A DNA stretch of 64,000 bases, from positions 62,288 through 126,287 of the forward strand of contig NZ_JABVED010000013.1 in the NCBI RefSeq assembly GCF_014323725.1, in the 5' to 3' direction. Source of the DNA: Actinokineospora xionganensis. GTDB lineage: Bacteria; Actinomycetota; Actinomycetes; Mycobacteriales; Pseudonocardiaceae. A program made the translations under genes and the position numbers. The notes under the pieces were generated by a model, which did not search any database, was not told the DNA's origin, and saw only the letters and a program-made list of their open reading frames with translations. How positions within the stretch are numbered: the stretch's first letter is position 1; every line of letters starts with the position of its first letter. This document shows positions 1 to 64,000 of the stretch, in pieces.

Positions 1-776
1 TCGTCGCGACTGAACCACCGGGCCGCAAGAAGTTCGTCGCGGTCGACGGCGATCTCCGGGCCCTCGGCGACGGCCCGGAAGCCAAGCATCAGCCCCGACG
101 GGAACGGCCATGCCTGCGACGCCCGGTACTCGACCGCGCTCACCGCCACGCCTGCCTCCTCGGCGACCTCGCGTCGGACGGCGTCCTCCAGGCTCTCGCC
201 GATCTCGACGAACCCGGCCAGTGTGGAGAAGGCGTTCGCCGCGGCCCCCCGGTGCCTGCCCAGCAGACAGCGGTCGCCGTACTCGACGAGGGTGATCACA
301 GCGGGCTCGATGCGCGGGAACAGCAGCTTGCCGCAGCCGGTGCAGATCCGCAGGTGGCCACCGTGGGCGGCGCGGGCGGGTGAACCGCAGGCGCCGCAGA
401 ACCGCTGGTTGCGGTTCCAGTGCAGCAGGCCCCGCGCGTAGGCGAGCCGGGTCGCGCCCTGCGGGTCCAGGCCGCTCACCAGCCGCCGGATGTCGACGGC
501 CGCGTCGGCCCCGACGGATTCGGTCGCGTCTGCCTCCTCCAGGTCCGACAGGTCGACGGCGAACACGCCCGTGTCGCCGTCGAGGCCGAGGAAGACTGTG
601 TCCTCCCGGCCCTCCGGCACGTCCATCCAGACCGGCTGCTCGGCGCGGACCAGGCAGTGGTCGCGCCACAGGGCGACGGCCTTGGCGTCCTTGCGCAGCC
701 CTGCCAGCCACTGGTCGTCCGAGCGCCTGCCGCCCGCGCGGTCGAGTGTCAGTCCGGTGTAGGCGAGCTCAGACAT
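1..776 (-). CDS. nudC: NAD(H) pyrophosphatase NudC, C-terminus cut by window edge
   Basis: Nudix hydrolase that splits NAD(H) into NMN(H) and AMP and, in characterised relatives, removes NAD caps from RNA. The 258 visible residues contain a zinc ribbon (Cys127, Cys130, Cys145, Cys148; CGAC...CTGC), the Nudix box at about 188-210 (GFVEIGES then REVAEEAGV), and the NudC signature just after it as SQAWPFPS at about 220-227, with Ala where most NudCs have Pro. The ATG at 776 overlaps the end of the Lrp gene by 8 bp, so the two are probably co-transcribed. Only the last few dozen residues should be missing. Family assignment is secure; whether RNA decapping is a real role here cannot be told. Confidence 0.93.
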   Translation of the reverse strand, partial: MSELAYTGLTLDRAGGRRSDDQWLAGLRKDAKAVALWRDHCLVRAEQPVWMDVPEGREDTVFLGLDGDTGVFAVDLSDLEEADATESVGADAAVDIRRLVSGLDPQGATRLAYARGLLHWNRNQRFCGACGSPARAAHGGHLRICTGCGKLLFPRIEPAVITLVEYGDRCLLGRHRGAAANAFSTLAGFVEIGESLEDAVRREVAEEAGVAVSAVEYRASQAWPFPSGLMLGFRAVAEGPEIAVDRDELLAARWFSRD

Positions 777-1209
777 CGACGGGCCGTTGGAAGAACGTCT
801 CGAGGACCACGATCGTCTGCGTCCCGGTGACGCCGTCGATGTCGAAGATCCCCTTGAGCGCCTGCTGCAACTCGCTGGTGGTCTTGGCGCGCACCTTCGC
901 CAGCAGCGACGGGCTGCCCGCGACGATGTGGGCCTCTTCGACCCACGGGAGCGCGCGCAGGGCCTCGCCGGTCTCGGGCCCGCCCATCCAGGCGGCCGCC
1001 TCGATCATCACGTAGGCGAGGACCCCTTTGCCGACGGCGGCCGGGTCGACGTCGATGGTCGTGCGGCGGATGACGCCGCGCTCGCGCAGCTTGCGCACCC
1101 GCTCGTGCGCCGCCGCTCCGGAAAGTCCCACCTCCTGCCCCAGCGCCGCATAAGGTGTGGTCGCGTCCTGCTGCAGCCGGGCTAAGAGAGTCCGGTCAAT
1201 CTCATCCAT
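769..1209 (-). CDS. Lrp/AsnC-family transcriptional regulator
   Basis: 146-residue regulator with an N-terminal winged helix (MDEIDRTLLARLQQDATTPY onward, recognition helix around residues 25-50) and a C-terminal AsnC ligand-binding/oligomerisation domain (RAM) ending in VVLETFF. The ATG at 1209 was chosen because the Lrp-type N-terminus (DEIDRTLL) begins there; the open frame continues upstream only as non-homologous sequence. It overlaps nudC by 8 bp and is divergent from the XdhC-like gene. An inverted repeat immediately upstream of its start (1211-1226) suggests autoregulation. The effector is unknown; branched-chain or aromatic amino acids are typical of the family, but nothing here decides. 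Confidence 0.92.
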   Translation of the reverse strand: MDEIDRTLLARLQQDATTPYAALGQEVGLSGAAAHERVRKLRERGVIRRTTIDVDPAAVGKGVLAYVMIEAAAWMGGPETGEALRALPWVEEAHIVAGSPSLLAKVRAKTTSELQQALKGIFDIDGVTGTQTIVVLETFFQRPVDV

Positions 1210-1210
1210 G

Positions 1211-1226
1211 CAAACCCCATTGTTTG
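1211..1226. promoter_or_regulatory. Possible Lrp operator (inverted repeat)
   Basis: CAAAC-CCCATT-GTTTG, a 5-6-5 inverted repeat lying one base upstream of the lrp ATG and in the divergent space to the XdhC-like gene. Such a position suits autorepression. The arms are short, so chance is possible. Confidence 0.35.
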
Positions 1227-1310
1227 GTTGACGCCATCCTGCCATAACGGGATCTTGCCGAATCAAATACATACGTGGCTGGACTGCGCGCGGTCGGCGA
1301 CACTGCGGGG

Positions 1311-1799
1311 ATGACTCCACCGGACTCCTGCGACGTCGCCCACGGGGCCGTCGTGCCCGACACCGACACCCGCACGCTCGTGGCCGTGTTCGCCACCCAG
1401 GTGGCCGAGCACCTGCTGCGCTACGGCGCCGACCTCGGCTACCACGTCATCCTGGTCGATCCCGAACCCGCGTCCGGGGGGCTCTCCGCCGTGCCCGCCG
1501 ACCTCGGACCGGACGCCGACGTCATCGTCACCGACCACCACCGCGAAGAACTCGGCGACGTCCTGCGTGACGTCCTCGCGGCGAACCCGCGCTGGGTCGG
1601 CGTGATGGGCAATCCGCGGCACCCCGCGCCGCACGTCCCCGCACTGCGCGCCCTCGGCATCGATGAGGAGCGGATCGCCGCGGTGCACCGGCCGATCGGG
1701 CTCAACATCGGCTCGCGCACTCCCGCCGAGATCGCCATCGCGACGCTGGCCGGCCTCATCGCCGACCGCAACGGCAAGCCCGCCGGGTTCGAATTCTGA
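1311..1799 (+). CDS. XdhC-family protein (Rossmann domain only)
   Basis: 162 residues matching the C-terminal Rossmann domain of XdhC/CoxI proteins, which assist sulfuration and insertion of molybdenum cofactor in xanthine dehydrogenase-type enzymes. Visible signatures are the nucleotide-fold strand HVILVDPEP, the VGVMGNPRH segment and the family-typical C-terminus PIGLNIGSRTPAEIAIA. The usual N-terminal XdhC_CoxI domain is missing, so this is a short form. ATG 1311 is preferred to an in-frame GTG at 1275 because the extra 12 residues have no family resemblance. A MocA-like nucleotidyltransferase, the usual partner, lies at the other end of the window (63314); no hydroxylase structural genes are seen. 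Confidence 0.82.
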   Translation: MTPPDSCDVAHGAVVPDTDTRTLVAVFATQVAEHLLRYGADLGYHVILVDPEPASGGLSAVPADLGPDADVIVTDHHREELGDVLRDVLAANPRWVGVMGNPRHPAPHVPALRALGIDEERIAAVHRPIGLNIGSRTPAEIAIATLAGLIADRNGKPAGFEF

Positions 1800-1833
1800 G
1801 GCTGGACACCGTCGAACACCCGGGAGTAGGTTC

Positions 1834-1851
1834 GCTAAGCGATCGCTTAGC
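1834..1851. promoter_or_regulatory. Perfect 18-bp palindrome, probable TetR operator
   Basis: GCTAAGCGATCGCTTAGC is a perfect 18-bp palindrome, 24 bp upstream of the GTG start of the SDR gene that opens the acyl-CoA oxidation operon. Size and symmetry are those of a TetR-family operator, and the last gene of the operon (5466-6074) encodes a TetR regulator. Binding is inferred, not shown. Confidence 0.7.
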
Positions 1852-1874
1852 AACTCGACCATCCGGAGGAGTCC

Positions 1875-2630
1875 GTGTCCCAGCCCCGCACCGCCATCGT
1901 CACCGGCGCAGCCCGAGGCATCGGCGCCGCTGTCGCCAAACGCCTCGCCCGTGACGGGTTCGCCGTCGCCGTGATCGACCTGAACGAGGCGAGCTGCGCG
2001 GACACCGTCGCGGCGATCGAGGCCGAGGGCGGCAAGGCCCTGGCCGTCGGCGCCGACGTCAGCGACTCCGCGCAGGTCGAGGCCGCCGTCACGAAGGTCG
2101 CCGAGGAGCTGGGCACGCCGACCGTGCTGGTCAACAACGCGGGCATCCTGCGCGACAACCTGCTGTTCAAGATGACCGACGACGACTGGGACCTGGTCAT
2201 GAACGTGCACCTGCGGGGGTCGTTCCTGATGACCCGCGCGGTCCAGAAGCACCAGACCGAGCAGAAGTACGGCCGGATCGTGAACCTGTCGAGCACGTCG
2301 GCACTGGGCAACCGCGGCCAGGCCAACTACGCCACCGCGAAAGCCGGTCTGCAGGGCTTCACCAAGACGCTGGCCATCGAGCTGGGCAAGTTCGGCGTCA
2401 CCGCCAACGCGATCGCCCCCGGGTTCATCGAGACCGAGATGACCGCGGCCACCGCCGAGCGGATGGGGGTCTCCTTCGAGGACTTCAAGAAGGGCGCGGC
2501 CTCGATGATCCCGGTCGGGCGCATCGGCCACCCGGACGACATCGCGGCCACCGCGTCGTTCCTGTGCAGCGAGGAAGCCGGGTTCGTCTCCGGCCAGGTC
2601 ATCTACGTCGCCGGCGGACCGAAGGACTGA
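1875..2630 (+). CDS. fabG: SDR-family 3-oxoacyl-ACP reductase / 3-hydroxyacyl-CoA dehydrogenase
   Basis: 251-residue short-chain dehydrogenase. The cofactor motif TGAARGIG is at residues 10-17, NNAG follows at about 87-90, and the catalytic Ser-Tyr-Lys triad is in NLSSTSALGNRGQANYATAK. FabG-type enzymes interconvert 3-oxoacyl and 3-hydroxyacyl thioesters. Given its place at the head of an operon with a MaoC hydratase and two acyl-CoA dehydrogenases, oxidation of a 3-hydroxyacyl-CoA is more likely than fatty-acid synthesis. GTG 1875 has a strong ribosome-binding site (GGAGGAG, about 1865). The stop codon lies at the left end of the large hairpin at 2629-2792. Confidence 0.88.
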   Translation: MSQPRTAIVTGAARGIGAAVAKRLARDGFAVAVIDLNEASCADTVAAIEAEGGKALAVGADVSDSAQVEAAVTKVAEELGTPTVLVNNAGILRDNLLFKMTDDDWDLVMNVHLRGSFLMTRAVQKHQTEQKYGRIVNLSSTSALGNRGQANYATAKAGLQGFTKTLAIELGKFGVTANAIAPGFIETEMTAATAERMGVSFEDFKKGAASMIPVGRIGHPDDIAATASFLCSEEAGFVSGQVIYVAGGPKD

Positions 2631-2792
2631 GAGTCCGTCCAGGGAGAGAGGTGCGTGAGAGTCGTGATCGAAACGGTTCCTGACGGTCCGGACGGATCGT
2701 CCTCATACCGGGAGTATTCGGGCGACCCGTCCGGGCCGTCAGGGGCCGATTCGGCGCGGTTCTCGCGCGCCTCGCTCCCTGGACGGACTCTC
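2629..2792. repeat. 164-bp imperfect inverted repeat forming one long hairpin over the maoC start
   Basis: Left arm 2629-2708 and right arm 2714-2792 are inverted copies with a 5-nt loop (CGGGA). The outer 18 bp are perfect (GAGAGTCCGTCCAGGGAG at 2629-2646 against 2775-2792). An inner block is 16/17 matched (CCTGACGGTCCGGACGG against the inverse at 2724-2740). By hand alignment most of the remaining differences are C-to-T or G-to-A changes that keep a G.U pair in the + strand RNA; about five positions are true mismatches and one base bulges. The element contains the Shine-Dalgarno AGGGAG and the GTG start (2655) of the downstream hydratase, and is translated through in frame. It is too long for an ordinary terminator. 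Confidence 0.9.
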
Positions 2793-3260
2793 CCGCACAC
2801 CTTCGACGGACTCGACTCACTGACGCGGGCCCAGGGCAAACACTTGGGCTACGGCGAGTGGCACGAGATCACCCAGGAGCAGGTCCAACAGTTCGCCGAC
2901 GCCACCGGCGACCACCAGTGGATCCACCTCGACACCGAGCGCGCGGCGAAGGGTCCCTTCGGCGGCACGGTGGCGCACGGCTACCTCACGCTGTCGCTGC
3001 TTCCCATGCTGGGCCGGGAGATCTACGACTTCCGCGGCTTCTCGATGGGCGTCAACTACGGGCTCAACAAGGTCCGGTTCCCCAGCGCGGTGCGGGTCGG
3101 CAAGCGGGTGCGCGCCGGCGCCGAGCTCAAGTCGGTCACCCCGGTCGCGATGGGCGTCCAGGCGGTCTTCGCCTACACCATCGAGATCGAGGGCGAAGCG
3201 AAGCCGGGCTGCGTCGCCGAGGCCGTCGTGCTGCTCGTCGCGGGAAAGGACACGACATGA
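2655..3260 (+). CDS. MaoC-family (R)-specific enoyl-CoA hydratase with hairpin-encoded N-terminus
   Basis: 201 residues. From about residue 49 (TFDGLDSLTRAQGKHLGYGE) it is a standard single hot-dog MaoC hydratase with the FADATGDHQWIH...GTVAHGYLT hydratase signature (catalytic Asp/His). It hydrates trans-2-enoyl-CoA to 3-hydroxyacyl-CoA. Family members normally start a few residues before the TFDGLD-like segment; here the first 48 residues are encoded by the 164-bp inverted repeat and read as Gly/Ser/Pro-rich filler (PDGPDGSSSYREYSGDPSGP). No ATG, GTG or TTG occurs between the hairpin and the domain, so the GTG at 2655, with AGGGAG 8 nt upstream, is the only plausible start. Stop overlaps the next start (ATGA). 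Confidence 0.85.
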   Translation: MRVVIETVPDGPDGSSSYREYSGDPSGPSGADSARFSRASLPGRTLPHTFDGLDSLTRAQGKHLGYGEWHEITQEQVQQFADATGDHQWIHLDTERAAKGPFGGTVAHGYLTLSLLPMLGREIYDFRGFSMGVNYGLNKVRFPSAVRVGKRVRAGAELKSVTPVAMGVQAVFAYTIEIEGEAKPGCVAEAVVLLVAGKDTT

Positions 3261-4426
3261 CCGACGTCCGCGAGCGGGTCGCCGCGCTCCTCGCCGAGCA
3301 CGACCCGGCGACGACCGACCGGCTCGACTTCCTGCGCGCCCGGTTCGACGCCGGGCTCGCGTGGGTGCACTTTCCCGAAGGTTTGGGCGGTCTGGGGCTG
3401 CCCCGGGCGCAGCAGGAGATCGTGGAGGCCGAGTTGGCCGCCGCGGGCGCGCCCGACAACGACCCGCGGCGCATCGGCATCGGGCTGGGCATGGCCGCGC
3501 CGACGATCCTCGCCTTCGGGTCCGAGGAGCTGAAGAAGCGGCTGCTGCGTCCACTGTGGACGGGCGAAGAGGTGTGGTGCCAGCTGTTCTCCGAGCCGGG
3601 CGCCGGATCGGACCTGGCCGCCCTGGGCACCAGGGCCCGCCGCGACGGTGACGACTGGCTGGTCACCGGGCAGAAGGTGTGGACGTCGAGCGCGCACACC
3701 GCGCGCTGGGCGATCCTGGTGACCCGCACCGACCCGGACGTGCCCAAGCACGCGGGCATGACGTACTTCGTGTGCGACATGACCGACCCGGGTGTCGAGG
3801 TGCGGCCGCTGCGCCAGATCACCGGCGAGGCCGAGTTCAACGAGGTCTTCCTGACCGACGTGCGCATCCCGGACGCGCACCGCCTCGGCGAGGTCGGCGA
3901 CGGCTGGCGGGTCGCGCAGACCACGCTGATGAACGAGCGCGTCGCCATCGGCGGCCGGTCGACCCCGCGCGAGGGCGGGATGATCGGGGTCGTCTCCGAC
4001 ACCTGGCGGGCCAACCCGGACCGGCGCACCCCGGAGGCACACGACCGGCTGCTGAAGCTGTGGGTCGAGGCCGAGGCGTTGCGGCTGGCCGGGATCCGGC
4101 TGCGCCAGCAGCTGGCGAACGGCGCGCCGGGACCGGAGGGGTCGGCGATGAAGCTGGCGTTCGCCCGGCTCGCCCAGGAGCTGTCCGGGTTGGAACTGGA
4201 GATCACCGAGGACGGCCTGCGCTACGACGACTGGACGCTGCGCCGCCCCGACATGGTCGACTTCACCGGGCGGGACGCGGGATACCGCTACCTGCGCGCC
4301 AAGGGGAACTCGATCGAGGGCGGCACGTCGGAGATCCTGCGCAACATCATCGCCGAGCGGGTGCTGGGCCTGCCGAGCGAACCCCGGGTCGACAAGGACG
4401 TCGCGTGGAAGGACCTGCCGAAATGA
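3257..4426 (+). CDS. Acyl-CoA dehydrogenase, catalytic-type subunit
   Basis: 389-residue FAD flavoprotein oxidising an acyl-CoA to the 2-enoyl-CoA. It shows the ACAD middle-domain motif QLFSEPGAGSDLA, VTGQKVWTS, and near the C-terminus SIEGGTSEILRN, where Glu354 matches the position of the catalytic base in medium-chain-type ACADs. ATG 3257 overlaps the maoC stop (ATGA). The next gene encodes a shorter ACAD lacking that Glu, so the two probably form a heteromeric enzyme, as known for paired actinobacterial FadE proteins acting on sterol side chains. The substrate cannot be deduced. Confidence 0.92.
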   Translation: MTDVRERVAALLAEHDPATTDRLDFLRARFDAGLAWVHFPEGLGGLGLPRAQQEIVEAELAAAGAPDNDPRRIGIGLGMAAPTILAFGSEELKKRLLRPLWTGEEVWCQLFSEPGAGSDLAALGTRARRDGDDWLVTGQKVWTSSAHTARWAILVTRTDPDVPKHAGMTYFVCDMTDPGVEVRPLRQITGEAEFNEVFLTDVRIPDAHRLGEVGDGWRVAQTTLMNERVAIGGRSTPREGGMIGVVSDTWRANPDRRTPEAHDRLLKLWVEAEALRLAGIRLRQQLANGAPGPEGSAMKLAFARLAQELSGLELEITEDGLRYDDWTLRRPDMVDFTGRDAGYRYLRAKGNSIEGGTSEILRNIIAERVLGLPSEPRVDKDVAWKDLPK

Positions 4427-5469
4427 GCGACCCCAACCTGCTGACCTCCGACGTCGAGGAAGCGCTGCGCGCGGGCGTGCGGGACTTGTTGGCGGACAAG
4501 GCGGACGCGGACGCCGTGCTGGGCCGCGTCGAGTCGTCCTCCCCGCTGGACATGGACCTGTGGCGAACCTTGGTGGACCTGGGCGCGACGTCGCTGCCGA
4601 TCCCCGAGTCCCTGGGCGGTCAGGGCGCGGGTTGGCGTGAGGCAGCCGTTGTCGCGGAGGAGGTGGGCCGCGCGGTGGCGCCGGTCCCGTTCCTGGGCAG
4701 CACGCTGGCCACGGCCGCGCTGCTACACCTGTCCGATGACACCGACGCGCAGGAAGCGCTGAAGTCGATGGCGTCGGGCGAATCAGTGGTGGTGCTGGCG
4801 ATCCCGTTGTCCGGTCCGGTGGACGGTCCGCTCGCGCGCACCGTGCGCTCGGTCGCGGACGCCGGGGTTGCGACTCGGTTCCTGGTGCCCGCAGATGGTG
4901 GGTTGCACCTGGTCGAGGCGGCTTCCGTGGAGCCGGTGGTGTCGCTCGACCTGACCCGGCCGGTGTGGGATGTGACGTTCGCCGATTCCGGTGTGCGGCT
5001 GACCGGTTCCGGTGAGTCCGCTGTGGACAGTGCGCTGCTGGCCGGGTCGGCGATGCTGGCGGCCGAGCAGGTGGGCATCGCCGAGTGGTGCCTGACGACG
5101 ACGGTGGCGTACCTCAAGCAGCGCTACCAGTTCGGCAGGCCGGTGGGGTCCTTCCAGGCGCTCAAGCACCGGCTGGCGGACCTGTGGCAGTCCATCGTCC
5201 TGGCGCGCGCGGCCGCCCTCAACGCGGCCGACGCCCTCGCGACGTCGAGTGCGGACACACGGGTGGCGGTGGCCGTCGCACAGTCCCTCTGCTCGACCGT
5301 CGCCGTCCGCGCGGCGGAGGAGTGCGTGCAGCTGCACGGCGGCATCGGGATGACTTGGGAACACCCAGCCCACCTGTACCTGAAGCGCGCCAAGGCCGAC
5401 GAGCTGGCGCTCGGCACCCCTGGGAAACATCGAGCGACCCTGGCGTCATTGGTTAACCTGCCAGGATGA
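4423..5469 (+). CDS. Acyl-CoA dehydrogenase, probable non-catalytic partner subunit
   Basis: 348-residue ACAD-family protein. It keeps the C-terminal helical segments YQFGRPVGSFQALKHRLADL and CVQLHGGIGMTWEHPAHLYL, but its C-terminus reads ELALGTPGKHRATLA, with no Glu at the site corresponding to Glu354 of the upstream subunit, and the central FAD-loop motif (EPGAGSD) is absent. This is the pattern of the beta subunit in alpha2beta2 FadE heterotetramers, where each subunit contributes part of the FAD or active site. ATG 4423 overlaps the previous stop (ATGA), and its own stop overlaps the TetR start. Confidence 0.9.
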   Translation: MSDPNLLTSDVEEALRAGVRDLLADKADADAVLGRVESSSPLDMDLWRTLVDLGATSLPIPESLGGQGAGWREAAVVAEEVGRAVAPVPFLGSTLATAALLHLSDDTDAQEALKSMASGESVVVLAIPLSGPVDGPLARTVRSVADAGVATRFLVPADGGLHLVEAASVEPVVSLDLTRPVWDVTFADSGVRLTGSGESAVDSALLAGSAMLAAEQVGIAEWCLTTTVAYLKQRYQFGRPVGSFQALKHRLADLWQSIVLARAAALNAADALATSSADTRVAVAVAQSLCSTVAVRAAEECVQLHGGIGMTWEHPAHLYLKRAKADELALGTPGKHRATLASLVNLPG

Positions 5470-6074
5470 GCGAGCTGGTTGCCGGGGCCTTCCCCGACGT
5501 CACCGCCGCGGCGGCCCGCCGACTCATGGCCGCCGCGGTGGAGTCGTTCGCCGACAACGGTTACCACGCCACCACCACCCGCGACATCTCCACGGCGGCG
5601 GGCATGAGCCCGGCGGCGCTGTACGTCCACTTCCCGTCGAAGGCGGCGGTGCTGTCGGCGATCAGTTTGAGCGGCCACGAACGAGCTTTGGCGATCGTCG
5701 AGGCAGCCGCCGCGGGCCCCGGAACCCCTATCGACCGAATGCGCGTGTTGGTGGCGGAAATGGCCTCCTGGCACGCCACGCACCACCGGATCGCCCGGAT
5801 CGTCCAGTACGAGATCACCGCGTTGCCGAAGGCGGATTACGCCACCGTCGCCGATCTGCGCAGGCGCACGGAACGGGTAGTGCGGGCACTGATCGAGGAC
5901 GGTCTCAGCACCGGCGTCTTCGACTGCGACATCCGTTCGGCGGCAAGGGCGACACTGTCCCTGTGCGTGGACATCGCACGCTGGTACACGGCCGCGAGCA
6001 CCCCGGGACCGACCGAACTCGGCAAGCGCTACGCAACACTTGTGCTGGCGATGTTGGGTGCGGGCCACCGCTAA
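5466..6074 (+). CDS. TetR-family regulator, probable repressor of this operon
   Basis: 202 residues with an N-terminal TetR helix-turn-helix (residues about 15-62, with TTTRDISTAAGMSPAALYVH as the DNA-recognition part) and a diverse C-terminal ligand domain. ATG 5466 overlaps the previous stop (ATGA), so it is the last gene of the SDR-MaoC-ACAD-ACAD operon. The perfect palindrome at 1834-1851 is the obvious candidate operator, giving feedback control relieved by an acyl-CoA ligand, as in other TetR regulators of lipid catabolism. Ligand identity is inference only. Confidence 0.9.
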   Translation: MSELVAGAFPDVTAAAARRLMAAAVESFADNGYHATTTRDISTAAGMSPAALYVHFPSKAAVLSAISLSGHERALAIVEAAAAGPGTPIDRMRVLVAEMASWHATHHRIARIVQYEITALPKADYATVADLRRRTERVVRALIEDGLSTGVFDCDIRSAARATLSLCVDIARWYTAASTPGPTELGKRYATLVLAMLGAGHR

Positions 6075-6169
6075 GACCGCCAGGCCCAGCTAAAACAGCC
6101 AGCCCCTGCTCGCGGCCCACCGCGGCCAGTGGCGTGAGGTGCCTGCATGGATGTTCAAGTGCCGGAACA

Positions 6170-6610
6170 TCAGCCAATCGCCGACCTACCGGTGGGTCGC
6201 CAAGCTGCGCGAAGCGCTTCGAGTTCGAAGGTCGGAAACGGGCGTCCCCACATGGCCTGATATCCGTCCACCCCGTGCACGTGTGCCACCTCATCGAAGC
6301 AGCGGACGAACGCCCGCCCCAAGGCATCAATGCCTTGACTGCCAACCCAGACCTCGGTCCCCCGAGGCATATGGAGCACCCGCACTCCCACCGAACGCCC
6401 GTCCCGGCGGAAGACCCACCGAAACGCCTCAGGCTCGGCCTCGAACTGGACCGTCGTCTCCGGCTCGCCCAGCACAAGCCGCGTCACAGCCGTCAGCAGG
6501 TCTTCCGGTGCCGCGCTGATGTAGGACGCTTCGATTTCCGCGGTGGTGTTGTCGTCGCTGACGAGGCATCGGGCCCAGCCGTGGCCGCTGAGGGTCCAGT
6601 CGATCCTCAT
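6170..6610 (-). CDS. Uncharacterised protein, 146 residues
   Basis: I do not recognise a family. The protein is mixed alpha/beta in appearance, rich in Trp and acidic residues (MRIDWTLSGHGWARCLVSDD start), with no signal peptide, membrane segment or obvious catalytic motif. Its ATG (6610) overlaps the stop of the DeoR regulator by one base (TGATG), so it is translationally coupled to it. Composition matches the neighbours. It could be an effector-associated or immunity-type protein, but that is speculation. Confidence 0.6.
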   Translation of the reverse strand: MRIDWTLSGHGWARCLVSDDNTTAEIEASYISAAPEDLLTAVTRLVLGEPETTVQFEAEPEAFRWVFRRDGRSVGVRVLHMPRGTEVWVGSQGIDALGRAFVRCFDEVAHVHGVDGYQAMWGRPFPTFELEALRAAWRPTGRSAIG

Positions 6611-7395
6611 CACACGATGCGGACGTCGACGCCCTCAGCCTCGAAGGCCGCGACGGTCTCCGCGGACGCTTCCGAGTCGGTGATCAGGATGTTGATCGCC
6701 GCGGTCGGGCAGATCTGGGCGAACGCGTGCTTGCCCAGTTTCGAGCTGTCGGCAATGCACACCACCTGCCGTGCCCGCTGGGTCATCAGGCGGTTGATGC
6801 TGGCCTCGCCCTCATGGTGGGCATAAGCACCTCGAAGGGGGTCCACCGCGTCGACGCCCAGGAAGATGATGTCCAGGGTGATCTCGTCAAGGATTCGCGT
6901 CGCCAGGGGGCCGCTCAGTTCGAAGGACTGGGGGCGGGCCACTCCCCCGGTGACCACGATCTTCACGTGTGGGCGGACCGCGAGTTCGTTGGCGATGTTC
7001 AGCGCGTTGGTCACCACGGTGACGCCCGGTTCATCCGATTGGGCGAAGTCCGGGCGGATGGCCAGGGCACGGCCGATCTCGGTGGTGGTGGTGCCTCCAT
7101 TGAGGCCGATGACCGCACCGCGGGACACCAGCGCCGCGGCGGCCTTGCCGATGCGCTCCTTCTCCGAGGCGTGGCGGGCCGTCTTGTAGCGCAGCGGCAG
7201 GTCGTAGGCCACGTTGTTCGCGACCGCTCCCCCGCGAGTGCGGGTCAGCAGCTGCTGCTCAGCCAGGTGGTCGAGGTCGCGACGGATGGTGGCCGCGGAG
7301 ACGTCGAGGTCCCGGGCCAAGTCTTCGACGTCCACCTTGCCGCTCTGGCCGAGCATGTCGAGCAGAGCGCTCAAGCGTTCGTATCGATCCACCAC
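6610..7395 (-). CDS. DeoR/GlpR-family transcriptional regulator
   Basis: 261 residues: an N-terminal DeoR winged helix (YERLSALLDMLGQSGKVDVE; HTH through SAATIRRDLDHL at about 33-44) and a C-terminal DeoRC sugar-phosphate sensor domain with the GLNGGTTTTEI phosphate-binding loop, VVTNALNIANEL, and IFLGVDAVD. Such regulators usually repress sugar or polyol catabolic genes and respond to a sugar phosphate. No such genes adjoin it, so the target is unknown. Two consecutive GTG codons (7395, 7392) follow a GGAGG; the second has better spacing. The gene is followed by the coupled unknown at 6170-6610. Confidence 0.9.
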   Translation of the reverse strand: MVDRYERLSALLDMLGQSGKVDVEDLARDLDVSAATIRRDLDHLAEQQLLTRTRGGAVANNVAYDLPLRYKTARHASEKERIGKAAAALVSRGAVIGLNGGTTTTEIGRALAIRPDFAQSDEPGVTVVTNALNIANELAVRPHVKIVVTGGVARPQSFELSGPLATRILDEITLDIIFLGVDAVDPLRGAYAHHEGEASINRLMTQRARQVVCIADSSKLGKHAFAQICPTAAINILITDSEASAETVAAFEAEGVDVRIV

Positions 7396-7546
7396 AAACC
7401 TCCACGATGCGTCGCGCCCCTTCGATCATGCGCGGTGTCGCAAGGTATCGCCTTGTGGAGCGGTATTCAACGACCAAAACACCTCACTGCGCGTGCGGGA
7501 ACACGCAGGGATTCTGTCATTTACCGACAACTCCGAACGTCGCTGG

Positions 7547-10123
7547 TCAGGGCCCCAGCAGCGGCAGCAGCGTGGGTTTCCACACCCCGTCGTGCGCTCG
7601 GGCCGTCGCGAGGCGTTCCTCCGGCACGACACCGTAGGTGGTGGTCCGCTGCCTCGACGGCCTGCCCGCCGCGGTGGCGAGGGCCTCCAGGTCGGCGATC
7701 GTCTTGTAGCTGCCGTTGTCGCTGCCCGCCATGCGGCTGATGGTCTCCTCCATCAGGGTGCCGCCGAGGTCGTTCGCCCCGCCGCGAAGCACGTCGACCA
7801 CGCCGCCGTCGCCGAGCTTGACCCAGCTGGTCTGGATGTTGGCGATCCGCCCGTGCAACAGGATCCGGGCCAGCGCGTGCACCGCGCGGTTCTCCAGGTG
7901 CGTGGGGCCCGGCCGGGCGATGCCCGCCAGGTACAGCGGCGCGTTGGTGTGGACGAACGGCAGCAGGACGAACTCGCTGAACCCGCCCGTGCGCTCCTGG
8001 GTGCGGGCGAGCAGCTTGAGGTGCGCGACCCAGTGCTCGGGCCGGTCGACGTGGCCGTACATCATCGTCGACGTCGTGGGAATGCCCAGGTCGTGCGCGG
8101 TCGTCACCACTTCGAGCCAGGTGGCGGTGGGCAGCTTGCCCTTGGTGAGCACCCACCGCACCTCGTCGTCGAGGATTTCCGCGGCCGTGCCGGGCAGCGA
8201 GTCGACACCCGCCTCCCGGGCCGCGGTCAGCCAGTCGCGGATGGACAGGTCGGTGCGGCTGGCGCCGTTGACGACCTCCATCGGCGAGAACGCGTGCACA
8301 TGCAGGCCGGGCGCGCGGCGCTTGACCTCGGCGGCGATGTCGAAGTACGCGGTGCCGGGCAGGTCGGGGTGGATGCCGCCCTGCATGCAGACCTCGGTGG
8401 CGCCCACCGACCAGGCCTCCTCGGCGCGCTGCCCGACCTGGTCCAGCGACAGCGTGTACGCGTCGGCGTCGGTGCGGCGCTGGGCGAACGCGCAGAACCG
8501 GCAGCCGGTGTAGCAGACGTTGGTGAAGTTGATGTTGCGCGTGACCACGTAGGTGACCACGTCGCCCACCGCGTCGCGGCGCAGGCCGTCGGCCAGCTCC
8601 GCCAGGGCTTCGATCTCCGCGCCCGCACCGGCCGACAGCAGAGTCAACGAGTCCGCATCGGACAGTCCGCTCGGGTCCTTCTCCGCGTGCCGCAACGCCT
8701 CCAGGAACTCCGGGCGCACGACACCGTCGGATAAGGCCGCGGCGGGACGCTGCGTGACCTGTCCGCGCAACTCGTCCCAGTCGCCGTAGACGGAGTCGAA
8801 GTCGTCGCGGCGGTCGCTCGTGCGGCCCTCGGTGTCGATCGACGTGTTCAGGTCGGTTCGGCCGGACTGGGCGAGCGAGACCTCCGGCTCCTGCCACGGC
8901 CTGCCGACCAGCGGCGCCGACTCGACGGCCAGCCCGGTGTCCGGGTCGGCCAGCGCGGCCACGTGCGCGGACAGCCGGGGGTCGAGCCACGGCTCGCCGC
9001 GGCGCAGGTACTCGGGGTAGATCGTCAGCCGCTCGGCCAGCCGGAATCCGGCCGCCGCCGTCCGCTCCGCCAGCTCGTCGATGTGCGGCCAGGGGCGTTC
9101 GGGGTTGACATGGTCCGGGGTGAGCGGTGAGACGCCGCCCCAGTCGTCGATGCCCGCGCGCACGAGGAGCTCGAACTCGCCGCCGATGAGATTCGGCGGG
9201 GCCTGGATGCGGGCCTTCGGCCCGAGGATGACCCGGGCGACGGCGACAGTCGCGGCCAACTCCTCGGCCTCCGCGTCCGGCATGCCGCGCATCGCCGTGT
9301 CGGGCTTCGCGCGAAAGTTCTGGATGATGACTTCCTGGATGCCGCCGTAGCGCCGGGACACACCGCGGATCGCGAACAGCGACTCGATCCGGTCGGCCAG
9401 AGTCTCGCCGATGCCGATCAGCACACCCGTGGTGAACGGCACAGCCGAGCGGCCCGCGTCCTCCAGCACCCGCAGCCGGACCGAGGGCTCCTTGTCCGGG
9501 GAGCCGTAGTGGGGCCCACCGGGCTCGGCCCACAGCTTCTCCGAGGTCGTCTCCAGCATCATGCCCATCGACGGCGCGACCGGCTTGAGCCGCTGCAGGT
9601 CGGTCCAGCTGAGCACGCCCGGGTTGAGGTGCGGCAGCAGGCCGGTCTCCTCCAACACCCGGATGGCCATCGCGCGGACATAGGACAGCGTGTCGGGGTA
9701 GCCGGCGGCTTCCAGCCAGTCCGCGGCGGCGTCCCAGCGGTCCTCCGGCCGGTCGCCTAGGGTGAACAGCGCTTCCTTGCAGCCCATCGCCGCGCCTGCG
9801 CGCGCGATCTCCAGGACCTCGTCGGGGCTCAGGAACGGCGCGGGAAGGCGGTGCGGGACCGTGGCGAACGTGCAGTAGTGGCAGCGGTCGCGGCACAGCC
9901 GGGTCAGCGGGATGAAGACCTTGCGCGAGTACGTGATGACCCCGGGCCGCCCGGCCGCCTCCAGACCCGCGTCGCGGATGCGGGAGGCGGTGTCGTACAG
10001 GTCGTCGAGGTGCTCGCCGCGAGCGTGCAGCAGCACCTCGGCTTCGACCTGGTCAAGCGTGACACCGTCGCGCGCTCGGCGCAGGGCTCGACGCAGCGCG
10101 GACTCGGCGGGCACACGGATCAC
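7547..10123 (-). CDS. fbiC: FO synthase FbiC (fused CofG/CofH), F420 biosynthesis
   Basis: 858-residue bifunctional radical-SAM enzyme that makes 7,8-didemethyl-8-hydroxy-5-deazariboflavin (FO), the chromophore of coenzyme F420, from tyrosine and a pyrimidine precursor. Two radical-SAM clusters are visible: CRDRCHYC in the N-terminal CofG-like half and CYTGCRFC in the C-terminal CofH-like half, each a CX3CX2C motif. Both halves are full length. The GTG at 10123 is preferred because GGAGG lies 5 nt upstream; an upstream in-frame TTG at 10150 lacks one. It implies that the organism makes F420. It stands alone, with the DeoR gene 151 bp downstream. Confidence 0.96.
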
Positions 10124-10219
10124 GGACACCTCCACGGGACTTTGTCCCAACCTAATAGGAGGTCAGGACAAAACCCGCGTCCCGCGGAGCAGTCGGACGT
10201 GACCCGCGCCTCAGTGGGC

Positions 10220-10792
10220 TCAGCCGGGCAGCACGCCCGCCAGCGCCTTGCGGGCCTTGCGCGGCGCCTCGGCCACCGTCTCGGTCACCGACTCACCCGC
10301 GTCATGGGCCCATTCGCCCAGCTCATGAGCCCGCTTGTTGACCTGGCGGGTGGCCCGCCGAGCCCGCCAGCCCAGCGACGGCTTGCCCTCGGTGTCGCCC
10401 ACGGCCAGCAGCAGGCCGCCGAGCAGCCCGACGTTCTTCATGAAGTGGATCCGCTGGTTGGTCGCGACCGCGCTGTCCTTCTCGTCCCAGAAGCGGTGCG
10501 TGGCCAACGTGGTCGGCACCAGGCTCCCCGCGAGCAGTAGCGACGCGGCCCGCGGGAACTTGTTCAGGGCGAGCGCCACCCCCGCGCCGACCTTGACCGC
10601 GCCGTCGATCTTCACCAGGGTCTGCGGGTCGGTCGGCACCTGGGCGGGCAGCCGGTCGCCCGCCGTGCCGATCATGGTGTCCAGCAACGGCTTCGCCGCC
10701 TCCGCGTGTGCCGCCGGGTTGCGCAACGCCTCGATCCCGCCGGAGATGAAGATCGCGGCGAGCATCGGTCGGGCCAGCCTGCGCAGGATCAT
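10220..10792 (-). CDS. DoxX-family membrane protein
   Basis: 190 residues. The start MILRRLARPMLAAIFISGGI is a typical DoxX first helix, followed by further hydrophobic segments (VKVGAGVALALNKF; AASLLLAGSLVPTTLATHRF; VGLLGGLLLAV) and a basic C-terminal tail. DoxX proteins are small four-helix membrane proteins, some implicated in redox homeostasis. ATG 10792 was chosen at the family-typical N-terminus. It lies 13 bp downstream of the hemerythrin-domain gene, so the two are likely co-transcribed. Confidence 0.85.
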   Translation of the reverse strand: MILRRLARPMLAAIFISGGIEALRNPAAHAEAAKPLLDTMIGTAGDRLPAQVPTDPQTLVKIDGAVKVGAGVALALNKFPRAASLLLAGSLVPTTLATHRFWDEKDSAVATNQRIHFMKNVGLLGGLLLAVGDTEGKPSLGWRARRATRQVNKRAHELGEWAHDAGESVTETVAEAPRKARKALAGVLPG

Positions 10793-10805
10793 CGTTCTCG
10801 TCCTC

Positions 10806-11312
10806 TCACTCGTCGATCCGGTCCTCGGTGCGCGCCGCCAGTTCGCGGACGTACTCCAGGTCCCCGCACCCCGCGGCGATCCGGTCCTCACGCGCCTCGG
10901 CGAACTTCGTCCCCAGTTCGGCGCGCCGCTCGTCGGGCACCGTGTCGCGGGCGTCGTTGAGGATCGTCCGCTCCTCCTCGTCGAGGTGGTGGTTGATTGC
11001 CTCGACCAGCTTCTGCAGGTGGTCTTCCCACTCCTCGGAGGAGGTGTCCTCGATCTCGAGGAGGGCCAGCAGCGCCTGGTGCCCCTCCGCGTGCTCCTCC
11101 GCGCCGTGCTCGACCTCTTCGGCGTCGATCTTGCGGAACTTCCGCAGCGCCGGGTAGACCTCGGCCTCCTCGGCCTCGGCGTGCGCGACCAGGCGGGTGG
11201 ACAACTCGGCCAGCACCTTCGCCCGGTCGTTCGTGTCGTCCCGCAGGTCTCGGAACAGGTCCTCGAAGAGCCGGTGGTCAGCGAGGATCAGTTCGATCAC
11301 GTCGTCGGTCAT
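10806..11312 (-). CDS. Hemerythrin HHE-domain protein
   Basis: 168 residues with paired His/Glu iron-ligand motifs: LILADHRLFEDLF (H near residue 13), RLVAHAEAEEAEVYPAL (H and E), HAEGHQALL and INHHLDEEERTI. This is the DUF/hemerythrin HHE pattern that coordinates a di-iron site, binding O2 or NO or acting in redox sensing. It is highly acidic and soluble. It is preceded by a terminator hairpin for the upstream gene and followed closely by the DoxX gene. Confidence 0.92.
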   Translation of the reverse strand: MTDDVIELILADHRLFEDLFRDLRDDTNDRAKVLAELSTRLVAHAEAEEAEVYPALRKFRKIDAEEVEHGAEEHAEGHQALLALLEIEDTSSEEWEDHLQKLVEAINHHLDEEERTILNDARDTVPDERRAELGTKFAEAREDRIAAGCGDLEYVRELAARTEDRIDE

Positions 11313-11343
11313 CTCAATCCCTTCGCCGTCTGAAGACCGGGGT

Positions 11344-11362
11344 ACCCGCGCGCGGCGCGGGT
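11344..11362 (-). terminator. Hairpin terminator downstream of the DapA-family gene
   Basis: ACCCGCGC-GCG-GCGCGGGT is a perfect 8-bp stem with a 3-nt loop between the stop of the DapA-like gene (11373) and the start of the hemerythrin gene (11312). It has no U-tract, as usual in GC-rich actinomycetes. Confidence 0.6.
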
Positions 11363-11372
11363 CAACCGTCAG

Positions 11373-12251
11373 TCACGGTAGGTCGAACGCGAGGCGCGCG
11401 CTCGCCGACGCTAGTGCCGACGCCGACGCGGGCAAGAGCGGAAGCCGCACCGCGGGGGTGGCGATTCGGCCCTGGTCGTGCAGGACCGCCTTGATCACCG
11501 CGGGGTTGGGCTCGGCGAACAGAGCGGCGGAGAGATCAGCCAATCGGTGGCCCAGGACGCGGGCCCGCTCGACGTCGCCCTTGGCCCAGGCGTCGACCAG
11601 TTCGACGTGGGCCGCGGTGCGCACATGAGCGGAGGCGAGGATGCCGCCTTCGGCGCCGAGGGCGAGCAGCGGTCCGGCGAGGACGTCGTCACCCGCGAGC
11701 ACGGCGAAGCCTGCTGGGCGATGGGCCAGAATCGCGATCGTGGCGGCGTCGAGCGCGCCGACGCTGTGCTTGGTGCCGATGATTCCGGGGATCTCGGCTA
11801 TGCGGAGGACTGTTTCGGCGGAGAGGGTGAGGGCTGTTCGGTAGGGGACGTTGTAGACGATCAGGGGGACTGGGCTGTTCTTCGCGAGGACGCGGAAGTG
11901 CTCGACCACGCCTTCCTCGCTGGGGCGGGTGAAGGGTGGGACGAGGGTGAGGGCGGCCGCTGCCTCCGGGAGTTCGTTGAGGGCTCGCACGGCGGCCGCG
12001 GTTGCGTTGCCTCCGGCGCCGATGATCAGGGGGACGTGGCGTTCTCGGGCCACTTCCGCGCAGATTTCGATGACTGTGGCGCGTTCTTGGGGGTCGAGAG
12101 TTGCTACCTCGGCTGTGGTTCCGAGGGCGACCAGGCCGGTGGCGCCGTCCGTCAGGACTTCGTGGGCGAGCGCTGCCAGGGAGCGGCGGTCGACCTGATC
12201 ATCTGCGGTGAAGGGGGTGATCAGTGGGACGAAGATGCCTGTGAGGTTCAT
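11373..12251 (-). CDS. Dihydrodipicolinate synthase-family lyase/aldolase
   Basis: 292-residue TIM-barrel class I aldolase of the DapA/NanA superfamily. Catalytic features are visible: GTTAE (substrate carboxylate loop), IVYNVPYRT (the Tyr) and IIGTKHSVG (the Schiff-base Lys). The C-terminus ends in an Ala/Ser-rich stretch. The gene stands alone next to the cobalamin cluster and not in a lysine operon, and the substrate loop does not allow a choice between dihydrodipicolinate synthase and another pyruvate- or keto-acid lyase. The name dapA is therefore not assigned. A terminator follows at 11344. Confidence 0.85.
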   Translation of the reverse strand: MNLTGIFVPLITPFTADDQVDRRSLAALAHEVLTDGATGLVALGTTAEVATLDPQERATVIEICAEVARERHVPLIIGAGGNATAAAVRALNELPEAAAALTLVPPFTRPSEEGVVEHFRVLAKNSPVPLIVYNVPYRTALTLSAETVLRIAEIPGIIGTKHSVGALDAATIAILAHRPAGFAVLAGDDVLAGPLLALGAEGGILASAHVRTAAHVELVDAWAKGDVERARVLGHRLADLSAALFAEPNPAVIKAVLHDQGRIATPAVRLPLLPASASALASASARLAFDLP

Positions 12252-12438
12252 GTCTTCGACACTGGTGGCTTTTGTGTCCCTGCACCAGTTCGCGTTGCTT
12301 CACAGGGTCGTTAGCGGGGGGTGCCTGTTTGGCTGTTGCGTTCTATTGGTGGTCAGGTCGGGCCGCCGCCTGCTCGCTGGTGGGATCGGCCCGTCTGCTT
12401 CCGCGTCTCGGGCCGAATCCACAGCCATCGCTACTGCA

Positions 12439-16023
<3,585 letters not shown>

Positions 16024-16060
16024 GAGGCCCTTCCTGGGGTCCGCGCCCCGGGTCGTGGTC

Positions 16061-16158
16061 GCGATGACGGGAGTTCCTGGCTTTCCGGGGAAGCGATTCC
16101 CCGGTGACAGTGGCGGGACCGCGCCGGATTCGCACCGGCTTCCTCCACCTGCCATCGC
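16061..16158 (-). promoter_or_regulatory. Cobalamin riboswitch upstream of cobN
   Basis: Read on the - strand, it has the conserved elements GGAAGCCGGTGCGAATCCGG, the core GGTCCCGCCACTGT with CACCGGGG, and AGCCAGGA near the 3' end. A closing P1 helix pairs 16153-16158 with 16061-16066 (GCGATG/CATCGC). It lies 37 nt before the cobN ATG and should reduce cobN expression when adenosyl- or methylcobalamin is abundant. Confidence 0.93.
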
Positions 16159-16174
16159 AGTGTCGGGCTCACCC

Positions 16175-16180
16175 TATATT
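16175..16180 (+). promoter_or_regulatory. -10 element for a leaderless cobG transcript
   Basis: TATATT, a strong -10 hexamer, ends 6 nt before the cobG GTG at 16187, which puts the expected transcription start at or next to the start codon. The AT-rich spot is shared with the divergent cobN riboswitch promoter region. I see no convincing -35. Confidence 0.55.
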
Positions 16181-16186
16181 CGGTCG

Positions 16187-17242
16187 GTGCCTATCTCCCA
16201 CCGCCGCTCGGGTGCCGACGCCTGCCCGGGCGCGCTCGACGTCCACCGGGCTGCTGACGGTGGCCTGGCGCGGGTGCGGATCCCGGGCGGTCGACTGACG
16301 TTCGCGCAGCTCAGGGCCGTCGCAGAAGCGTCTGCTGACCTGGGCGACGGGGTATTGGAGTTGACCTCCCGGGCGAACCTTCAGGTGCGCGGTTTGGCCG
16401 AGGGCGCCGAGGTCGAGTTGGGCGCACGGCTGGCCGAAGCGGGCCTGCTGCCGTCGCTGACGCACGAGAAAGTGCGCAACATCATGTCTTCGCCGCTGGG
16501 CGATCCCGGCTTGGCCGCCGAACTGGACGCCGAGCTGTGTGCGACGCCGGAGTTGGCGGCACTGTCCGGCCGGTTCCTGTTCGTCTTCGACGACGGCCGC
16601 GGCGACGTGGCGTGGCTGGGCGCGGACGTCGCCGCCCTGCCGGTGGGCGCGGAGGTCGCGATCTTGCTCGGCGGAGCGGACCACGGCGTCCGGGTGCCGC
16701 GGCCGGACGTGGTCTCGACGATGCTGGCGTGTGCCCGCACGTTCCTCGAACTGCGCGCCGAGCAGTGGCGGGTCTCCGAGTTGGACGCGAGCGCCATCGC
16801 CGCACGGTTCCCCACCACGACCGACCGCGTCGAGCCGGGTGCGCCCGCCGTGGTCGGCCCGGTGGGTCCCGTCGAGTTCGCCGATGGCACGGCCGGGTTC
16901 GGTGTCGCGGTCCCCTTGGGCCGGTTGACCTCCGAGCAGGCGCTGAGGCTGGGCCGTGACGTCGTGGTGACTCCGTGGCGCGGTCTGGTGGTCACCGGGC
17001 CGGAGCCCGACGTGCCCGATTTGATCACCGACCCCGCTTCGCCGTGGGTCGGGGTCACCGCGTGCACCGGGCGGCCCGGCTGCGCGAAATCCCTGGCCGA
17101 CGTCCGCGCGGACGCCCGGCCCCTTGACCGACCCGCGCACTGGTCCGGCTGCGCTCGGCGCTGCGGACGACCCGCGGGCGAGGTGATCGACGTGGTGGCC
17201 ACCGAGAGCGGCTACCAGGTGTCTGGAAGGCAGGAACCTTGA
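16187..17242 (+). CDS. cobG: Precorrin-3B synthase CobG
   Basis: 351-residue siroheme/[4Fe-4S] protein of the nitrite/sulfite reductase family that uses O2 to convert precorrin-3A to precorrin-3B, marking the aerobic route. The start [20 protein letters not shown] matches the family N-terminus, [12 protein letters not shown] is the conserved siroheme-fold segment, and [11 protein letters not shown] plus SGCARRC supply the cluster cysteines. GTG 16187 fits both homology and a leaderless promoter; longer frames run into the cobN riboswitch on the other strand. It is the first gene of cobG-cobH-cobIJ, with an overlapping cobH start. Confidence 0.93.
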
Positions 17243-17862
17243 TCGACTACATCCGGGACGGCGCGGAGATCTACCGCCGCTCGTTCGCCACGATCCGGGC
17301 CGAGGCGGATCTCGCCGGGCTGCCCGAGGACGTGGCCCGCGTCGCGGTCCGCATGATCCACGCCTGCGGCATGGTCGACTTGGTGCGCGACCTCGCTTAC
17401 TCCCCCGACGTCGTCCGGGCCGCCCGCACGGCCCTGCTCGACGGCGCTCCGGTCCTGTGCGACGCGCACATGGTCGCCTCCGGGGTCACGCGCAAGCGGT
17501 TGCCCGCGGACAACGAGATCCTCTGCACCCTGTCGGACCCGAGCGTCCCCGACCTGGCGTCTACTTTGGACAACACGCGCAGCGCGGCGGCCATGGAGCT
17601 GTGGCGCGACAGGCTCGAAGGCTCCGTGGTGGCGATCGGCAATGCCCCGACCGCGCTGTTCCGCCTGCTGGAGATGATCGACGAAGGCGCGGGCAAGCCG
17701 GCGGCCGTTCTCGGCCTGCCGGTGGGCTTCATCGGGGCGGCAGAGTCGAAGGAAGCTTTGGCGGCACACGGAAGCGTGCCGTACCTGGTGGTTCGCGGGC
17801 GGCGGGGCGGCAGCGCCATGGCCGTGGCCGCGATCAACGCGATCGCGAGTGAGCTGGAATGA
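17239..17862 (+). CDS. cobH: Precorrin-8X methylmutase CobH
   Basis: 207 residues; moves the C11 methyl group to C12, turning precorrin-8X into hydrogenobyrinate. The catalytic His is His41 in [13 protein letters not shown], and the family segments [12 protein letters not shown] and [12 protein letters not shown] are present. Translation starts at TTG 17239, which overlaps the cobG stop (TTGA), with AAGGCAGGA as ribosome-binding site. The stop overlaps the cobIJ ATG. Confidence 0.96.
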
Positions 17863-19367
17863 CGGGCACCCTGTACGGAGTCGGGCTCGGCCCCGGCGAC
17901 CCGGAACTGATGACGGTCAAGGCCGCGCGGCTGATCGGCGAAGCCGACGTGATCGCCTACCACAGCGCCCGCCACGGCAAGTCGATCGCGCGTGGTGTGG
18001 CCGCGAAGTACTTGCGGGAAGGACAGATCGAGGAACAGTTGGTCTACCCGCTGACCGTCGAGACCACCGACCACCCGGGCGGCTACGCGGGCGCCATGGC
18101 GGAGTTCTACGAGCAGAGCGCTGCCCGGTTGGCCGTGCACCTGGACGCGGGCCGCGATGTCGTGGTCCTGGCCGAGGGCGACCCGCTGTTCTACGGCTCG
18201 TACATGCACATGCACAAGCGGCTGTGCGACCGGTACAAGACCGAGGTCGTCCCCGGCGTCACGTCGGTGAGCGCGGCGGCGGCGGTCCTGGGCAGGCCGC
18301 TGGTCGAGGGCGAGGAAGTCCTGACCGTGCTGCCCGGAACCCTGCCCGAGGAGGACCTCGCCCGACACCTCGCGGCCACGGACTCGGCAGCGGTGATGAA
18401 GCTGGGCCGCACCTTCGGCAAGGTCCGCGCGGCCTTCGAGGCGGCGGGCAAGCTTGACCGGGCGCTGTATGTGGAACGCGCGACCTGGGACCAGGGCCGC
18501 AGCATGCCGCTGTCCGAAGTGGACCCGACCACGGTTCCATACTTCTCGCTGGCGCTGCTGCCCAGCCCGATCAACGACGGGGTCGCAGGGCGGGCCGCCG
18601 CACCGGTGCCGACGGAGTCGGTCGGCGAGGTCGTCGTGGTCGGCACCGGGCCGGCGGGCCGACCGTGGCTCACCCCCGAAGCACAGGACGCTTTGGCCAC
18701 GGCCGACGACCTGGTCGGCTACGTCACCTACCTCGACCGCGTGCCCCCGAACCCGCGTCAGCGAAGGCACGCCTCGGACAACCAGGTCGAGGCAGAGCGC
18801 GCCGCGTTCGCCTTGGACCTGGCCAAGCGCGGCAGGCGCGTGGCGGTCGTGTCCTCGGGCGACCCAGGCGTGTTCGCCATGGCCGCCGCCGTGCTGGAGG
18901 TGGCCGGCGATCCACAGTGGATGGATGTGCCGGTGCGAATCCTTCCCGGCCTCACCGCCGCGCAGGCGGTGGCCAGCCGGGTCGGCGCGCCCTTGGGCCA
19001 CGACTTCTGCACTATCTCGCTGTCGGATCGACTGAAGCCATGGGACGTCATCACCAATCGCCTCGACGCGGTGGCGGCAGCCGACTTGGTGATCGCCATT
19101 TACAACCCGGCATCGAAATCCCGCACCTGGCAACTCGGCGAAGCAAGGGATCTACTACTCAAGCACCGCAAGCCTGACACCCCGGTCGTCATCGGCCGTG
19201 ACGTCGGCGGCCCAGAGGAGACAATCCGTATCATTGGTCTGGAAGACCTGGACCCAACCACGGTCGACATGCGCTGTCTCCTCCTGATCGGCTCATCACA
19301 AACACGAGTAGTCGACCGGGGCAACGGCTCGCGAGTGGTCTTCACCCCCCGCACCTACCCCGGCTAG
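17859..19367 (+). CDS. cobIJ: Fused precorrin-2 C20- and precorrin-3B C17-methyltransferase CobIJ
   Basis: 502 residues made of two tetrapyrrole methylase domains. CobI is residues 1 to about 245 ([31 protein letters not shown]) and CobJ about 255 to 502 ([44 protein letters not shown]). It adds the C20 methyl before CobG acts and the C17 methyl with ring contraction after it. The fusion is common in actinobacteria. ATG 17859 overlaps the cobH stop. It is the last gene of the operon, followed by a 146-bp inverted repeat between convergent genes. Confidence 0.96.
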
Positions 19368-19414
19368 CCGACACCTATCCCAAGCCCCACGAAACGCAAC
19401 GGGCCCACGCAACG

Positions 19415-19560
19415 GCCTGTTTGGGTGGCGTGGCATCTTTGGGGGTGAAGAAAGACCCCTGAACTTACGGTGTTCGTGGGCCGAAGGCTCCCCACTCGCT
19501 CTCCACGACAGGGGTCTTTCTTCGTAGGGGCCACAAAGAAACCACTCCACCCAAACAGGC
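19415..19560. repeat. 146-bp imperfect inverted repeat between convergent genes
   Basis: The left arm 19415-19465 and right arm 19507-19560 are inverted. The outer 14 bp are perfect (GCCTGTTTGGGTGG), followed after one mismatch by GTGG. An inner 15 bp are perfect (GAAGAAAGACCCCTG at 19447-19461 against 19509-19523). The arms differ by about five nucleotides of insertion between these blocks. The centre holds a small GTGGG/CCCAC hairpin. It fills the space between cobIJ and the SWIM gene, so a bidirectional terminator is possible, but size and arm structure also suit a MITE-like element. Confidence 0.8.
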
Positions 19561-19569
19561 ACCCCGACC

Positions 19570-20703
19570 TCAGGCGAGCACAGCGATCAAGGCAGCAGCG
19601 ACATCAGCCTGAGGCGGAGCGGCAGGCCACCACTCCCCACCTCGGTCCCGATACGGATACCAACGCTCATCCCGCCCCAACCGAAGCTGCACCTCCCCCA
19701 CAGTCCACCGATTGCGATACACCGCAACGGAACGTTCCGCGACAGAAGCCAAAGCATCATCCGCGCGAGCACGGGATGCAGCAGGCGGCTGCCAGGAAGT
19801 CTCCAACACCCGCAACCCCTGCTCCCCACCATTGCGCCAAGCAGCGACCGCCCGATCAAGCCCCTCAACCGACCGCAGCCGAGCTTCCGCGGCCGGATAG
19901 GTCGCCGCGTAGCGAATCGCGTCAGGTCGGCGCGCGAGGTCGAGGACGTCGCCGGTCAGCATCTCGCGGGCACGAGCAGCCGCGTCGGTCGCGAGCAGCT
20001 CCAAGGCTTCCGGATCGATGCCCTCGGCAATCGGAACCGACAACACAGTCGGCTGACCGTCAGGAATCGGCGGCGGCTCCGGCAGCCCCACCGGCAACCG
20101 AGCGAAGACCTCAGTCGCCTGCTCCGTCACAGCTGGAACGGAACGACCATGCAGATCGCCCAACAACTCCGCCTCATCCTTGCCGCGCAGCAGGAGCAGC
20201 ACGAACGGATCAGCGTCCAACAGCCAGGACACCTGATACGCCAGGGCCGCCGCGTGACGGCACGGCATCTCCCAGCCCGGACACGAGCAGTCCGGGTCGA
20301 GGTCACCGATGTCCGGCAGCAGCCGCACGCCCGCGTCCGCCGCCGCGTCCACCAGTTCGGCAGGCACGTCCCGGTCGAGCAGAGCGGCGATGTGACCGGC
20401 CTGCACCGCGACCTGATCGAGAAACCGCCGCCATTCGGCTTCCGACAACGGTTCCAGCCGCATCACCGTCTGATACGACGTGTCGTCCTCGTAGTCGCGC
20501 ACGGTCGCCGCGAGCCGACCAGGGCTGACCGTGATCGACCCGACGTACCCGGTGTACGCGTACTTGCGCCCCTGCCGCAGTTGCTGCTCGTCGAGCGCCG
20601 AGTCCTCCATGGCCTTGATCCACGCCCGCCCCCACCAGGTGCGCGCGAAGTGGCCCGGACGCCGCTTGGCGGGTGGGAAGGCGGGGAATCCGCGGGCTGT
20701 CAT
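19570..20703 (-). CDS. SWIM zinc-finger protein, partner of the SNF2 helicase
   Basis: 377 residues with a SWIM zinc finger, CxCx6CxH, at Cys139, Cys141, Cys148 and His150 (DCSCPGWEMPCRHAAALAYQ). N-terminally it has the conserved FARTWWGRAWIKAMED segment seen in SWIM proteins encoded beside SNF2 ATPases. SWIM fingers bind DNA or protein. ATG 20703 overlaps the helicase stop (ATGA), so the two are made together and probably form a complex. I chose this start because the conserved N-terminus follows it directly. Biological role unknown. Confidence 0.88.
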   Translation of the reverse strand: MTARGFPAFPPAKRRPGHFARTWWGRAWIKAMEDSALDEQQLRQGRKYAYTGYVGSITVSPGRLAATVRDYEDDTSYQTVMRLEPLSEAEWRRFLDQVAVQAGHIAALLDRDVPAELVDAAADAGVRLLPDIGDLDPDCSCPGWEMPCRHAAALAYQVSWLLDADPFVLLLLRGKDEAELLGDLHGRSVPAVTEQATEVFARLPVGLPEPPPIPDGQPTVLSVPIAEGIDPEALELLATDAAARAREMLTGDVLDLARRPDAIRYAATYPAAEARLRSVEGLDRAVAAWRNGGEQGLRVLETSWQPPAASRARADDALASVAERSVAVYRNRWTVGEVQLRLGRDERWYPYRDRGGEWWPAAPPQADVAAALIAVLA

Positions 20704-23480
20704 CGGCCACCCCGCAGTTCCACCAACGCCGCCAGGTCCACATCGGACAGCTCGGTCAGCGCGGACTCGCCGGAGGCGAGGATCGAGTCGGCCAGGTCTC
20801 GCTTGGTGCCGAGCATTTCGGCGATGCGGTCCTCCAGTGTTCCCTCGGCGATGAGCCGGTGCACCTGGACCGGCCGGGTCTGGCCGATCCGGTAGGCCCG
20901 GTCCGTCGCCTGGTCCTCGACCGCCGGGTTCCACCAGCGGTCGTAGTGCACGACGTGGTCGGCGCGGGTCAGGTTGAGCCCGGTGCCCGCCGCCTTCAGC
21001 GACAGCAGGAACACCGGGAACGTCCCCTCGGTGAACTCGGCGACCAGTTGCTCCCGGCGCGGAATGGGCGTGCCGCCGTGCAGCAGGGCCGCGCCGATCC
21101 CGCGCTCGCGCAGGTGTCGCTCGATCAGCCGGGCCATGGTCACGTACTGGGTGAAGACCAGGACCGAGCCGTCCTCGGCGAGGATCGTGTCGAGCAGTTC
21201 GTCGAGGAGTTCGAGCTTTCCGGACCGGCAGGCCAACTTCGCCGACGGCTCCTTGAGGTACTGCGCGGGGTGGTTGCAGACCTGCTTGAGCCCGGTGATC
21301 AGCTTCATCACCAGCCCGCGCCGGGCCATCCCGTCGGCCTGGCGAATGCTTTCCATCGTCTCGCGCACGACGGCCGTGTACAGCGCGGCCTGCTCGTGGC
21401 TCAGCGACACCGGCTGGTCGGTCTCGGTCTTGGGCGGCAACTCCGGCGCGATGCCCGGGTCGGACTTGCGCCGCCGCAACAGGAACGGCCGAACCAGCTT
21501 GGACAGCCGCCGGGCGAGTTCCTCGTCACGGTCGGCCTCGATCGGCTTGGCCCACTGGGTGCGGAAAGCACCAAGCGTGCCGAGCAGGCCGGGCGTGGTC
21601 CAGTCGAGAACCGCCCACAGCTCCGACAGGTTGTTCTCCACGGGCGTGCCGGTGAGCGCGACCCGGGCGTCGGCGGGAATCGTGCGCAGCGCCTTGGCCG
21701 TGCTGGACGACGGGTTCTTCACGTGCTGGGCCTCGTCGGCGACGAGCAGGCCCCAGCGGTGCGCGCCCAGTTGTTCGGCGTCCATCCGCATGGTGCCGTA
21801 GGTGGTGAGGACGAAGCCGTCGTCGGCCAGGGTGCGGGCGTTGCCGTGGTAGCGGCGGACCGGCGTCCCCGGCGCGAACCGGGTGATCTCGCGCTCCCAG
21901 TTTCCCAGCAGCGAAGCCGGGCACACGACCAGCGTCGGACCCTGAGTGTCCTTTTCGGACTGCCGGTGCAGGTGTAGGGCGATCAGCGTGATCGTCTTGC
22001 CCAAGCCCATGTCGTCGGCGAGGCAGCCGCCGAGGCCGAGAGACGTCATCCGGGCCAGCCACCGCAGGCCGCGCAACTGGTAGTCGCGCAGCGTCGCGGC
22101 GAGCGCGGCGGGCTGGGGCACCGCGTCGGCGCCGCTGTCGGGGTCTGCGATGCGCGCCCGCAGGTCGTCGAGCCACTTGGTGCTGATGACCGCGACCCGC
22201 TCACCGTCGATCTCGGTGGTGCCCGCGAGCGCGACCCCGAGCGCCTCCACGGCGCTGACCGGCTTCAACTCGCGATCACGCGCCTTGCGGGCGATCTCCG
22301 GGTCGACGAGAACCCACTGGTCGCGAAGCCGCACGACCGGTCGGTGCGCCTCGGCGAGTCGGTCGAGTTCGGCCTTGGTCAGCGGCTGGTCGCCGAGGGC
22401 GAGCTGCCAGTCGAACGACAGCACGCCGTCGCCGCCGAGCAGCGAGCGCAGATTCGACGGTGGCTGTGACACGGCGCCGGACTGGCCGATCACGACCTTC
22501 GCCGAGATGGACGTCAGTAGCTCCTTGGGCCAGTGGACGTCGATCCCGGCCGCGGCCAGGCGCGGGGCCTGGAGGAACAGGTCGGTGATGTCGGCGTCGT
22601 CGAGGATCAGCCGGTCGGGCACCCCGCGAGACAGCAGCGGTTCCAGCGGCGGCCACACCCGGGCGGCGCGGCGCAGGGCGAGGGTGACCTCGATGCGGGC
22701 CGAGGGGCCAAGCCCGCCATCGGCCCACAGCTTCTCCACGTCGACCACCACGGCCGAGTCGGCGAGCGAGTGTGCTTGGACGACGGCGTGGAACGCGCCC
22801 GAGTTGTAGTCGCCGCCGGGCACCTCCAGCCGCAACGAGACCCGCACGCCCGCGTCGATGCCCGCCGACAGCTCGTCGGACCACGCCCGCAGCTTGGGTG
22901 CCTTCGTCGGTGTCCGGGCCGCGAACAGCGGGCCACCCGCGACGAGCGGCGCCGCGGCGGTGCGGGGCATGCCGTCGGCCACCGCGTCGACGAATCCGCG
23001 CACCAGCGTGTGCGCGTCAGACAACTCCAGTGGCGTGCGGCCGGGGACCGGGACCGCCCGGGCCGCCGCGGGCATGGCGGCGGCCAGTTCGCGGATGCGT
23101 TCGGCGTCGGCCGGGTCGAGTGGGCCCGCCCGCCAGGCGTCGAAGCCGTTCTCGGTGACCCCGGGCATGATCCGCCCGCGAGCCACCAGTTGCAGGCCCA
23201 CCAGGGCGGCCGCGCCCCAGAACGCGGCCGCCGGGTGGGCGTCGGAGCCGCGCCGGGCGCGGGTGAGCACGGGCACGGCGTCGGCGACGGAGAGCCGCAC
23301 GACGGGCACCGTCACCGCCTCGCCGTTCGGCTCGGCGATCTCCAGCTCACCGGGCGCGCCGACCCCGTCGGGCAGGTCGCCGTGGAAGGCCACGGACCCG
23401 GTCCGCGCGGGCTCGCCCGGTTCGAAAACCGCCGCACACTTGGCGAGGCGGGTTGCGGCGGCGGCCGCGATCATCCCCAT
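20700..23480 (-). CDS. SNF2-family DEAD/DEAH-box ATPase
   Basis: 926 residues. A long N-terminal region typical of bacterial SNF2-associated proteins precedes a complete SNF2 motor: motif I DDMGLGKT, motif II as DEAQ in LLVADEAQHVKN, LTGTPVENNLSELW, and the C-terminal helicase half with VFTQYVTMARLI and DRAYRIGQTRPVQVHRLI. These are double-stranded DNA translocases related to RapA/HepA and chromatin remodellers. ATG 23480 was chosen because upstream sequence shows no homology. It is coupled to the SWIM gene, a pairing conserved in actinomycetes. Possible roles are transcription recycling, repair or defence; the sequence does not choose. Confidence 0.93.
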   Translation of the reverse strand: MGMIAAAAATRLAKCAAVFEPGEPARTGSVAFHGDLPDGVGAPGELEIAEPNGEAVTVPVVRLSVADAVPVLTRARRGSDAHPAAAFWGAAALVGLQLVARGRIMPGVTENGFDAWRAGPLDPADAERIRELAAAMPAAARAVPVPGRTPLELSDAHTLVRGFVDAVADGMPRTAAAPLVAGGPLFAARTPTKAPKLRAWSDELSAGIDAGVRVSLRLEVPGGDYNSGAFHAVVQAHSLADSAVVVDVEKLWADGGLGPSARIEVTLALRRAARVWPPLEPLLSRGVPDRLILDDADITDLFLQAPRLAAAGIDVHWPKELLTSISAKVVIGQSGAVSQPPSNLRSLLGGDGVLSFDWQLALGDQPLTKAELDRLAEAHRPVVRLRDQWVLVDPEIARKARDRELKPVSAVEALGVALAGTTEIDGERVAVISTKWLDDLRARIADPDSGADAVPQPAALAATLRDYQLRGLRWLARMTSLGLGGCLADDMGLGKTITLIALHLHRQSEKDTQGPTLVVCPASLLGNWEREITRFAPGTPVRRYHGNARTLADDGFVLTTYGTMRMDAEQLGAHRWGLLVADEAQHVKNPSSSTAKALRTIPADARVALTGTPVENNLSELWAVLDWTTPGLLGTLGAFRTQWAKPIEADRDEELARRLSKLVRPFLLRRRKSDPGIAPELPPKTETDQPVSLSHEQAALYTAVVRETMESIRQADGMARRGLVMKLITGLKQVCNHPAQYLKEPSAKLACRSGKLELLDELLDTILAEDGSVLVFTQYVTMARLIERHLRERGIGAALLHGGTPIPRREQLVAEFTEGTFPVFLLSLKAAGTGLNLTRADHVVHYDRWWNPAVEDQATDRAYRIGQTRPVQVHRLIAEGTLEDRIAEMLGTKRDLADSILASGESALTELSDVDLAALVELRGGR

Positions 23481-23518
23481 AAGTCGTGATTGTCCCTTCG
23501 TCGGCGATGGGTCGCGCA

Positions 23519-23893
23519 CTACGCCGGGCGTTCGCCCACCCACTGCACGAGCTGCACCGTGAGCCCGTTGGGGTCGGTGACCTGACAGAGCCGCTCGCCC
23601 CACTCCTCGTCCTGGATCGGGACGGTGATCGACACGCCTACGGCCTCAAGCCTGGCGACCTCGGCCTCGATGTCCTCGACTTCCAGCGCGAGGACGACAC
23701 CCGCCGCGTGCGGGCCTTCGCCGAAGGTGCCGGTCTTGATCAGGCACAGCTCGTACGCCGGGTCGTCGTGCAGGAGCTTGGCGAGGAAGTCCTCGGCCAC
23801 GACCGTCCGGAACCCGAAGTGCTTGACGTAGAACTCCGCTCCCGCGACCACGTCATCGACGGTGACGGCCACGGTGAAACGGGTGATTCGCAT
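23519..23893 (-). CDS. VOC-family (glyoxalase/bleomycin-resistance) protein
   Basis: 124 residues with the paired beta-alpha-beta-beta-beta repeats of the vicinal-oxygen-chelate fold: FTVAVTVDDVVAGAEFYVKH at the start and VTDPNGLTVQLVQW at the end. Such small proteins are enzymes (glyoxalase, dioxygenase) or drug-binding resistance proteins. It is transcribed divergently from a TetR regulator with three repeated operator-like sites in the 80-bp gap, suggesting it is the target of that regulator. Confidence 0.88.
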   Translation of the reverse strand: MRITRFTVAVTVDDVVAGAEFYVKHFGFRTVVAEDFLAKLLHDDPAYELCLIKTGTFGEGPHAAGVVLALEVEDIEAEVARLEAVGVSITVPIQDEEWGERLCQVTDPNGLTVQLVQWVGERPA

Positions 23894-23911
23894 GCGCTCT
23901 CCTAGACTGGC

Positions 23912-23958
23912 GGTACAGCGTACGATCTGCTTTCGTACACCGTATCGTACAGCATACG
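23912..23958. promoter_or_regulatory. Cluster of three TetR-type operator sites
   Basis: Three similar near-palindromic sites lie in the divergent gap: GGTACAGCGTACG (23912-23924), CGTACACCGTATCG (23934-23947) and CGTACAGCATACG (23946-23958). All fit GTACnnnGTAC/GTAT. The arrangement suits control of both the VOC gene and the TetR gene. Confidence 0.6.
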
Positions 23959-23973
23959 GAAGGTGTTGCGAGC

Positions 23974-24708
23974 GTGGCCGAAAAAGTTGAGCGCAGAGAA
24001 CCCGCGAGGACGATGGCGCTGCTCTGGCGCTCGCCCGGGGACACCGGCCGGGGGCGCAGGCCGGACCTGACCGTGGACGCGGTGGTCGCCGCGGGAATCG
24101 AGCTGGCCGACCGCGACGGGCTGGCCGACCTGTCGATGCGCCGGGTCGCGGAGAAGCTCGGCGTCGGGACCATGTCGCTCTACACCTATGTCCCCGGCAA
24201 AGCCGACCTCGTCGCCGCGATGCGGGACCAGGTGTCGGGCGAGTTGCCCGTGCCGGACCCGGCCGCAGGGTGGCGGCCCGCCCTGGAGGGATACGCGCGG
24301 GAGCTGTGGGCGGCGTATCACCGGCACCCCTGGCTGCTGATGGCGCCGCTCGCGCACGAGTTGCCGGGGCCCAACGAGACGGCGCGGATGGACGCGCTGC
24401 TCGCGGTGGCCGAGTCGGCGGGGCTCGGACCCGACGACATGCTCGGCGTGTACCTGCTGCTGGACAGCTACGTGCGCGGCCTGGCGTTCGTCTCGGTCGA
24501 CGCGCAGAAGGCGTCGGCGCGCAGCGGGCTGACCGAGGTGGAGTGGTGGGCCGAGCGGGAGCCGGTGCTCAACGCCTACGTCACCGCGGCGAAGTTCCCG
24601 GCGATGACGAAGGTCGCCGCGGCGGGCGCGTTCGACACCGACGGGTTCGAGTTCGGGCTCGCGCGGACCCTCGACGGGATCGAACTACTGATCCAGTCCC
24701 GTCCCTGA
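23974..24708 (+). CDS. TetR/AcrR-family regulator
   Basis: 244 residues: a 30-residue extension, the TetR helix-turn-helix at about 33-80 (MRRVAEKLGVGTMSLYTYVP) and a C-terminal domain of the tetracycline-repressor-like type with WWAEREPVL. Relatives often control efflux pumps or antibiotic-resistance genes. GTG 23974 follows GGAAGG about 8 nt upstream. It is divergent from the VOC gene with operator-like repeats between. Downstream, its 3' end runs into the 21-bp tandem repeats at 24720-24782. Confidence 0.9.
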   Translation: MAEKVERREPARTMALLWRSPGDTGRGRRPDLTVDAVVAAGIELADRDGLADLSMRRVAEKLGVGTMSLYTYVPGKADLVAAMRDQVSGELPVPDPAAGWRPALEGYARELWAAYHRHPWLLMAPLAHELPGPNETARMDALLAVAESAGLGPDDMLGVYLLLDSYVRGLAFVSVDAQKASARSGLTEVEWWAEREPVLNAYVTAAKFPAMTKVAAAGAFDTDGFEFGLARTLDGIELLIQSRP

Positions 24709-24719
24709 ACCGCGAACTC

Positions 24720-24782
24720 ACTGTCGGGAACGTGGAACTCAGTGTCGGGAACGTGGGACTCAGTGTCGGGAACGTGGGACTC
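24720..24782. repeat. Three tandem 21-bp units (GAGTyCCACGTTCCCGACA family)
   Basis: Read on the - strand, the units are GAGTCCCACGTTCCCGACACT twice and GAGTTCCACGTTCCCGACAGT once, head to tail without spacers, at 24762-24782, 24741-24761 and 24720-24740. They lie between the convergent TetR and cobK genes. The last codons and the stop of cobK are inside the array. The same core (GAGTCCmACGTTC) builds the inverted repeat at 56201-56352. Confidence 0.9.
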
Positions 24783-25506
24783 GCGTGAGCCAGGTGGTGG
24801 CTTCGGCGACGGTGGGGACTTGCTCGACGTCCGGGGTCGGGGGTCGGCGGACGATCACGACAGGCAGGTCCAGGTCGCGGGCGGCGTCGAGCTTGGCGAC
24901 GGTGAGGGCGCCGCCGCTGTCCTTGGTGACGAGCACGTCGATCCGGTGTTCGGTCAGCAAGGCGCGTTCGCCGTCGACGGTGTAGGGGCCGCGGTCGAGC
25001 AGCAGGTGCGTCTCGGTGGGCATAGGCGGTTCGGGCGCGTCCACACAGCGGACCAGGAACCAGCCCGGGCAGTCGGCGAACTCGGCGAGGCCCTGGCGGC
25101 CGGTGGTGAGGAACACCCGCTCCCCCAGGGTCGGGAGCAGGCGGGCGGCGGCCGGGAGATCGTCGACCCAGTGCCAGTCGTCGCCGGGGCGGGCCGACCA
25201 ACCGGGGCGGCGCAGCATGAGCAGTGGGACGCCCGAGCGCCTGGCCGCTTCGGCGGCGGAGGCGCTGATGCGTTGGGCGAACGGGTGGGTGGCATCGACC
25301 ACGGCGTCGACTTGCTCGGCCGTCAGCCAGTCCGCGAGCCCTTCCGGCCCGCCGAAACCGCCGACCCGCACGTCGCCGACCGGAAGCTTCGGGTTCCGGA
25401 CCCGCCCGGCCAGTGACGACACGACCTCGGTGTCCGGGCGCTCCACCAGCGCGGCGGCCAGGGACCGGGCCTCCCCCGTGCCGCCCAGGATCAAGACCTT
25501 CACCAC
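24760..25506 (-). CDS. cobK: Precorrin-6A reductase CobK
   Basis: 248 residues; NADPH-dependent reduction of precorrin-6A to 6B. The N-terminal nucleotide-binding loop VLILGGTGEARSLAAALVER, the motif DATHPFAQRIS and the C-terminal LVTKDSGG are family hallmarks. The start is one of two consecutive GTG codons (25506). The C-terminal residues VPRSRH and the TGA stop are encoded inside the 21-bp tandem repeats, so the repeat has supplied the end of the protein. Divergent from cbiD with a 47-bp gap. Confidence 0.95.
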   Translation of the reverse strand: MVKVLILGGTGEARSLAAALVERPDTEVVSSLAGRVRNPKLPVGDVRVGGFGGPEGLADWLTAEQVDAVVDATHPFAQRISASAAEAARRSGVPLLMLRRPGWSARPGDDWHWVDDLPAAARLLPTLGERVFLTTGRQGLAEFADCPGWFLVRCVDAPEPPMPTETHLLLDRGPYTVDGERALLTEHRIDVLVTKDSGGALTVAKLDAARDLDLPVVIVRRPPTPDVEQVPTVAEATTWLTRVPRSRH

Positions 25507-25553
25507 GCCACCCCCGGTGACATCGGGCCGAGCCGACCAGGCACCCTGGTGGT

Positions 25554-26645
25554 ATGACCGAGGAACGGCGCACGCCGGAAGGGCTGCGCTACGGCTGGAC
25601 GACGGGCGCGTGCGCCACGGCGGCGACGACGGCCGCCTACACCGCGCTGCTCACCGGCGAGTTCCCCGACCCGGTCACCATCACGCTCCCCAAAGGACAG
25701 ACACCGGCCTTCGCCCTGGCCGTGGAGGACCTCGATCCCGGCAGCGCCATGGCGGGCGTGGTCAAGGACGCGGGCGACGACCCGGACGTCACCCATGGCG
25801 CGCTGATCCGCTCGACGGTGCGGCACGGCGAGCCGGGCAGCGGGGTCACGTTCGTCGCGGGGCCGGGCGTCGGCACGGTCACCAAAGCCGGGCTGCCGCT
25901 CGCCGTCGGCGAGCCCGCGATCAATCCGGTGCCCCGCACGCTCATGCGCGACCACGTCGCCGTGGTCGCCGCACTGCATGGCGGGACCGGTGACGTCGTG
26001 GTCGAGATCTCGGTGGACCGCGGCGAGGAACTGGCCCGCAAGACGTGGAACCCGCGGCTGGGAATCCTTGGCGGGCTGTCCATCCTGGGCACGACGGGAG
26101 TCGTGGTCCCGTACTCCTGCTCGGCGTGGATCGACAGCATCCGCCGCGGCATCGACGTCGCCCGGGCGGCAGGCTACCAGCATGTGGCGGGCTGCACCGG
26201 CTCGACGTCGGAGCGCACGGTGATGGACCTGTACGGGCTGCCCGAGGACGCCCTGCTCGACATGGGCGACTTCGCGGGAGCGGTGCTCAAGTACCTGCGC
26301 CGCCACCCGGTGCCCAAGCTGACCATCGCCGGCGGATTCGCGAAGCTCTCCAAACTCGCCGACGGCCACCTCGACCTGCATTCCGCCCGCTCCCAGGTCA
26401 ATCTGGCCGCCCTCGCGCGGACCGCCACGGAAGCAGGCGGCGACACCGAGTTGGCAGAACGAATCCTCGGCGCCAACACCGCGCTCGAAGCCCTCACCTT
26501 GTCGCAGGCCAACGGAATCCCACTGGGCGACGCCGTCGCCGAGGGCGCCAGGCGCACCGCCGTGGAAGTCCTGCGCGGCGCCGAGGTGGCGGTGGACGTG
26601 GTCGCGATCGACCGCGCGGGCGCGATCGTCGGCCGCGCTCACTGA
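25554..26645 (+). CDS. cbiD: Cobalt-precorrin-5B C1-methyltransferase CbiD
   Basis: 363 residues. Family motifs are LRYGWTTGACATAATTAAY at the start, VVVPYSCSAWI, CTGSTSERTVMDL and KLTIAGGFAKLSKLADGHLD. CbiD methylates C1 and helps ring contraction in the cobalt-early route; it does a job done by CobF in the classical aerobic pathway. Here it coexists with O2-dependent CobG, and no cobF is in the window. The 3' end overlaps the convergent cobM stop by 7 bp. Confidence 0.95.
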   Translation: MTEERRTPEGLRYGWTTGACATAATTAAYTALLTGEFPDPVTITLPKGQTPAFALAVEDLDPGSAMAGVVKDAGDDPDVTHGALIRSTVRHGEPGSGVTFVAGPGVGTVTKAGLPLAVGEPAINPVPRTLMRDHVAVVAALHGGTGDVVVEISVDRGEELARKTWNPRLGILGGLSILGTTGVVVPYSCSAWIDSIRRGIDVARAAGYQHVAGCTGSTSERTVMDLYGLPEDALLDMGDFAGAVLKYLRRHPVPKLTIAGGFAKLSKLADGHLDLHSARSQVNLAALARTATEAGGDTELAERILGANTALEALTLSQANGIPLGDAVAEGARRTAVEVLRGAEVAVDVVAIDRAGAIVGRAH

Positions 26646-27382
26646 CGCTCGCGCGCGGCCGAGTACAGGTGGCTGTCGCAGAATCCCTCCGCCGCGAGCA
26701 CCCGGCCGACGATGATCACCGCGGTCCGCTTGATGCCCGCTTCCCGCACGCGGGCGGCGATGTCGGACAGCGTGCCGCGCAGGATCACCTCGTCCGCACG
26801 CGACGCGTAGGCCACCACCGCGACCGGACACAGTGGACCGTAGTTCGGCACCAGCTCGGCGACGACCTCGTCGATCCGCTGCACGGCCAGGTGCAGCACC
26901 ATCGTCGCGCGGCTGCGGCCGAGGGTGTCGAGGTCCTCGCCCGCAGGCATCGGGGTGGCGCGCGCCGAGGTCCTGGTCAGCACCACCGTCTGACCGACAC
27001 CCGGGACGGTCAGCTCGGTGCGCAAAGACGCCGCCGCGGCGGCGAAGGCGGGCACGCCGGGGGTGATGTCGTACGGGATTCCCGCCGCGTCGAGTCGGCG
27101 GGCCTGCTCCGCCACCGCGCTGAACACCGACGGGTCGCCGGAGTGCAGGCGGGCGATGTCGTGGCCCTGCGCGTGCGCGGCGATGATCTCGTCGATGATC
27201 TCGTCGAGGGTCAGGTTCGCCGTATCGACCTTTCGGGCCCCGGGCGGACACAGGTCGAGCAGCTCGTCGGGCACCAGGGCGCCTGCGTACAAGCACACCG
27301 GCGACGCCGAGATGATCCGCTGTCCGCGCACGGTGATCAGGTCCGCCGCTCCCGGGCCGGCCCCGATGAAGTGCACGGTCAT
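26639..27382 (-). CDS. cobM: Precorrin-4 C11-methyltransferase CobM
   Basis: 247-residue tetrapyrrole methylase. Motifs are VHFIGAGPGAADLITVRG at the N-terminus, ARLHSGDPSVFSAVAEQ and PGVPAFAAAAASL. It adds the C11 methyl to precorrin-4. ATG 27382 overlaps the cobL stop (ATGA), so the two are translationally coupled, and longer upstream frames are the shadow of cobL. Confidence 0.96.
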   Translation of the reverse strand: MTVHFIGAGPGAADLITVRGQRIISASPVCLYAGALVPDELLDLCPPGARKVDTANLTLDEIIDEIIAAHAQGHDIARLHSGDPSVFSAVAEQARRLDAAGIPYDITPGVPAFAAAAASLRTELTVPGVGQTVVLTRTSARATPMPAGEDLDTLGRSRATMVLHLAVQRIDEVVAELVPNYGPLCPVAVVAYASRADEVILRGTLSDIAARVREAGIKRTAVIIVGRVLAAEGFCDSHLYSAARERQ

Positions 27383-28575
27383 GTGTCCTCCTTCTGCACG
27401 GTCCACTGCGTGACCGGCAACATCGGCCGCCAGGCGGTGAACCCACCCAGCGGCGCGGCCCGGCTGATCGCCAAGCGGATCAGCTCGCCGCCGAGGTCGG
27501 CTCGCCACCGGGTGACGAGCGCCTCGGACTCCAACGTCACGGCGTTGACCACCAGCCTGCCGCCAGGTTTCAGCGCCGCCCAGCCCGCCGCGATCACGCC
27601 TTCGACCGTGACCCCGCCGCCGATGAACACCGCGTCCGGCTCGGGCAGGTCCGCGAGCGCGTCCGGCGCGAACCCCGGCACGACGCGCAGCGCGGGGACA
27701 CCGAGCCTGCTCGCGTTGCGGGCGATGCGGGCCGCGCGGTCCTCGTTCGGCTCGATCGCGATGGCCCGGCAGGACGGGTGGCTGCGCATCCATTCGATGC
27801 CGATGCTCCCCGACCCGCCGCCGACGTCCCACAGGAGCTGCCCTGGTTCGGGGGCCAACGCGGCGATGGTGACCGCGCGGATCTCCCGCTTGGTGATCTG
27901 GCCATCGTGCTCATACGTGTCGTCCGGTAACCCGGGCGCCGTCGCCAATCGGCGGGCGCCGACGCTGGCCACGCACTCCACGGCCACCACGTTCAGCGCG
28001 CCGACCTCGGCCGACCAGCCGTCGGCGATGCCGGTGTCGACCCGCTCACCCGGGCCGCCCACGTCGGTCAGCACGGTCATGACGCTCTCCCCGAACCCAC
28101 GGGCGGTCAGCAGGGAGGCCACGGCGGCCGGAGTCGAGGCGTCCTCGCTGAGCACCAGCACCCGGGCACCGGGGTGGACCACCGCGTGCAGCCGGGCGAC
28201 CGGCCGGGCCACCGCGCTGATGATCTCCACGTCCTCCAGCGCCCAGCCCAGCCGCGCGCACGCCAGCGACGCCGACGACGGGTGCGGCAGCACACGGACC
28301 TCGGTGAAGCGGCTCAGCGTGGTCCCGATGCCGTAGAAGGTCGGGTCGCCGCTGGCCAGCACGCACACCTCCCGACCGCGGTGCGTGTCGAGCAAGCCCG
28401 GGATCGCGGGCAGCAGCGGCGAGGGCCACTCGACCTGTTCTGCCTTGACATCGTCGGGCAGCAGCCCCAGCTGGCGCGCGCCGCCGACGACAACGTCGGC
28501 CCTGGCCAACGCGTCGCGGGCCGGGTCGGTCAGTCCCGCCCAGCCGTCCGCTCCGATGCCCACCACTGTCACCAC
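27379..28575 (-). CDS. cobL: Precorrin-6B C5,15-methyltransferase (decarboxylating) CobL
   Basis: 398 residues with two domains: an N-terminal CobE-type methylase (VVTVVGIGADGWAGLTDPAR; LASGDPTFYGIG), about 1-200, and a C-terminal CbiT-type methyltransferase/decarboxylase (LLWDVGGGSGSIGIEWMR; IEPNEDRAARI), about 210-398. It methylates C5 and C15 and removes the C12 acetate carboxyl. GTG 28575 or the next GTG (28572) is the start; sequence upstream belongs to the divergent riboswitch region of the chelatase operon. It is followed by the coupled cobM. Confidence 0.95.
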   Translation of the reverse strand: MVTVVGIGADGWAGLTDPARDALARADVVVGGARQLGLLPDDVKAEQVEWPSPLLPAIPGLLDTHRGREVCVLASGDPTFYGIGTTLSRFTEVRVLPHPSSASLACARLGWALEDVEIISAVARPVARLHAVVHPGARVLVLSEDASTPAAVASLLTARGFGESVMTVLTDVGGPGERVDTGIADGWSAEVGALNVVAVECVASVGARRLATAPGLPDDTYEHDGQITKREIRAVTIAALAPEPGQLLWDVGGGSGSIGIEWMRSHPSCRAIAIEPNEDRAARIARNASRLGVPALRVVPGFAPDALADLPEPDAVFIGGGVTVEGVIAAGWAALKPGGRLVVNAVTLESEALVTRWRADLGGELIRLAISRAAPLGGFTAWRPMLPVTQWTVQKEDT

Positions 28576-28663
28576 AAATGAAGACGTTAACCGACGGGTA
28601 GTCGAGATCCACGCCACGTGGCTTGGCCACCGCATCCCCATCTGCGACGATGTGACCGACCAA

Positions 28664-28811
28664 GCAGGGTGAGCGAGGAAACCGGTGCGAATCCGGTGCG
28701 GTCCCGCCACTGTCACCGGGGAGCGCCACTCCCCCGCGCGCCACCGGGGCACCCGCCCTGGGAAGGCCGGAGCGGCGCGGCGATCCGGGAGCCAGGACAC
28801 TCCACCCCTGC
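28664..28811 (+). promoter_or_regulatory. Cobalamin riboswitch upstream of the chelatase-cobO-cobB operon
   Basis: It has the conserved blocks AAACCGGTGCGAATCCGGTG, GGTCCCGCCACTGTCACCGG and GGGAGCCAGGACACTCC, closed by P1 GCAGGG (28664-28669) with CCCTGC (28806-28811). A possible promoter TTGGCC-17-GACGAT lies at 28623-28651. The first gene starts 88 nt after the aptamer, leaving room for an expression platform. Confidence 0.93.
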
Positions 28812-28899
28812 CAAGACCGACCCGGGCGCGGACCCGGAGTGAGGATCATGGCGTGCTGCCAGCCATCCCTGTTGTGCCGTCTGTCTCCGTCGTGCGCCG

Positions 28900-30858
28900 A
28901 TGAGCGGCTACCCGTTCTCCGCCGTCGTCGGCCACGACGATCTCCGCCTCGCCCTGCTGCTCAACTCGGTGCACCCCGGAATCGGCGGCGTGCTGGTCCG
29001 AGGGGAGAAGGGCACCGCGAAGTCGACCATCGTGCGCGCGCTGGCCGCCCTGTTGCCGGAGGCCTCGGTTGTCGCGGGCTGCCGGTTCAGCTGCGACCCC
29101 GAGCGACCCGACCCGCATTGTCCCGACGGCCCGCACACCGACTTCGACGACGACACCCGGCCCGCGCGGCTCGTCGAGCTGCCGGTCGGCGCGACCGAGG
29201 ACCGGCTCATCGGCTCCCTCGACCTGGAGCGCGCGTTGACCGAGGGCGTCCGGGCCTACCAGCCGGGTCTGCTCGCCGCAGCGCACCGCGGTGTCCTCTA
29301 CGTCGACGAAGTCAACCTGCTGCACGACCACCTGGTCGATCTGCTGCTCGACGCCGCCGCCATGGGCCGCGCGCACGTCGAGCGCGAAGGCGTGTCGGTC
29401 TCGCACGCCGCGTCGTTCCTGCTGGTCGGCACCATGAACCCGGAGGAAGGCGAGCTGCGCCCGCAGCTGCTCGACCGGTTCGGGCTCACCGTCGAGGTGC
29501 GTGCCTCACGGGACGTGCCCACCCGCACCGAGGTCATCCGCCGCAGGCTCGCCTTCGAAGCCGACCCCGCCGGGTTCGCCGAGCGCTGGTCCTCTTCGGA
29601 CTCCGAGCTGGCGACCCGGATCGTGGCGGCCCGCAAGGCGCTGCCCGAGGTGTCGCTGCCCGACTCCGAGCTGCGTCGCATCGCCGCTGTCTGCGCAGCG
29701 TTCGACGTCGACGGCATGCGCGCCGACCTCGTGCTCGCGCGCACCGCGGTCGCGCACGCCGCGTGGCGCGGCGCGGAGCGGGTCGAGGAGTCCGATGTGG
29801 AGGTCGCCGCCCGGCTGGCGCTGCCGCACCGGCGCAGGCGCGACCCGTTCGACGAGCCCGGCATCGAGCAGGACCAGCTCGACCAGGCGCTCAAGGACGC
29901 GGCTGAGGACGCTGAGCCCGATCCTGATCCCGGACCCGACGGCCCTGGTGGTGGCGCACCCGAGCCCGGCGAGGGACCGAGCGGACCTTCACAAGGACCA
30001 CAGAACGCCGAAGCGCCGCCGTCACCGTCCGGTGGTCAAGGCCCGGCGACACCGGACCCGGCGTTCCGGGCCCGGCAGCTGGAGATCGCCGGTGTCGGCG
30101 AAGGCGCCCCAGGCCGCCGATCCCGCTCGCGCGCGGGCTCCGGTCGGGCGCTGAGGGCCTCGACCTCGCAGGGCTCCGGCATCCACCTGGTCGGCACGCT
30201 GACCGCCGCCGCGCCCTACCAGCGCGACCGGGGGCGCACCGGCGCCGGGCTGATCGTGCGCTCCGCCGACGTGCGCAAAGCCGTGCGCGAAGGCCGCGAG
30301 AGCAACCTGGTCCTGTTCCTGGTCGACGCGTCCGGGTCCATGGCCGCGCGCAAGCGGATGTCCGCGGTGACCGGCGCCGTCGTCTCCCTGCTGCGCGACG
30401 CCTACCAGCGCCGCGACAAGGTCGGCCTGGTCACCTTCCGCGGGTCGTCCGCCGAACTCGCGCTGCCGCCGACCTCGTCGGTGGAAGCGGCGGTGGCGAG
30501 GCTGCGTGACCTGCGCACGGGCGGGCGCACCCCGCTGGCCGACGGCCTGCTCCGCGCCCGCAAAACCCTTGCCGTGGAACGTCTCCGTGACCCGCGCAGG
30601 CGCGCGCTCCTCGTCGTCGTGACCGACGGCCGGGCCACGGTGGCGGTCTCGCGCGACGCTGTCGGCGACGCGATGCGGGCCGCGGCGATGATCGCGGCCG
30701 AAGGCACGGCGAGCGTCGTCGTGGACTGCGAGAGCGGCCCGGTCCGGCTCGGCCTGGCGGGCAAGCTCACCGCCGCGCTCGGCGGCACCGGCCTGCGTCT
30801 GGAAGAACTGTCGGCGGACTCGGTGGCGGGCGTGGTTCGCGCCGCCCGCGCCGCGTAG
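28900..30858 (+). CDS. Fused ChlI/ChlD-type chelatase subunit (AAA+ plus VWA), cobaltochelatase partner of CobN
   Basis: 652 residues. An N-terminal AAA+ domain (Walker A GEKGTAKS at 35-42, Walker [11 protein letters not shown]) is followed by an acidic Pro/Gly-rich linker (about 325-385) and a C-terminal von Willebrand A domain with MIDAS motif DASGS beginning at Asp476. This fuses the I and D subunit functions that drive metal insertion by an H subunit. With CobN present and cobS/cobT absent from the window, it is the probable ATPase partner of cobaltochelatase. It is the first gene under the riboswitch at 28664 and is followed by cobO and cobB. Confidence 0.92.
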
Positions 30859-30874
30859 AGGGAGAGAAACACCG

Positions 30875-31489
30875 ATGCCACAAGGCAAACCCGAAGTCGT
30901 CCCCGACGACGGCCGAACCACCCGGCAGCGCCGCAACCGGCCGCTGGTGGTGGTCCACACCGGTGAGATGAAAGGCAAGTCGACCGCCGCTTTCGGGCTC
31001 GCGCTGCGCGGTTGGAACCAGGGCTGGTCGATCGGCGTGTTCCAGTTCGTGAAGTCCGCGAAGTGGCGCGTCGGCGAGGAGACCGCGTTCCTCGCGCTGG
31101 GCAAGGTGCACGAGGAGACCGGCGAGGGCGGACCGGTCGAGTGGCACAAGATGGGTTCGGGGTGGTCCTGGTCGCGCAAGGCGGGCACCGACGACGACCA
31201 TGCCGAGGCCGCGCGTGAGGGCTGGGCGGAGATCAAGCGCAGGCTCGGCGAGGAGACCCACGGGCTCTACGTGCTCGACGAGTTCACCTACCCGCTCAAG
31301 TGGGGCTGGATCGACGTCGAGGATGTCGTGCACACCCTGGCGAACCGGCCCGGCCACCAGCACGTGGTGATCACCGGCCGCGACGCGCCGCAGTCCCTTG
31401 TGGACGCCGCCGACCTGGTGACGCACATGACCAAGGTCAAGCACCCGATGGACGCGGGACAGAAGGGCCAGAAGGGCATCGAGTGGTAG
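30875..31489 (+). CDS. cobO: Cob(I)yrinic acid a,c-diamide adenosyltransferase CobO
   Basis: 204 residues of the CobA/CobO/BtuR P-loop family, transferring the adenosyl group of ATP to cob(I)alamin precursors. The P-loop is GEMKGKST at about 30-37; LYVLDEFTYPLKWGW and VITGRDAPQSLVDAADLVT are conserved. A ribosome-binding site GGGAGAG precedes ATG 30875. It is part of the riboswitch-controlled chelatase-cobO-cobB operon. Confidence 0.96.
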   Translation: MPQGKPEVVPDDGRTTRQRRNRPLVVVHTGEMKGKSTAAFGLALRGWNQGWSIGVFQFVKSAKWRVGEETAFLALGKVHEETGEGGPVEWHKMGSGWSWSRKAGTDDDHAEAAREGWAEIKRRLGEETHGLYVLDEFTYPLKWGWIDVEDVVHTLANRPGHQHVVITGRDAPQSLVDAADLVTHMTKVKHPMDAGQKGQKGIEW

Positions 31490-32838
31490 CCAGACTGGTC
31501 ATCGCCGCGCCCGGGTCGGGCAGTGGCAAGACCACGATCGCCACCGGCCTCATGGCCGCGCTGCGCAGACGCGGGCACGCCGTGGCGCCGTTCAAGGTCG
31601 GCCCGGACTACATTGATCCCGGCTATCACACGCTGGCCGGTGGCAGGCCGGGGCGCAACCTCGACCCCGTGCTCGTCGGTGAACACCGCGTCGGACCGAT
31701 GTTCCGCCATGGCGCGCTGGGCGCGGACATCGCGGTCGTCGAGGGCGTGATGGGCCTGTTCGACGGGCGCATCGGCCATCAGGTCGAGGCGGGCGGGTAT
31801 GGCTCGACCGCGCACGTGGCCGAGCTGATCGACGCGCCCGTTGTGCTGGTGGTCGACACCCGCGGGCAGAGTACGAGCCTGGCCGCCCTGCTGCACGGTT
31901 TCCGGTCGTACCGGGCAGGCGTGCGGATGACTGGCGTGGTGCTCAACCAGGTCGGCTCCGACCGGCACGACCAGGTGCTGCGCGAGGCCTGCGCCGATGT
32001 CGGGCTGCCCGTGCTGGGCTCGGTGCGGCGCGCGGTCGAGGTCGATGTCCCGTCGCGGCACCTCGGGCTGATCCCCGCGGTCGAGCACGGCGCCGCGGCG
32101 ATGCGCGCGGTCGAGGCTATGGCCGACCTGATCGACGCCTCGGTGGACCTCGACGCGGTCGTGGGGCTGGCCCGCTCAGCACCGGATTTCCCCGGCCCCG
32201 TCTGGGATCCCGCCGAGGAGGTCGCGGCCGTGCCGGGCCGCCCGGTGATCGCGGTCGCCGGGGGCCCGGCCTTCACCTTCGGCTACGCCGAGCATGTGGA
32301 GCTGCTCCGGGCGGCCGGCGCGGAGATCGCGGTGGTCGACCCGCTGCGGGATGAGAGCCTTCCTCCGGGCACGGCCGGGCTGGTGCTGCCCGGCGGATTC
32401 CCCGAACAGCACGCCGAAGCGCTGTCGGCCAACGAGAAGCTCCGTGCGGACGTCCGCGCGCTGGCCGAGTCGGGCGCGCCGATCCACGCCGAGTGCGGCG
32501 GCCTGCTCTACCTGGTGTCCGAACTGGACGGCAAGCCCATGTGCGGCGTCCTGCCCGCGACTGCCGCCATGAACCCCCGGCTGACCCTGGGCTACCGCGA
32601 CGCCGTCTCGATGGCGGCGTCGCCACTGCGGCCCGAGGGCAGGAGGGTGACCGGCCACGAGTTCCACCGCACGGTCACCACCCCCGTCCACGGCGCCACA
32701 CCGGCGTGGGCTTGGCGTGACCACGAGGGTGTGACCCGCCGCGAGGGCTTCATCCAGGGCAACGTCCACGCCTCCTACCTGCACACGCACCCGGCGGGCG
32801 ACCCGGACGCGATCACCGCGTTCGTCACCGCGACCTGA
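31483..32838 (+). CDS. cobB: Hydrogenobyrinic acid a,c-diamide synthase CobB
   Basis: 451 residues; amidates the a and c carboxylates using glutamine and ATP. The N-terminal ATPase domain has the P-loop APGSGSGKTT and FKVGPDYIDPGYH. The C-terminal class I glutamine amidotransferase domain has the nucleophile in IHAECGGLLYLV and GHEFHRT. GTG 31483 lies inside the end of cobO (7-bp overlap) and is the only start consistent with the P-loop position. A strong hairpin terminator follows. Confidence 0.95.
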   Translation: MVARLVIAAPGSGSGKTTIATGLMAALRRRGHAVAPFKVGPDYIDPGYHTLAGGRPGRNLDPVLVGEHRVGPMFRHGALGADIAVVEGVMGLFDGRIGHQVEAGGYGSTAHVAELIDAPVVLVVDTRGQSTSLAALLHGFRSYRAGVRMTGVVLNQVGSDRHDQVLREACADVGLPVLGSVRRAVEVDVPSRHLGLIPAVEHGAAAMRAVEAMADLIDASVDLDAVVGLARSAPDFPGPVWDPAEEVAAVPGRPVIAVAGGPAFTFGYAEHVELLRAAGAEIAVVDPLRDESLPPGTAGLVLPGGFPEQHAEALSANEKLRADVRALAESGAPIHAECGGLLYLVSELDGKPMCGVLPATAAMNPRLTLGYRDAVSMAASPLRPEGRRVTGHEFHRTVTTPVHGATPAWAWRDHEGVTRREGFIQGNVHASYLHTHPAGDPDAITAFVTAT

Positions 32839-32842
32839 AAGA

Positions 32843-32884
32843 CCGAACCGCCGAGCTCCTCACAAGAGGGGCTCGGCGGTTCGG
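32843..32884. terminator. Bidirectional hairpin terminator between cobB and cbtA
   Basis: A 14-bp perfect stem (CCGAACCGCCGAGC at 32843-32856 with its complement at 32871-32884) encloses a second CCTC/GAGG stem. It lies between convergent genes and can serve both. Confidence 0.85.
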
Positions 32885-32895
32885 GTACGACGAAA

Positions 32896-33693
32896 TCAGG
32901 CCGTGCGGCGCAGGCTCCGAGTCATCAGAACCGCGAAGGTGACGCCGATAGCCGCCCACAGCACCGCGGAGGTGCCCAGGGAAGCGATCCGGAAGTCCCA
33001 GATCAAGTCACCGGGGAAATCCTTTGGGATCTCCTGGAACGACGGCAGCAGCTTCGCCACCGCCGTCACCACGACCACGTACCCGAGCACGGACACCGCG
33101 GTGGCGGTGAAGCCGCCGAGCCTCGGGGTCAGCGATCGGGCGAGCACCGTCCCGGCGATCACCAGCACCACCGAGATGCCGATCATCGCGAAGAACAGGG
33201 CGGTGCGGTCGCCGATGGTGTCGGCGCTGCCGACGGCGGGCGGGTTCGCCGGGTACGTCAGGAATGGCACCAGCACCACCGCGACGTAGCCGATGCCCGC
33301 CACCGCCAGCGCGGTGGAACCCGGGGTGCGGGTGCCGATCCGGCCGTAGGCGAACGCGAAGGCGAGGCCGAACAGCCCACCCAGGCCGAGTCCGAAGACG
33401 ACGGAGCCGATGCCCAGGCCGACCGTGGACTGGAAGGCCCTGGTGAAGCCCTCTTCCTCCTCGGCGGCCCCTTCGGCGTGGCCATGGGACTCGCCCGCGG
33501 GCGCCCCCGCCGCCTCTTCGAGTTCGATTGCGCGGTCGACCGAGGGCTCGCCGAAAGCGGCGGCGAACCCGAAGGCCAAGAGCCCGCCGACCAGACCGGC
33601 CAGCAGACCCCAGATCAACACCGATCGGACGGTGAGCGCGGCGGACGCGCTCTCCGGCCGGGTCTCAGAGGTCACGGAGTCGGTCAGTGGCAC
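32896..33693 (-). CDS. cbtA: Cobalt transporter subunit CbtA
   Basis: 265-residue membrane protein with about six hydrophobic segments, beginning VLIWGLLAGLVGGLLAFGFA and including IGSVVFGLGLGGLFGLAFAF and AGIGYVAVVLVPFLTYP. A His/Glu-rich loop (GESHGHAEGAAEEEEG) between the first two segments could bind metal. CbtA/CbtB are B12-regulated cobalt importers. GTG 33693 overlaps cbtB by 10 bp; a GTG six codons later is possible. Confidence 0.9.
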   Translation of the reverse strand: MPLTDSVTSETRPESASAALTVRSVLIWGLLAGLVGGLLAFGFAAAFGEPSVDRAIELEEAAGAPAGESHGHAEGAAEEEEGFTRAFQSTVGLGIGSVVFGLGLGGLFGLAFAFAYGRIGTRTPGSTALAVAGIGYVAVVLVPFLTYPANPPAVGSADTIGDRTALFFAMIGISVVLVIAGTVLARSLTPRLGGFTATAVSVLGYVVVVTAVAKLLPSFQEIPKDFPGDLIWDFRIASLGTSAVLWAAIGVTFAVLMTRSLRRTA

Positions 33694-33893
33694 GGGAAGC
33701 CCAGCAGGTGACGCGCGTCGTGAACGAGTTCGTGGACAGAGGTGCCCTCGAAGATCGCCAGCGCACCCTGCTCGGCTCCGACGAAGTACATGGCGAGCAG
33801 GGACAGAACACCCACGAAGATCGCGTACGGCAGGGTCTGCCGAATCGGGATGCTCAGCGGGATCGGAGTGGGGTTCGCGACGGCATGCGTCAT
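33684..33893 (-). CDS. cbtB: Cobalt transporter subunit CbtB
   Basis: 69 residues with one transmembrane helix (LPYAIFVGVLSLLAMYFVGA) and a C-terminal His-rich motif HELVHDARHLLGFPCH that is characteristic of CbtB and likely presents cobalt to CbtA. It is the first gene after the cobalamin riboswitch at 33940 and overlaps cbtA. Confidence 0.94.
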   Translation of the reverse strand: MTHAVANPTPIPLSIPIRQTLPYAIFVGVLSLLAMYFVGAEQGALAIFEGTSVHELVHDARHLLGFPCH

Positions 33894-33939
33894 GAGATCC
33901 TCCTCGGGGCTTCACGCGGCCCAGTCAGTGGAGCGGGAC

Positions 33940-34032
33940 GATGGTGGAGGGTCTGACTTCGGCTCCGGGTGCTCCGGGACCGATCACAGTGGCGCGGCCG
34001 TGCCGGATTCTCACCGGCTTCCTTCTACCATC
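33940..34032 (-). promoter_or_regulatory. Cobalamin riboswitch upstream of cbtBA
   Basis: On the - strand it reads GGAAGCCGGTGAGAATCCGG, then GGCCGCGCCACTGTGATCGG and GAGCCGAAGTCAGACCC, closed by P1 GATGGT/ACCATC (34027-34032 with 33940-33945). It lies 46 nt before cbtB and couples cobalt import to the cobalamin level. Confidence 0.93.
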
Positions 34033-34104
34033 AGGGTCGACTCTGAAAAGTATTGGAGCCGGGATGGCACTGTCAACGCGGCCGTTCGGACGGTGGGATA
34101 TCTC

Positions 34105-34659
34105 ATGAGCGCGACGTTGACCGTGGTCAGCCATGGCGCGACCGCGGCCACCCGAATGGCGGCGTTTCCCCGCGACGAACCGGTCGAGCGGTCGCTCGAC
34201 GTAGCCGGGCCGGGTCGGGTGGACAGTGCCTCGCGCGGGCCGGAGACGCGATGCGCGCAGACCGCCGCGGCGCTCGGGATCACCGCGGAGATCGACGACC
34301 GGCTGCGCGACTGCGACTACGGGCGGTGGCGGGGCCGGACGCTCGACGAGGTCGCGGGCGCCGAACCCGAGGAGGTCGCCCGCTGGCTCACCGACCCGAA
34401 GGCCGCCCCGCACGGCGGAGAGTCCATTGTGGACTTGCTGACCCGGGTCGCGGACTGGCTCGACGATCTTCAGCCGGGCAGGCGGATCGTCGCCGTCACA
34501 CATCCGGCCGTGGTGAAGGCGATGATCGTGACCACCCTTGGCGCCGATCCGCCGGCGTTCTGGCGAATCGACGTGGCACCATTGTCGCGCACGGTTTTCC
34601 GTGGCGGCCCGCACCGCTGGAATTTGCGCTGGATTTCCGCAAGCGAATTGACGGAATGA
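34105..34659 (+). CDS. Histidine phosphatase-family protein with altered RHG motif
   Basis: 184 residues of the phosphoglycerate-mutase-like superfamily. The phosphorylated His is in VVSHGATAATRMAAFP near the N-terminus, where the canonical RHG reads SHG. The rest of the fold is present: RGPETRCAQTAAALG, CDYGRWRGRTLDE and the second His in IVAVTHPAVVKAM. In B12 clusters such proteins can be CobC (alpha-ribazole phosphatase), and this gene is divergent from cbtBA, but loss of the first Arg makes that assignment unsafe. ATG 34105 was chosen because homology begins there; upstream frames cross the riboswitch. Confidence 0.78.
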   Translation: MSATLTVVSHGATAATRMAAFPRDEPVERSLDVAGPGRVDSASRGPETRCAQTAAALGITAEIDDRLRDCDYGRWRGRTLDEVAGAEPEEVARWLTDPKAAPHGGESIVDLLTRVADWLDDLQPGRRIVAVTHPAVVKAMIVTTLGADPPAFWRIDVAPLSRTVFRGGPHRWNLRWISASELTE

Positions 34660-34991
34660 CACGCGAACATTTCCGAATACCGGTCGGACCCTGTCGAGAG
34701 ACCAAGGGACTGACCCACTCGGCCTACCTGTTGTAGCCAATCGTGGTCAATCAGGCGCGGACGGTCGCAATCCGTGAGGAGATCACCAGCCAAACGATCT
34801 TCATGGCGGCGACTAACCGATAGCACCGCGTCACATCCGCTCTTGCGCGGAGCGCCGAATGGGGCCACGGTAGTACCAACGAAAGACTCGATCGCGCGCA
34901 ATTCGACGAATCGATGTATCACCCGCGTGAGCGGACACGATCCCTCCGCGGGTGCAGGCGCCAAGCGGCACCCGGGCGAAAGCGGTGGGCG
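34660..34991. other. 332-bp intergenic region before the histidine kinase gene
   Basis: No gene, terminator or strong palindrome could be supported. It is noticeably richer in A/T than the flanking genes and probably holds the promoter of the two-component operon. A GGGACTGA half-site near 34706 resembles half of a DevR/DosR box, but no partner half is present. Confidence 0.5.
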
Positions 34992-36803
34992 GTGTTGAGG
35001 ACAGGGGCGGACAAGGGGCGCGGCAAAGAGGGCAGCCGCACGGACGCGCCGCCCGCCGGAGCCGGGCCGCACGCCAGATCCCCCGATCCGATCCTGCACG
35101 ACCTCATCGACCTGGCCGCCGCCGCGAAGGTGTCGCAGGACCGGGTCCGCCACCTCCTCGACGCTGTGCTCTCGGTCGGGAGCGACCTGTCCCTGCGCAA
35201 TGTCATGCGGCGCATCGTCGCCGCGGGCTGCGAGTTGGTCGGCGCCCGCTACGGCGCGCTGGCTGCCCTCGGCGAGAACGGCGAGGTGGTCGAATTCACC
35301 CATACGGGCGTCGATGCCGCGACCGAGGCCGCCATCGGCACGCTCCCCTCGGGCGAGGGCGTTCTCGGCCTGGTGATCGACGCGGTCGGCCCGGTCCGCA
35401 TCGACAAGGTCACGGGCCACGCGGCCGCCGCGGGCTTCCCGGAGCACCATCCCGTGATGGGCTCCTTCATCGGCGTCCCCATCCGGGCCAGGGGTGTGAC
35501 CCTGGGCGCGCTGTACCTGGCCGACAAGGTCGGCGACGAGGGATTCGACGAGGAGGACGACGAGGTCCTCGGCGCACTGGCCGCGGCGGCAGGCCTCGCG
35601 ATCGAGAACGCCCGGATGTACCAGGCCAGCCACCGGCGCGAGCAGTGGCTGCGGGCCACCAACGAGGTCACCTCGGTGCTACGCACCGGACCGGACACCG
35701 ACGAGGGGCTGCGCCTGGTCGCGGCCCGGGCCAGGGCCGTGCCCGACGCCGCCATCGCCGCCGTCTGTGTGCCCGACGGACCCGAGTACCTGGCGGTCCG
35801 CGCGGGCGACGGCGCGCCGGCCCCGGCGTTCCACGGTCTGCGCATCCCCATCGTCGACAGCATCACCGGCGACGTGTTCAGCACCGGGCGCGGCCGGATG
35901 ATCGAGCAACTCGGGAAGGCCGCGTTCACCCGGTCCGCGCACACCTTCCAGCGGCTGCCCGGGCCGATCGCCGACCTGGGGCCCGCGATGTTCGTCCCGC
36001 TGCGCACCGGCCCGCACCCGATGGGGGTCCTGATCGTCGCGAAGTACCTGGGCGCCGCGCCATTCGACCAGGACGACCTGGGCATGATCGAGAACTACGC
36101 CGGGCACGCCGCGCAGGCCATGGACTTCGCCGAGGCGCAGCAGGACCGGCAGCGGCTGGCACTGTTCGAGGAGCGCGACCGCATCGCGCGCGACCTGCAC
36201 GACCTGGTGATCCAGCGGCTGTTCGCGGTGGGCATCGGCATCCAGGGCCTGTGCCGTGGGCTCGACGACCAGCCGACCGTCGACCGGCTCAGCACCTACG
36301 TCGCCGATGTCGACCAGACGATCCGGGAGATCCGCCGCAGCATCTTCTCGCTGCAGGAGCCCGCGAACGGCCCGTACAGCCTGCGTGGGGAGATCCTCCG
36401 GACCATATCCGACGCGACAGTCTCATTGGGCTACGAACCCACCGTGCGGCTTGAGGGGCCGCTCGACTCCGTCGTCCCGCCCGACGCCCACGGCGACCTG
36501 ATCGCGACCCTGCGCGAGGCCCTGTCCAACGTCGTGCGCCACGCGCACGCCTTCGGTGTGCAGGTCACGGTGGCCGTCGACCGCCGGGCCACCCGGCTGG
36601 AGCTGCTCGTCCAGGACGACGGCGTCGGGCTGCCCGGGGACCTTCCCTACCGCAGCGGTCTGGCCAACATGGTCCAACGCGCACACCGCTGGGGCGGCCA
36701 GTGTGACTTCGAGATCCCCGCGCGCGGCGGCACCCGGGTGTGCTGGACCGTGCCACTGCCCAGACATGCCGACGCCGAACCGGACGAGGAGACCGATCCA
36801 TGA
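34992..36803 (+). CDS. GAF-domain sensor histidine kinase, DevS/DosS-like
   Basis: 603 residues. Two GAF domains (about 50-190, with YGALAALGENGEVVEFTH, and about 215-380) precede a HisKA_3 dimerisation domain with phospho-acceptor His403 in RDRIARDLHDLVIQRLFAVG and a HATPase domain (EALSNVVRHAHA; DDGVGLPGD). The architecture matches mycobacterial DevS/DosT, which sense O2, NO or redox through haem in the first GAF; a haem ligand cannot be confirmed by eye. GTG 34992 is the likely start; an in-frame ATG at 34914 would add 26 basic residues without homology. Its stop overlaps the response-regulator ATG. Confidence 0.9.
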   Translation: MLRTGADKGRGKEGSRTDAPPAGAGPHARSPDPILHDLIDLAAAAKVSQDRVRHLLDAVLSVGSDLSLRNVMRRIVAAGCELVGARYGALAALGENGEVVEFTHTGVDAATEAAIGTLPSGEGVLGLVIDAVGPVRIDKVTGHAAAAGFPEHHPVMGSFIGVPIRARGVTLGALYLADKVGDEGFDEEDDEVLGALAAAAGLAIENARMYQASHRREQWLRATNEVTSVLRTGPDTDEGLRLVAARARAVPDAAIAAVCVPDGPEYLAVRAGDGAPAPAFHGLRIPIVDSITGDVFSTGRGRMIEQLGKAAFTRSAHTFQRLPGPIADLGPAMFVPLRTGPHPMGVLIVAKYLGAAPFDQDDLGMIENYAGHAAQAMDFAEAQQDRQRLALFEERDRIARDLHDLVIQRLFAVGIGIQGLCRGLDDQPTVDRLSTYVADVDQTIREIRRSIFSLQEPANGPYSLRGEILRTISDATVSLGYEPTVRLEGPLDSVVPPDAHGDLIATLREALSNVVRHAHAFGVQVTVAVDRRATRLELLVQDDGVGLPGDLPYRSGLANMVQRAHRWGGQCDFEIPARGGTRVCWTVPLPRHADAEPDEETDP

Positions 36804-37459
36804 GCATCTCGGTGTTCGTGCTCGACGACCACGAAGTCGTTCGTCGGGGCCTGCGGCAACTCCTCGACGCCGAACCGGACATCACCGTGGTGGGTGAGGC
36901 CGCCAGCGCCGCCCAGGCCCTGGCCCGGGTGCCCGCGCTGCGACCGCAGGTAGCGATCCTCGACGTCCGGCTGCCCGACGGCGAGGGCGTCAGCGTGTGC
37001 CGGGACCTGCGGTCCTCGGTCGTGCCGCCGCCCGCGTGCCTGATGCTGACCTCGTTCTCCGACGACGAGGCCCTGTTCGGCGCGATCATGGCGGGTGCGG
37101 CCGGGTACATGCTCAAGCAGGTCAGCGGCAACGACCTGGTCGCCGCGGTGCGCACCCTGGCGGGCGGCGGGTCGCTGCTCGACGCCGGGGTCACCGCTAC
37201 CGTCCTCGACCGGCTGCGCAGCGGCCGCGGCGAGGACCCGCGCTACAGCACGCTGAGCCCACAGGAGCGCAAGATCCTCGACCTGATCGCCCTGGGCATG
37301 ACCAACCGGCAGATCGCGGCGCAGCTCTACCTCGCCGAGAAGACCGTGAAGAACTACGTCTCGACCTTGCTGCACAAGCTCGGGTTCGACCGCCGCACCG
37401 AGGCCGCCGTCTACGCGACCCGGCTGCAGAACACGCGGACCCCGGCGCCCCGCGAGTGA
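36800..37459 (+). CDS. NarL/DevR-family response regulator
   Basis: 219 residues. The receiver domain has the acidic pocket VFVLDDHE, phospho-acceptor Asp55 in LDVRLPDGEG, and Lys in YMLKQV. The C-terminal LuxR-type HTH contains LSPQERKILDLIALGMTNRQ and AEKTVKNYVSTLLHKLG. It overlaps the kinase gene (ATGA), so the two are a cognate pair of the DevRS type, which in mycobacteria controls dormancy and hypoxia genes. No clear DevR box was found near it. Confidence 0.95.
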   Translation: MSISVFVLDDHEVVRRGLRQLLDAEPDITVVGEAASAAQALARVPALRPQVAILDVRLPDGEGVSVCRDLRSSVVPPPACLMLTSFSDDEALFGAIMAGAAGYMLKQVSGNDLVAAVRTLAGGGSLLDAGVTATVLDRLRSGRGEDPRYSTLSPQERKILDLIALGMTNRQIAAQLYLAEKTVKNYVSTLLHKLGFDRRTEAAVYATRLQNTRTPAPRE

Positions 37460-37613
37460 CGTTCGCCCATTGTCACCAGGCTGGGTGGTAAACGCCGAGG
37501 TCGGCGTGTCGAATCCGTGTCCGGTTACCGCCGGCGGTAGCGTCGGAGCCGTCCAAGTCTTACCGCGCAACGAATTCCGGTCACACGGGATTGCAGGCGG
37601 AAGGGTGACGGTC

Positions 37614-38819
37614 ATGCCGAACACGCTTGTCCCGCTCCCCGCACCCGAACCGGGCCGCATGCCCCACGTCTGCCTGGTCGCGGGCGACGCGCCCGCCGCG
37701 GTGAAGATCGCCCCGATAGTCGCGGCGATGCGCCGAAGCGCCCGGGTCCGCCCCCTCGTCATCGCCTGCGGCGACCAGACCGAGGAAGTAGTCGAGGCGC
37801 TCTCGGCCTTCGGCATCCTGCCCAGCCTGGTCGTCGAGTCCACTCTGGACGGCCAGACGACGCAAGGAGCCGCCTGGCTGCTCAACACCCTTGACCGCGT
37901 CTACGCGGATCTGGCGCCGGACGCGGTCTTCGTCCAGGGCGACAACGCCATCGCGTTCAGCGCGGCCATGGCGGCGTTCTGGCGGCGGATCCCGGTGGTC
38001 CACCTCGACGCAGGTGTGCGCTCGCATGACCTGACGGCGCCGTTCCCCCAGGAAGGCCACCGGAGGCTGATCGCCCAGATCAGCTCCCTGCACCTGGCCG
38101 CCACGGCCGACGCCGCCGCGAACCTGGCCTGCGAGGCCCACGGCGGCCCCAAGGTCGTCACAGTCGGCAGCACAGCCGTCGACGCGGGCTTCGGCGCCAT
38201 CGAACGCCACCACGAACACGCCGACGACCGGGTGCGGGCGCTGGAGGAGGCAGTCCTGCACGGCGGCAGCCGAATGGTGCTCGTCTGCCTCGACTCCACA
38301 CGCTGGAGCCAGGACGACCTGGCGGCCGTGCTGCATGGCGTCGCCGATCTCGTGCTGGCCACCCCGGACCTGGAAGTGGTGCTCCCCGCCGCATACGACA
38401 GCGAACTACGCCTGGTGGCCGACGACGTCCTGGGCAGGCTGGTGCGGGTGACGATCATCGACCCGGTGGACCACACCGACCAGGTCTGCCTGCTCTCGAT
38501 CGCGGCGGCGGTGGTCACCGACTCGAACGTGCTCGCCGAACAGGCTCCCAGCTTCGGTGTGCCCGTACTTGTCCTGGTCGGCGGCGTCGGCGCGTGGGCA
38601 GAACCGGAGCGACCCGGCTACCCATGGACAGCCTCCCCCGAACGCGGACTGGTCGCCCGAATCGCGGAGAAGCTGGTCCTAAGCCAAGTGGAACGGCTCG
38701 CGGTCCCCCCGGCGCACAACCCTTTCGGCGACGGCTTCGCCGCAGTGCGCTGCGAACAAGCGGTGGAATGGCTGCTGGGCCTACGATCCCGCCCCAGAGA
38801 ATTCGCCCCCGAGCTGTAA
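37614..38819 (+). CDS. UDP-GlcNAc 2-epimerase (WecB)-like protein
   Basis: 401 residues of the WecB/MnaA GT-B-fold family, which epimerise UDP-GlcNAc to UDP-ManNAc. Family landmarks are VFVQGDNAIAFSAAMAAF, VVHLDAGVRSHD, PFPQEGHRRLIAQISSLHLA and VTVGSTAVDA. Compared with the usual HVEAGLRS and PEEGNR, the first catalytic-region Glu is Asp (HLDAG) and PEE is PQE, so activity or substrate may differ. ATG 37614 has GGAAGG 9 nt upstream. It is a single gene between the two-component system and the sugar transporter. Confidence 0.83.
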   Translation: MPNTLVPLPAPEPGRMPHVCLVAGDAPAAVKIAPIVAAMRRSARVRPLVIACGDQTEEVVEALSAFGILPSLVVESTLDGQTTQGAAWLLNTLDRVYADLAPDAVFVQGDNAIAFSAAMAAFWRRIPVVHLDAGVRSHDLTAPFPQEGHRRLIAQISSLHLAATADAAANLACEAHGGPKVVTVGSTAVDAGFGAIERHHEHADDRVRALEEAVLHGGSRMVLVCLDSTRWSQDDLAAVLHGVADLVLATPDLEVVLPAAYDSELRLVADDVLGRLVRVTIIDPVDHTDQVCLLSIAAAVVTDSNVLAEQAPSFGVPVLVLVGGVGAWAEPERPGYPWTASPERGLVARIAEKLVLSQVERLAVPPAHNPFGDGFAAVRCEQAVEWLLGLRSRPREFAPEL

Positions 38820-38979
38820 TTCGGCCTCCGGCACGCCGGCGCGGCTCGGTCGCGGTGATCCCCATGATCTCCACTCCTGCCCATCCCCGTCCCCATCCAC
38901 CAAACGCAAGGGCCCGAACAGGCACCCGCACACCAGGCCGGCACGGCCACCCCACATCAGGCCCGCAACGCAGCGCCCC

Positions 38980-39028
38980 TTGACGGAACAGCCCCCACCC
39001 ACAATTCTTACGTGATTCTGTCTCACGT
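38980..39028 (+). promoter_or_regulatory. Promoter and operator-like palindrome of the transporter/beta-glucosidase operon
   Basis: TTGACG (38980-38985) is followed after 17 nt by AATTCT (39003-39008). A 19-bp inverted repeat ACGTGA-7-TCACGT (39010-39028) covers the expected transcription start, a repressor position suited to a sugar-responsive LacI- or ROK-type protein. No regulator gene adjoins it. Confidence 0.5.
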
Positions 39029-39046
39029 TAGCGGGGAGGCTCGCCC

Positions 39047-40264
39047 ATGGTCACCAAGACGGCGACCCCACAGGCAACCACCCGCTGGATCCTCGCCTTC
39101 TGCCTGGCCACAGTAGCCACCTTCGTAGGCTGGTACGGACCCCTCCAAATCCTCCTGGGCACCCAAGCCAACCTCATCGACCCAACAGCCAAAGAGAGCA
39201 TCCTCGCCCTGGTAGCAGGCATCGGCGCCGTCTTCTCGATGATCGCCAACCCCCTCTGGGGCGCCCTCTCCGACCGCACCACCTCAAGGTTCGGCCAACG
39301 GGTCCCCTGGGTCGCGGGCGGTGCGATAGCAGGCGCGGGCGGCCTGATGGTGCTGGCCACGGCGGACTCGACCGCGGGCATGATCGCCGGCTGGTCACTG
39401 ACCCAGATAGCGCTCAACGCCCCCTTCGCCGCCCTCAGCGCCGCGATCCCCGACCAGGTGCCAGTCGACAGACGCGGTGTCGCAGGCGGGTACTTCGGCG
39501 TGGCCCAGACGGTGGGCGTCCTTGGCGGCACGGGGCTTGCCTACGCGGGCGGGACCGTCATGAGTGGATACGTGGCCTGCGCGACGTTCGTCGTCCTCGG
39601 GTCGCTGCCGTTCGTGCTGCTCCGTCGCGATCGGACAATCACCGAAGCGCCCGCGTGGGACACCAAAGCGTTCCTGCGCGGCTTCTGGATCAGCCCCCGC
39701 CTGCACCCGGACTTCGCCTGGGCGTGGCTCACCAGGTTCCTGATCAACCTCGGCAACGCCATCGCGCTCCTGTATCTCCTGTTCTACCTCAAAGACCAGG
39801 TCCGGGTCAGCGACCCCGAGGGCGGGGTCGTCGTCCTCACCGGCGTCTACGCGTTGGCGCTGCTGGGCACGGTGCTGGTCGGCGGGTACTGGTCGGACCG
39901 GGTCGGCAGGCGGCGGGTCTTCGTGGCAGGGTCGGGAATCGTGATGTCGGTCGCCGCGATGCTGCTCGCCGTTTGGCCGACCTGGCCTGGCGCCATGGTC
40001 GCCGCGACCGTGCTGGGTGTCTCGTTCGGGATCTACACCTCGGTGGACTTCGCGCTGATCACCCAGGTGCTGCCCGCCGCCGCCGACCGGGGCAAGGACC
40101 TCGGCGTCATCAACATCGCCAACACGCTCCCCCAGGTGCTCGCCCCCGTCGTCGCCGCGCCGATCGTGGGCAGGCTGGGCGGCTATCCCGCGCTGTACAC
40201 GGTGTCCGCGGGCGTCGGCCTGCTCGGCGCCGCACTGGTCTACCGGATCAAAACAGTTCGCTGA
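39047..40264 (+). CDS. MFS transporter, SLC45/GPH-like sugar carrier
   Basis: 405 residues with about 12 hydrophobic segments. The loop after segment 2, GALSDRTTSRFGQRVPW, and the matching WSDRVGRRRVFVAG in the second half are the MFS signatures; the first is the form seen in sugar/cation symporters. It lies 11 bp before a GH1 beta-glucosidase, so it probably imports a beta-glucoside or disaccharide. ATG 39047 is preceded by GGGGAGG. Confidence 0.9.
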   Translation: MVTKTATPQATTRWILAFCLATVATFVGWYGPLQILLGTQANLIDPTAKESILALVAGIGAVFSMIANPLWGALSDRTTSRFGQRVPWVAGGAIAGAGGLMVLATADSTAGMIAGWSLTQIALNAPFAALSAAIPDQVPVDRRGVAGGYFGVAQTVGVLGGTGLAYAGGTVMSGYVACATFVVLGSLPFVLLRRDRTITEAPAWDTKAFLRGFWISPRLHPDFAWAWLTRFLINLGNAIALLYLLFYLKDQVRVSDPEGGVVVLTGVYALALLGTVLVGGYWSDRVGRRRVFVAGSGIVMSVAAMLLAVWPTWPGAMVAATVLGVSFGIYTSVDFALITQVLPAAADRGKDLGVINIANTLPQVLAPVVAAPIVGRLGGYPALYTVSAGVGLLGAALVYRIKTVR

Positions 40265-40275
40265 GAGGAACCCGC

Positions 40276-41652
40276 ATGCCGCAGCCCTTCCCGGACTTCC
40301 CCGCAGACTTCCTCTGGGGCGCGGCGTCGGCCGCCTACCAGGTGGAGGGGGCGGTCGACGAGGACGGCCGCGGCCGTTCCGTCTGGGACACGTTCACCGC
40401 CGAACCGGGCCGGGTGGCAGGCGGTGACACCGGGGCCGTCGCGACGGACCACTACCACCGCTACCGCGAGGACGTGGCCCTGCTGCGCGACCTCGGTGTC
40501 GGCGCGTACCGCTTCTCCATCGCGTGGCCGCGGATCGTCCCGGACGGCAAGGGCGCGGTCAACGTCAAGGGGCTCGACTTCTACGACCGGCTGGTCGACG
40601 AGCTGTGCGCGGCCGGGATCGCCCCCGCGGCCACCCTGTTCCACTGGGACACCCCGCAGGCCCTGGAGGACGACGGCGGCTGGATCGGCCGCGACATCGT
40701 CCACCACTTCGCCGACTACGCCACCGCGGTCGGCGAGCGGCTCGGCGACCGGGTGCGGATGTGGATGCCGCTCAACGAACCCGTGGTCGTCACCATGTTC
40801 GGCTACGCGCTGGGCAACCACGCGCCCGGCCGGGCGCTGGGTTTCGAGGCGCTACCCGCCGTGCACCACCAACTTCTCGGGCACGGTCTGGCCACCCAGG
40901 CACTGCGCGCGGCCGGGTGTTCCAACATCGGCATCGCGAGCAACCACGGCCCGGTGTGGCCCGCGTCGGACGCCGACGCGGACGTGACCGCCGCGGAGAC
41001 CTACACGACCCTGGTGAACTGGCTGTTCTCGGATCCGTTGCTGCGCGGACGTTACCCGGTCGACGAGCTGGCCGAGGCGATGCCCGGGCCGGTCGCCGAG
41101 GACCTCAAGGTGATCTCCACGCCGCTGGACTTCTTCGGCGTCAACTACTACCAGCCAACCGTGGTGGGCGCCGCGTCAGCGACCGACGGGCCGTCCCCGG
41201 TGGTCGAAGGTGCTCTGCTGCCACCAGGTCTGCCGTTCGAGCCGCGCCCGGTCGTCGGCTACCAGACGACCGACTTCGGCTGGCCCGTCGTGCCCGAAGG
41301 CCTGCGCGAGACGGTGTCGATGTTCGCCGACCGGTACCGCGAGGATCTGCCGCCGCTCTACATCACCGAAAGCGGCTGCTCCTACCACGACCCCGACCCC
41401 GTCGACGGCCGCGTTCCGGACCAGGCCCGCATCGACTACCACGACGCGCATCTGCGCGCCCTGGCCGAAGCGATCGCCGACGGAATCGACGTCCGCGGCT
41501 ATTTCGCCTGGTCGATCACCGACAACTTCGAATGGGCGGCCGGATACGCGGAACGGTTCGGCCTCGTCCACATCGACTACGCCACGCTGAAGCGGACGCC
41601 GAAAGATTCCTACCACTGGTTCCAGGAGCTGATCGGCAAGCAGGCCGGATAA
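40276..41652 (+). CDS. GH1 beta-glucosidase
   Basis: 458 residues, full length for family GH1. The N-terminal signature FLWGAASAAYQVEGAVDEDG is present. The acid/base Glu is in MPLNEPVVV and the nucleophile Glu in LYITESGCSYHD, where ESG replaces the commoner ENG. FAWSITDNFEWAAGYAERFG is the conserved aglycone-side segment. There is no signal peptide, so it acts in the cytoplasm on glucosides brought in by the adjacent transporter. ATG 40276 follows GAGAGGAA. Confidence 0.95.
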   Translation: MPQPFPDFPADFLWGAASAAYQVEGAVDEDGRGRSVWDTFTAEPGRVAGGDTGAVATDHYHRYREDVALLRDLGVGAYRFSIAWPRIVPDGKGAVNVKGLDFYDRLVDELCAAGIAPAATLFHWDTPQALEDDGGWIGRDIVHHFADYATAVGERLGDRVRMWMPLNEPVVVTMFGYALGNHAPGRALGFEALPAVHHQLLGHGLATQALRAAGCSNIGIASNHGPVWPASDADADVTAAETYTTLVNWLFSDPLLRGRYPVDELAEAMPGPVAEDLKVISTPLDFFGVNYYQPTVVGAASATDGPSPVVEGALLPPGLPFEPRPVVGYQTTDFGWPVVPEGLRETVSMFADRYREDLPPLYITESGCSYHDPDPVDGRVPDQARIDYHDAHLRALAEAIADGIDVRGYFAWSITDNFEWAAGYAERFGLVHIDYATLKRTPKDSYHWFQELIGKQAG

Positions 41653-41658
41653 TTCCGC

Positions 41659-42657
41659 TCAGGCATTCACCGGCACTTTTTCGGAAATCTTCGGAAAACG
41701 CACGACCTGGGCCGCGTAGGTGAGTCCCGCGCCGAATCCGACGAGCAGCGCCAGCCCGTCGGGGTCGACCTGGCCCTCGCGGATCATCCGCTCCATCGCC
41801 ATCGGGATGGACGCGGCGGAGGTGTTGCCGTGGTCGACGACGTCGCGCGCCACCACGGCGTCCGGGGCGCCGATCTTGCGGGCGAGCGCCTCGACGATGC
41901 GCAGGTTCGCCTGGTGCGGAACGATCGCGGCCAGGTCCTCGGGCCGCACGCCCGCGCGGTCGCAGGCCTGCACCGCGATCGGGTGGATCTCGGTGGTGGC
42001 CCAGCGGAAGACGGCCTGGCCCTCCATGTGCATCAGGCCACCCTCGGGGATGTGGATCAGGTCGGCGGCGGAGCCGTCGCTGCCCCACACGATCGGGCCG
42101 ATCCCGGGGTCGGCCGACGCGCCGACCACGACGGCGCCCGCGCCGTCGCCGAAGATGATGGAGGTGCCCAGGTCGGTCTGGTCGACCAGGGAGGTCATCT
42201 TCTCCGTCCCGATGACCAGGACGTGCCGGGCCGAGCCGGAGCGCACCGCGTCGGCGGCCACGGCGAGGGAGTAGCAGAACCCGGAGCAGGCGGCGTTGAG
42301 GTCGAACGCGGCCGCGGTGAGCGCGCCGAGGCGGACGGCGACACCGGAGGCGATGCTCGGGATGGGTGCGGGATGGCTGCACGTCGCCACGATCACCAGG
42401 TCGACGTCGGCGGCGGTTAACCCCGACGCGGTCAGCGCCTCGAGTCCGGCCGCGACGGCCATGCCCTCGACGGTCTCCTCGTCGCCCGCGAAGCGGCGGG
42501 AGACGATCCCGGTGCGCTCACGGATCCACTCGCCGGTGCGGCCGAAGCGGGCCGCGATGACGTCGCTGGGAACCGCCGCGGTGGGGCGATATGAGCCAAC
42601 GCCGATGAGGCGGGCTCCGGTCGTTCGATCCTGGTCGCGCAAGGCGATGACTGCCAC
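41659..42657 (-). CDS. 3-oxoacyl-ACP synthase III (FabH) family
   Basis: 332 residues of the KAS III type. The catalytic triad is seen as Cys in LNAACSGFCYSLA, His in IVPHQANLRIV and Asn in DHGNTSAASIP. KAS III condenses an acyl-CoA with malonyl-ACP to start fatty-acid synthesis; stand-alone copies may serve branched starters or secondary products. GTG 42657 was chosen because homology (IGVGSYRP) begins 18 residues later and upstream sequence is AT-rich promoter. The 3' end is 6 bp from the convergent beta-glucosidase. Confidence 0.92.
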   Translation of the reverse strand: MAVIALRDQDRTTGARLIGVGSYRPTAAVPSDVIAARFGRTGEWIRERTGIVSRRFAGDEETVEGMAVAAGLEALTASGLTAADVDLVIVATCSHPAPIPSIASGVAVRLGALTAAAFDLNAACSGFCYSLAVAADAVRSGSARHVLVIGTEKMTSLVDQTDLGTSIIFGDGAGAVVVGASADPGIGPIVWGSDGSAADLIHIPEGGLMHMEGQAVFRWATTEIHPIAVQACDRAGVRPEDLAAIVPHQANLRIVEALARKIGAPDAVVARDVVDHGNTSAASIPMAMERMIREGQVDPDGLALLVGFGAGLTYAAQVVRFPKISEKVPVNA

Positions 42658-42834
42658 TTCGTCACTTTGTACAACTACCGAAGAGTAACACTTGAGTTGT
42701 GACCGAATTCTCACACTAAACGGTGATCTCGCATTCCATACCGGCATTATCTTCGCGTTCCAAAAGTGACCCACGAGTAACACCCGTCGGTAATGTAATC
42801 CTCATTTCCTCGACCACTACGGCAGGATGGCCAG

Positions 42835-43362
42835 GTGAGCACTGACCTGCTGCGGCGCGGCCACTTCATCTTCGAGTCCGGGCACCACGGCGACACCTGG
42901 CTGGACCTGGACGTGCTCATCACCGATCCCCGGCAGGCACGCGCCGAAGCCGACCGGCTCGCGGCGATCCTGCGTTATCACCCAGCCGACGCGGTGGTCG
43001 GCCCGCTCGACGGCGGGGCTTTCCTCGCACAATGGGTCGCGGCCGCGTTGGGCCTTCGATTCGGCTACACGACCCGAGAACTGGTCGACGGCACACCGAG
43101 ATACGCCCTGCCCACCTCGATCGACCTGAGAGGCGCGCGGGTGGTGGTGGTCGACGACGCGATCAACCTCGGGTCGGCCACCGAGGCGACCGTGCGCGCG
43201 CTGGCCGAGGCGGGCGCGCACCCTGTCGCCCTCGCGAGCGTGTTCGTGTGCGCACCCACCGGCCCGGCTGTCGGGCCGCGCCTAGGGCTCCCCCAGGTGT
43301 GGCTGACCGAGGTCCACACCCGCACCTGGCCTGCCGGAAGCTGCCCGACCTGTGTCGGCTGA
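42835..43362 (+). CDS. Phosphoribosyltransferase, PyrE-like
   Basis: 175 residues with the PRPP-binding signature VVVVDDAINLGSATEATVRA at about 101-120 and an N-terminus (RRGHFIFESGHHGDTWLDLD) like orotate phosphoribosyltransferase, including ITDPRQ. It is shorter than housekeeping PyrE and ends in CPTCVG, so a salvage or specialised role is possible. GTG 42835 follows GGATGG. Upstream, 177 bp separate it from the divergent FabH gene; two copies of GAGTAACAC occur there. Confidence 0.75.
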   Translation: MSTDLLRRGHFIFESGHHGDTWLDLDVLITDPRQARAEADRLAAILRYHPADAVVGPLDGGAFLAQWVAAALGLRFGYTTRELVDGTPRYALPTSIDLRGARVVVVDDAINLGSATEATVRALAEAGAHPVALASVFVCAPTGPAVGPRLGLPQVWLTEVHTRTWPAGSCPTCVG

Positions 43363-44136
43363 TCAGGCGAAGAACGCGTCGTCGCCCGCCTGATCGAGGT
43401 GCAGCTCCAGCAGGTCGGTGGCGTGGCCGCCGTAGAAGGTGAACAGGAGCGATCCACGGCTGACCCTGGTGACGCCGTTGCGGGTCGCGGAGACCTGGTG
43501 GATGGCGCAGACATGGCTCTTGCCGTCGCTGTGCACCTCGGACAGGTCGACCCGGAAGGTGCCGTCGGTCAGCTCGCCGAGCTTGCCGTAGTACCCCAGC
43601 ACCGCTTCGACTCCCTTGTACTCACCGGCGAGTTGGCCCTTGCCCGGCACGTGCTGCACGCAGTCCTTGGCGAGGATCGCCATCAAGGTGTCGATGTCGC
43701 CGCTGTTGAACGCGGCGTAGCCCGCGCGCACGGCGGCCACGTTGTCGTCCGCGTAGGGTGCGACCCGCTGGGCCGGACCGGTCGCGTACCCGGTGGCCTC
43801 CGGTGAGGCGTCGAGCATCACGCAGGTCTCGTCGCCGATCACCCAGGCATCGTGCCCCGGCGGGATGTCGACCAGGTCGTCGGCGTGGATCTCGAACTCG
43901 CGGCCGTCGTCGAGCCGGATGCCCATGGCGCCCGCCTGGACGTAGCCGAGGTGGTGGACCTGACAGGAGTCCGTGCCCGCGAGCGGTTTGACGTCTTCGG
44001 ACCAGCGCCAGCCCGGCTCGAACATCCCCTTGCCGAGAGTCATCGCGCCCGCGGTGCCCAACACCATCTTGCCGTGGTCACGGAACCTGCGAACCTCGCC
44101 GGTCCGCTCCACTCCACTGATTTTGAGGTCTGCCAT
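43363..44136 (-). CDS. Cupin / SnoaL-like (NTF2 fold) two-domain protein
   Basis: 257 residues. The N-terminal half (1 to about 130) is a cupin with GWRWSEDVKP, VHHLGYVQAG and DIPPGHDAWVIGDE. The C-terminal half (about 140-257) is a SnoaL/NTF2-like cone (VRAGYAAFNSGDIDTLMAIL; RGSLLFTFYGG). Each fold alone is common in small oxygenases, isomerases and stress proteins; the joint function is unknown. ATG 44136 begins the recognisable protein (MADLKISGVERTGEVRRF). It abuts the convergent phosphoribosyltransferase without a gap. Confidence 0.8.
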   Translation of the reverse strand: MADLKISGVERTGEVRRFRDHGKMVLGTAGAMTLGKGMFEPGWRWSEDVKPLAGTDSCQVHHLGYVQAGAMGIRLDDGREFEIHADDLVDIPPGHDAWVIGDETCVMLDASPEATGYATGPAQRVAPYADDNVAAVRAGYAAFNSGDIDTLMAILAKDCVQHVPGKGQLAGEYKGVEAVLGYYGKLGELTDGTFRVDLSEVHSDGKSHVCAIHQVSATRNGVTRVSRGSLLFTFYGGHATDLLELHLDQAGDDAFFA

Positions 44137-44258
44137 GGCGACTCCCACGGTTGCCAGCCGGGCGCCACCCGTCCGACTGCTGAGGCGCGGCGGCCCCCAG
44201 CCCGCCAACCGTGAATACTGCGCCGTTCGGGTGTACCCGGCTAGGACCAAAGGACCCG

Positions 44259-45116
44259 TCAGTACTGGTAGAAGCCGCGTCCCGACTTCTTGCCCAACAG
44301 ACCCGCGTCGACCATGCGCAGCAGCAGCGGGGGCGCGGAGTACAGCTGCTCCTTGAACTCCGAGTACAGGGAGTCGGCGATGGCCTTGGTGGTGTCGAGG
44401 CCGATCAGGTCCGTGAGCCGCAGCGGGCCCATCGGGTGGGCGCAGCCCAGGACCATGCCGTTGTCGATGTCCTCGGCGGAGGCGAAGCCGGACTCCATCA
44501 TCCGGATCGCCGAGAGCAGGTACGGGACCAGGAGCGCGTTGACGACGAAGCCCGCGCGGTCCTGCGACAGGATCACCTGCTTGCCCAGCGCGGTCTCGAC
44601 GAACGCCTGCGCGCGGGTCTTGGTCTCCTCCGCCGTCAGCAGTGACGGGACAAGCTCGACCAGCTTCAGCACCGGCACCGGGTTGAAGAAGTGGACGCCG
44701 ATGACGTGTTCCGGGCGGGCGGTGGCCATGCCCAGCTTCATGATCGGGATGGACGAGGTGTTGGAGGCGAAGATGGCGTCGTCGGCCTCGACGACCTTGT
44801 CGAGGGTCGCGAAGATCTCGGTCTTGATCGCCTCGTCCTCGGCCACCGCCTCGATGGTGACCTCGCGGTCGGCGAAGTCGGCCAGGTCCGTGGTGAACCG
44901 GATGCGCGACAGCGCCGCGTCGCGGTCTTCCTCGGCGAGCTTGCCGCTCTTCACGCCCCGGGCCAGCGACTTCTCGATGCGGGCGCGGCCCGAGTCGAGG
45001 GCCGTGGCGTTCACCTCGGCGACGATGACGTCCAAGCCCGCGCGGGCGCAGACCTCCGCGATGCCCGATCCCATCAGGCCCGATCCGATCACGCCGACGC
45101 GACTGGTCTCGCTCAC
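44259..45116 (-). CDS. 3-hydroxybutyryl-CoA / 3-hydroxyacyl-CoA dehydrogenase
   Basis: 285 residues of the HCDH family. The NAD-binding loop is VGVIGSGLMGSGIAEV, the active-site region is FASNTSSIPI and VIGVHFFNPVPVLKLVELV, and the C-terminal domain ends GKKSGRGFYQY. It oxidises (S)-3-hydroxyacyl-CoA. GTG 45116 follows AGGGAG at 7 nt; an ATG nine codons upstream (45143) lacks such a site. It lies 78 bp downstream of icmF on the same strand, suggesting joint action in branched or short-chain acyl-CoA metabolism. Confidence 0.94.
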   Translation of the reverse strand: MSETSRVGVIGSGLMGSGIAEVCARAGLDVIVAEVNATALDSGRARIEKSLARGVKSGKLAEEDRDAALSRIRFTTDLADFADREVTIEAVAEDEAIKTEIFATLDKVVEADDAIFASNTSSIPIMKLGMATARPEHVIGVHFFNPVPVLKLVELVPSLLTAEETKTRAQAFVETALGKQVILSQDRAGFVVNALLVPYLLSAIRMMESGFASAEDIDNGMVLGCAHPMGPLRLTDLIGLDTTKAIADSLYSEFKEQLYSAPPLLLRMVDAGLLGKKSGRGFYQY

Positions 45117-45162
45117 TGCTTCACTCCCTGAATTCGACGCCATTGTCGACAACACTGCCGTC

Positions 45163-45187
45163 ACACTGCTTACCAACACTGTTTACC
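45163..45187. repeat. Two direct 12-bp repeats between icmF and the dehydrogenase
   Basis: ACACTGCTTACC (45163-45174) and ACACTGTTTACC (45176-45187) are direct repeats one base apart in the icmF-dehydrogenase gap. They could be a regulator-binding site for the dehydrogenase; no palindrome is formed. Confidence 0.4.
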
Positions 45188-45194
45188 GCAAGCG

Positions 45195-48100
45195 CTACAC
45201 ATTGCGGCGGTACTGGCCGCCGACCTCGAAGAACGCCTCGGTGATCTGGCCGAGGGTGCACACCCGGGCCGCGTCCATCAGGACCGCGAAGACGTTGCCG
45301 TCCGACGCGGCGACCTCGCGCAGCCTGGCCAGGGCCTCCTGCGCTTCGGCGCGGTGGGCTTCCTGGTAGGCGCGGGTGCGGTCGACCTGGGAGCGCTTCT
45401 CCTCCTCGGTGGCGCGGGCGAGTTCGATCTCGAAGACCTCGTCCTCGCTGCCCTTCTCCGGCAGGAACGTGTTGACGCCGACCAGCGGCAGCGTGCCGTC
45501 GTGCTTGCGGTGCTCGTAGAGCATCGACTCGTCCTGGATGCGGCCGCGCTGGTAGCCGGTCTCCATGGCGCCGAGGACGCCGCCGCGGTCGGAGATGCGG
45601 TCGAACTCCGTCAGCACCGCCTCTTCCACCAGGTCGGTCAGCTCGTCGATGACGAAGGAACCCTGCAGCGGGTTCTCGTTCATCGACAGGCCCCACTCCT
45701 TGTTGATGATCAACTGGATCGCCATCGCCCGGCGCACCGACGACTCGGTGGGCGTGGTGATCGCCTCGTCATAGGCGTTGGTGTGCAACGAGTTGGCGTT
45801 GTCGTAGAGCGCGCACAGGGCCTGCAGCGTGGTGCGGATGTCGTTGAAGTTCATCTCCTGCGCGTGCAGGGACCGGCCCGAGGTCTGCACGTGGTACTTG
45901 AGCTTCTGCGACCGCTCCCCCGCGCCGTAGCGCTCCTTCATCGCCACCGCCCAGATCCGCCGCGCGACCCGGCCGATGACCGAGTACTCGGCGTCCATGC
46001 CGTTGGAGAAGAAGAACGACAGGTTCGGCGCGAAGTCATCGATGTCCATGCCGCGCGCGAGGTACGACTCGACATAGGTGAAGCCGTTGGCCAACGTGAA
46101 GGCGAGCTGGCTGATGGGGTTCGCCCCGGCCTCCGCGATGTGGTAGCCGGAGATCGACACCGAGTAGAAGTTCCGCACCTTGTGCTGGATGAACCATTCC
46201 TGGATGTCGGCCATCATCCGCAGCGAGAACTCGGTGGAGAAGATGCAGGTGTTCTGCCCCTGGTCCTCCTTGAGGATGTCGGCCTGCACCGTGCCGCGCA
46301 CGTTGGCCAGCGCCCAGGCCGAAAGCTCCTGGTATTCCTCAGGATTGGGCTGGCGGTTGTGCTCCATCACGAACGCGTCGACGCGCTGGTCGATCGCGGT
46401 GTTGAGGAAGTACGCCAGGATCGTCGGCGCCGGGCCGTTGATCGTCATCGACACCGACGTGGTCGGCGCGGTCAGGTCGAAGCCGTCGTAGAGCGCCTTC
46501 ATGTCGTCGAGCGAGGCGATGGACACCCCGGAGGTGCCGATCTTGCCGTAGACGTCCGGCGGGGTGTCGGGGTCGCGCCCGTACAGCGTCACCGAGTCGA
46601 ACGCGGTCGACAGGCGGGTGGCCGGGTTGCCGTGCGAGAGCATCTTGAACCGGCGGTTGGTGCGGTTCGCGTCGCCCTCACCGGCGAACATGCGCGCCGG
46701 GTCCTCGCCCTCACGCTTGAACGGGAAGACACCCGCGGTGAACGGGTAGCTGCCGGGCAGGTTCTCCTTGCGCAGGAAGCGAAGCAGCGTCGGCTCGTCG
46801 TCGTAGCGGGGCAGCGCGACGCGCGGGACCTTGTTGCCGGACAGGGTTTCCCGCCACAGCTGGGTGTGCAGCTCCTTGTCGCGGACCTTCACGACGAGTT
46901 CCTCGGCCCGGTACTGCTCGGCCGTGATCTTCCACTGGGCCAGCAGGTCCTCGGTGTCGCGGTCGACCCGGCGCGCGGCCTCGGCGGCGATCCGGTCGAG
47001 GTCGGTGCTCGGCGCGTCGGCCTCGGCGAGCGCGGTCAGCGCCTCCTTGAGCGCGGCGTGCCTGCGGACGGCCTCGACCTGGGCGTCGGTGGCCCGGTGG
47101 TAGCCGCGCACGGTCTCGGCGATGTCGGAGAGGTACCGGGCGCGCGCGGGCGGCACGATGGTCGCGGCCGACGTGGAGACCAAGGTGTCGACGTGCGGCA
47201 GGACGCCCTCGGCGAACGGGACGCCCTTCTCGGCGAGCAGGCCGCGCAGCTCCTGGTAGAGCGCGGTGACGCCGTCGTCGTTGAAGGTGGCGGCGCTGGT
47301 GCCGAAGACCGGCATGTCCTCCCAGGACTTGCCGAACGCCTCGCGGTTGCGCACGATCTGGCGCGCCACGTCGCGGCGGGCGTCCTCGGCGCCGCGGCGC
47401 TCGAACTTGTTGATCGCCACGACGTCGGCGAAGTCGAGCATGTCGATCTTCTCCAGCTGCGACGCGGCGCCGAACTCCGGCGTCATCACGTACAGCGAGG
47501 TGTCGACGAACGGGACGATCGCGGCGTCGCCCTGGCCGATGCCGGGGGTCTCGACGATGACCAGGTCGTTGCCCGCGGCCTTGCAGGCGGCGATGACGTC
47601 GGCGAGCCCGTCGGGGACCTCCGAGGCCGCGCCGCGGGTGGCCAGGCTGCGGAAGAACGTCTGCTCGCCGTCGAGGGAGTTCATCCGGATGCGGTCACCG
47701 AGCAGCGCGCCGCCGCCGCGACGGCGGGTCGGGTCGACGGCGATGACCGCGACGCGCAGCTTGTCCTGCTGGTCGAGGCGCAGGCGGCGGACCAGTTCGT
47801 CGGTGAGCGAGGACTTGCCGGAGCCGCCGGTGCCGGTGATGCCCAGGACCGGGACGCGCCGGGACGCGGAGGCCTCGGCGATGGCGGCGCGGGCGTCGTC
47901 GGCGAGGTTGCCCGCCTCGATCTGGGTGATGGTCCTGGCCAGCGCCCGCTGGTCGCCCGCGAGCAGCGCGTGCGCGTCGGCGGCGGCGACCTCGGACGGG
48001 TCGTGGTCGCAGGCCTCGATCATCGAGTTGATCATCTTGGCCAGGCCGAGCGTCTGCCCGTCCTCCGGGGAGAAGATGCGCTCCACGCCGCGCGCGTGCA

Positions 48101-48437
48101 GCAGCTTGATCTCGTCGGGGACGATGACGCCGCCACCGCCGCCGAAGACCTTGATGTGGCCCGCGCCCTGCTCGGCGAGGAGTTCGACGAGGTAGGTGAA
48201 GTACTCGACGTGTCCGCCCTGGTAGGCGCTGATGGCCACACCCTGGACGTCTTCCTGGATGGCCGCGGCGACGACCTCGCGGACCGAGCGGTTGTGGCCG
48301 AGGTGGATGACCTCGGCGCCCTGCGACTGCAGGATGCGCCGCATGATGTTGATCGCCGCGTCATGCCCGTCGAACAGGCTCGCCGCCGTCACGAAGCGGA
48401 CGGGGTGCGCGGGTCGGTACAACTGCGGTGCGGACAT
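45195..48437 (-). CDS. icmF: Fused isobutyryl-CoA mutase IcmF
   Basis: 1080 residues. The N-terminal B12-binding domain carries the DxH cobalt-ligand motif (FDGHDAAINIM, Asp23 and His25). A central MeaI-type G-protein chaperone follows, with Walker A GTGGSGKS at 202-209 and IVETPGIGQGDA. The C-terminal half is the substrate-binding TIM barrel (FPFKREGEDPARMFAGEGDA; VSISGYHIAEAGANPISQLA). IcmF interconverts isobutyryl- and butyryl-CoA, or related pairs such as pivalyl/isovaleryl-CoA, with adenosylcobalamin, and repairs its own cofactor through the G domain. ATG 48437 starts the B12 domain. It is a consumer of the cobalamin made by the left half of the window. Confidence 0.96.
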   Translation of the reverse strand: MSAPQLYRPAHPVRFVTAASLFDGHDAAINIMRRILQSQGAEVIHLGHNRSVREVVAAAIQEDVQGVAISAYQGGHVEYFTYLVELLAEQGAGHIKVFGGGGGVIVPDEIKLLHARGVERIFSPEDGQTLGLAKMINSMIEACDHDPSEVAAADAHALLAGDQRALARTITQIEAGNLADDARAAIAEASASRRVPVLGITGTGGSGKSSLTDELVRRLRLDQQDKLRVAVIAVDPTRRRGGGALLGDRIRMNSLDGEQTFFRSLATRGAASEVPDGLADVIAACKAAGNDLVIVETPGIGQGDAAIVPFVDTSLYVMTPEFGAASQLEKIDMLDFADVVAINKFERRGAEDARRDVARQIVRNREAFGKSWEDMPVFGTSAATFNDDGVTALYQELRGLLAEKGVPFAEGVLPHVDTLVSTSAATIVPPARARYLSDIAETVRGYHRATDAQVEAVRRHAALKEALTALAEADAPSTDLDRIAAEAARRVDRDTEDLLAQWKITAEQYRAEELVVKVRDKELHTQLWRETLSGNKVPRVALPRYDDEPTLLRFLRKENLPGSYPFTAGVFPFKREGEDPARMFAGEGDANRTNRRFKMLSHGNPATRLSTAFDSVTLYGRDPDTPPDVYGKIGTSGVSIASLDDMKALYDGFDLTAPTTSVSMTINGPAPTILAYFLNTAIDQRVDAFVMEHNRQPNPEEYQELSAWALANVRGTVQADILKEDQGQNTCIFSTEFSLRMMADIQEWFIQHKVRNFYSVSISGYHIAEAGANPISQLAFTLANGFTYVESYLARGMDIDDFAPNLSFFFSNGMDAEYSVIGRVARRIWAVAMKERYGAGERSQKLKYHVQTSGRSLHAQEMNFNDIRTTLQALCALYDNANSLHTNAYDEAITTPTESSVRRAMAIQLIINKEWGLSMNENPLQGSFVIDELTDLVEEAVLTEFDRISDRGGVLGAMETGYQRGRIQDESMLYEHRKHDGTLPLVGVNTFLPEKGSEDEVFEIELARATEEEKRSQVDRTRAYQEAHRAEAQEALARLREVAASDGNVFAVLMDAARVCTLGQITEAFFEVGGQYRRNV

Positions 48438-48535
48438 GCTCGAGCCTCCGTGGGTCGCCGTACCTAAATAGTTTGTCTTCCTACTATCGGAAGCGCAACC
48501 ACGCTGTTGTGCACGTCTCCGCCTACGATGACTGC

Positions 48536-48937
48536 GTGACGACCGTACCGACACCTGAGTCCGTCGCCCGCATGCTCTCCGACGACCTCGCCTCGGCTTC
48601 GCTGGGCATCGAGTTGCTGGAGGCCGGGCCCGGGCACGCCACCATGCGGATGACGGTCACCGAGACCATGGTGAACGGCCACGCCATCGGCCACGGCGGG
48701 TACGTGTTCCTGCTGGCCGACACCGCTTTCGCCTGCGCGTGCAACAGCCACGGACCGGTCACGGTGGCCGCGGGTGCGGACATCACCTTCGTGGCGTCGG
48801 TCAAGCTGGGCGACGAGCTGGTCGCCACGGCGCAGGAGCGCACCCGTTACGGCCGCAGCGGCATCTACGACGTCACAGTGACCAGGGGCGACGAGGTCGT
48901 GGCCGAGTTCCGCGGCCGGAGCCGAACCCTGAGATAG
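48536..48937 (+). CDS. PaaI-family hydroxyphenylacetyl-CoA-type thioesterase
   Basis: 133-residue hot-dog thioesterase. The PaaI signature is NGHAIGHGGYVFLLADTAFA, followed by GADITFVASVKLGDELVATA. PaaI enzymes hydrolyse ring-hydroxylated or stalled acyl-CoAs. GTG 48536 sits 6 nt after TACGAT (48524-48529), which looks like a -10 box of a leaderless transcript, divergent from icmF. No phenylacetate operon is present, so the substrate is open. Confidence 0.88.
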   Translation: MTTVPTPESVARMLSDDLASASLGIELLEAGPGHATMRMTVTETMVNGHAIGHGGYVFLLADTAFACACNSHGPVTVAAGADITFVASVKLGDELVATAQERTRYGRSGIYDVTVTRGDEVVAEFRGRSRTLR

Positions 48938-48946
48938 GGAGGCGTC

Positions 48947-49408
48947 ATGCTGCCCTGGCTGACCGAGGTGGTCCAGCTGGCGAAGGACAACGTCGCCGCG
49001 GGCGGCGGCCCGTTCGGCGCCTTGGTGGTCCGCGAGGGGAAGGTTCTCTCGCGCGGGACCAATCAGGTGACGACGGACCTTGACCCCACGGCGCACGCCG
49101 AGGTCGTCGCGATCCGGCGGGCCTGCCAGGTGCTCGGCGATTTCCGGCTGACCGGCTGCGTCCTGGTCTCGTCTTGTGAGCCGTGCCCGCTGTGCCTGGC
49201 GGCGGCGCTGTGGGCCCGCGTCGACCGGGTCGTCTACGCCGCGGACCGCGATGACGCGGCCCAGGCGGGCTTCGACGACCGCCGCTTCTACGACGTGTTC
49301 ACCCAGCCCCGGCGGACGTGGCCGATCGCGGTGGACAACATCCGCACCGGCACCGAACACACCCCGTTCGCCGCGTGGGAGGCCCGACCCGATCGGGTGG
49401 ACTACTAG
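48947..49408 (+). CDS. Nucleoside/guanine deaminase-family protein
   Basis: 153 residues of the CMP/dCMP deaminase zinc-binding fold. The zinc ligands and catalytic Glu are DPTAHAEVVAIRRAC (His, Glu) and SSCEPCPLCLAAALWA (two Cys). The sequence resembles bacterial guanine deaminase-type proteins (GGGPFGALVVREGKV). ATG 48947 lies 9 bp after the thioesterase gene with GGAGG upstream, so they may share a transcript. The stop overlaps the convergent PAP2-like remnant in a CTAG. Confidence 0.9.
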   Translation: MLPWLTEVVQLAKDNVAAGGGPFGALVVREGKVLSRGTNQVTTDLDPTAHAEVVAIRRACQVLGDFRLTGCVLVSSCEPCPLCLAAALWARVDRVVYAADRDDAAQAGFDDRRFYDVFTQPRRTWPIAVDNIRTGTEHTPFAAWEARPDRVDY

Positions 49409-49920
49409 CGGGCGAGCAATAACACGGCCAGCCCCTTCCGCGGGCCCCAGGACCGCGCCCACCGCGACGCGTTTCAGGGGGTGGTGGCCAACCCGAACCG
49501 GCGCCCAAGCCACGACGGCGGCCAACACGCCCACGATCCAGTGACCGGCGAACGCCGCCACCGTGGTCGCCGCCAGGGCGACCACCTGCAGCGACCCCTT
49601 CACAGCGAACGTCGCGAGCAGTGTCGCCGCCATCGCCGCGGCCAACGCCACCATGACACGTGGCGCCCCCACGGCCACCAGGATCGCCACACCCACCAGT
49701 GGCGCGACATACCCGAGCAACCGGGTGAGGGCTCGATCGCCCACCCCGCGCACGACCAGGACATAGGGCGCCAGCACCGAGAAGGTCTCGGTGATCGCCA
49801 CCAGGAGAGCGCTGAACCCGTGCCGCGCATGGTCGAACTAGAACAGGCCCATCAGATGAACGTCTCGGCCAAGTCGGCCTGCCTGACCCGCTCCCGCGAA
49901 CCGGCGAGCGGCACCTTCAC
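49405..49920 (-). pseudogene. PAP2-like membrane gene broken by two frameshifts
   Basis: Third member of a tandem family. It should start at GTG 49920, overlapping the upstream stop (GTGA) like its siblings, and begins VKVPLAGSRERVRQADLAET. That frame stops at 49852-49854, and homology resumes in another frame (FSALLVAITETFSVLAPYVL; GYVAPLVGVAILVAVGAP), itself blocked by TAG at 49838-49840. A second shift near 49438 (one extra base) restores the first frame, giving GLAVLLLAR and TAG at 49405-49407, which match the sibling ending GLVVFLVAR. Two compensating lesions indicate a decayed gene, unless the sequence is wrong. Confidence 0.7.
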
Positions 49921-50459
49921 CTGGCCACCAGGAACACGACCAGGCCCGCCGCCGGCCCCACGACCGTGCTCATCGCCACCCGCGGCAGGCTGTGCTCACC
50001 GATCTTGACAAGTGCCCAGCCGACCACGACCAGCACCGCCACCGCGATCGGGAGCTGGGCCTGGAGGTTGAAGACGGCGGCCATAGCGACCAAGCCGCCC
50101 CAAGCCGCCACCTGGGCCGAGCCGTTCACCAGCGAGGTCATGGCCAATGTCGCCGCCATGGCGAGGGTCAGCGCCACCACCTCGCGAGGCACGCCCGCGG
50201 CCAGCATGACCGCCACCCCCACCAGCGGCGCGGCGTACCCGACCAGCGCCCTCGGGAAACCGGGAGCGGGTTCACGCACGACAAGGTTCTGCGGCAGATG
50301 TACCGCGCAGATTCCCGCCAGCACACCCCATAACACCGGCAGCCAGAAGCCACCCATGGCCCGCGTGGCCACCATGGCCGCCGCGATGACCGGCAAAAAG
50401 TTCGGATACAACGCGTCCCGCACGTTCCGCGCGAACCGCGTGGCGCGGGACTCGGTCAT
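49917..50459 (-). CDS. PAP2-like membrane protein, catalytic residues degraded
   Basis: 180 residues with five or six hydrophobic segments (LPVIAAAMVATRAMGGFWLP; VLWGVLAGICAVHL; VAVMLAAGVPREVVALTLAM; LPIAVAVLVVVGWALV). It aligns with the adjacent gene at 50456 over the C-terminal half, but the PAP2 motif SLH there is SAQ here and SRxxxRDH is VKIGEH, so phosphatase activity is doubtful. ATG 50459 overlaps the upstream stop (ATGA) and its own stop overlaps the remnant at 49405. Confidence 0.75.
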   Translation of the reverse strand: MTESRATRFARNVRDALYPNFLPVIAAAMVATRAMGGFWLPVLWGVLAGICAVHLPQNLVVREPAPGFPRALVGYAAPLVGVAVMLAAGVPREVVALTLAMAATLAMTSLVNGSAQVAAWGGLVAMAAVFNLQAQLPIAVAVLVVVGWALVKIGEHSLPRVAMSTVVGPAAGLVVFLVAR

Positions 50460-51034
50460 GTGATCGCGAGGAACACGGCGCCGCCGACCGCCGGGCCCAA
50501 CAGGGCGCCCACCACCACCTGGGCGACGGTGTGGTCGCGCAGGACCACCCGAGACCAGCACACGATGACGAGCGGCACCAGCAAGAGGAAAGACCACGGT
50601 CCGTAGAGCAGCGCCACCATCACCACCGCTCCCCCGGCCACCGCGGCGTGCAGCGAGACCTTCCACCACGCCGTCACCGCGATACAGGCGGCCAGGGTGA
50701 CCGCCATGGCCACCGTCAACGCCACCACCGCCCTCGGCGCGTCACCGACCAGCAGGATCGCCAACCCGACGCCGGTGGACGCGAGCCCGACCAGCAACGG
50801 GACGACCCGGTGCTCCCGGTCCCGGACATGGTGGCCGTCCCACCGGCCCTGGCGGGCCCCGCGGATGATGAAGACCATCGGCAGGATGCTCGAGAAGAGC
50901 GCCACCACGATCCCCCACATGAGCGTCGGCCCCACCCGATACCCCGTCGCCTGCCAGGCGACGGCCAAGGGCAGCAGGAGAACCACCACCGCGGGCGACA
51001 ACACCTCGGTCGCCACCTTCGCCAACCGCTTCAC
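50456..51034 (-). CDS. PAP2-family membrane protein
   Basis: 192 residues with about five membrane segments (LSPAVVVLLLPLAVAWQA; GPTLMWGIVVALFSSILPMV). The C-terminal part reads WKVSLHAAVAGGAVV and CWSRVVLRDHTVAQVVVGAL, resembling PAP2 motifs 2 (SxH) and 3 (SRxxxxxH), so lipid-phosphate or undecaprenyl-pyrophosphate phosphatase activity is possible. GTG 51034 is the probable start. It is the first of three tandem relatives. About 190 bp without recognisable signals separate it from the divergent methyltransferase. Confidence 0.75.
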   Translation of the reverse strand: MKRLAKVATEVLSPAVVVLLLPLAVAWQATGYRVGPTLMWGIVVALFSSILPMVFIIRGARQGRWDGHHVRDREHRVVPLLVGLASTGVGLAILLVGDAPRAVVALTVAMAVTLAACIAVTAWWKVSLHAAVAGGAVVMVALLYGPWSFLLLVPLVIVCWSRVVLRDHTVAQVVVGALLGPAVGGAVFLAIT

Positions 51035-51222
51035 CGACAACCACCCGCGGCCAAGAAACCCACGCCCATCCACCCATCCCCGAAACGGCTCGCCCCGATC
51101 GACGCCCCCATCCAAGCGGATATCCGACCCTGGCACCTCAACGGCCCACGAGGTACACGGTCCCTGTGGTCCTCAGGCGAAACGTCGTTGCCCGCCCATC
51201 AAGGCGGCGGCGAGCATGCCAT

Positions 51223-52005
51223 ATGGAAACCGACGTAGTCCGGCACTACTCCTACGGGGTCGAGACCTCCCGACTGGCGAGGACACCGCACGGCGGGCTT
51301 GAGTTTCTGCGCACCCAGGAACTGCTCCGTCGAGTTCTCCCGCCGCGAGCGAAGGTGCTCGATGTGGGCGGCGGGACCGGCGTGCACGCCGAGTGGCTGG
51401 CCCGCGATGGGCACACGGTGCACCTGATCGACGTGGTCGCCGCACACGCGACCGCCGCCGTGAACCTGCCAGGCGTTACCGCGGTCGTCGGTGACGCCCG
51501 CGAACTTCCCGTTGTCGACAACAGCATGGATGTCGTGCTGATGCTCGGCCCGCTCTACCACCTCATTGACGCCGCCGACCGCGCGAAGGCGTTGGCTGAA
51601 GGAGTGCGGGTGCTGCGGCCCGGCGGTGTGCTCGCCGCGGCAGGGATCAGCCGCTACCTCTCGATCCTGGAGACGGGCACCGACGGGACTCTCGACGCGG
51701 ACCTGACGCCCTCGATCGAGGCGGTCATCGCGACGGGCCGCTACGACGGCCACGTCGGGTTCGTCTCGACGCACTGGCACACCGCTGACGAGCTTCGGGC
51801 CGAAGTCCAAAGCTGCGGCCTCGACGATGTCGAGGTCTACGGCGTCGAAGGACCTGCCTGGCCCGCCCTGGATGTCGCGGGCGCAAGCGAGTTCGCGGCC
51901 CGGGCGGACGCTGCCCTGCGCTGCGCGCGCCTTGTCGAGCGGGATCCGCTGCTGATCAACGCCAGTGCGCACCTCCTGGCACTCGGGATGAAGACCACCG
52001 GTTGA
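51223..52005 (+). CDS. Class I SAM-dependent methyltransferase
   Basis: 260 residues. Motif I is VLDVGGGTGVHAEWLARDGH at about 48-67, the acidic SAM ligand LIDVV follows, then VVGDARELPVVDNSMDVVLM and LRPGGVLAAAGI. It resembles UbiE/small-molecule methyltransferases of antibiotic-producing actinomycetes; the substrate is unknown. ATG 51223 begins the recognisable protein. The 3' end is close to the ArsR-type promoter at 52002. Confidence 0.9.
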   Translation: METDVVRHYSYGVETSRLARTPHGGLEFLRTQELLRRVLPPRAKVLDVGGGTGVHAEWLARDGHTVHLIDVVAAHATAAVNLPGVTAVVGDARELPVVDNSMDVVLMLGPLYHLIDAADRAKALAEGVRVLRPGGVLAAAGISRYLSILETGTDGTLDADLTPSIEAVIATGRYDGHVGFVSTHWHTADELRAEVQSCGLDDVEVYGVEGPAWPALDVAGASEFAARADAALRCARLVERDPLLINASAHLLALGMKTTG

Positions 52006-52032
52006 CAATAGGCAGGCATTTACCTGCATAAT
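52002..52032 (+). promoter_or_regulatory. Promoter with embedded operator for the ArsR-type gene
   Basis: TTGACA (52002-52007) and CATAAT (52027-52032) are 19 nt apart, and the GTG start follows the -10 by 6 nt, so the mRNA is probably leaderless. An inverted repeat GCAGG-6-CCTGC (52012-52027) sits between the two boxes, a typical autorepressor position. Confidence 0.6.
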
Positions 52033-52038
52033 GGTCGA

Positions 52039-52833
52039 GTGACCCTCGAAGTGAACGCGGTGGACTCGGTGTTCAAGGCGCTCGCCGACCCCACCCGACG
52101 GCTGCTGCTCGACCGGCTCCGCGAACACAACGGCCAGACGCTGCGCGAACTGTGCGAACACCTGGACATGGCCCGCCAGTCCGCGACCCAGCACCTGGAC
52201 GTCCTGCGCCGGGCCGACCTGGTGATCGTCGTGCGACGGGGGCGCGAGCGCCTGCACTACCTGAACCCGGCGCCGATCCACGACATCGAGGAACGCTGGA
52301 TCTCCGGATTCGACAAGCCCCGCCTGCGAACCCTGAACGCCATCAGAAACCAAGCCGAGGAGATAGCCGTGACCGCCACGTCGATTCCGACCTACGTCTA
52401 CGCCACCTACATCCGCGCGTCCGCGGAACAGGTCTGGCAGGCGCTGACCGACGCCGATCTGACCGCGAAGTACTGGAACCACGCCAACGTCTCGGACTGG
52501 CAGCCAGGCTCGACCTGGGAACACCGACGCGTCGACGGGTCGGGCGTCGACGTCGTCGGCAAGGTGATCGAGTCCGAGCCGCCCACCCGTCTGGTCATCA
52601 CCTTCGAAGACACCCCCGACGCCGAAAGGGAACCGTCGGTCGTCACGTTCCTCATCGAGCCGCACCAAGAGATCGTCCGCCTCACGGTGACCCACGAAAA
52701 CCTGCCCAACCGCGAAATGCTCGGCGGCATCTCCCACGGGTGGCCCGCCGTGCTGGCGAACCTCAAGTCGCTGATGGAGACCGGCGAGGTGCTCCCCCAG
52801 GCCCCGTGGGACATGTCCAAAGTGGACGCCTGA
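52039..52833 (+). CDS. ArsR-type regulator fused to an AHSA1/SRPBCC domain
   Basis: 264 residues. The N-terminal winged helix (about 1-95) has FKALADPTRRLLLDRLREHN and LDMARQSATQHLDVLRRADL. After a short linker, an AHSA1/START-like domain (about 112-264) has VYATYIRASAEQVWQALTDA, KYWNHANVSDW and HGWPAVLANLKSLMETG. The two are usually adjacent separate genes; here they are one protein, so the SRPBCC cavity may directly sense a hydrophobic ligand. There are no metal-binding Cys pairs, so it is not a metal sensor. It is followed 31 bp later by a DinB-like gene. Confidence 0.9.
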   Translation: MTLEVNAVDSVFKALADPTRRLLLDRLREHNGQTLRELCEHLDMARQSATQHLDVLRRADLVIVVRRGRERLHYLNPAPIHDIEERWISGFDKPRLRTLNAIRNQAEEIAVTATSIPTYVYATYIRASAEQVWQALTDADLTAKYWNHANVSDWQPGSTWEHRRVDGSGVDVVGKVIESEPPTRLVITFEDTPDAEREPSVVTFLIEPHQEIVRLTVTHENLPNREMLGGISHGWPAVLANLKSLMETGEVLPQAPWDMSKVDA

Positions 52834-52864
52834 CCGACCCCAGCGCACATAAGGAAAACGAGAC

Positions 52865-53359
52865 ATGGACACCACCCCGCTCCGCGACGCCTACCGCACC
52901 CTGTTGGAGGCGGCAGCCACCGTCGCGAAGGCCGACCCGGCCCCCACCCCGCCCGCGGGCGAATGGGACGCCGACCAGATCCTGGCGCACGTCGCCATTG
53001 TCGGCGCCGCCACCATTTCCACCCTTTCCGCGGTCGCCTCGGGCATCCCGACGACCTACGACAACCGCGTCTCCCAGGACGTCTGGACTCTCGCTTACGT
53101 CACCGAGGCAGCCGGCGGGAGCGAAGGCCTCAGCGAACGAATCCGCACCCAGGGCGAAGCCCTCTGCTCGCTCGCAGGCCCGGTACTGAGCGAGACCGAA
53201 TCAGCCACCCTGATACCGGCCCGATTGGTATCCAAAGACCTGATCCTGGTCGACCAGCCCCTCACGCTGGGCGACATCGTCAACGGCCTCGCAGAGTCCG
53301 AGCTACCGGGCCACACGGCTCAACTCCTCGCGCTCCTTCCCGAATATGCCGCCGCTTAA
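52865..53359 (+). CDS. DinB/maleylpyruvate-isomerase-like small protein
   Basis: 164 residues, mostly helical. The segments WDADQILAHVAIVGAA near the N-terminus and PGHTAQLLALL near the C-terminus place His residues where DinB-type four-helix proteins bind metal. The similarity is weak, so the fold is a guess. It is the likely target of the ArsR/AHSA1 regulator, in the same transcript. ATG 52865 follows AAGGAAAACG. Confidence 0.6.
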   Translation: MDTTPLRDAYRTLLEAAATVAKADPAPTPPAGEWDADQILAHVAIVGAATISTLSAVASGIPTTYDNRVSQDVWTLAYVTEAAGGSEGLSERIRTQGEALCSLAGPVLSETESATLIPARLVSKDLILVDQPLTLGDIVNGLAESELPGHTAQLLALLPEYAAA

Positions 53360-53383
53360 GGGAACGGTGGCTACGCTGATCAC

Positions 53384-53587
53384 ATGAAAGATGCGGGTGG
53401 GCGGCTATCCCAGGACGAGTTCGACCTGTTCAACAAGCTGCTGCACCGCTACTGCGAGTCCGAACTCGACCAGTGGGATCTGTGCATCGTCGACACGACG
53501 TACGGCGAGGTGTTTCTCACCCTCACTCGCCACCTTCTGCCCGATCATCCTCACGAGGCGTACACCCGCCTTCCCCGACCGGAATAG
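53384..53587 (+). CDS. Small uncharacterised acidic protein, 67 residues
   Basis: A short soluble protein (GRLSQDEFDLFNKLLHRYCE start; Asp/Glu-rich; LDQWDLCIVDTTYGEVFLTL). I recognise no family. Support is codon usage in frame (GC-rich third positions) and its place 24 bp after the DinB-like gene. It could be the last gene of that operon. The 98 bp to the CFA-type gene show no feature. Confidence 0.5.
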   Translation: MKDAGGRLSQDEFDLFNKLLHRYCESELDQWDLCIVDTTYGEVFLTLTRHLLPDHPHEAYTRLPRPE

Positions 53588-53685
53588 CAGCACAGGTCGC
53601 GCGGCTCTTCCGGGCTGAGCCGAACAAGGGCAATCCCCACCGGGCCCGCCTCCGAATACTCGTCATCACCGACGAACGGAGAGTC

Positions 53686-54939
53686 GTGGCCATCGCCTCC
53701 ACGCTGGCGCAGACCGCCGAACGAGCCATCGGCGCACCCCTCCCCGTCAGGCTGCGCGCCTGGGACGACAGCGAGGCAGGGGCCGCCGACGGCCCGGTCG
53801 CCATCGTCCGGTCCCGGCGGGCCCTGCGCAGGCTCCTCTGGGACCCGAACGAGCTCGGCCTCGCCCGCGCGTACGTGAGTGGGGAGCTCGACGTCGAGGG
53901 CGACCTGGCCGAAGCCCTGTCCCGCTTCTGGGCGCTCGCCCGCACCGCCAAGCCGAAGCTGACCCTCAAGGACAAGGCCGCGATCGTGCGAACCGGCCTC
54001 AAGCTGGGCGTGTTCGGCAAACGGCCGCCCGCGCCCGCCGCCGAGGCCAGGCTGTCCGGCGACGAGCACAGCAAGGACCGCGACCGGGCCGCCATCGCGC
54101 ACCACTACGACCTGTCCAACGAGTTCTACAGCCGCGTGCTGGACCCCCAGATGGCGTACTCCTGTGCCTACTTCACCAAGCCGGACGACCCGATCGAGGA
54201 CGCGCAGCGGGCCAAGCTGGACCTGGTGTGCACCAAGCTCGACCTGCGCCCGGGCGACCGGCTGCTCGATGTCGGCTGCGGGTGGGGGTCGCTGGCCATC
54301 CACGCCGCGCGGCACTACGGGGCGCGGGTCACCGGGATCACGCTGTCCGCCGAGCAACGCGCGTTCATCCTGGCCAGGCTCGACGAGTACGGCCTGGCCG
54401 ACCAGGTCGAGGTGCGGCTGCAGGACTACCGCGACCTCGACGACGAGCCGTTCGACGCCATCGGCACCCTGGAGATGGGCGAGCACGTCGGCGCCGCGAA
54501 CTACCCCGTCTACGCCGCTACCCTGTTCCGCATGCTCAAGCCGCGGGGAAGGCTGTTGCTGCAGCAGATGTCGCGCGGGGCCACGGCGCAGGGCGGTGGC
54601 GCGTTCATCGAGTCCTATGTGGCCCCCGACATGAACATGCGCCCGGTCGGGCAGACCGTCGACCTGCTCGAACAGGCAGGCCTGGAGGTCCGCGACGTCC
54701 ACGCGCTGCGCGAGCACTACGTGTGGACCGTGCGTGCGTGGGCGCGGACCCTCGAGGAGAAGTGGGACGAGCTGGTCGACCTCGTCGGTGAGCAGCAGGC
54801 CCGGGTCTGGCGGCTGTACCTGGCGGGCGGCGCGCTCGCGTTCGAGGAGAACCGGATGGGCGTCGACCAGATCCTGGCCGTGCGGCCGACCGCGGACGGC
54901 GCCAGCGGCTTCCCCGCGACCCGTGAGGTCTTCCTGTGA
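53686..54939 (+). CDS. Cyclopropane-fatty-acyl-phospholipid synthase family methyltransferase (first copy)
   Basis: 417 residues. An N-terminal CFA-specific domain (ALRRLLWDPNELGLARAYVS) precedes the SAM-binding fold with HHYDLSNEFYSRVLDPQMAY, motif I LLDVGCGWGSLAIHAARHYG and GTLEMGEHVGAANYPVYAAT. Such enzymes methylenate or methylate unsaturated phospholipid acyl chains at the membrane. GTG 53686 has GGAGAG close upstream. It overlaps the DUF1295 gene (GTGA), a combination seen beside other CFA-type genes. Confidence 0.92.
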   Translation: MAIASTLAQTAERAIGAPLPVRLRAWDDSEAGAADGPVAIVRSRRALRRLLWDPNELGLARAYVSGELDVEGDLAEALSRFWALARTAKPKLTLKDKAAIVRTGLKLGVFGKRPPAPAAEARLSGDEHSKDRDRAAIAHHYDLSNEFYSRVLDPQMAYSCAYFTKPDDPIEDAQRAKLDLVCTKLDLRPGDRLLDVGCGWGSLAIHAARHYGARVTGITLSAEQRAFILARLDEYGLADQVEVRLQDYRDLDDEPFDAIGTLEMGEHVGAANYPVYAATLFRMLKPRGRLLLQQMSRGATAQGGGAFIESYVAPDMNMRPVGQTVDLLEQAGLEVRDVHALREHYVWTVRAWARTLEEKWDELVDLVGEQQARVWRLYLAGGALAFEENRMGVDQILAVRPTADGASGFPATREVFL

Positions 54940-55736
54940 TCCTCAACCTGGCGGTGACCGCGGCCGTGACGGCCCTGGTGATCGTGGCCGCGTTCGGGAT
55001 CAGCCTCCGGCGAGGCCGCTACGACACGATCGACACCGTGTGGGGGCTCGGTTTCGTCGTCATCGCGCTCGTCACCTTCGCACTGTCCAGTGGGGACGGT
55101 TCCCTCGCGTTCCGGCTCACGGCGACGACGCTGACCGCGGTCTGGGGCCTGCGTCTGGCGGTCCACCTGCACCTGCGCAACCACGGCAAACCCGAGGACC
55201 GCCGCTACGCGGAGATCCTCGCCAAAGCCAAGGGCAACCCGAAGGCGCACATGTTCCGGGTGGTGTTCCTCACCCAGGGCGCGGTCATGTGGATCGTGTC
55301 GCTGCCGGTGCAGGTCGCCCAGTACGGCCAGCACACCTTCGGTCCGCTCGCCTACCTGGGCGTCGCGCTCTGGCTGGTCGGGTTCACCTTCGAGGCCGTC
55401 GGCGACCGGCAGCTGAGCCGGTTCACCGCCGACCCGGCGAACAAGGGCCGGGTCCTCGACACGGGCCTGTGGCGCTACACCCGACACCCCAACTACTTCG
55501 GCGACGCCTGCGTATGGTGGGGTCTGTACCTGATCGCCTGCCACTCGTGGGTCGGCGCGGCCACCCTCCCCGCGCCGCTGCTCATGACGTTCCTGCTCGC
55601 CAAAGGCACCGGCAAACCCCTGACCGAGAAACACCTGGCAAGCACCCGGCCCGGCTACGCCGACTACGTCGCACGCACCAGCGGTTTCCTGCCGCTGCCA
55701 CCCAAACCGAAAACGACACCGAGGAGTTCCATCTGA
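54936..55736 (+). CDS. DUF1295 (steroid 5-alpha-reductase-like) membrane protein
   Basis: 266 residues with six or seven hydrophobic helices (LAVTAAVTALVIVAAFGISL; DTVWGLGFVVIALVTFAL) and the C-terminal signature LWRYTRHPNYFGDACVWWGL, shared with isoprenylcysteine methyltransferases and sterol reductases that bind SAM or NADPH. The GTG overlaps the CFA-type stop and the stop overlaps the peroxiredoxin ATG (TGATG). It probably acts on lipids modified by the upstream methyltransferase. Confidence 0.9.
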   Translation: MILNLAVTAAVTALVIVAAFGISLRRGRYDTIDTVWGLGFVVIALVTFALSSGDGSLAFRLTATTLTAVWGLRLAVHLHLRNHGKPEDRRYAEILAKAKGNPKAHMFRVVFLTQGAVMWIVSLPVQVAQYGQHTFGPLAYLGVALWLVGFTFEAVGDRQLSRFTADPANKGRVLDTGLWRYTRHPNYFGDACVWWGLYLIACHSWVGAATLPAPLLMTFLLAKGTGKPLTEKHLASTRPGYADYVARTSGFLPLPPKPKTTPRSSI

Positions 55737-56191
55737 TGCGGCCCGGAGATCTCGTTCCCGACTTCAAACTCGCCGACGAGACGGGCGTCGAGCGCTCGCT
55801 TTCGGAGTTCCTCGCGACAGGACCGGTCGTCCTGTTCTTCTACCCGGCCGCGATGACCTCGGGCTGCACCGCGGAGAGCTGCCACTTCCGCGACCTCGCC
55901 GCCGAGTTCGCCGAGGTCGGCGCCCACCGCGTCGGCATCAGCCCCGACTCGGTCGAGCGGCAGGCCAAGTTCTCCTCGATCCACTCGTTCGACTACCCGC
56001 TGCTGTCCGACCCTGACGGCGAGGTTGCCAAGCTGTTCGGCGTGCGCCGCAAGTTCGGCCCCCTGCTGACCAAGCGGATGACCTTCGTGATCGACACCGA
56101 CAGCAAGGTCCTAGAGGCGATCAAGAGCGAGTTGCGGATGGCCGTCCACGCCGACAAGGCCCTGGACGCCCTCCGCGCCCGCCACCCCTAA
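55736..56191 (+). CDS. Bcp/PrxQ-type peroxiredoxin
   Basis: 151 residues. The start is GDLVPDFKLADETG; the peroxidatic Cys44 and resolving Cys49 are in AMTSGCTAESCHFRD, the PrxQ spacing. GISPDSVERQAKFS and FVIDTDSKVL complete the fold. It reduces (lipid) hydroperoxides with thioredoxin. Coupled to DUF1295 and the CFA-type gene, it suggests a link between membrane-lipid modification and peroxide stress. Its stop is 9 bp before the inverted repeat at 56201. Confidence 0.93.
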   Translation: MRPGDLVPDFKLADETGVERSLSEFLATGPVVLFFYPAAMTSGCTAESCHFRDLAAEFAEVGAHRVGISPDSVERQAKFSSIHSFDYPLLSDPDGEVAKLFGVRRKFGPLLTKRMTFVIDTDSKVLEAIKSELRMAVHADKALDALRARHP

Positions 56192-56200
56192 CCCCCCCAT

Positions 56201-56352
56201 CCCCCAATACGGTCGCGAGTCCAACGGTCAAAACAACGAGTCCAACGTTCAGAACATCGACTTCCGCTTTCACGTCACCGTGAGTTGGAACTGGGATGTT
56301 CTGAACGTTGGACTCGTTGTTTTGAACGTTGGACTCGCGACCGTATTGGGGG
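56201..56352. repeat. 152-bp inverted repeat with 58-bp arms built of 21-bp units
   Basis: Left arm 56201-56258 and right arm 56295-56352 are inverted copies with a single mismatch (G at 56227). Each arm holds an outer CCCCCAATACGGTCGC segment and two 21-bp units: GAGTCCAACGGTCAAAACAAC and GAGTCCAACGTTCAGAACATC. The 36-nt loop contains TCACG-TCAC-CGTGA. It fills the gap between the convergent peroxiredoxin and cyclophilin genes and ends exactly at the cyclophilin stop codon. The units are related to the tandem array at 24720-24782. Confidence 0.93.
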
Positions 56353-57063
56353 TTAGCGGGCCCAGTGGATCGTGGTGGTGAGGGTGGGGGTGCCGTCGAC
56401 GGGGGTTGGGTTGTCGGGGGTGGGGGCGATGCCCGCGGCCGCGACGGTGTCCAGTGTGGACAGGCCGGGGAGGTCGACCGTGCCGAAGACGGTGTAGTTC
56501 GGGCGCAGGCGGGAATCGCCGTACACCAGGAAGAACTGGCTGCCATTGGTGTCCGGGCCGGCGTTCGCCATGGCCAGCACCCCGCGGGCGTAGACCTTGC
56601 GGGTGCCGGTCGTGTCGCCGGGCCAGTCGGGCAGGTCCGTGGGCAGTTCGTCCTTGTACCGGTAGCCCGGGCCCTTCTCCCCCGTCCCGCTCGGGTCGCC
56701 GCACTGCAGCACCTTGAGCGTCGGGTACGCCGTGAGCCGGTGGCACGTGGTCACGTCGTAGAACCCGTGCCGGGCCAGGTGCAGGAAGCTCTGGACGGTG
56801 CACGGCGCCTTCGCCCGGTCCAGCGTCAGCCCGATCGGCCCCTGCGAGGTCCGCAGCTTGACCTTGACCAAGCCATGCGAAGGCGTGTGCGCGGGATCGC
56901 GCGGCAGCCGGACCGGCCGGGCCGCCGGATCATCCGGGGTCTCCGTGTACTGACACGGGCCTTTGGTCACGCTCGGCTGGTCCTCGGCGGCGGCGACACC
57001 GGTCGGGACCATCACCGCGCAGGCGGCGAACACGGTGGCACACAACAGCCTTGTGAGCTGCAC
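56353..57063 (-). CDS. Secreted cyclophilin-type peptidyl-prolyl isomerase
   Basis: 236 residues. A signal peptide (MQLTRLLCATVFAACAVMVP, cleavage after about residue 26 in AAAED) leads to a cyclophilin domain with HLARHGFYDVTTCHRLTAY, RGVLAMANAGPDTNGSQFFL and FGTVDLPGLSTLD. Four Cys residues may form disulfides. It would assist folding outside the membrane. The stop codon directly abuts the inverted repeat at 56201-56352. A terminator lies between it and the LCP gene upstream, so it has its own promoter. Confidence 0.93.
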   Translation of the reverse strand: MQLTRLLCATVFAACAVMVPTGVAAAEDQPSVTKGPCQYTETPDDPAARPVRLPRDPAHTPSHGLVKVKLRTSQGPIGLTLDRAKAPCTVQSFLHLARHGFYDVTTCHRLTAYPTLKVLQCGDPSGTGEKGPGYRYKDELPTDLPDWPGDTTGTRKVYARGVLAMANAGPDTNGSQFFLVYGDSRLRPNYTVFGTVDLPGLSTLDTVAAAGIAPTPDNPTPVDGTPTLTTTIHWAR

Positions 57064-57147
57064 AGCTGCTCCTTCGGTCGGGGTCGTAGCAGCGAGCGAG
57101 TGTAGGGCGCACGCGCGAGAACCCGACAGGGCCGATCAGGGGTAGCG

Positions 57148-57180
57148 ACCGCCGCGCGCCCACCAGGGGCGCGCGGCGGT
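57148..57180 (-). terminator. Hairpin terminator after the LCP-family gene
   Basis: ACCGCCGCGCGCC (57148-57160) pairs perfectly with 57168-57180 (13 bp, 7-nt loop), 5 bp after the LCP gene stop on the - strand and upstream of the cyclophilin start. Confidence 0.85.
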
Positions 57181-57185
57181 AGGGG

Positions 57186-58316
57186 TCAGCCTCCGGGCGC
57201 ACCGACGATCAGCTCATCGGCCACCACGGCGTCCGTGCGCAGCGCCTCGAACAGCTTGGGCGCCTTCACCGCGTCCCACAGGATCGCCGACCCGACACCC
57301 TTGACGTTCTTGCTGCCGCCCATCGGGACGGTCGTGGTGATCAGCCCGCCGTCACTTGCCCCACCCATCGCGAACGCGACCGACGGCAGGTTGTGCAGGT
57401 GCGTGTCGTCGTCGACCGAGATGGCGTCGGGCGCGCTTCCCAGCAGCGGGAACACCTTGAACGGGTTGGCCAGCGTGCCCGCGCTCGTCGCCTTCTTCGT
57501 CAGCGCGCCGATGAAGGCCCGCTGGCGGATGACCCGGTCGAGGTCGGCCCGCGGCCCCTTGCGGGTGCGGACGTACCCGAGCGCGTTGGCGCCGTCGAGT
57601 TCCTGGCAGCCCGCGGGCAGGTCGATCCCGGCCAGCGGGTCGTTGATCGGGGCTTCGAGGCACATCTCGACCCCGCCCACCGCGTCGACGACGTCGGCGA
57701 ATCCGGCGAAGCCGATCTCCATGTAGTGGTCGAGCCGCAGGCCGGTCTCGGTCTCCACGGTCTTCGCGAGCAGCTTCGGGCCGCCGAACGCGTACGCCGC
57801 GTTCAGCTTGTTCTTGCCCTTGCCCGGGATGTCCACAAGAGAGTCTCGCAGCAGCGACACCAGCGTCGGGCGGGTGTCGTTGTCCGGCACGTGCAGCAGC
57901 ATGATCGTGTCGGTCCGCTGGCCCTTGGCGTCGCCGGTGGCGAGGCGTTCCTCGTCCTCGGCGCTGAGGCCCTCGCGGCTGTCGGACCCCACGATCAGCC
58001 AGTTGGTGCCCGCGCCCGCCGCGGGCCTGCCCTCGTAGTCCTCCAGCGCGTCGATGCGCGTCAGGGAGGACTCCAGGTAGATCCACAGCCCGGCGATGAG
58101 CCCGACGATGACCAACAGCGCGGTCAGCGCGATCCGCCGCCCTCGGCGCTTGCGGCGCGGCGGCGGCGACCCGTACGGCTGGTGCTGACCACGGGGTCCC
58201 CGCGGCGGAGGCGGCGGCTGGTGTCCTCGGTCGTAGCCCTGCCCGCCCTGCGGCATGGCTCTGGTCGGGGCGTATCTCGGTCGGCCGTGCTGATCCTGCC
58301 CATGCCCGTAGCTCAC
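57186..58316 (-). CDS. LytR-CpsA-Psr (LCP) family cell-wall ligase
   Basis: 376 residues. A Pro/Gly/Arg-rich cytoplasmic tail (about 1-60), one membrane helix (IALTALLVIVGLIAGLWIYL) and an extracellular LCP domain with NWLIVGSDSREGL, RTDTIMLLHVPDN, VSLLRDSLVDIPGKG and the pyrophosphate-binding Arg cluster YVRTRKGPRADLDRVIRQRA. LCP proteins attach polymers such as arabinogalactan or teichoic acid to peptidoglycan. GTG 58316 follows GGAGA. It lies 115 bp after the second CFA-type gene and may share its transcript; a terminator follows. Confidence 0.93.
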   Translation of the reverse strand: MSYGHGQDQHGRPRYAPTRAMPQGGQGYDRGHQPPPPPRGPRGQHQPYGSPPPRRKRRGRRIALTALLVIVGLIAGLWIYLESSLTRIDALEDYEGRPAAGAGTNWLIVGSDSREGLSAEDEERLATGDAKGQRTDTIMLLHVPDNDTRPTLVSLLRDSLVDIPGKGKNKLNAAYAFGGPKLLAKTVETETGLRLDHYMEIGFAGFADVVDAVGGVEMCLEAPINDPLAGIDLPAGCQELDGANALGYVRTRKGPRADLDRVIRQRAFIGALTKKATSAGTLANPFKVFPLLGSAPDAISVDDDTHLHNLPSVAFAMGGASDGGLITTTVPMGGSKNVKGVGSAILWDAVKAPKLFEALRTDAVVADELIVGAPGG

Positions 58317-58431
58317 GAGAGTTCTCCAGCCAGACGCTTCACTGAGACCGTTCCCCTTATCTGTCCACGGCAGTGCGGGGAGTCTCCCACTCCCCTTAGC
58401 CAAGACGCCGGAGACCCACCTGGGGTTGCGT

Positions 58432-59655
58432 TCAGTGACCGATGGACAGTTGGCGCACCCCGAGGTAGCCCGACCGGAAACCGGCCTCACAGTACGCCAG
58501 GTAGAACTCCCACATCCGGCGGAAAGTGTCATCGAAGCCCAGGTCGGCGACGCCGGACCAGCGCTGCGTGAACCGCTCCCGCCACTGCCGCAGCGTCTCG
58601 GCGTAGTCGAGGCCGAAGTCACGGTGGGCGAGCACGCGCAGGCTGGTGTGCCTGGCCACGCTCTCGTCGATCGCCTCGGTCGACGGGATGAGCCCGCCGG
58701 GGAAGATGTACTTCTGGATCCACGTGTAGGAGTCGCGCGAGGCGAGCATCCGGTCGTTCGGCATGGTGATCGACTGCAGGCCGAACTTGCCGCCCGGCTT
58801 GAGCAACCGGTCGACCGCGGCGAAGTAGGTCGGCCAGTAGCGCTGCCCGACCGCCTCGATCATCTCCACGCTGACGATCGCGTCATAGCTGCCCTGCGCC
58901 TCGCGGTAGTCCCGCAACAGGACCTGGACCCGCTCGGACATCCCGGCTTCGGCGACGCGCCGTTCGGCCAGGACCTTCTGCTCGGCCGAGATGGTCAGGG
59001 TGGTGACCCGCGCGCCGCGTCGGGCGGCCTGGATCGCCAGGGCGCCCCACCCGGTGCCGATCTCCAGCACGTGCGAGCCCGCGCGCACCCCCGCGTAGTC
59101 GAGCATGCCGTCGATCTTGCGGATCTGTCCTCTGTGGAGGTCGGTGTCGCCGGGGGTGAACAGCGCCGACGAGTAGGTCATCGTCTCGTCGAGGAACGCG
59201 GCGAACAGGTCGTTGGACAGGTCGTAGTGCCGCTGGATGTTGGCTCGCGCGGCGGCGACCGTGTTGTCCGCGCCCGCGGGCTGGCGCCGGTCGACCCAGC
59301 GACGCAGCGTCTGCAGCGCGGGCGGGATGAGCGTGCTGATCCGGGCGGCGAACTCGGTCAGCAGCTCCACCAGGTCCGGGCTGCTCCAGTCGCCGACCAT
59401 GTAGGCCTCGCCGAAGCCGATCTTGGCGTCGACACCGAGGCGGTGGAAGAACGCGTTCGGCCGGTGCACGCGCAAGACGGGGGCGTCCGGGCCGCCCGCG
59501 CCCATCCGGGTGCCGTCGGGGAACAGCACCCGGACCGGCAGGGTGCGGACGGCGTTGGCGAAGACGATCCGCGCGATCCGGGCCCGCGCGGGGCCGCGCG
59601 GCGGGGAGTACAGGGTTCCCCAGGGCTGCGCGGATCGGAGAGTGGTGTCGGTCAT
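58432..59655 (-). CDS. Cyclopropane-fatty-acyl-phospholipid synthase family methyltransferase (second copy)
   Basis: 407 residues. IQRHYDLSNDLFAAFLDETM, SAM motif I HVLEIGTGWGALAIQAARRG, ISAEQKVLAERR and VSVEMIEAVGQRYWPTYF are typical. It is more like classical CFA synthases than the copy at 53686 (for example VSVEMIEAVG against GTLEMGEHVG). ATG 59655 overlaps the DUF1365 stop (ATGA), forming the conserved FAD oxidoreductase-DUF1365-CFA arrangement that in other bacteria is linked to modified membrane fatty acids. Confidence 0.95.
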   Translation of the reverse strand: MTDTTLRSAQPWGTLYSPPRGPARARIARIVFANAVRTLPVRVLFPDGTRMGAGGPDAPVLRVHRPNAFFHRLGVDAKIGFGEAYMVGDWSSPDLVELLTEFAARISTLIPPALQTLRRWVDRRQPAGADNTVAAARANIQRHYDLSNDLFAAFLDETMTYSSALFTPGDTDLHRGQIRKIDGMLDYAGVRAGSHVLEIGTGWGALAIQAARRGARVTTLTISAEQKVLAERRVAEAGMSERVQVLLRDYREAQGSYDAIVSVEMIEAVGQRYWPTYFAAVDRLLKPGGKFGLQSITMPNDRMLASRDSYTWIQKYIFPGGLIPSTEAIDESVARHTSLRVLAHRDFGLDYAETLRQWRERFTQRWSGVADLGFDDTFRRMWEFYLAYCEAGFRSGYLGVRQLSIGH

Positions 59656-60368
59656 CGGACTCGTTCCTGGGGGTGTGTACGGGGGACGATGGGGACGCGA
59701 CGCAGCCACAGGGCGACGCCGTGGCGGCGGATCAGGGCCGAGACCCGGTGTGGCATGAGCGGTCGGCGCGCGACAGTTCGGAGGACCTCGGCCGTGGTCG
59801 CCCGGCGTCGCTCACCGACGAGGGTCGCGGTGAACGGCGTCTTCCCGCCCTGGCTCAGGGCCACGGTCAGGGAAAGCACCGCGCCGGGCCGGGGCAGCCG
59901 CATCCGGTACGTGCCGCCCATCTCGAGGAAGGGCGAGACGTAGAACTCCTTGTCGGCGCGCGCCCGGCCGCGGTCGTCGGTGCGCAGCAGGTAGCGGTGC
60001 CGCCCGCCGTAGGTGTTGTGGACTTCGGCGACCACGCAGACCACGCGGTCAGCCTCGTCGTGCACCCAGTAGACGGTGATCGGGTTGAACACGTAGCCGA
60101 GCACCCGCGCGCTAGCCAGCATCAGCACCCGGCCCGTCACCTGGATCCCCTGCGGGACCAGCCAGGCAGCGAGGTTGTCCTTGATGGACGCCGCCGGGTC
60201 ACCGAGGTGATCGCTCGCGTCGAACCGGGCGAACGGCCGCAGCGGCGCGGGCAGCCGCGGCAGGTCGTCGAGGTCGACCAGCCACAGGTAGATCCGGTGC
60301 TGGAAGGACCTGTGCAGCCGTTCGGTTCGGGTGTGGGTGACGACCGCGTCGTAGAGGGCCGCGGTCAC
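59652..60368 (-). CDS. DUF1365 protein
   Basis: 238 residues. Conserved blocks are RSFQHRIYLWLVDLDDLPRL, DNLAAWLVPQGIQ, VLGYVFNPITVYWVHD, AEVHNTYGGRHRY and DKEFYVSPFLEMGGTYRM, all typical of DUF1365, a family nearly always encoded between an FAD-dependent oxidoreductase and a CFA-type methyltransferase. The molecular function is unknown. GTG 60368 overlaps the oxidoreductase stop (GTGA). Confidence 0.93.
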   Translation of the reverse strand: MTAALYDAVVTHTRTERLHRSFQHRIYLWLVDLDDLPRLPAPLRPFARFDASDHLGDPAASIKDNLAAWLVPQGIQVTGRVLMLASARVLGYVFNPITVYWVHDEADRVVCVVAEVHNTYGGRHRYLLRTDDRGRARADKEFYVSPFLEMGGTYRMRLPRPGAVLSLTVALSQGGKTPFTATLVGERRRATTAEVLRTVARRPLMPHRVSALIRRHGVALWLRRVPIVPRTHPQERVR

Positions 60369-61633
60369 GAGGACCAGCCTGCACCGAACGCGGCGGCGGC
60401 GCGGACACCGGAGGCGCAGCCGTCTTCGTGGAACCCCCAGCCGTGATAGGCACCCGCGTAGGCCACCGCGCCGTCGTTGAGCGTGGGCAGTTCCCGTTGG
60501 GCGGCAACACTTTCCGGGGTGTAGACCGGGTGCTCGTAGACCATCGAGCGCAGCACACGCGACTCGTCGACCCGGTCGCGGGCGTTGAGGCTGACCACGT
60601 ACTGGTCCTCTCCGGACAGTCCCATCAGCCGGTTCATGTGGTAGCTCACCCGAACCGGACCGTTCGCCGAGTCGCACGCGGGCTTGAGGTAGTTCCACGA
60701 CGCCCGGGCACCTTCCGCGCGCGGCAGGATCGAGGTGTCGCTGTGCAGGACGGTCTCGTTGACCGAGTAGCTGAACGCGCCGAGAACAGCTCGCTCGGCG
60801 GGCGTCGGCTCGGCCAGCAGCCGCAACGCCTGGTCCGGGTGGGTGGCCACGACGGCGTGGTCGAACCGGCGGACCACGTCGGCGTCGTCGCGGACTTCCA
60901 GGTGGTCGGCGTGGCGGACCAGCGCGCGCACCGGCGTGGAGACCTCCACGGCGGTCAGGCCTTTCGCCGCGCGCTCGACATAGGTCCGGGAGCCGCCCAC
61001 GACGGTCCGCCAGGTCGGCGAGCCGGTGACCGAGAGCATCCCGTGGTGGTGCAGGAACTCGAACAGGTACCGGGCCGGGTACCGCATGCTCAGCTCCGCG
61101 CCCGCGGACCAGACCGCCGACACCAGGGGGATCAGGAAGTGGTCGACGAAGTACCGCGAATAGCCACCGACCACGACGAACCCGCGCAGAGTGATGTCGC
61201 CGGGGTCGTCGCGAAGGACGCGGCGGGCGTGCCGGTGGAAGCGGTTGACCTCGCCGAGCATCCGCAGGAACTTCGGCGAACGCACGTTCGCGGGCTGCGC
61301 GAACAGTCCCCGGGCGCCGCGGGCGCCCGCGTATTCCAGGCCGCAGCCCTCGCAGCGCACGCTCATCGACATCTCGGACTCGCGGGTCGCCACACCCAGT
61401 TCGCCGAAGAGCCGGATCAGGTTCGGATAGGTCCGCTCGTTGTGGACGATGAAACCGCTGTCCACCTGGGCCATCGAACCCGCCGAGGTCGGCAGGTCAT
61501 GGGTGTGGGCATGGCCACCGATCCGGTCGTCCGCCTCGAACAGCGTCACGTCGTACCGACGCCGCAGCAGATAAGCCGCCGTCAGTCCGGACACTCCGCC
61601 GCCGATGACCGCGACCCGACGCCGCTCCGCCAC
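60365..61633 (-). CDS. FAD-dependent amine-oxidase-type oxidoreductase
   Basis: 422 residues. The N-terminal dinucleotide fold is VAVIGGGVSGLTAAYLLRRR with DRIGGHAHTH; further landmarks are VDSGFIVHNERTYPNLIRLF, GGSRTYVERAAK and a C-terminal FAD segment GAYHGWGFHEDGCASGVRAA. It belongs to the protoporphyrinogen-oxidase/phytoene-desaturase-like group found with DUF1365 and CFA genes. It may oxidise or desaturate the acyl chain that the methyltransferase modifies. GTG 61633 is the first start before the FAD fold. Confidence 0.92.
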   Translation of the reverse strand: MAERRRVAVIGGGVSGLTAAYLLRRRYDVTLFEADDRIGGHAHTHDLPTSAGSMAQVDSGFIVHNERTYPNLIRLFGELGVATRESEMSMSVRCEGCGLEYAGARGARGLFAQPANVRSPKFLRMLGEVNRFHRHARRVLRDDPGDITLRGFVVVGGYSRYFVDHFLIPLVSAVWSAGAELSMRYPARYLFEFLHHHGMLSVTGSPTWRTVVGGSRTYVERAAKGLTAVEVSTPVRALVRHADHLEVRDDADVVRRFDHAVVATHPDQALRLLAEPTPAERAVLGAFSYSVNETVLHSDTSILPRAEGARASWNYLKPACDSANGPVRVSYHMNRLMGLSGEDQYVVSLNARDRVDESRVLRSMVYEHPVYTPESVAAQRELPTLNDGAVAYAGAYHGWGFHEDGCASGVRAAAAFGAGWSS

Positions 61634-61644
61634 TGGGGCCTCCG

Positions 61645-62343
61645 TCAGAGAGGAATGCGCAACCCTTCCGGTGAGGGCTGTCCCAGGGCATTCGTTATGA
61701 CGGGGTCGAAAGGTTGGGTCCCGAGGGCGCCGAGTGTGAAACCGGTGACGAGCCGGGTCCACGCGGCGGATTTCCGCAGCATGGCGTGGCCCTCGTCGTG
61801 CACGTCGAAGTGCGCGACCCGCTCGGTGACGGCCTTGGCGCGCGCCGCGTAGCGGAAGGACAGCTCGGGGTCGGTCATCTTGTCCAGCAGCCCGTGCGCG
61901 ATGAGGACGGTGCGGCCTGCCAACTGCTCGACCGGTTCGTTCGGCTTCGTCCACGGCGCCAGGGCGCAGACCGCGACCACGGAGTCCGCTCCCGCGACCC
62001 GCAGCGCCGTGCGGCCGCCCATCGAGTGGCCGACAAGTGCCACCGGCACGTCGCCGTGGGCGCGGCGGATCTCGTCGAGCGCCCACGCGGCGTCGAGGAC
62101 GGGATCGAGTTCGGGGGCGTTCCAGCCGCGGTAGCGGTAGCGCAGGGCCCAGGCGGCCACACCGTCGGCGGCGCCCTCGTGCCGGATATCGCGGGCGAAC
62201 GGGAGCATGCGCAGGTAGGCCGAGCGGTAGCGGTGCACCCGCCCATGGCTGCGCTCGCGGCCGCCGTGGAGCAGGAGCGCCACACCGCGGACGTTCTCGG
62301 TCGGACCGTAGACCCGGATGCTGGGCCGCGCACTGTCGTTCAC
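61645..62343 (-). CDS. Alpha/beta hydrolase (dienelactone-hydrolase-like)
   Basis: 232 residues. The nucleophile elbow is VALVGHSMGGRTAL (Ser), the oxyanion region VALLLHGGRERSHG, Asp in LIAHGLLDKMTDPE and His in VHDEGHAML. Substrate unknown. GTG 62343 is the probable start. It lies 11 bp upstream of the FAD oxidoreductase gene on the same strand, so it is likely the first gene of the hydrolase-FAD-DUF1365-CFA operon, and is divergent from a second hydrolase. Confidence 0.9.
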   Translation of the reverse strand: MNDSARPSIRVYGPTENVRGVALLLHGGRERSHGRVHRYRSAYLRMLPFARDIRHEGAADGVAAWALRYRYRGWNAPELDPVLDAAWALDEIRRAHGDVPVALVGHSMGGRTALRVAGADSVVAVCALAPWTKPNEPVEQLAGRTVLIAHGLLDKMTDPELSFRYAARAKAVTERVAHFDVHDEGHAMLRKSAAWTRLVTGFTLGALGTQPFDPVITNALGQPSPEGLRIPL

Positions 62344-62406
62344 ACGACAATCTTCGCAACCGGAGCCAGTCCGGTTCGGTCAGTGTGAGTGAGTACATTC
62401 CGGCGG

Positions 62407-63231
62407 GTGAGCGACCACCTCCAGATCACCACCGCCGCAGGCGCCTTCGACGCGCTGAGCGGAGGTTCCGCGGGCGACCGGCCCGTCCTGCTGTTGCACG
62501 GCTTCCCGCAGTCCTCCACCGAGTGGGGGCACGTGGTGGGCGAGCTCGGGCGCGCGGGCTTCCACGCCGTGGCGCCGGACCAGCGTGGCTACTCCCCCGG
62601 GGTCAGGCCCGAGGAGGTCGGCGACTACCGGATGGACGACCTGGTCGCCGACGTGCTGGCGATCGCCGACGAGTTGGGCTGGTCCCGGTTCGACCTGGTC
62701 GGGCACGACTGGGGCGCCGCCGTCGGCTGGCACACCGCCGCCGAGCACCCCGACCGGATCCGCACGCTGACCGCGGTGTCCGCGCCGCACCCGGCGGCGA
62801 TCGCGGCCGCCTACCGCGAGGACGAAGACCAGCATCTGCGGTCGCAGTACATCTCGGTGTTCAAGGAGCGCTCGGCGGAGAAGCGGCTGCTCGCCGACAA
62901 CGCCGCCGCGCTGCGCCAGATGTTCGAGTATCGAGTGCCGCCGTCGCACATCGAGGACTACGTGACCCGGCTGTCCGAACCGGGCGCGATGACGGCGGCT
63001 CTGAATTGGTATCGCGCGACGCGGTGGAACGTCACCCCCGACGCGGTGTCGGTGCCCACGATGTACGTGTGGGGCACCGAAGACGTCGCGTTCGGCTCCA
63101 CAGCGGCCCTGTCCTGCGGCAAGTGGGTCACGGGCGCCTACCGGTTCGAGATGTTGGAGGACGCCTCCCACTGGATTCCAGAGGAGGCACCGGACGCACT
63201 GACGGCGTTGCTCCTAGACCACTTGCGCTAG
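62407..63231 (+). CDS. Alpha/beta hydrolase, epoxide-hydrolase type
   Basis: 274 residues. LLLHGFPQSSTEWGHV carries the HG oxyanion motif, and the nucleophile is Asp in VGHDWGAAVGWHTA, the mark of soluble epoxide hydrolases and haloalkane dehalogenases. MYVWGTEDVAFG and the C-terminal His in EDASHWIPEEAP complete the triad. GTG 62407 follows TACATT by 6 nt (62395-62400), so it may be leaderless; an in-frame GTG at 62389 is the alternative. It could act on epoxidised fatty acids, given the neighbouring lipid genes, but that is inference. Confidence 0.9.
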   Translation: MSDHLQITTAAGAFDALSGGSAGDRPVLLLHGFPQSSTEWGHVVGELGRAGFHAVAPDQRGYSPGVRPEEVGDYRMDDLVADVLAIADELGWSRFDLVGHDWGAAVGWHTAAEHPDRIRTLTAVSAPHPAAIAAAYREDEDQHLRSQYISVFKERSAEKRLLADNAAALRQMFEYRVPPSHIEDYVTRLSEPGAMTAALNWYRATRWNVTPDAVSVPTMYVWGTEDVAFGSTAALSCGKWVTGAYRFEMLEDASHWIPEEAPDALTALLLDHLR

Positions 63232-63313
63232 CCACCTGGACGCTGTGCGACATCCCTCTGACGTGGTGGGGCGGGGTCTTCTCGATCTTCCCGGATACCC
63301 CTAAGCTCGCCGC

Positions 63314-63895
63314 ATGGCGGCCTGCTCGGTGGCGGGACTGCTCCTGGCCGCGGGCGGGGGCAGGCGGTTCGGGATGCCCAAGGCGCTCGTCCCCTGGGGA
63401 CCCGGCCTGCTGGTCGAACACGCCGCCGCCACCCTGGTCGACGCGGGCTGCGACCCGGTGATCACCGTCCTCGGCGCCGCCGCCGACGAGGTCCGCGCCC
63501 GGTCGAAGCTGCCCGGCGTGGTGGTCGACAACCCCGACTGGGCCGATGGCATGGGCTCGTCGCTGCGGGTCGGCCTGACCGCCCTCGGCGATTGCGACGC
63601 GGTGGTCGTGCTGACCGTGGACACGCCGGGGATTACGGCGGAGGCGATCCGCAGGTTCATCGCCATGGCCGCCCCCGGCGCGCTGGCCCGAGCCAGCTAC
63701 GACGGCGTGCCCGGCCACCCGGTCCTGATCGGCCGCGACCACTGGAGCGGTGTCGCCGAGGCCGCCGACGGCGACACCGGCGCCCGCCCCTACCTCGCCC
63801 GCAACCGCGTCACCGACGTGCCGTGCGCTGACATCGCCGACGGCGCCGACGCCGACCGGCCGGGAGATCTGCCAGGGAGGCCCCATGACCAGTGA
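63314..63895 (+). CDS. MocA-like nucleotidyltransferase (molybdenum cofactor cytidylyltransferase type)
   Basis: 193 residues. The nucleotide loop LLLAAGGGRRFGMPKALVPW, NPDWADGMGSSLRVGL and LTVDTPGITAEAIRRF match the MobA/MocA NTP-transferase family that loads CMP on molybdopterin for xanthine-dehydrogenase-type enzymes. The C-terminal 25 residues are Asp/Pro-rich and overlap the next gene by 11 bp. It could cooperate with the XdhC-like protein at 1311, although 61 kb apart. Confidence 0.85.
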   Translation: MAACSVAGLLLAAGGGRRFGMPKALVPWGPGLLVEHAAATLVDAGCDPVITVLGAAADEVRARSKLPGVVVDNPDWADGMGSSLRVGLTALGDCDAVVVLTVDTPGITAEAIRRFIAMAAPGALARASYDGVPGHPVLIGRDHWSGVAEAADGDTGARPYLARNRVTDVPCADIADGADADRPGDLPGRPHDQ

Positions 63896-64000
63896 CCTGA
63901 TGCTCGAGCACCTCGCCGAGGTCGCAACGCACAACGCCGACGCCCTCGACGACGTCGCCGACCTCGTCCTGGCCTGCATCCGCGCCGACGGCCTGGTGCT
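63885..64000 (+). CDS. Truncated gene at the window edge, unrecognised
   Basis: Only 38 residues are visible (MTSDLMLEHLAEVATHNADA then LDDVADLVLACIRADG). CAGGGAGG precedes the ATG. The helical start could belong to a sugar-isomerase (SIS) domain protein, but too little is present to decide. Confidence 0.6.
   Translation, partial: MTSDLMLEHLAEVATHNADALDDVADLVLACIRADGLV

Follow-up and report, generated by a model that had tools for sequence, protein, structure and literature searches.

The hairpin that separates a fabG-like gene from a maoC gene in the window, a stretch of 64,000 nucleotides from Actinokineospora xionganensis (contig NZ_JABVED010000013.1, positions 62,288 to 126,287 of the forward strand), is best explained as a MITE of an actinobacterial family of ~165-bp palindromes, which would have inserted at the TGA stop of fabG and moved the start of maoC inside itself. 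We consider this reading rather likely, with appreciable room left to others. The palindromic element, both arms and tip, spans positions 2629–2792 on the + strand, as judged from its fold and from its relatives (L002 and others); measured against the family, its left end may lie at 2631, just past the TGA. It forms a single hairpin of 74 pairs closed by a 5-nt loop, and its RNA minimum free energy of -142.7 kcal/mol (z -14.36) was equalled by none of 200 dinucleotide-preserving shuffles, so that the hairpin described in an earlier note on this DNA is real. The outer 18 bp are exact, as had been claimed: the left outer stem (2629–2646, +) is the exact complement of the right outer stem (2775–2792, +). 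The tip, CCTCATACCGGGAGTATTCGGG (2701–2722, +), is the conserved motif of the family. Comparison of the two arms gave 61 Watson-Crick, 10 G.T, 1 A.C, 4 other and 2 gap columns, which bears out the statement that most arm differences keep G.U pairing. An intrinsic terminator (GC-rich stem and T run) was rejected, with none found at 2400–3000, and so was a known Rfam RNA: the scan of six loci against Rfam 15 gave no match at the gathering score and five matches up to an E of 1, four of which are eukaryotic miRNA models falling on hairpins.

The window hairpin is one copy of a set of dispersed, near-perfect palindromes of ~165 bp that share a conserved tip and differ in their outer stems. BLAST with the window hairpin led to a second copy in the same genome, and that copy led to further ones, among them four near-identical 168-bp copies (L012, L013, L014 and L016). 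The earlier note had proposed searching the source genome and its relatives for the hairpin. When this was done with a covariance model, built from 50 elements hand-picked and aligned out of 76 nonredundant ones (the 26 left out include all from L163–L201), at least 16 copies were found in the source genome and matches in 30 of the 61 genomes searched, the source genome included; a plain DNA search matched 14 of the 61, again including its own. G007 gave at least 61 matches (61 candidates scored) and G012 gave 57. Another copy in the source genome, L010 (C12:297471), has a left arm and tip with no matching right arm and is apparently truncated.

The distribution of the element across genomes is patchy. 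Covariance-model positives outside the host family are few and some of them lie near the threshold. Sampling the phylum evenly and scoring 15 candidates in each genome gave matches in 5 of 246 genomes: the source genome and four members of one genus. A pattern for the tip occurs in at least 119 stretches of genome contigs, and all 119 titles are actinobacterial by name. When 80 listed tip matches were folded, 55 gave at least 60 pairs, 6 gave 40–59, 11 gave fewer, and 8 lay too near the end of a piece; two Euzebyales pieces among the tip matches lack a clear hairpin. These data do not establish that the element extends beyond Streptomycetaceae and Pseudonocardiaceae. The window hairpin had no match in plasmids, nor had a Streptomyces core in phages. 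A literature search that did not extend to subscription papers or ISfinder returned no description of the palindrome family, and the words 'Streptomyces' and 'Actino' are absent from the main text of a review of prokaryotic MITEs (PMC10969869).

In the 50-element alignment the tip columns are invariant or nearly so, and 36 of the 40 consensus pairs show double-sided changes in at least one sequence. Covariation alone is no proof of selection, because template switching can rewrite one arm from the other. The mismatches also have a direction: when the tip defines which strand is read, G.T columns outnumber A.C columns by 517 to 146, and G.T is ahead in 64 of 69 elements (3 reverse, 2 ties). This count excludes 11 of the 80 folded pieces, whose arms were short or which had under 40 Watson-Crick columns. 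The outer stems alone give 163 against 44. The 76-element set gives 582 against 136, with G.T ahead in 70 of 76, and since this set was pre-chosen for at least 55 RNA pairs, the 69-element count is the fairer one. Choosing the strand by energy was dropped in favour of the tip motif, since an energy-based choice favours G.T by construction; both the G.T/A.C and the covariation counts come from copies that share ancestry and are not independent. Given this excess of G.T over A.C among the arm mismatches, read on the strand that the tip defines, the fold of one strand seems to be maintained, in line with the earlier hint that the RNA fold matters. Relative to the gene whose stop adjoins the element, 14 elements are sense-left, 12 sense-right and 7 both; genes thus adjoin either side about equally and host read-through favours neither strand. 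We infer that an RNA or single-stranded DNA form of the element's own matters.

Three observations concern the arrangement of core and ends. In L047 (G031:C1:3083388) one strand folds better and the other carries the tip, as if the tip had been inverted within the stem. Two copies in the source genome, L012 (C69:299796) and L015 (C12:181756), have near-identical cores and wholly different ~28-bp outer stems in both arms, a difference that looks as though both ends had been swapped together. Likewise, within a subfamily of G006 (L234–L239, L254–L265; 10 distinct copies compared) the core is nearly the same and the outer arms differ, often both together.

Sites that lack the element in relatives indicate where it inserts. 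At L014, L008 and L006 the close relative G014, of the same genus, has a single CTAG, where the source genome has an element with CTAG on both sides, and at L015 it has ATAA against CTAA and TTAG around the element. The G014 sites of L002 and L012, two of the six aligned, are not clean, which counts against the explanation; eight copies were queried there, and L007 matched as two halves ~1 kb apart and L016 by one half only. In other relatives the L015 site reads CTAG (G003, G011) or ATAG (G007), and in G007 the L006 site reads CTAA and the L007 site TTAG. One of these six further aligned sites, that of L008 in G007, has no such tetramer, again a point against.

The ends of the elements tend to coincide with stop codons. 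On 53 of 141 sides the element ends at the stop of a long frame with high GC3 (39 TAG, 10 TGA, 4 TAA), compared with 6, 0, 5, 2, 2 and 3 stops of 135–139 in control zones shifted 40–400 bp outward. In a tight window, with 11 of the 76 elements dropped as lying near a piece end, 33 of the 65 elements testable on both sides have at least one end at a stop codon; the other 32 have none at either end, which counts against the explanation. CTAG tetramers are generally scarce away from stop codons in GC-rich genomes, and elements that land within genes may also be lost, which would strengthen this distribution. A rough gene caller placed 1 of 78 copies inside a predicted gene. In plasmids, the best match to the Streptomyces core has no listed gene under it in 34 of 35 records not flagged as unannotated, in a gene table that is incomplete (one of the 35 records lists a single feature). 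The earlier note had likened the hairpin to the palindromes that invade genes in Rickettsia, and this likeness is not supported for the family, whose copies lie at stop codons and between genes.

At the window locus, the fabG-like short-chain dehydrogenase gene (1875–2630, +) lies upstream of maoC in the operon and ends in the TGA at 2628–2630 (+), at the end of the element and within the sequence C-TGA-G, the putative insertion target. In G014, which lacks the element, this junction is intact: window positions 1875–2634 and 2795–3260 are contiguous there, and maoC begins with GTG 2 nt past the fabG TGA. In all ten same-genus orthologues compared the maoC start codon is ATG (seven) or GTG (three), at the position where the window has CCG (2793–2795, +). 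None of the orthologues compared carries the element, so that distant operons with the hairpin sequence as ordinary coding DNA, which the earlier note had named as what would refute it, did not turn up. G005, G006, G009 and G011 gave no match at the threshold used, and in G015 a different gene follows fabG. The junctions of the window copy read TGA on the left and TCC on the right; as the right one is not a copied TGA, small changes would have followed insertion.

The maoC frame runs through the element. Read from GTG 2655 it extends over 2655–3260 (+) and encodes 201 aa, with the PF01575 match at residues 60–166, and a second in-frame GTG lies within the element at 2664–2666 (+). A possible Shine-Dalgarno sequence for GTG 2655, GGGAGAGAGG (2642–2651, +), lies inside the stem and is paired in the finished hairpin; a purine-rich stretch and GTG within the stem, with a frame open into maoC, are as previously described. 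The in-frame leader supplied by the element also exists, with 46 codons rather than the 48 first given, and is rich in Ser, Gly, Arg and Pro (9 S, 6 G, 5 R and 5 P of 46). That it is foreign to the MaoC family is supported by the ten orthologues, all of which start at the position where the window has CCG, and by PDB chain 2c2i (Rv0130), which aligns from query residue 48, just past the leader. The open frame itself is weak evidence, because among 76 family members any given frame of the six is uninterrupted in 33 to 55, and for that lack of specificity it was rejected as a sign of selection.

Our preferred reading is that the element entered the fabG TGA, directly before maoC, that the old maoC start later became CCG, and that initiation most likely shifted to GTG 2655 or GTG 2664 inside the element; the predicted product would be a complete MaoC enzyme with an added leader. 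Against this, the completed hairpin pairs every base of both GTGs. In folds of the nascent RNA, GTG 2655 is partly open until 2760 and GTG 2664 until 2750, and both are fully paired from 2770 on. The starts might then be reached by ribosomes finishing fabG, or before the right arm is transcribed. A second difficulty is that codons 2–18 of maoC (window 2796–2846) are unusually diverged from G014, with 17 of 51 nt differing against 36 of 411 in the next stretch.

This divergence also counts in favour of the strongest alternative, in which the same element is present, maoC starts at TTG 2844 (2844–2846, +), the hairpin is 5' untranslated sequence and translation has been lost from the first 17 ancestral codons. 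The TTG replaces CTG or CTC of all ten orthologues in the window's genome only and has AGGG (2833–2836) 7 nt upstream, and the Pfam match begins at residue 60. However, 9 of the 12 differing codons in the diverged stretch are synonymous, where random single changes would give 25%, a pattern typical of coding sequence, although part of this divergence predates the insertion; besides, the 2c2i alignment begins already at residue 48, every base of the TTG is paired in each of the two folds that include it, and TTG is not very rare, encoding 7.6% of leucines in the genes predicted in the window. We give a start at TTG 2844 a low probability and judge that maoC initiation probably moved into the hairpin. 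Quite improbable, in our view, is that maoC has been largely silenced by the same element and is poorly translated and starting to decay while paralogues cover its role: the start codon is lost, pairing in the completed hairpin covers the candidate starts and a second MaoC-type match exists in the genome (C45, 42% identity), but the frame is intact over 201 codons and 24 of the 30 differing codons past codon 18 are synonymous relative to G014. The suggestion that the hairpin is kept as a regulatory device throttling maoC relative to its operon partners draws on the full pairing of the start region once the right arm is made; given that no other orthologue compared has the hairpin and that family members adjoin genes in either orientation, it seems very improbable, and any damping of maoC would be a by-product with no designed switch. 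A protein-coding palindrome of the Rickettsia type (RPE), selected for in-frame insertion into genes, would fit the size, palindromy and in-frame leader seen here and can barely be credited when the open frames are unspecific and the copies so rarely lie in genes.

As to what moves the element, the hairpins look like MITEs mobilised in trans, since the outer stem of one Streptomyces subfamily equals the ends of an IS5-like transposon. A transposase-encoding element on NZ_CP108578.1 has two ends, CTAAGGGTTGTCCCGTAAATG and CTAAGGGCTGTCCCGTAACTG, that both match the outer arm of L119 (Streptomyces); its protein matches DDE_Tnp_1 and HTH_Tnp_4 and scores 125.4 against the NCBIfam IS5 model, below the cut-off of 140. 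This is the one complete case: the other two of the three plasmid transposase loci studied, L320 and L322, have no clear second end. On another Streptomyces plasmid, NZ_CP109428.1 (L321), 36 places match one 36-nt outer arm. Transposons with CTAA or CTAG ends occur in the same genus as the window (L324 in G014, L325 in G015), and IS ends around HTH_Tnp_4 matches were clear at 2 of 8 loci examined, out of 10 returned. An HTH_Tnp_4 transposase was found neither in the source genome nor in G006 or G007, despite the 61 element matches of the latter, and DUF4096 had no match in the source genome. The G006 subfamily's outer arms were not found away from hairpins (12 of 12 hits lie beside one), and a motif screen for paired IS-type ends across the collected loci gave no hits. 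A trans-acting IS5-type enzyme for the window's subfamily is plausible; such a DDE transposase would act on the outer ~20 bp, while the one-strand hairpin, as RNA or single-stranded DNA, might be needed in the element's own life cycle and so keep its G.T pairs. More tentatively, and with the expectation that it may well prove wrong, we propose that the core is a portable hairpin module carried on several unrelated types of IS ends. It would live on transposons as a hyperparasite: a shared factor would recognise its hairpin (RNA or single-stranded DNA), and each arm would serve to repair the other, carrying a newly captured end to both sides. This proposal is based on the same core with different 28-bp ends in one genome (L012 and L015), and on the one-strand fold and near-invariant tip kept from Streptomyces to Pseudonocardia.

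These data would add a widespread and apparently undescribed class of long palindromic mobile elements to the antibiotic-producing actinobacteria. Insertion tied to stop codons would be a low-damage niche, and the family provides many natural hairpins on which to test for selection on a single-strand fold. The window copy, in turn, offers a natural experiment in which a gene appears to have survived the loss of its start codon.

Among known systems, REP/RAYT elements share with the family an extragenic palindrome and a short tag at its foot, which in REPs is GTAG or CGTC. Unlike REPs, which are 20–40 bp long (PMC3733652), the present elements measure ~165 bp and have CTAG-type tetramers on both sides. 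RPEs are palindromes of ~150 bp, and the window copy extends a protein in frame as they do; however, RPEs are reported to be frequent in-frame insertions within genes (PMC10969869), while the actinobacterial family avoids genes (1 of 78 copies inside) and shows no preferential in-frame gene insertion. IS5-family transposons with CTAR-type targets are closer, in that the outer stems of one subfamily are transposon ends and two same-genus transposons have similar ends; the element differs from them in having no transposase, and its core and tip are absent from those transposons. RUP elements are short, dispersed and intergenic, with inverted repeats, target duplication and a fold in transcripts. 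The same description covers Correia, ERIC and the family reported here, which is set apart from all three by being, as a whole element, one near-perfect ~75-bp palindrome with a conserved tip and variable ends, by ending often at stop codons and by its actinobacterial hosts. How Correia and ERIC elements affect mRNA is covered in the MITE review (PMC10969869). An autonomous partner element with the same ends was found in one complete Streptomyces case and in none for the source genome, G006 and G007. The family is short (~165 bp), has no protein of its own and occurs in many dispersed copies (at least 16 in the source genome; 30 of 61 genomes); it has terminal inverted repeats, and its CTAG-type empty sites point to a target-site duplication with TA or CTAG as the duplicated unit. 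Judged by these copies, inverted repeats and target duplication, we class it as a kind of MITE, one that differs from known MITEs in its full palindromy, its conserved tip with exchangeable ends and its placement at stop codons.
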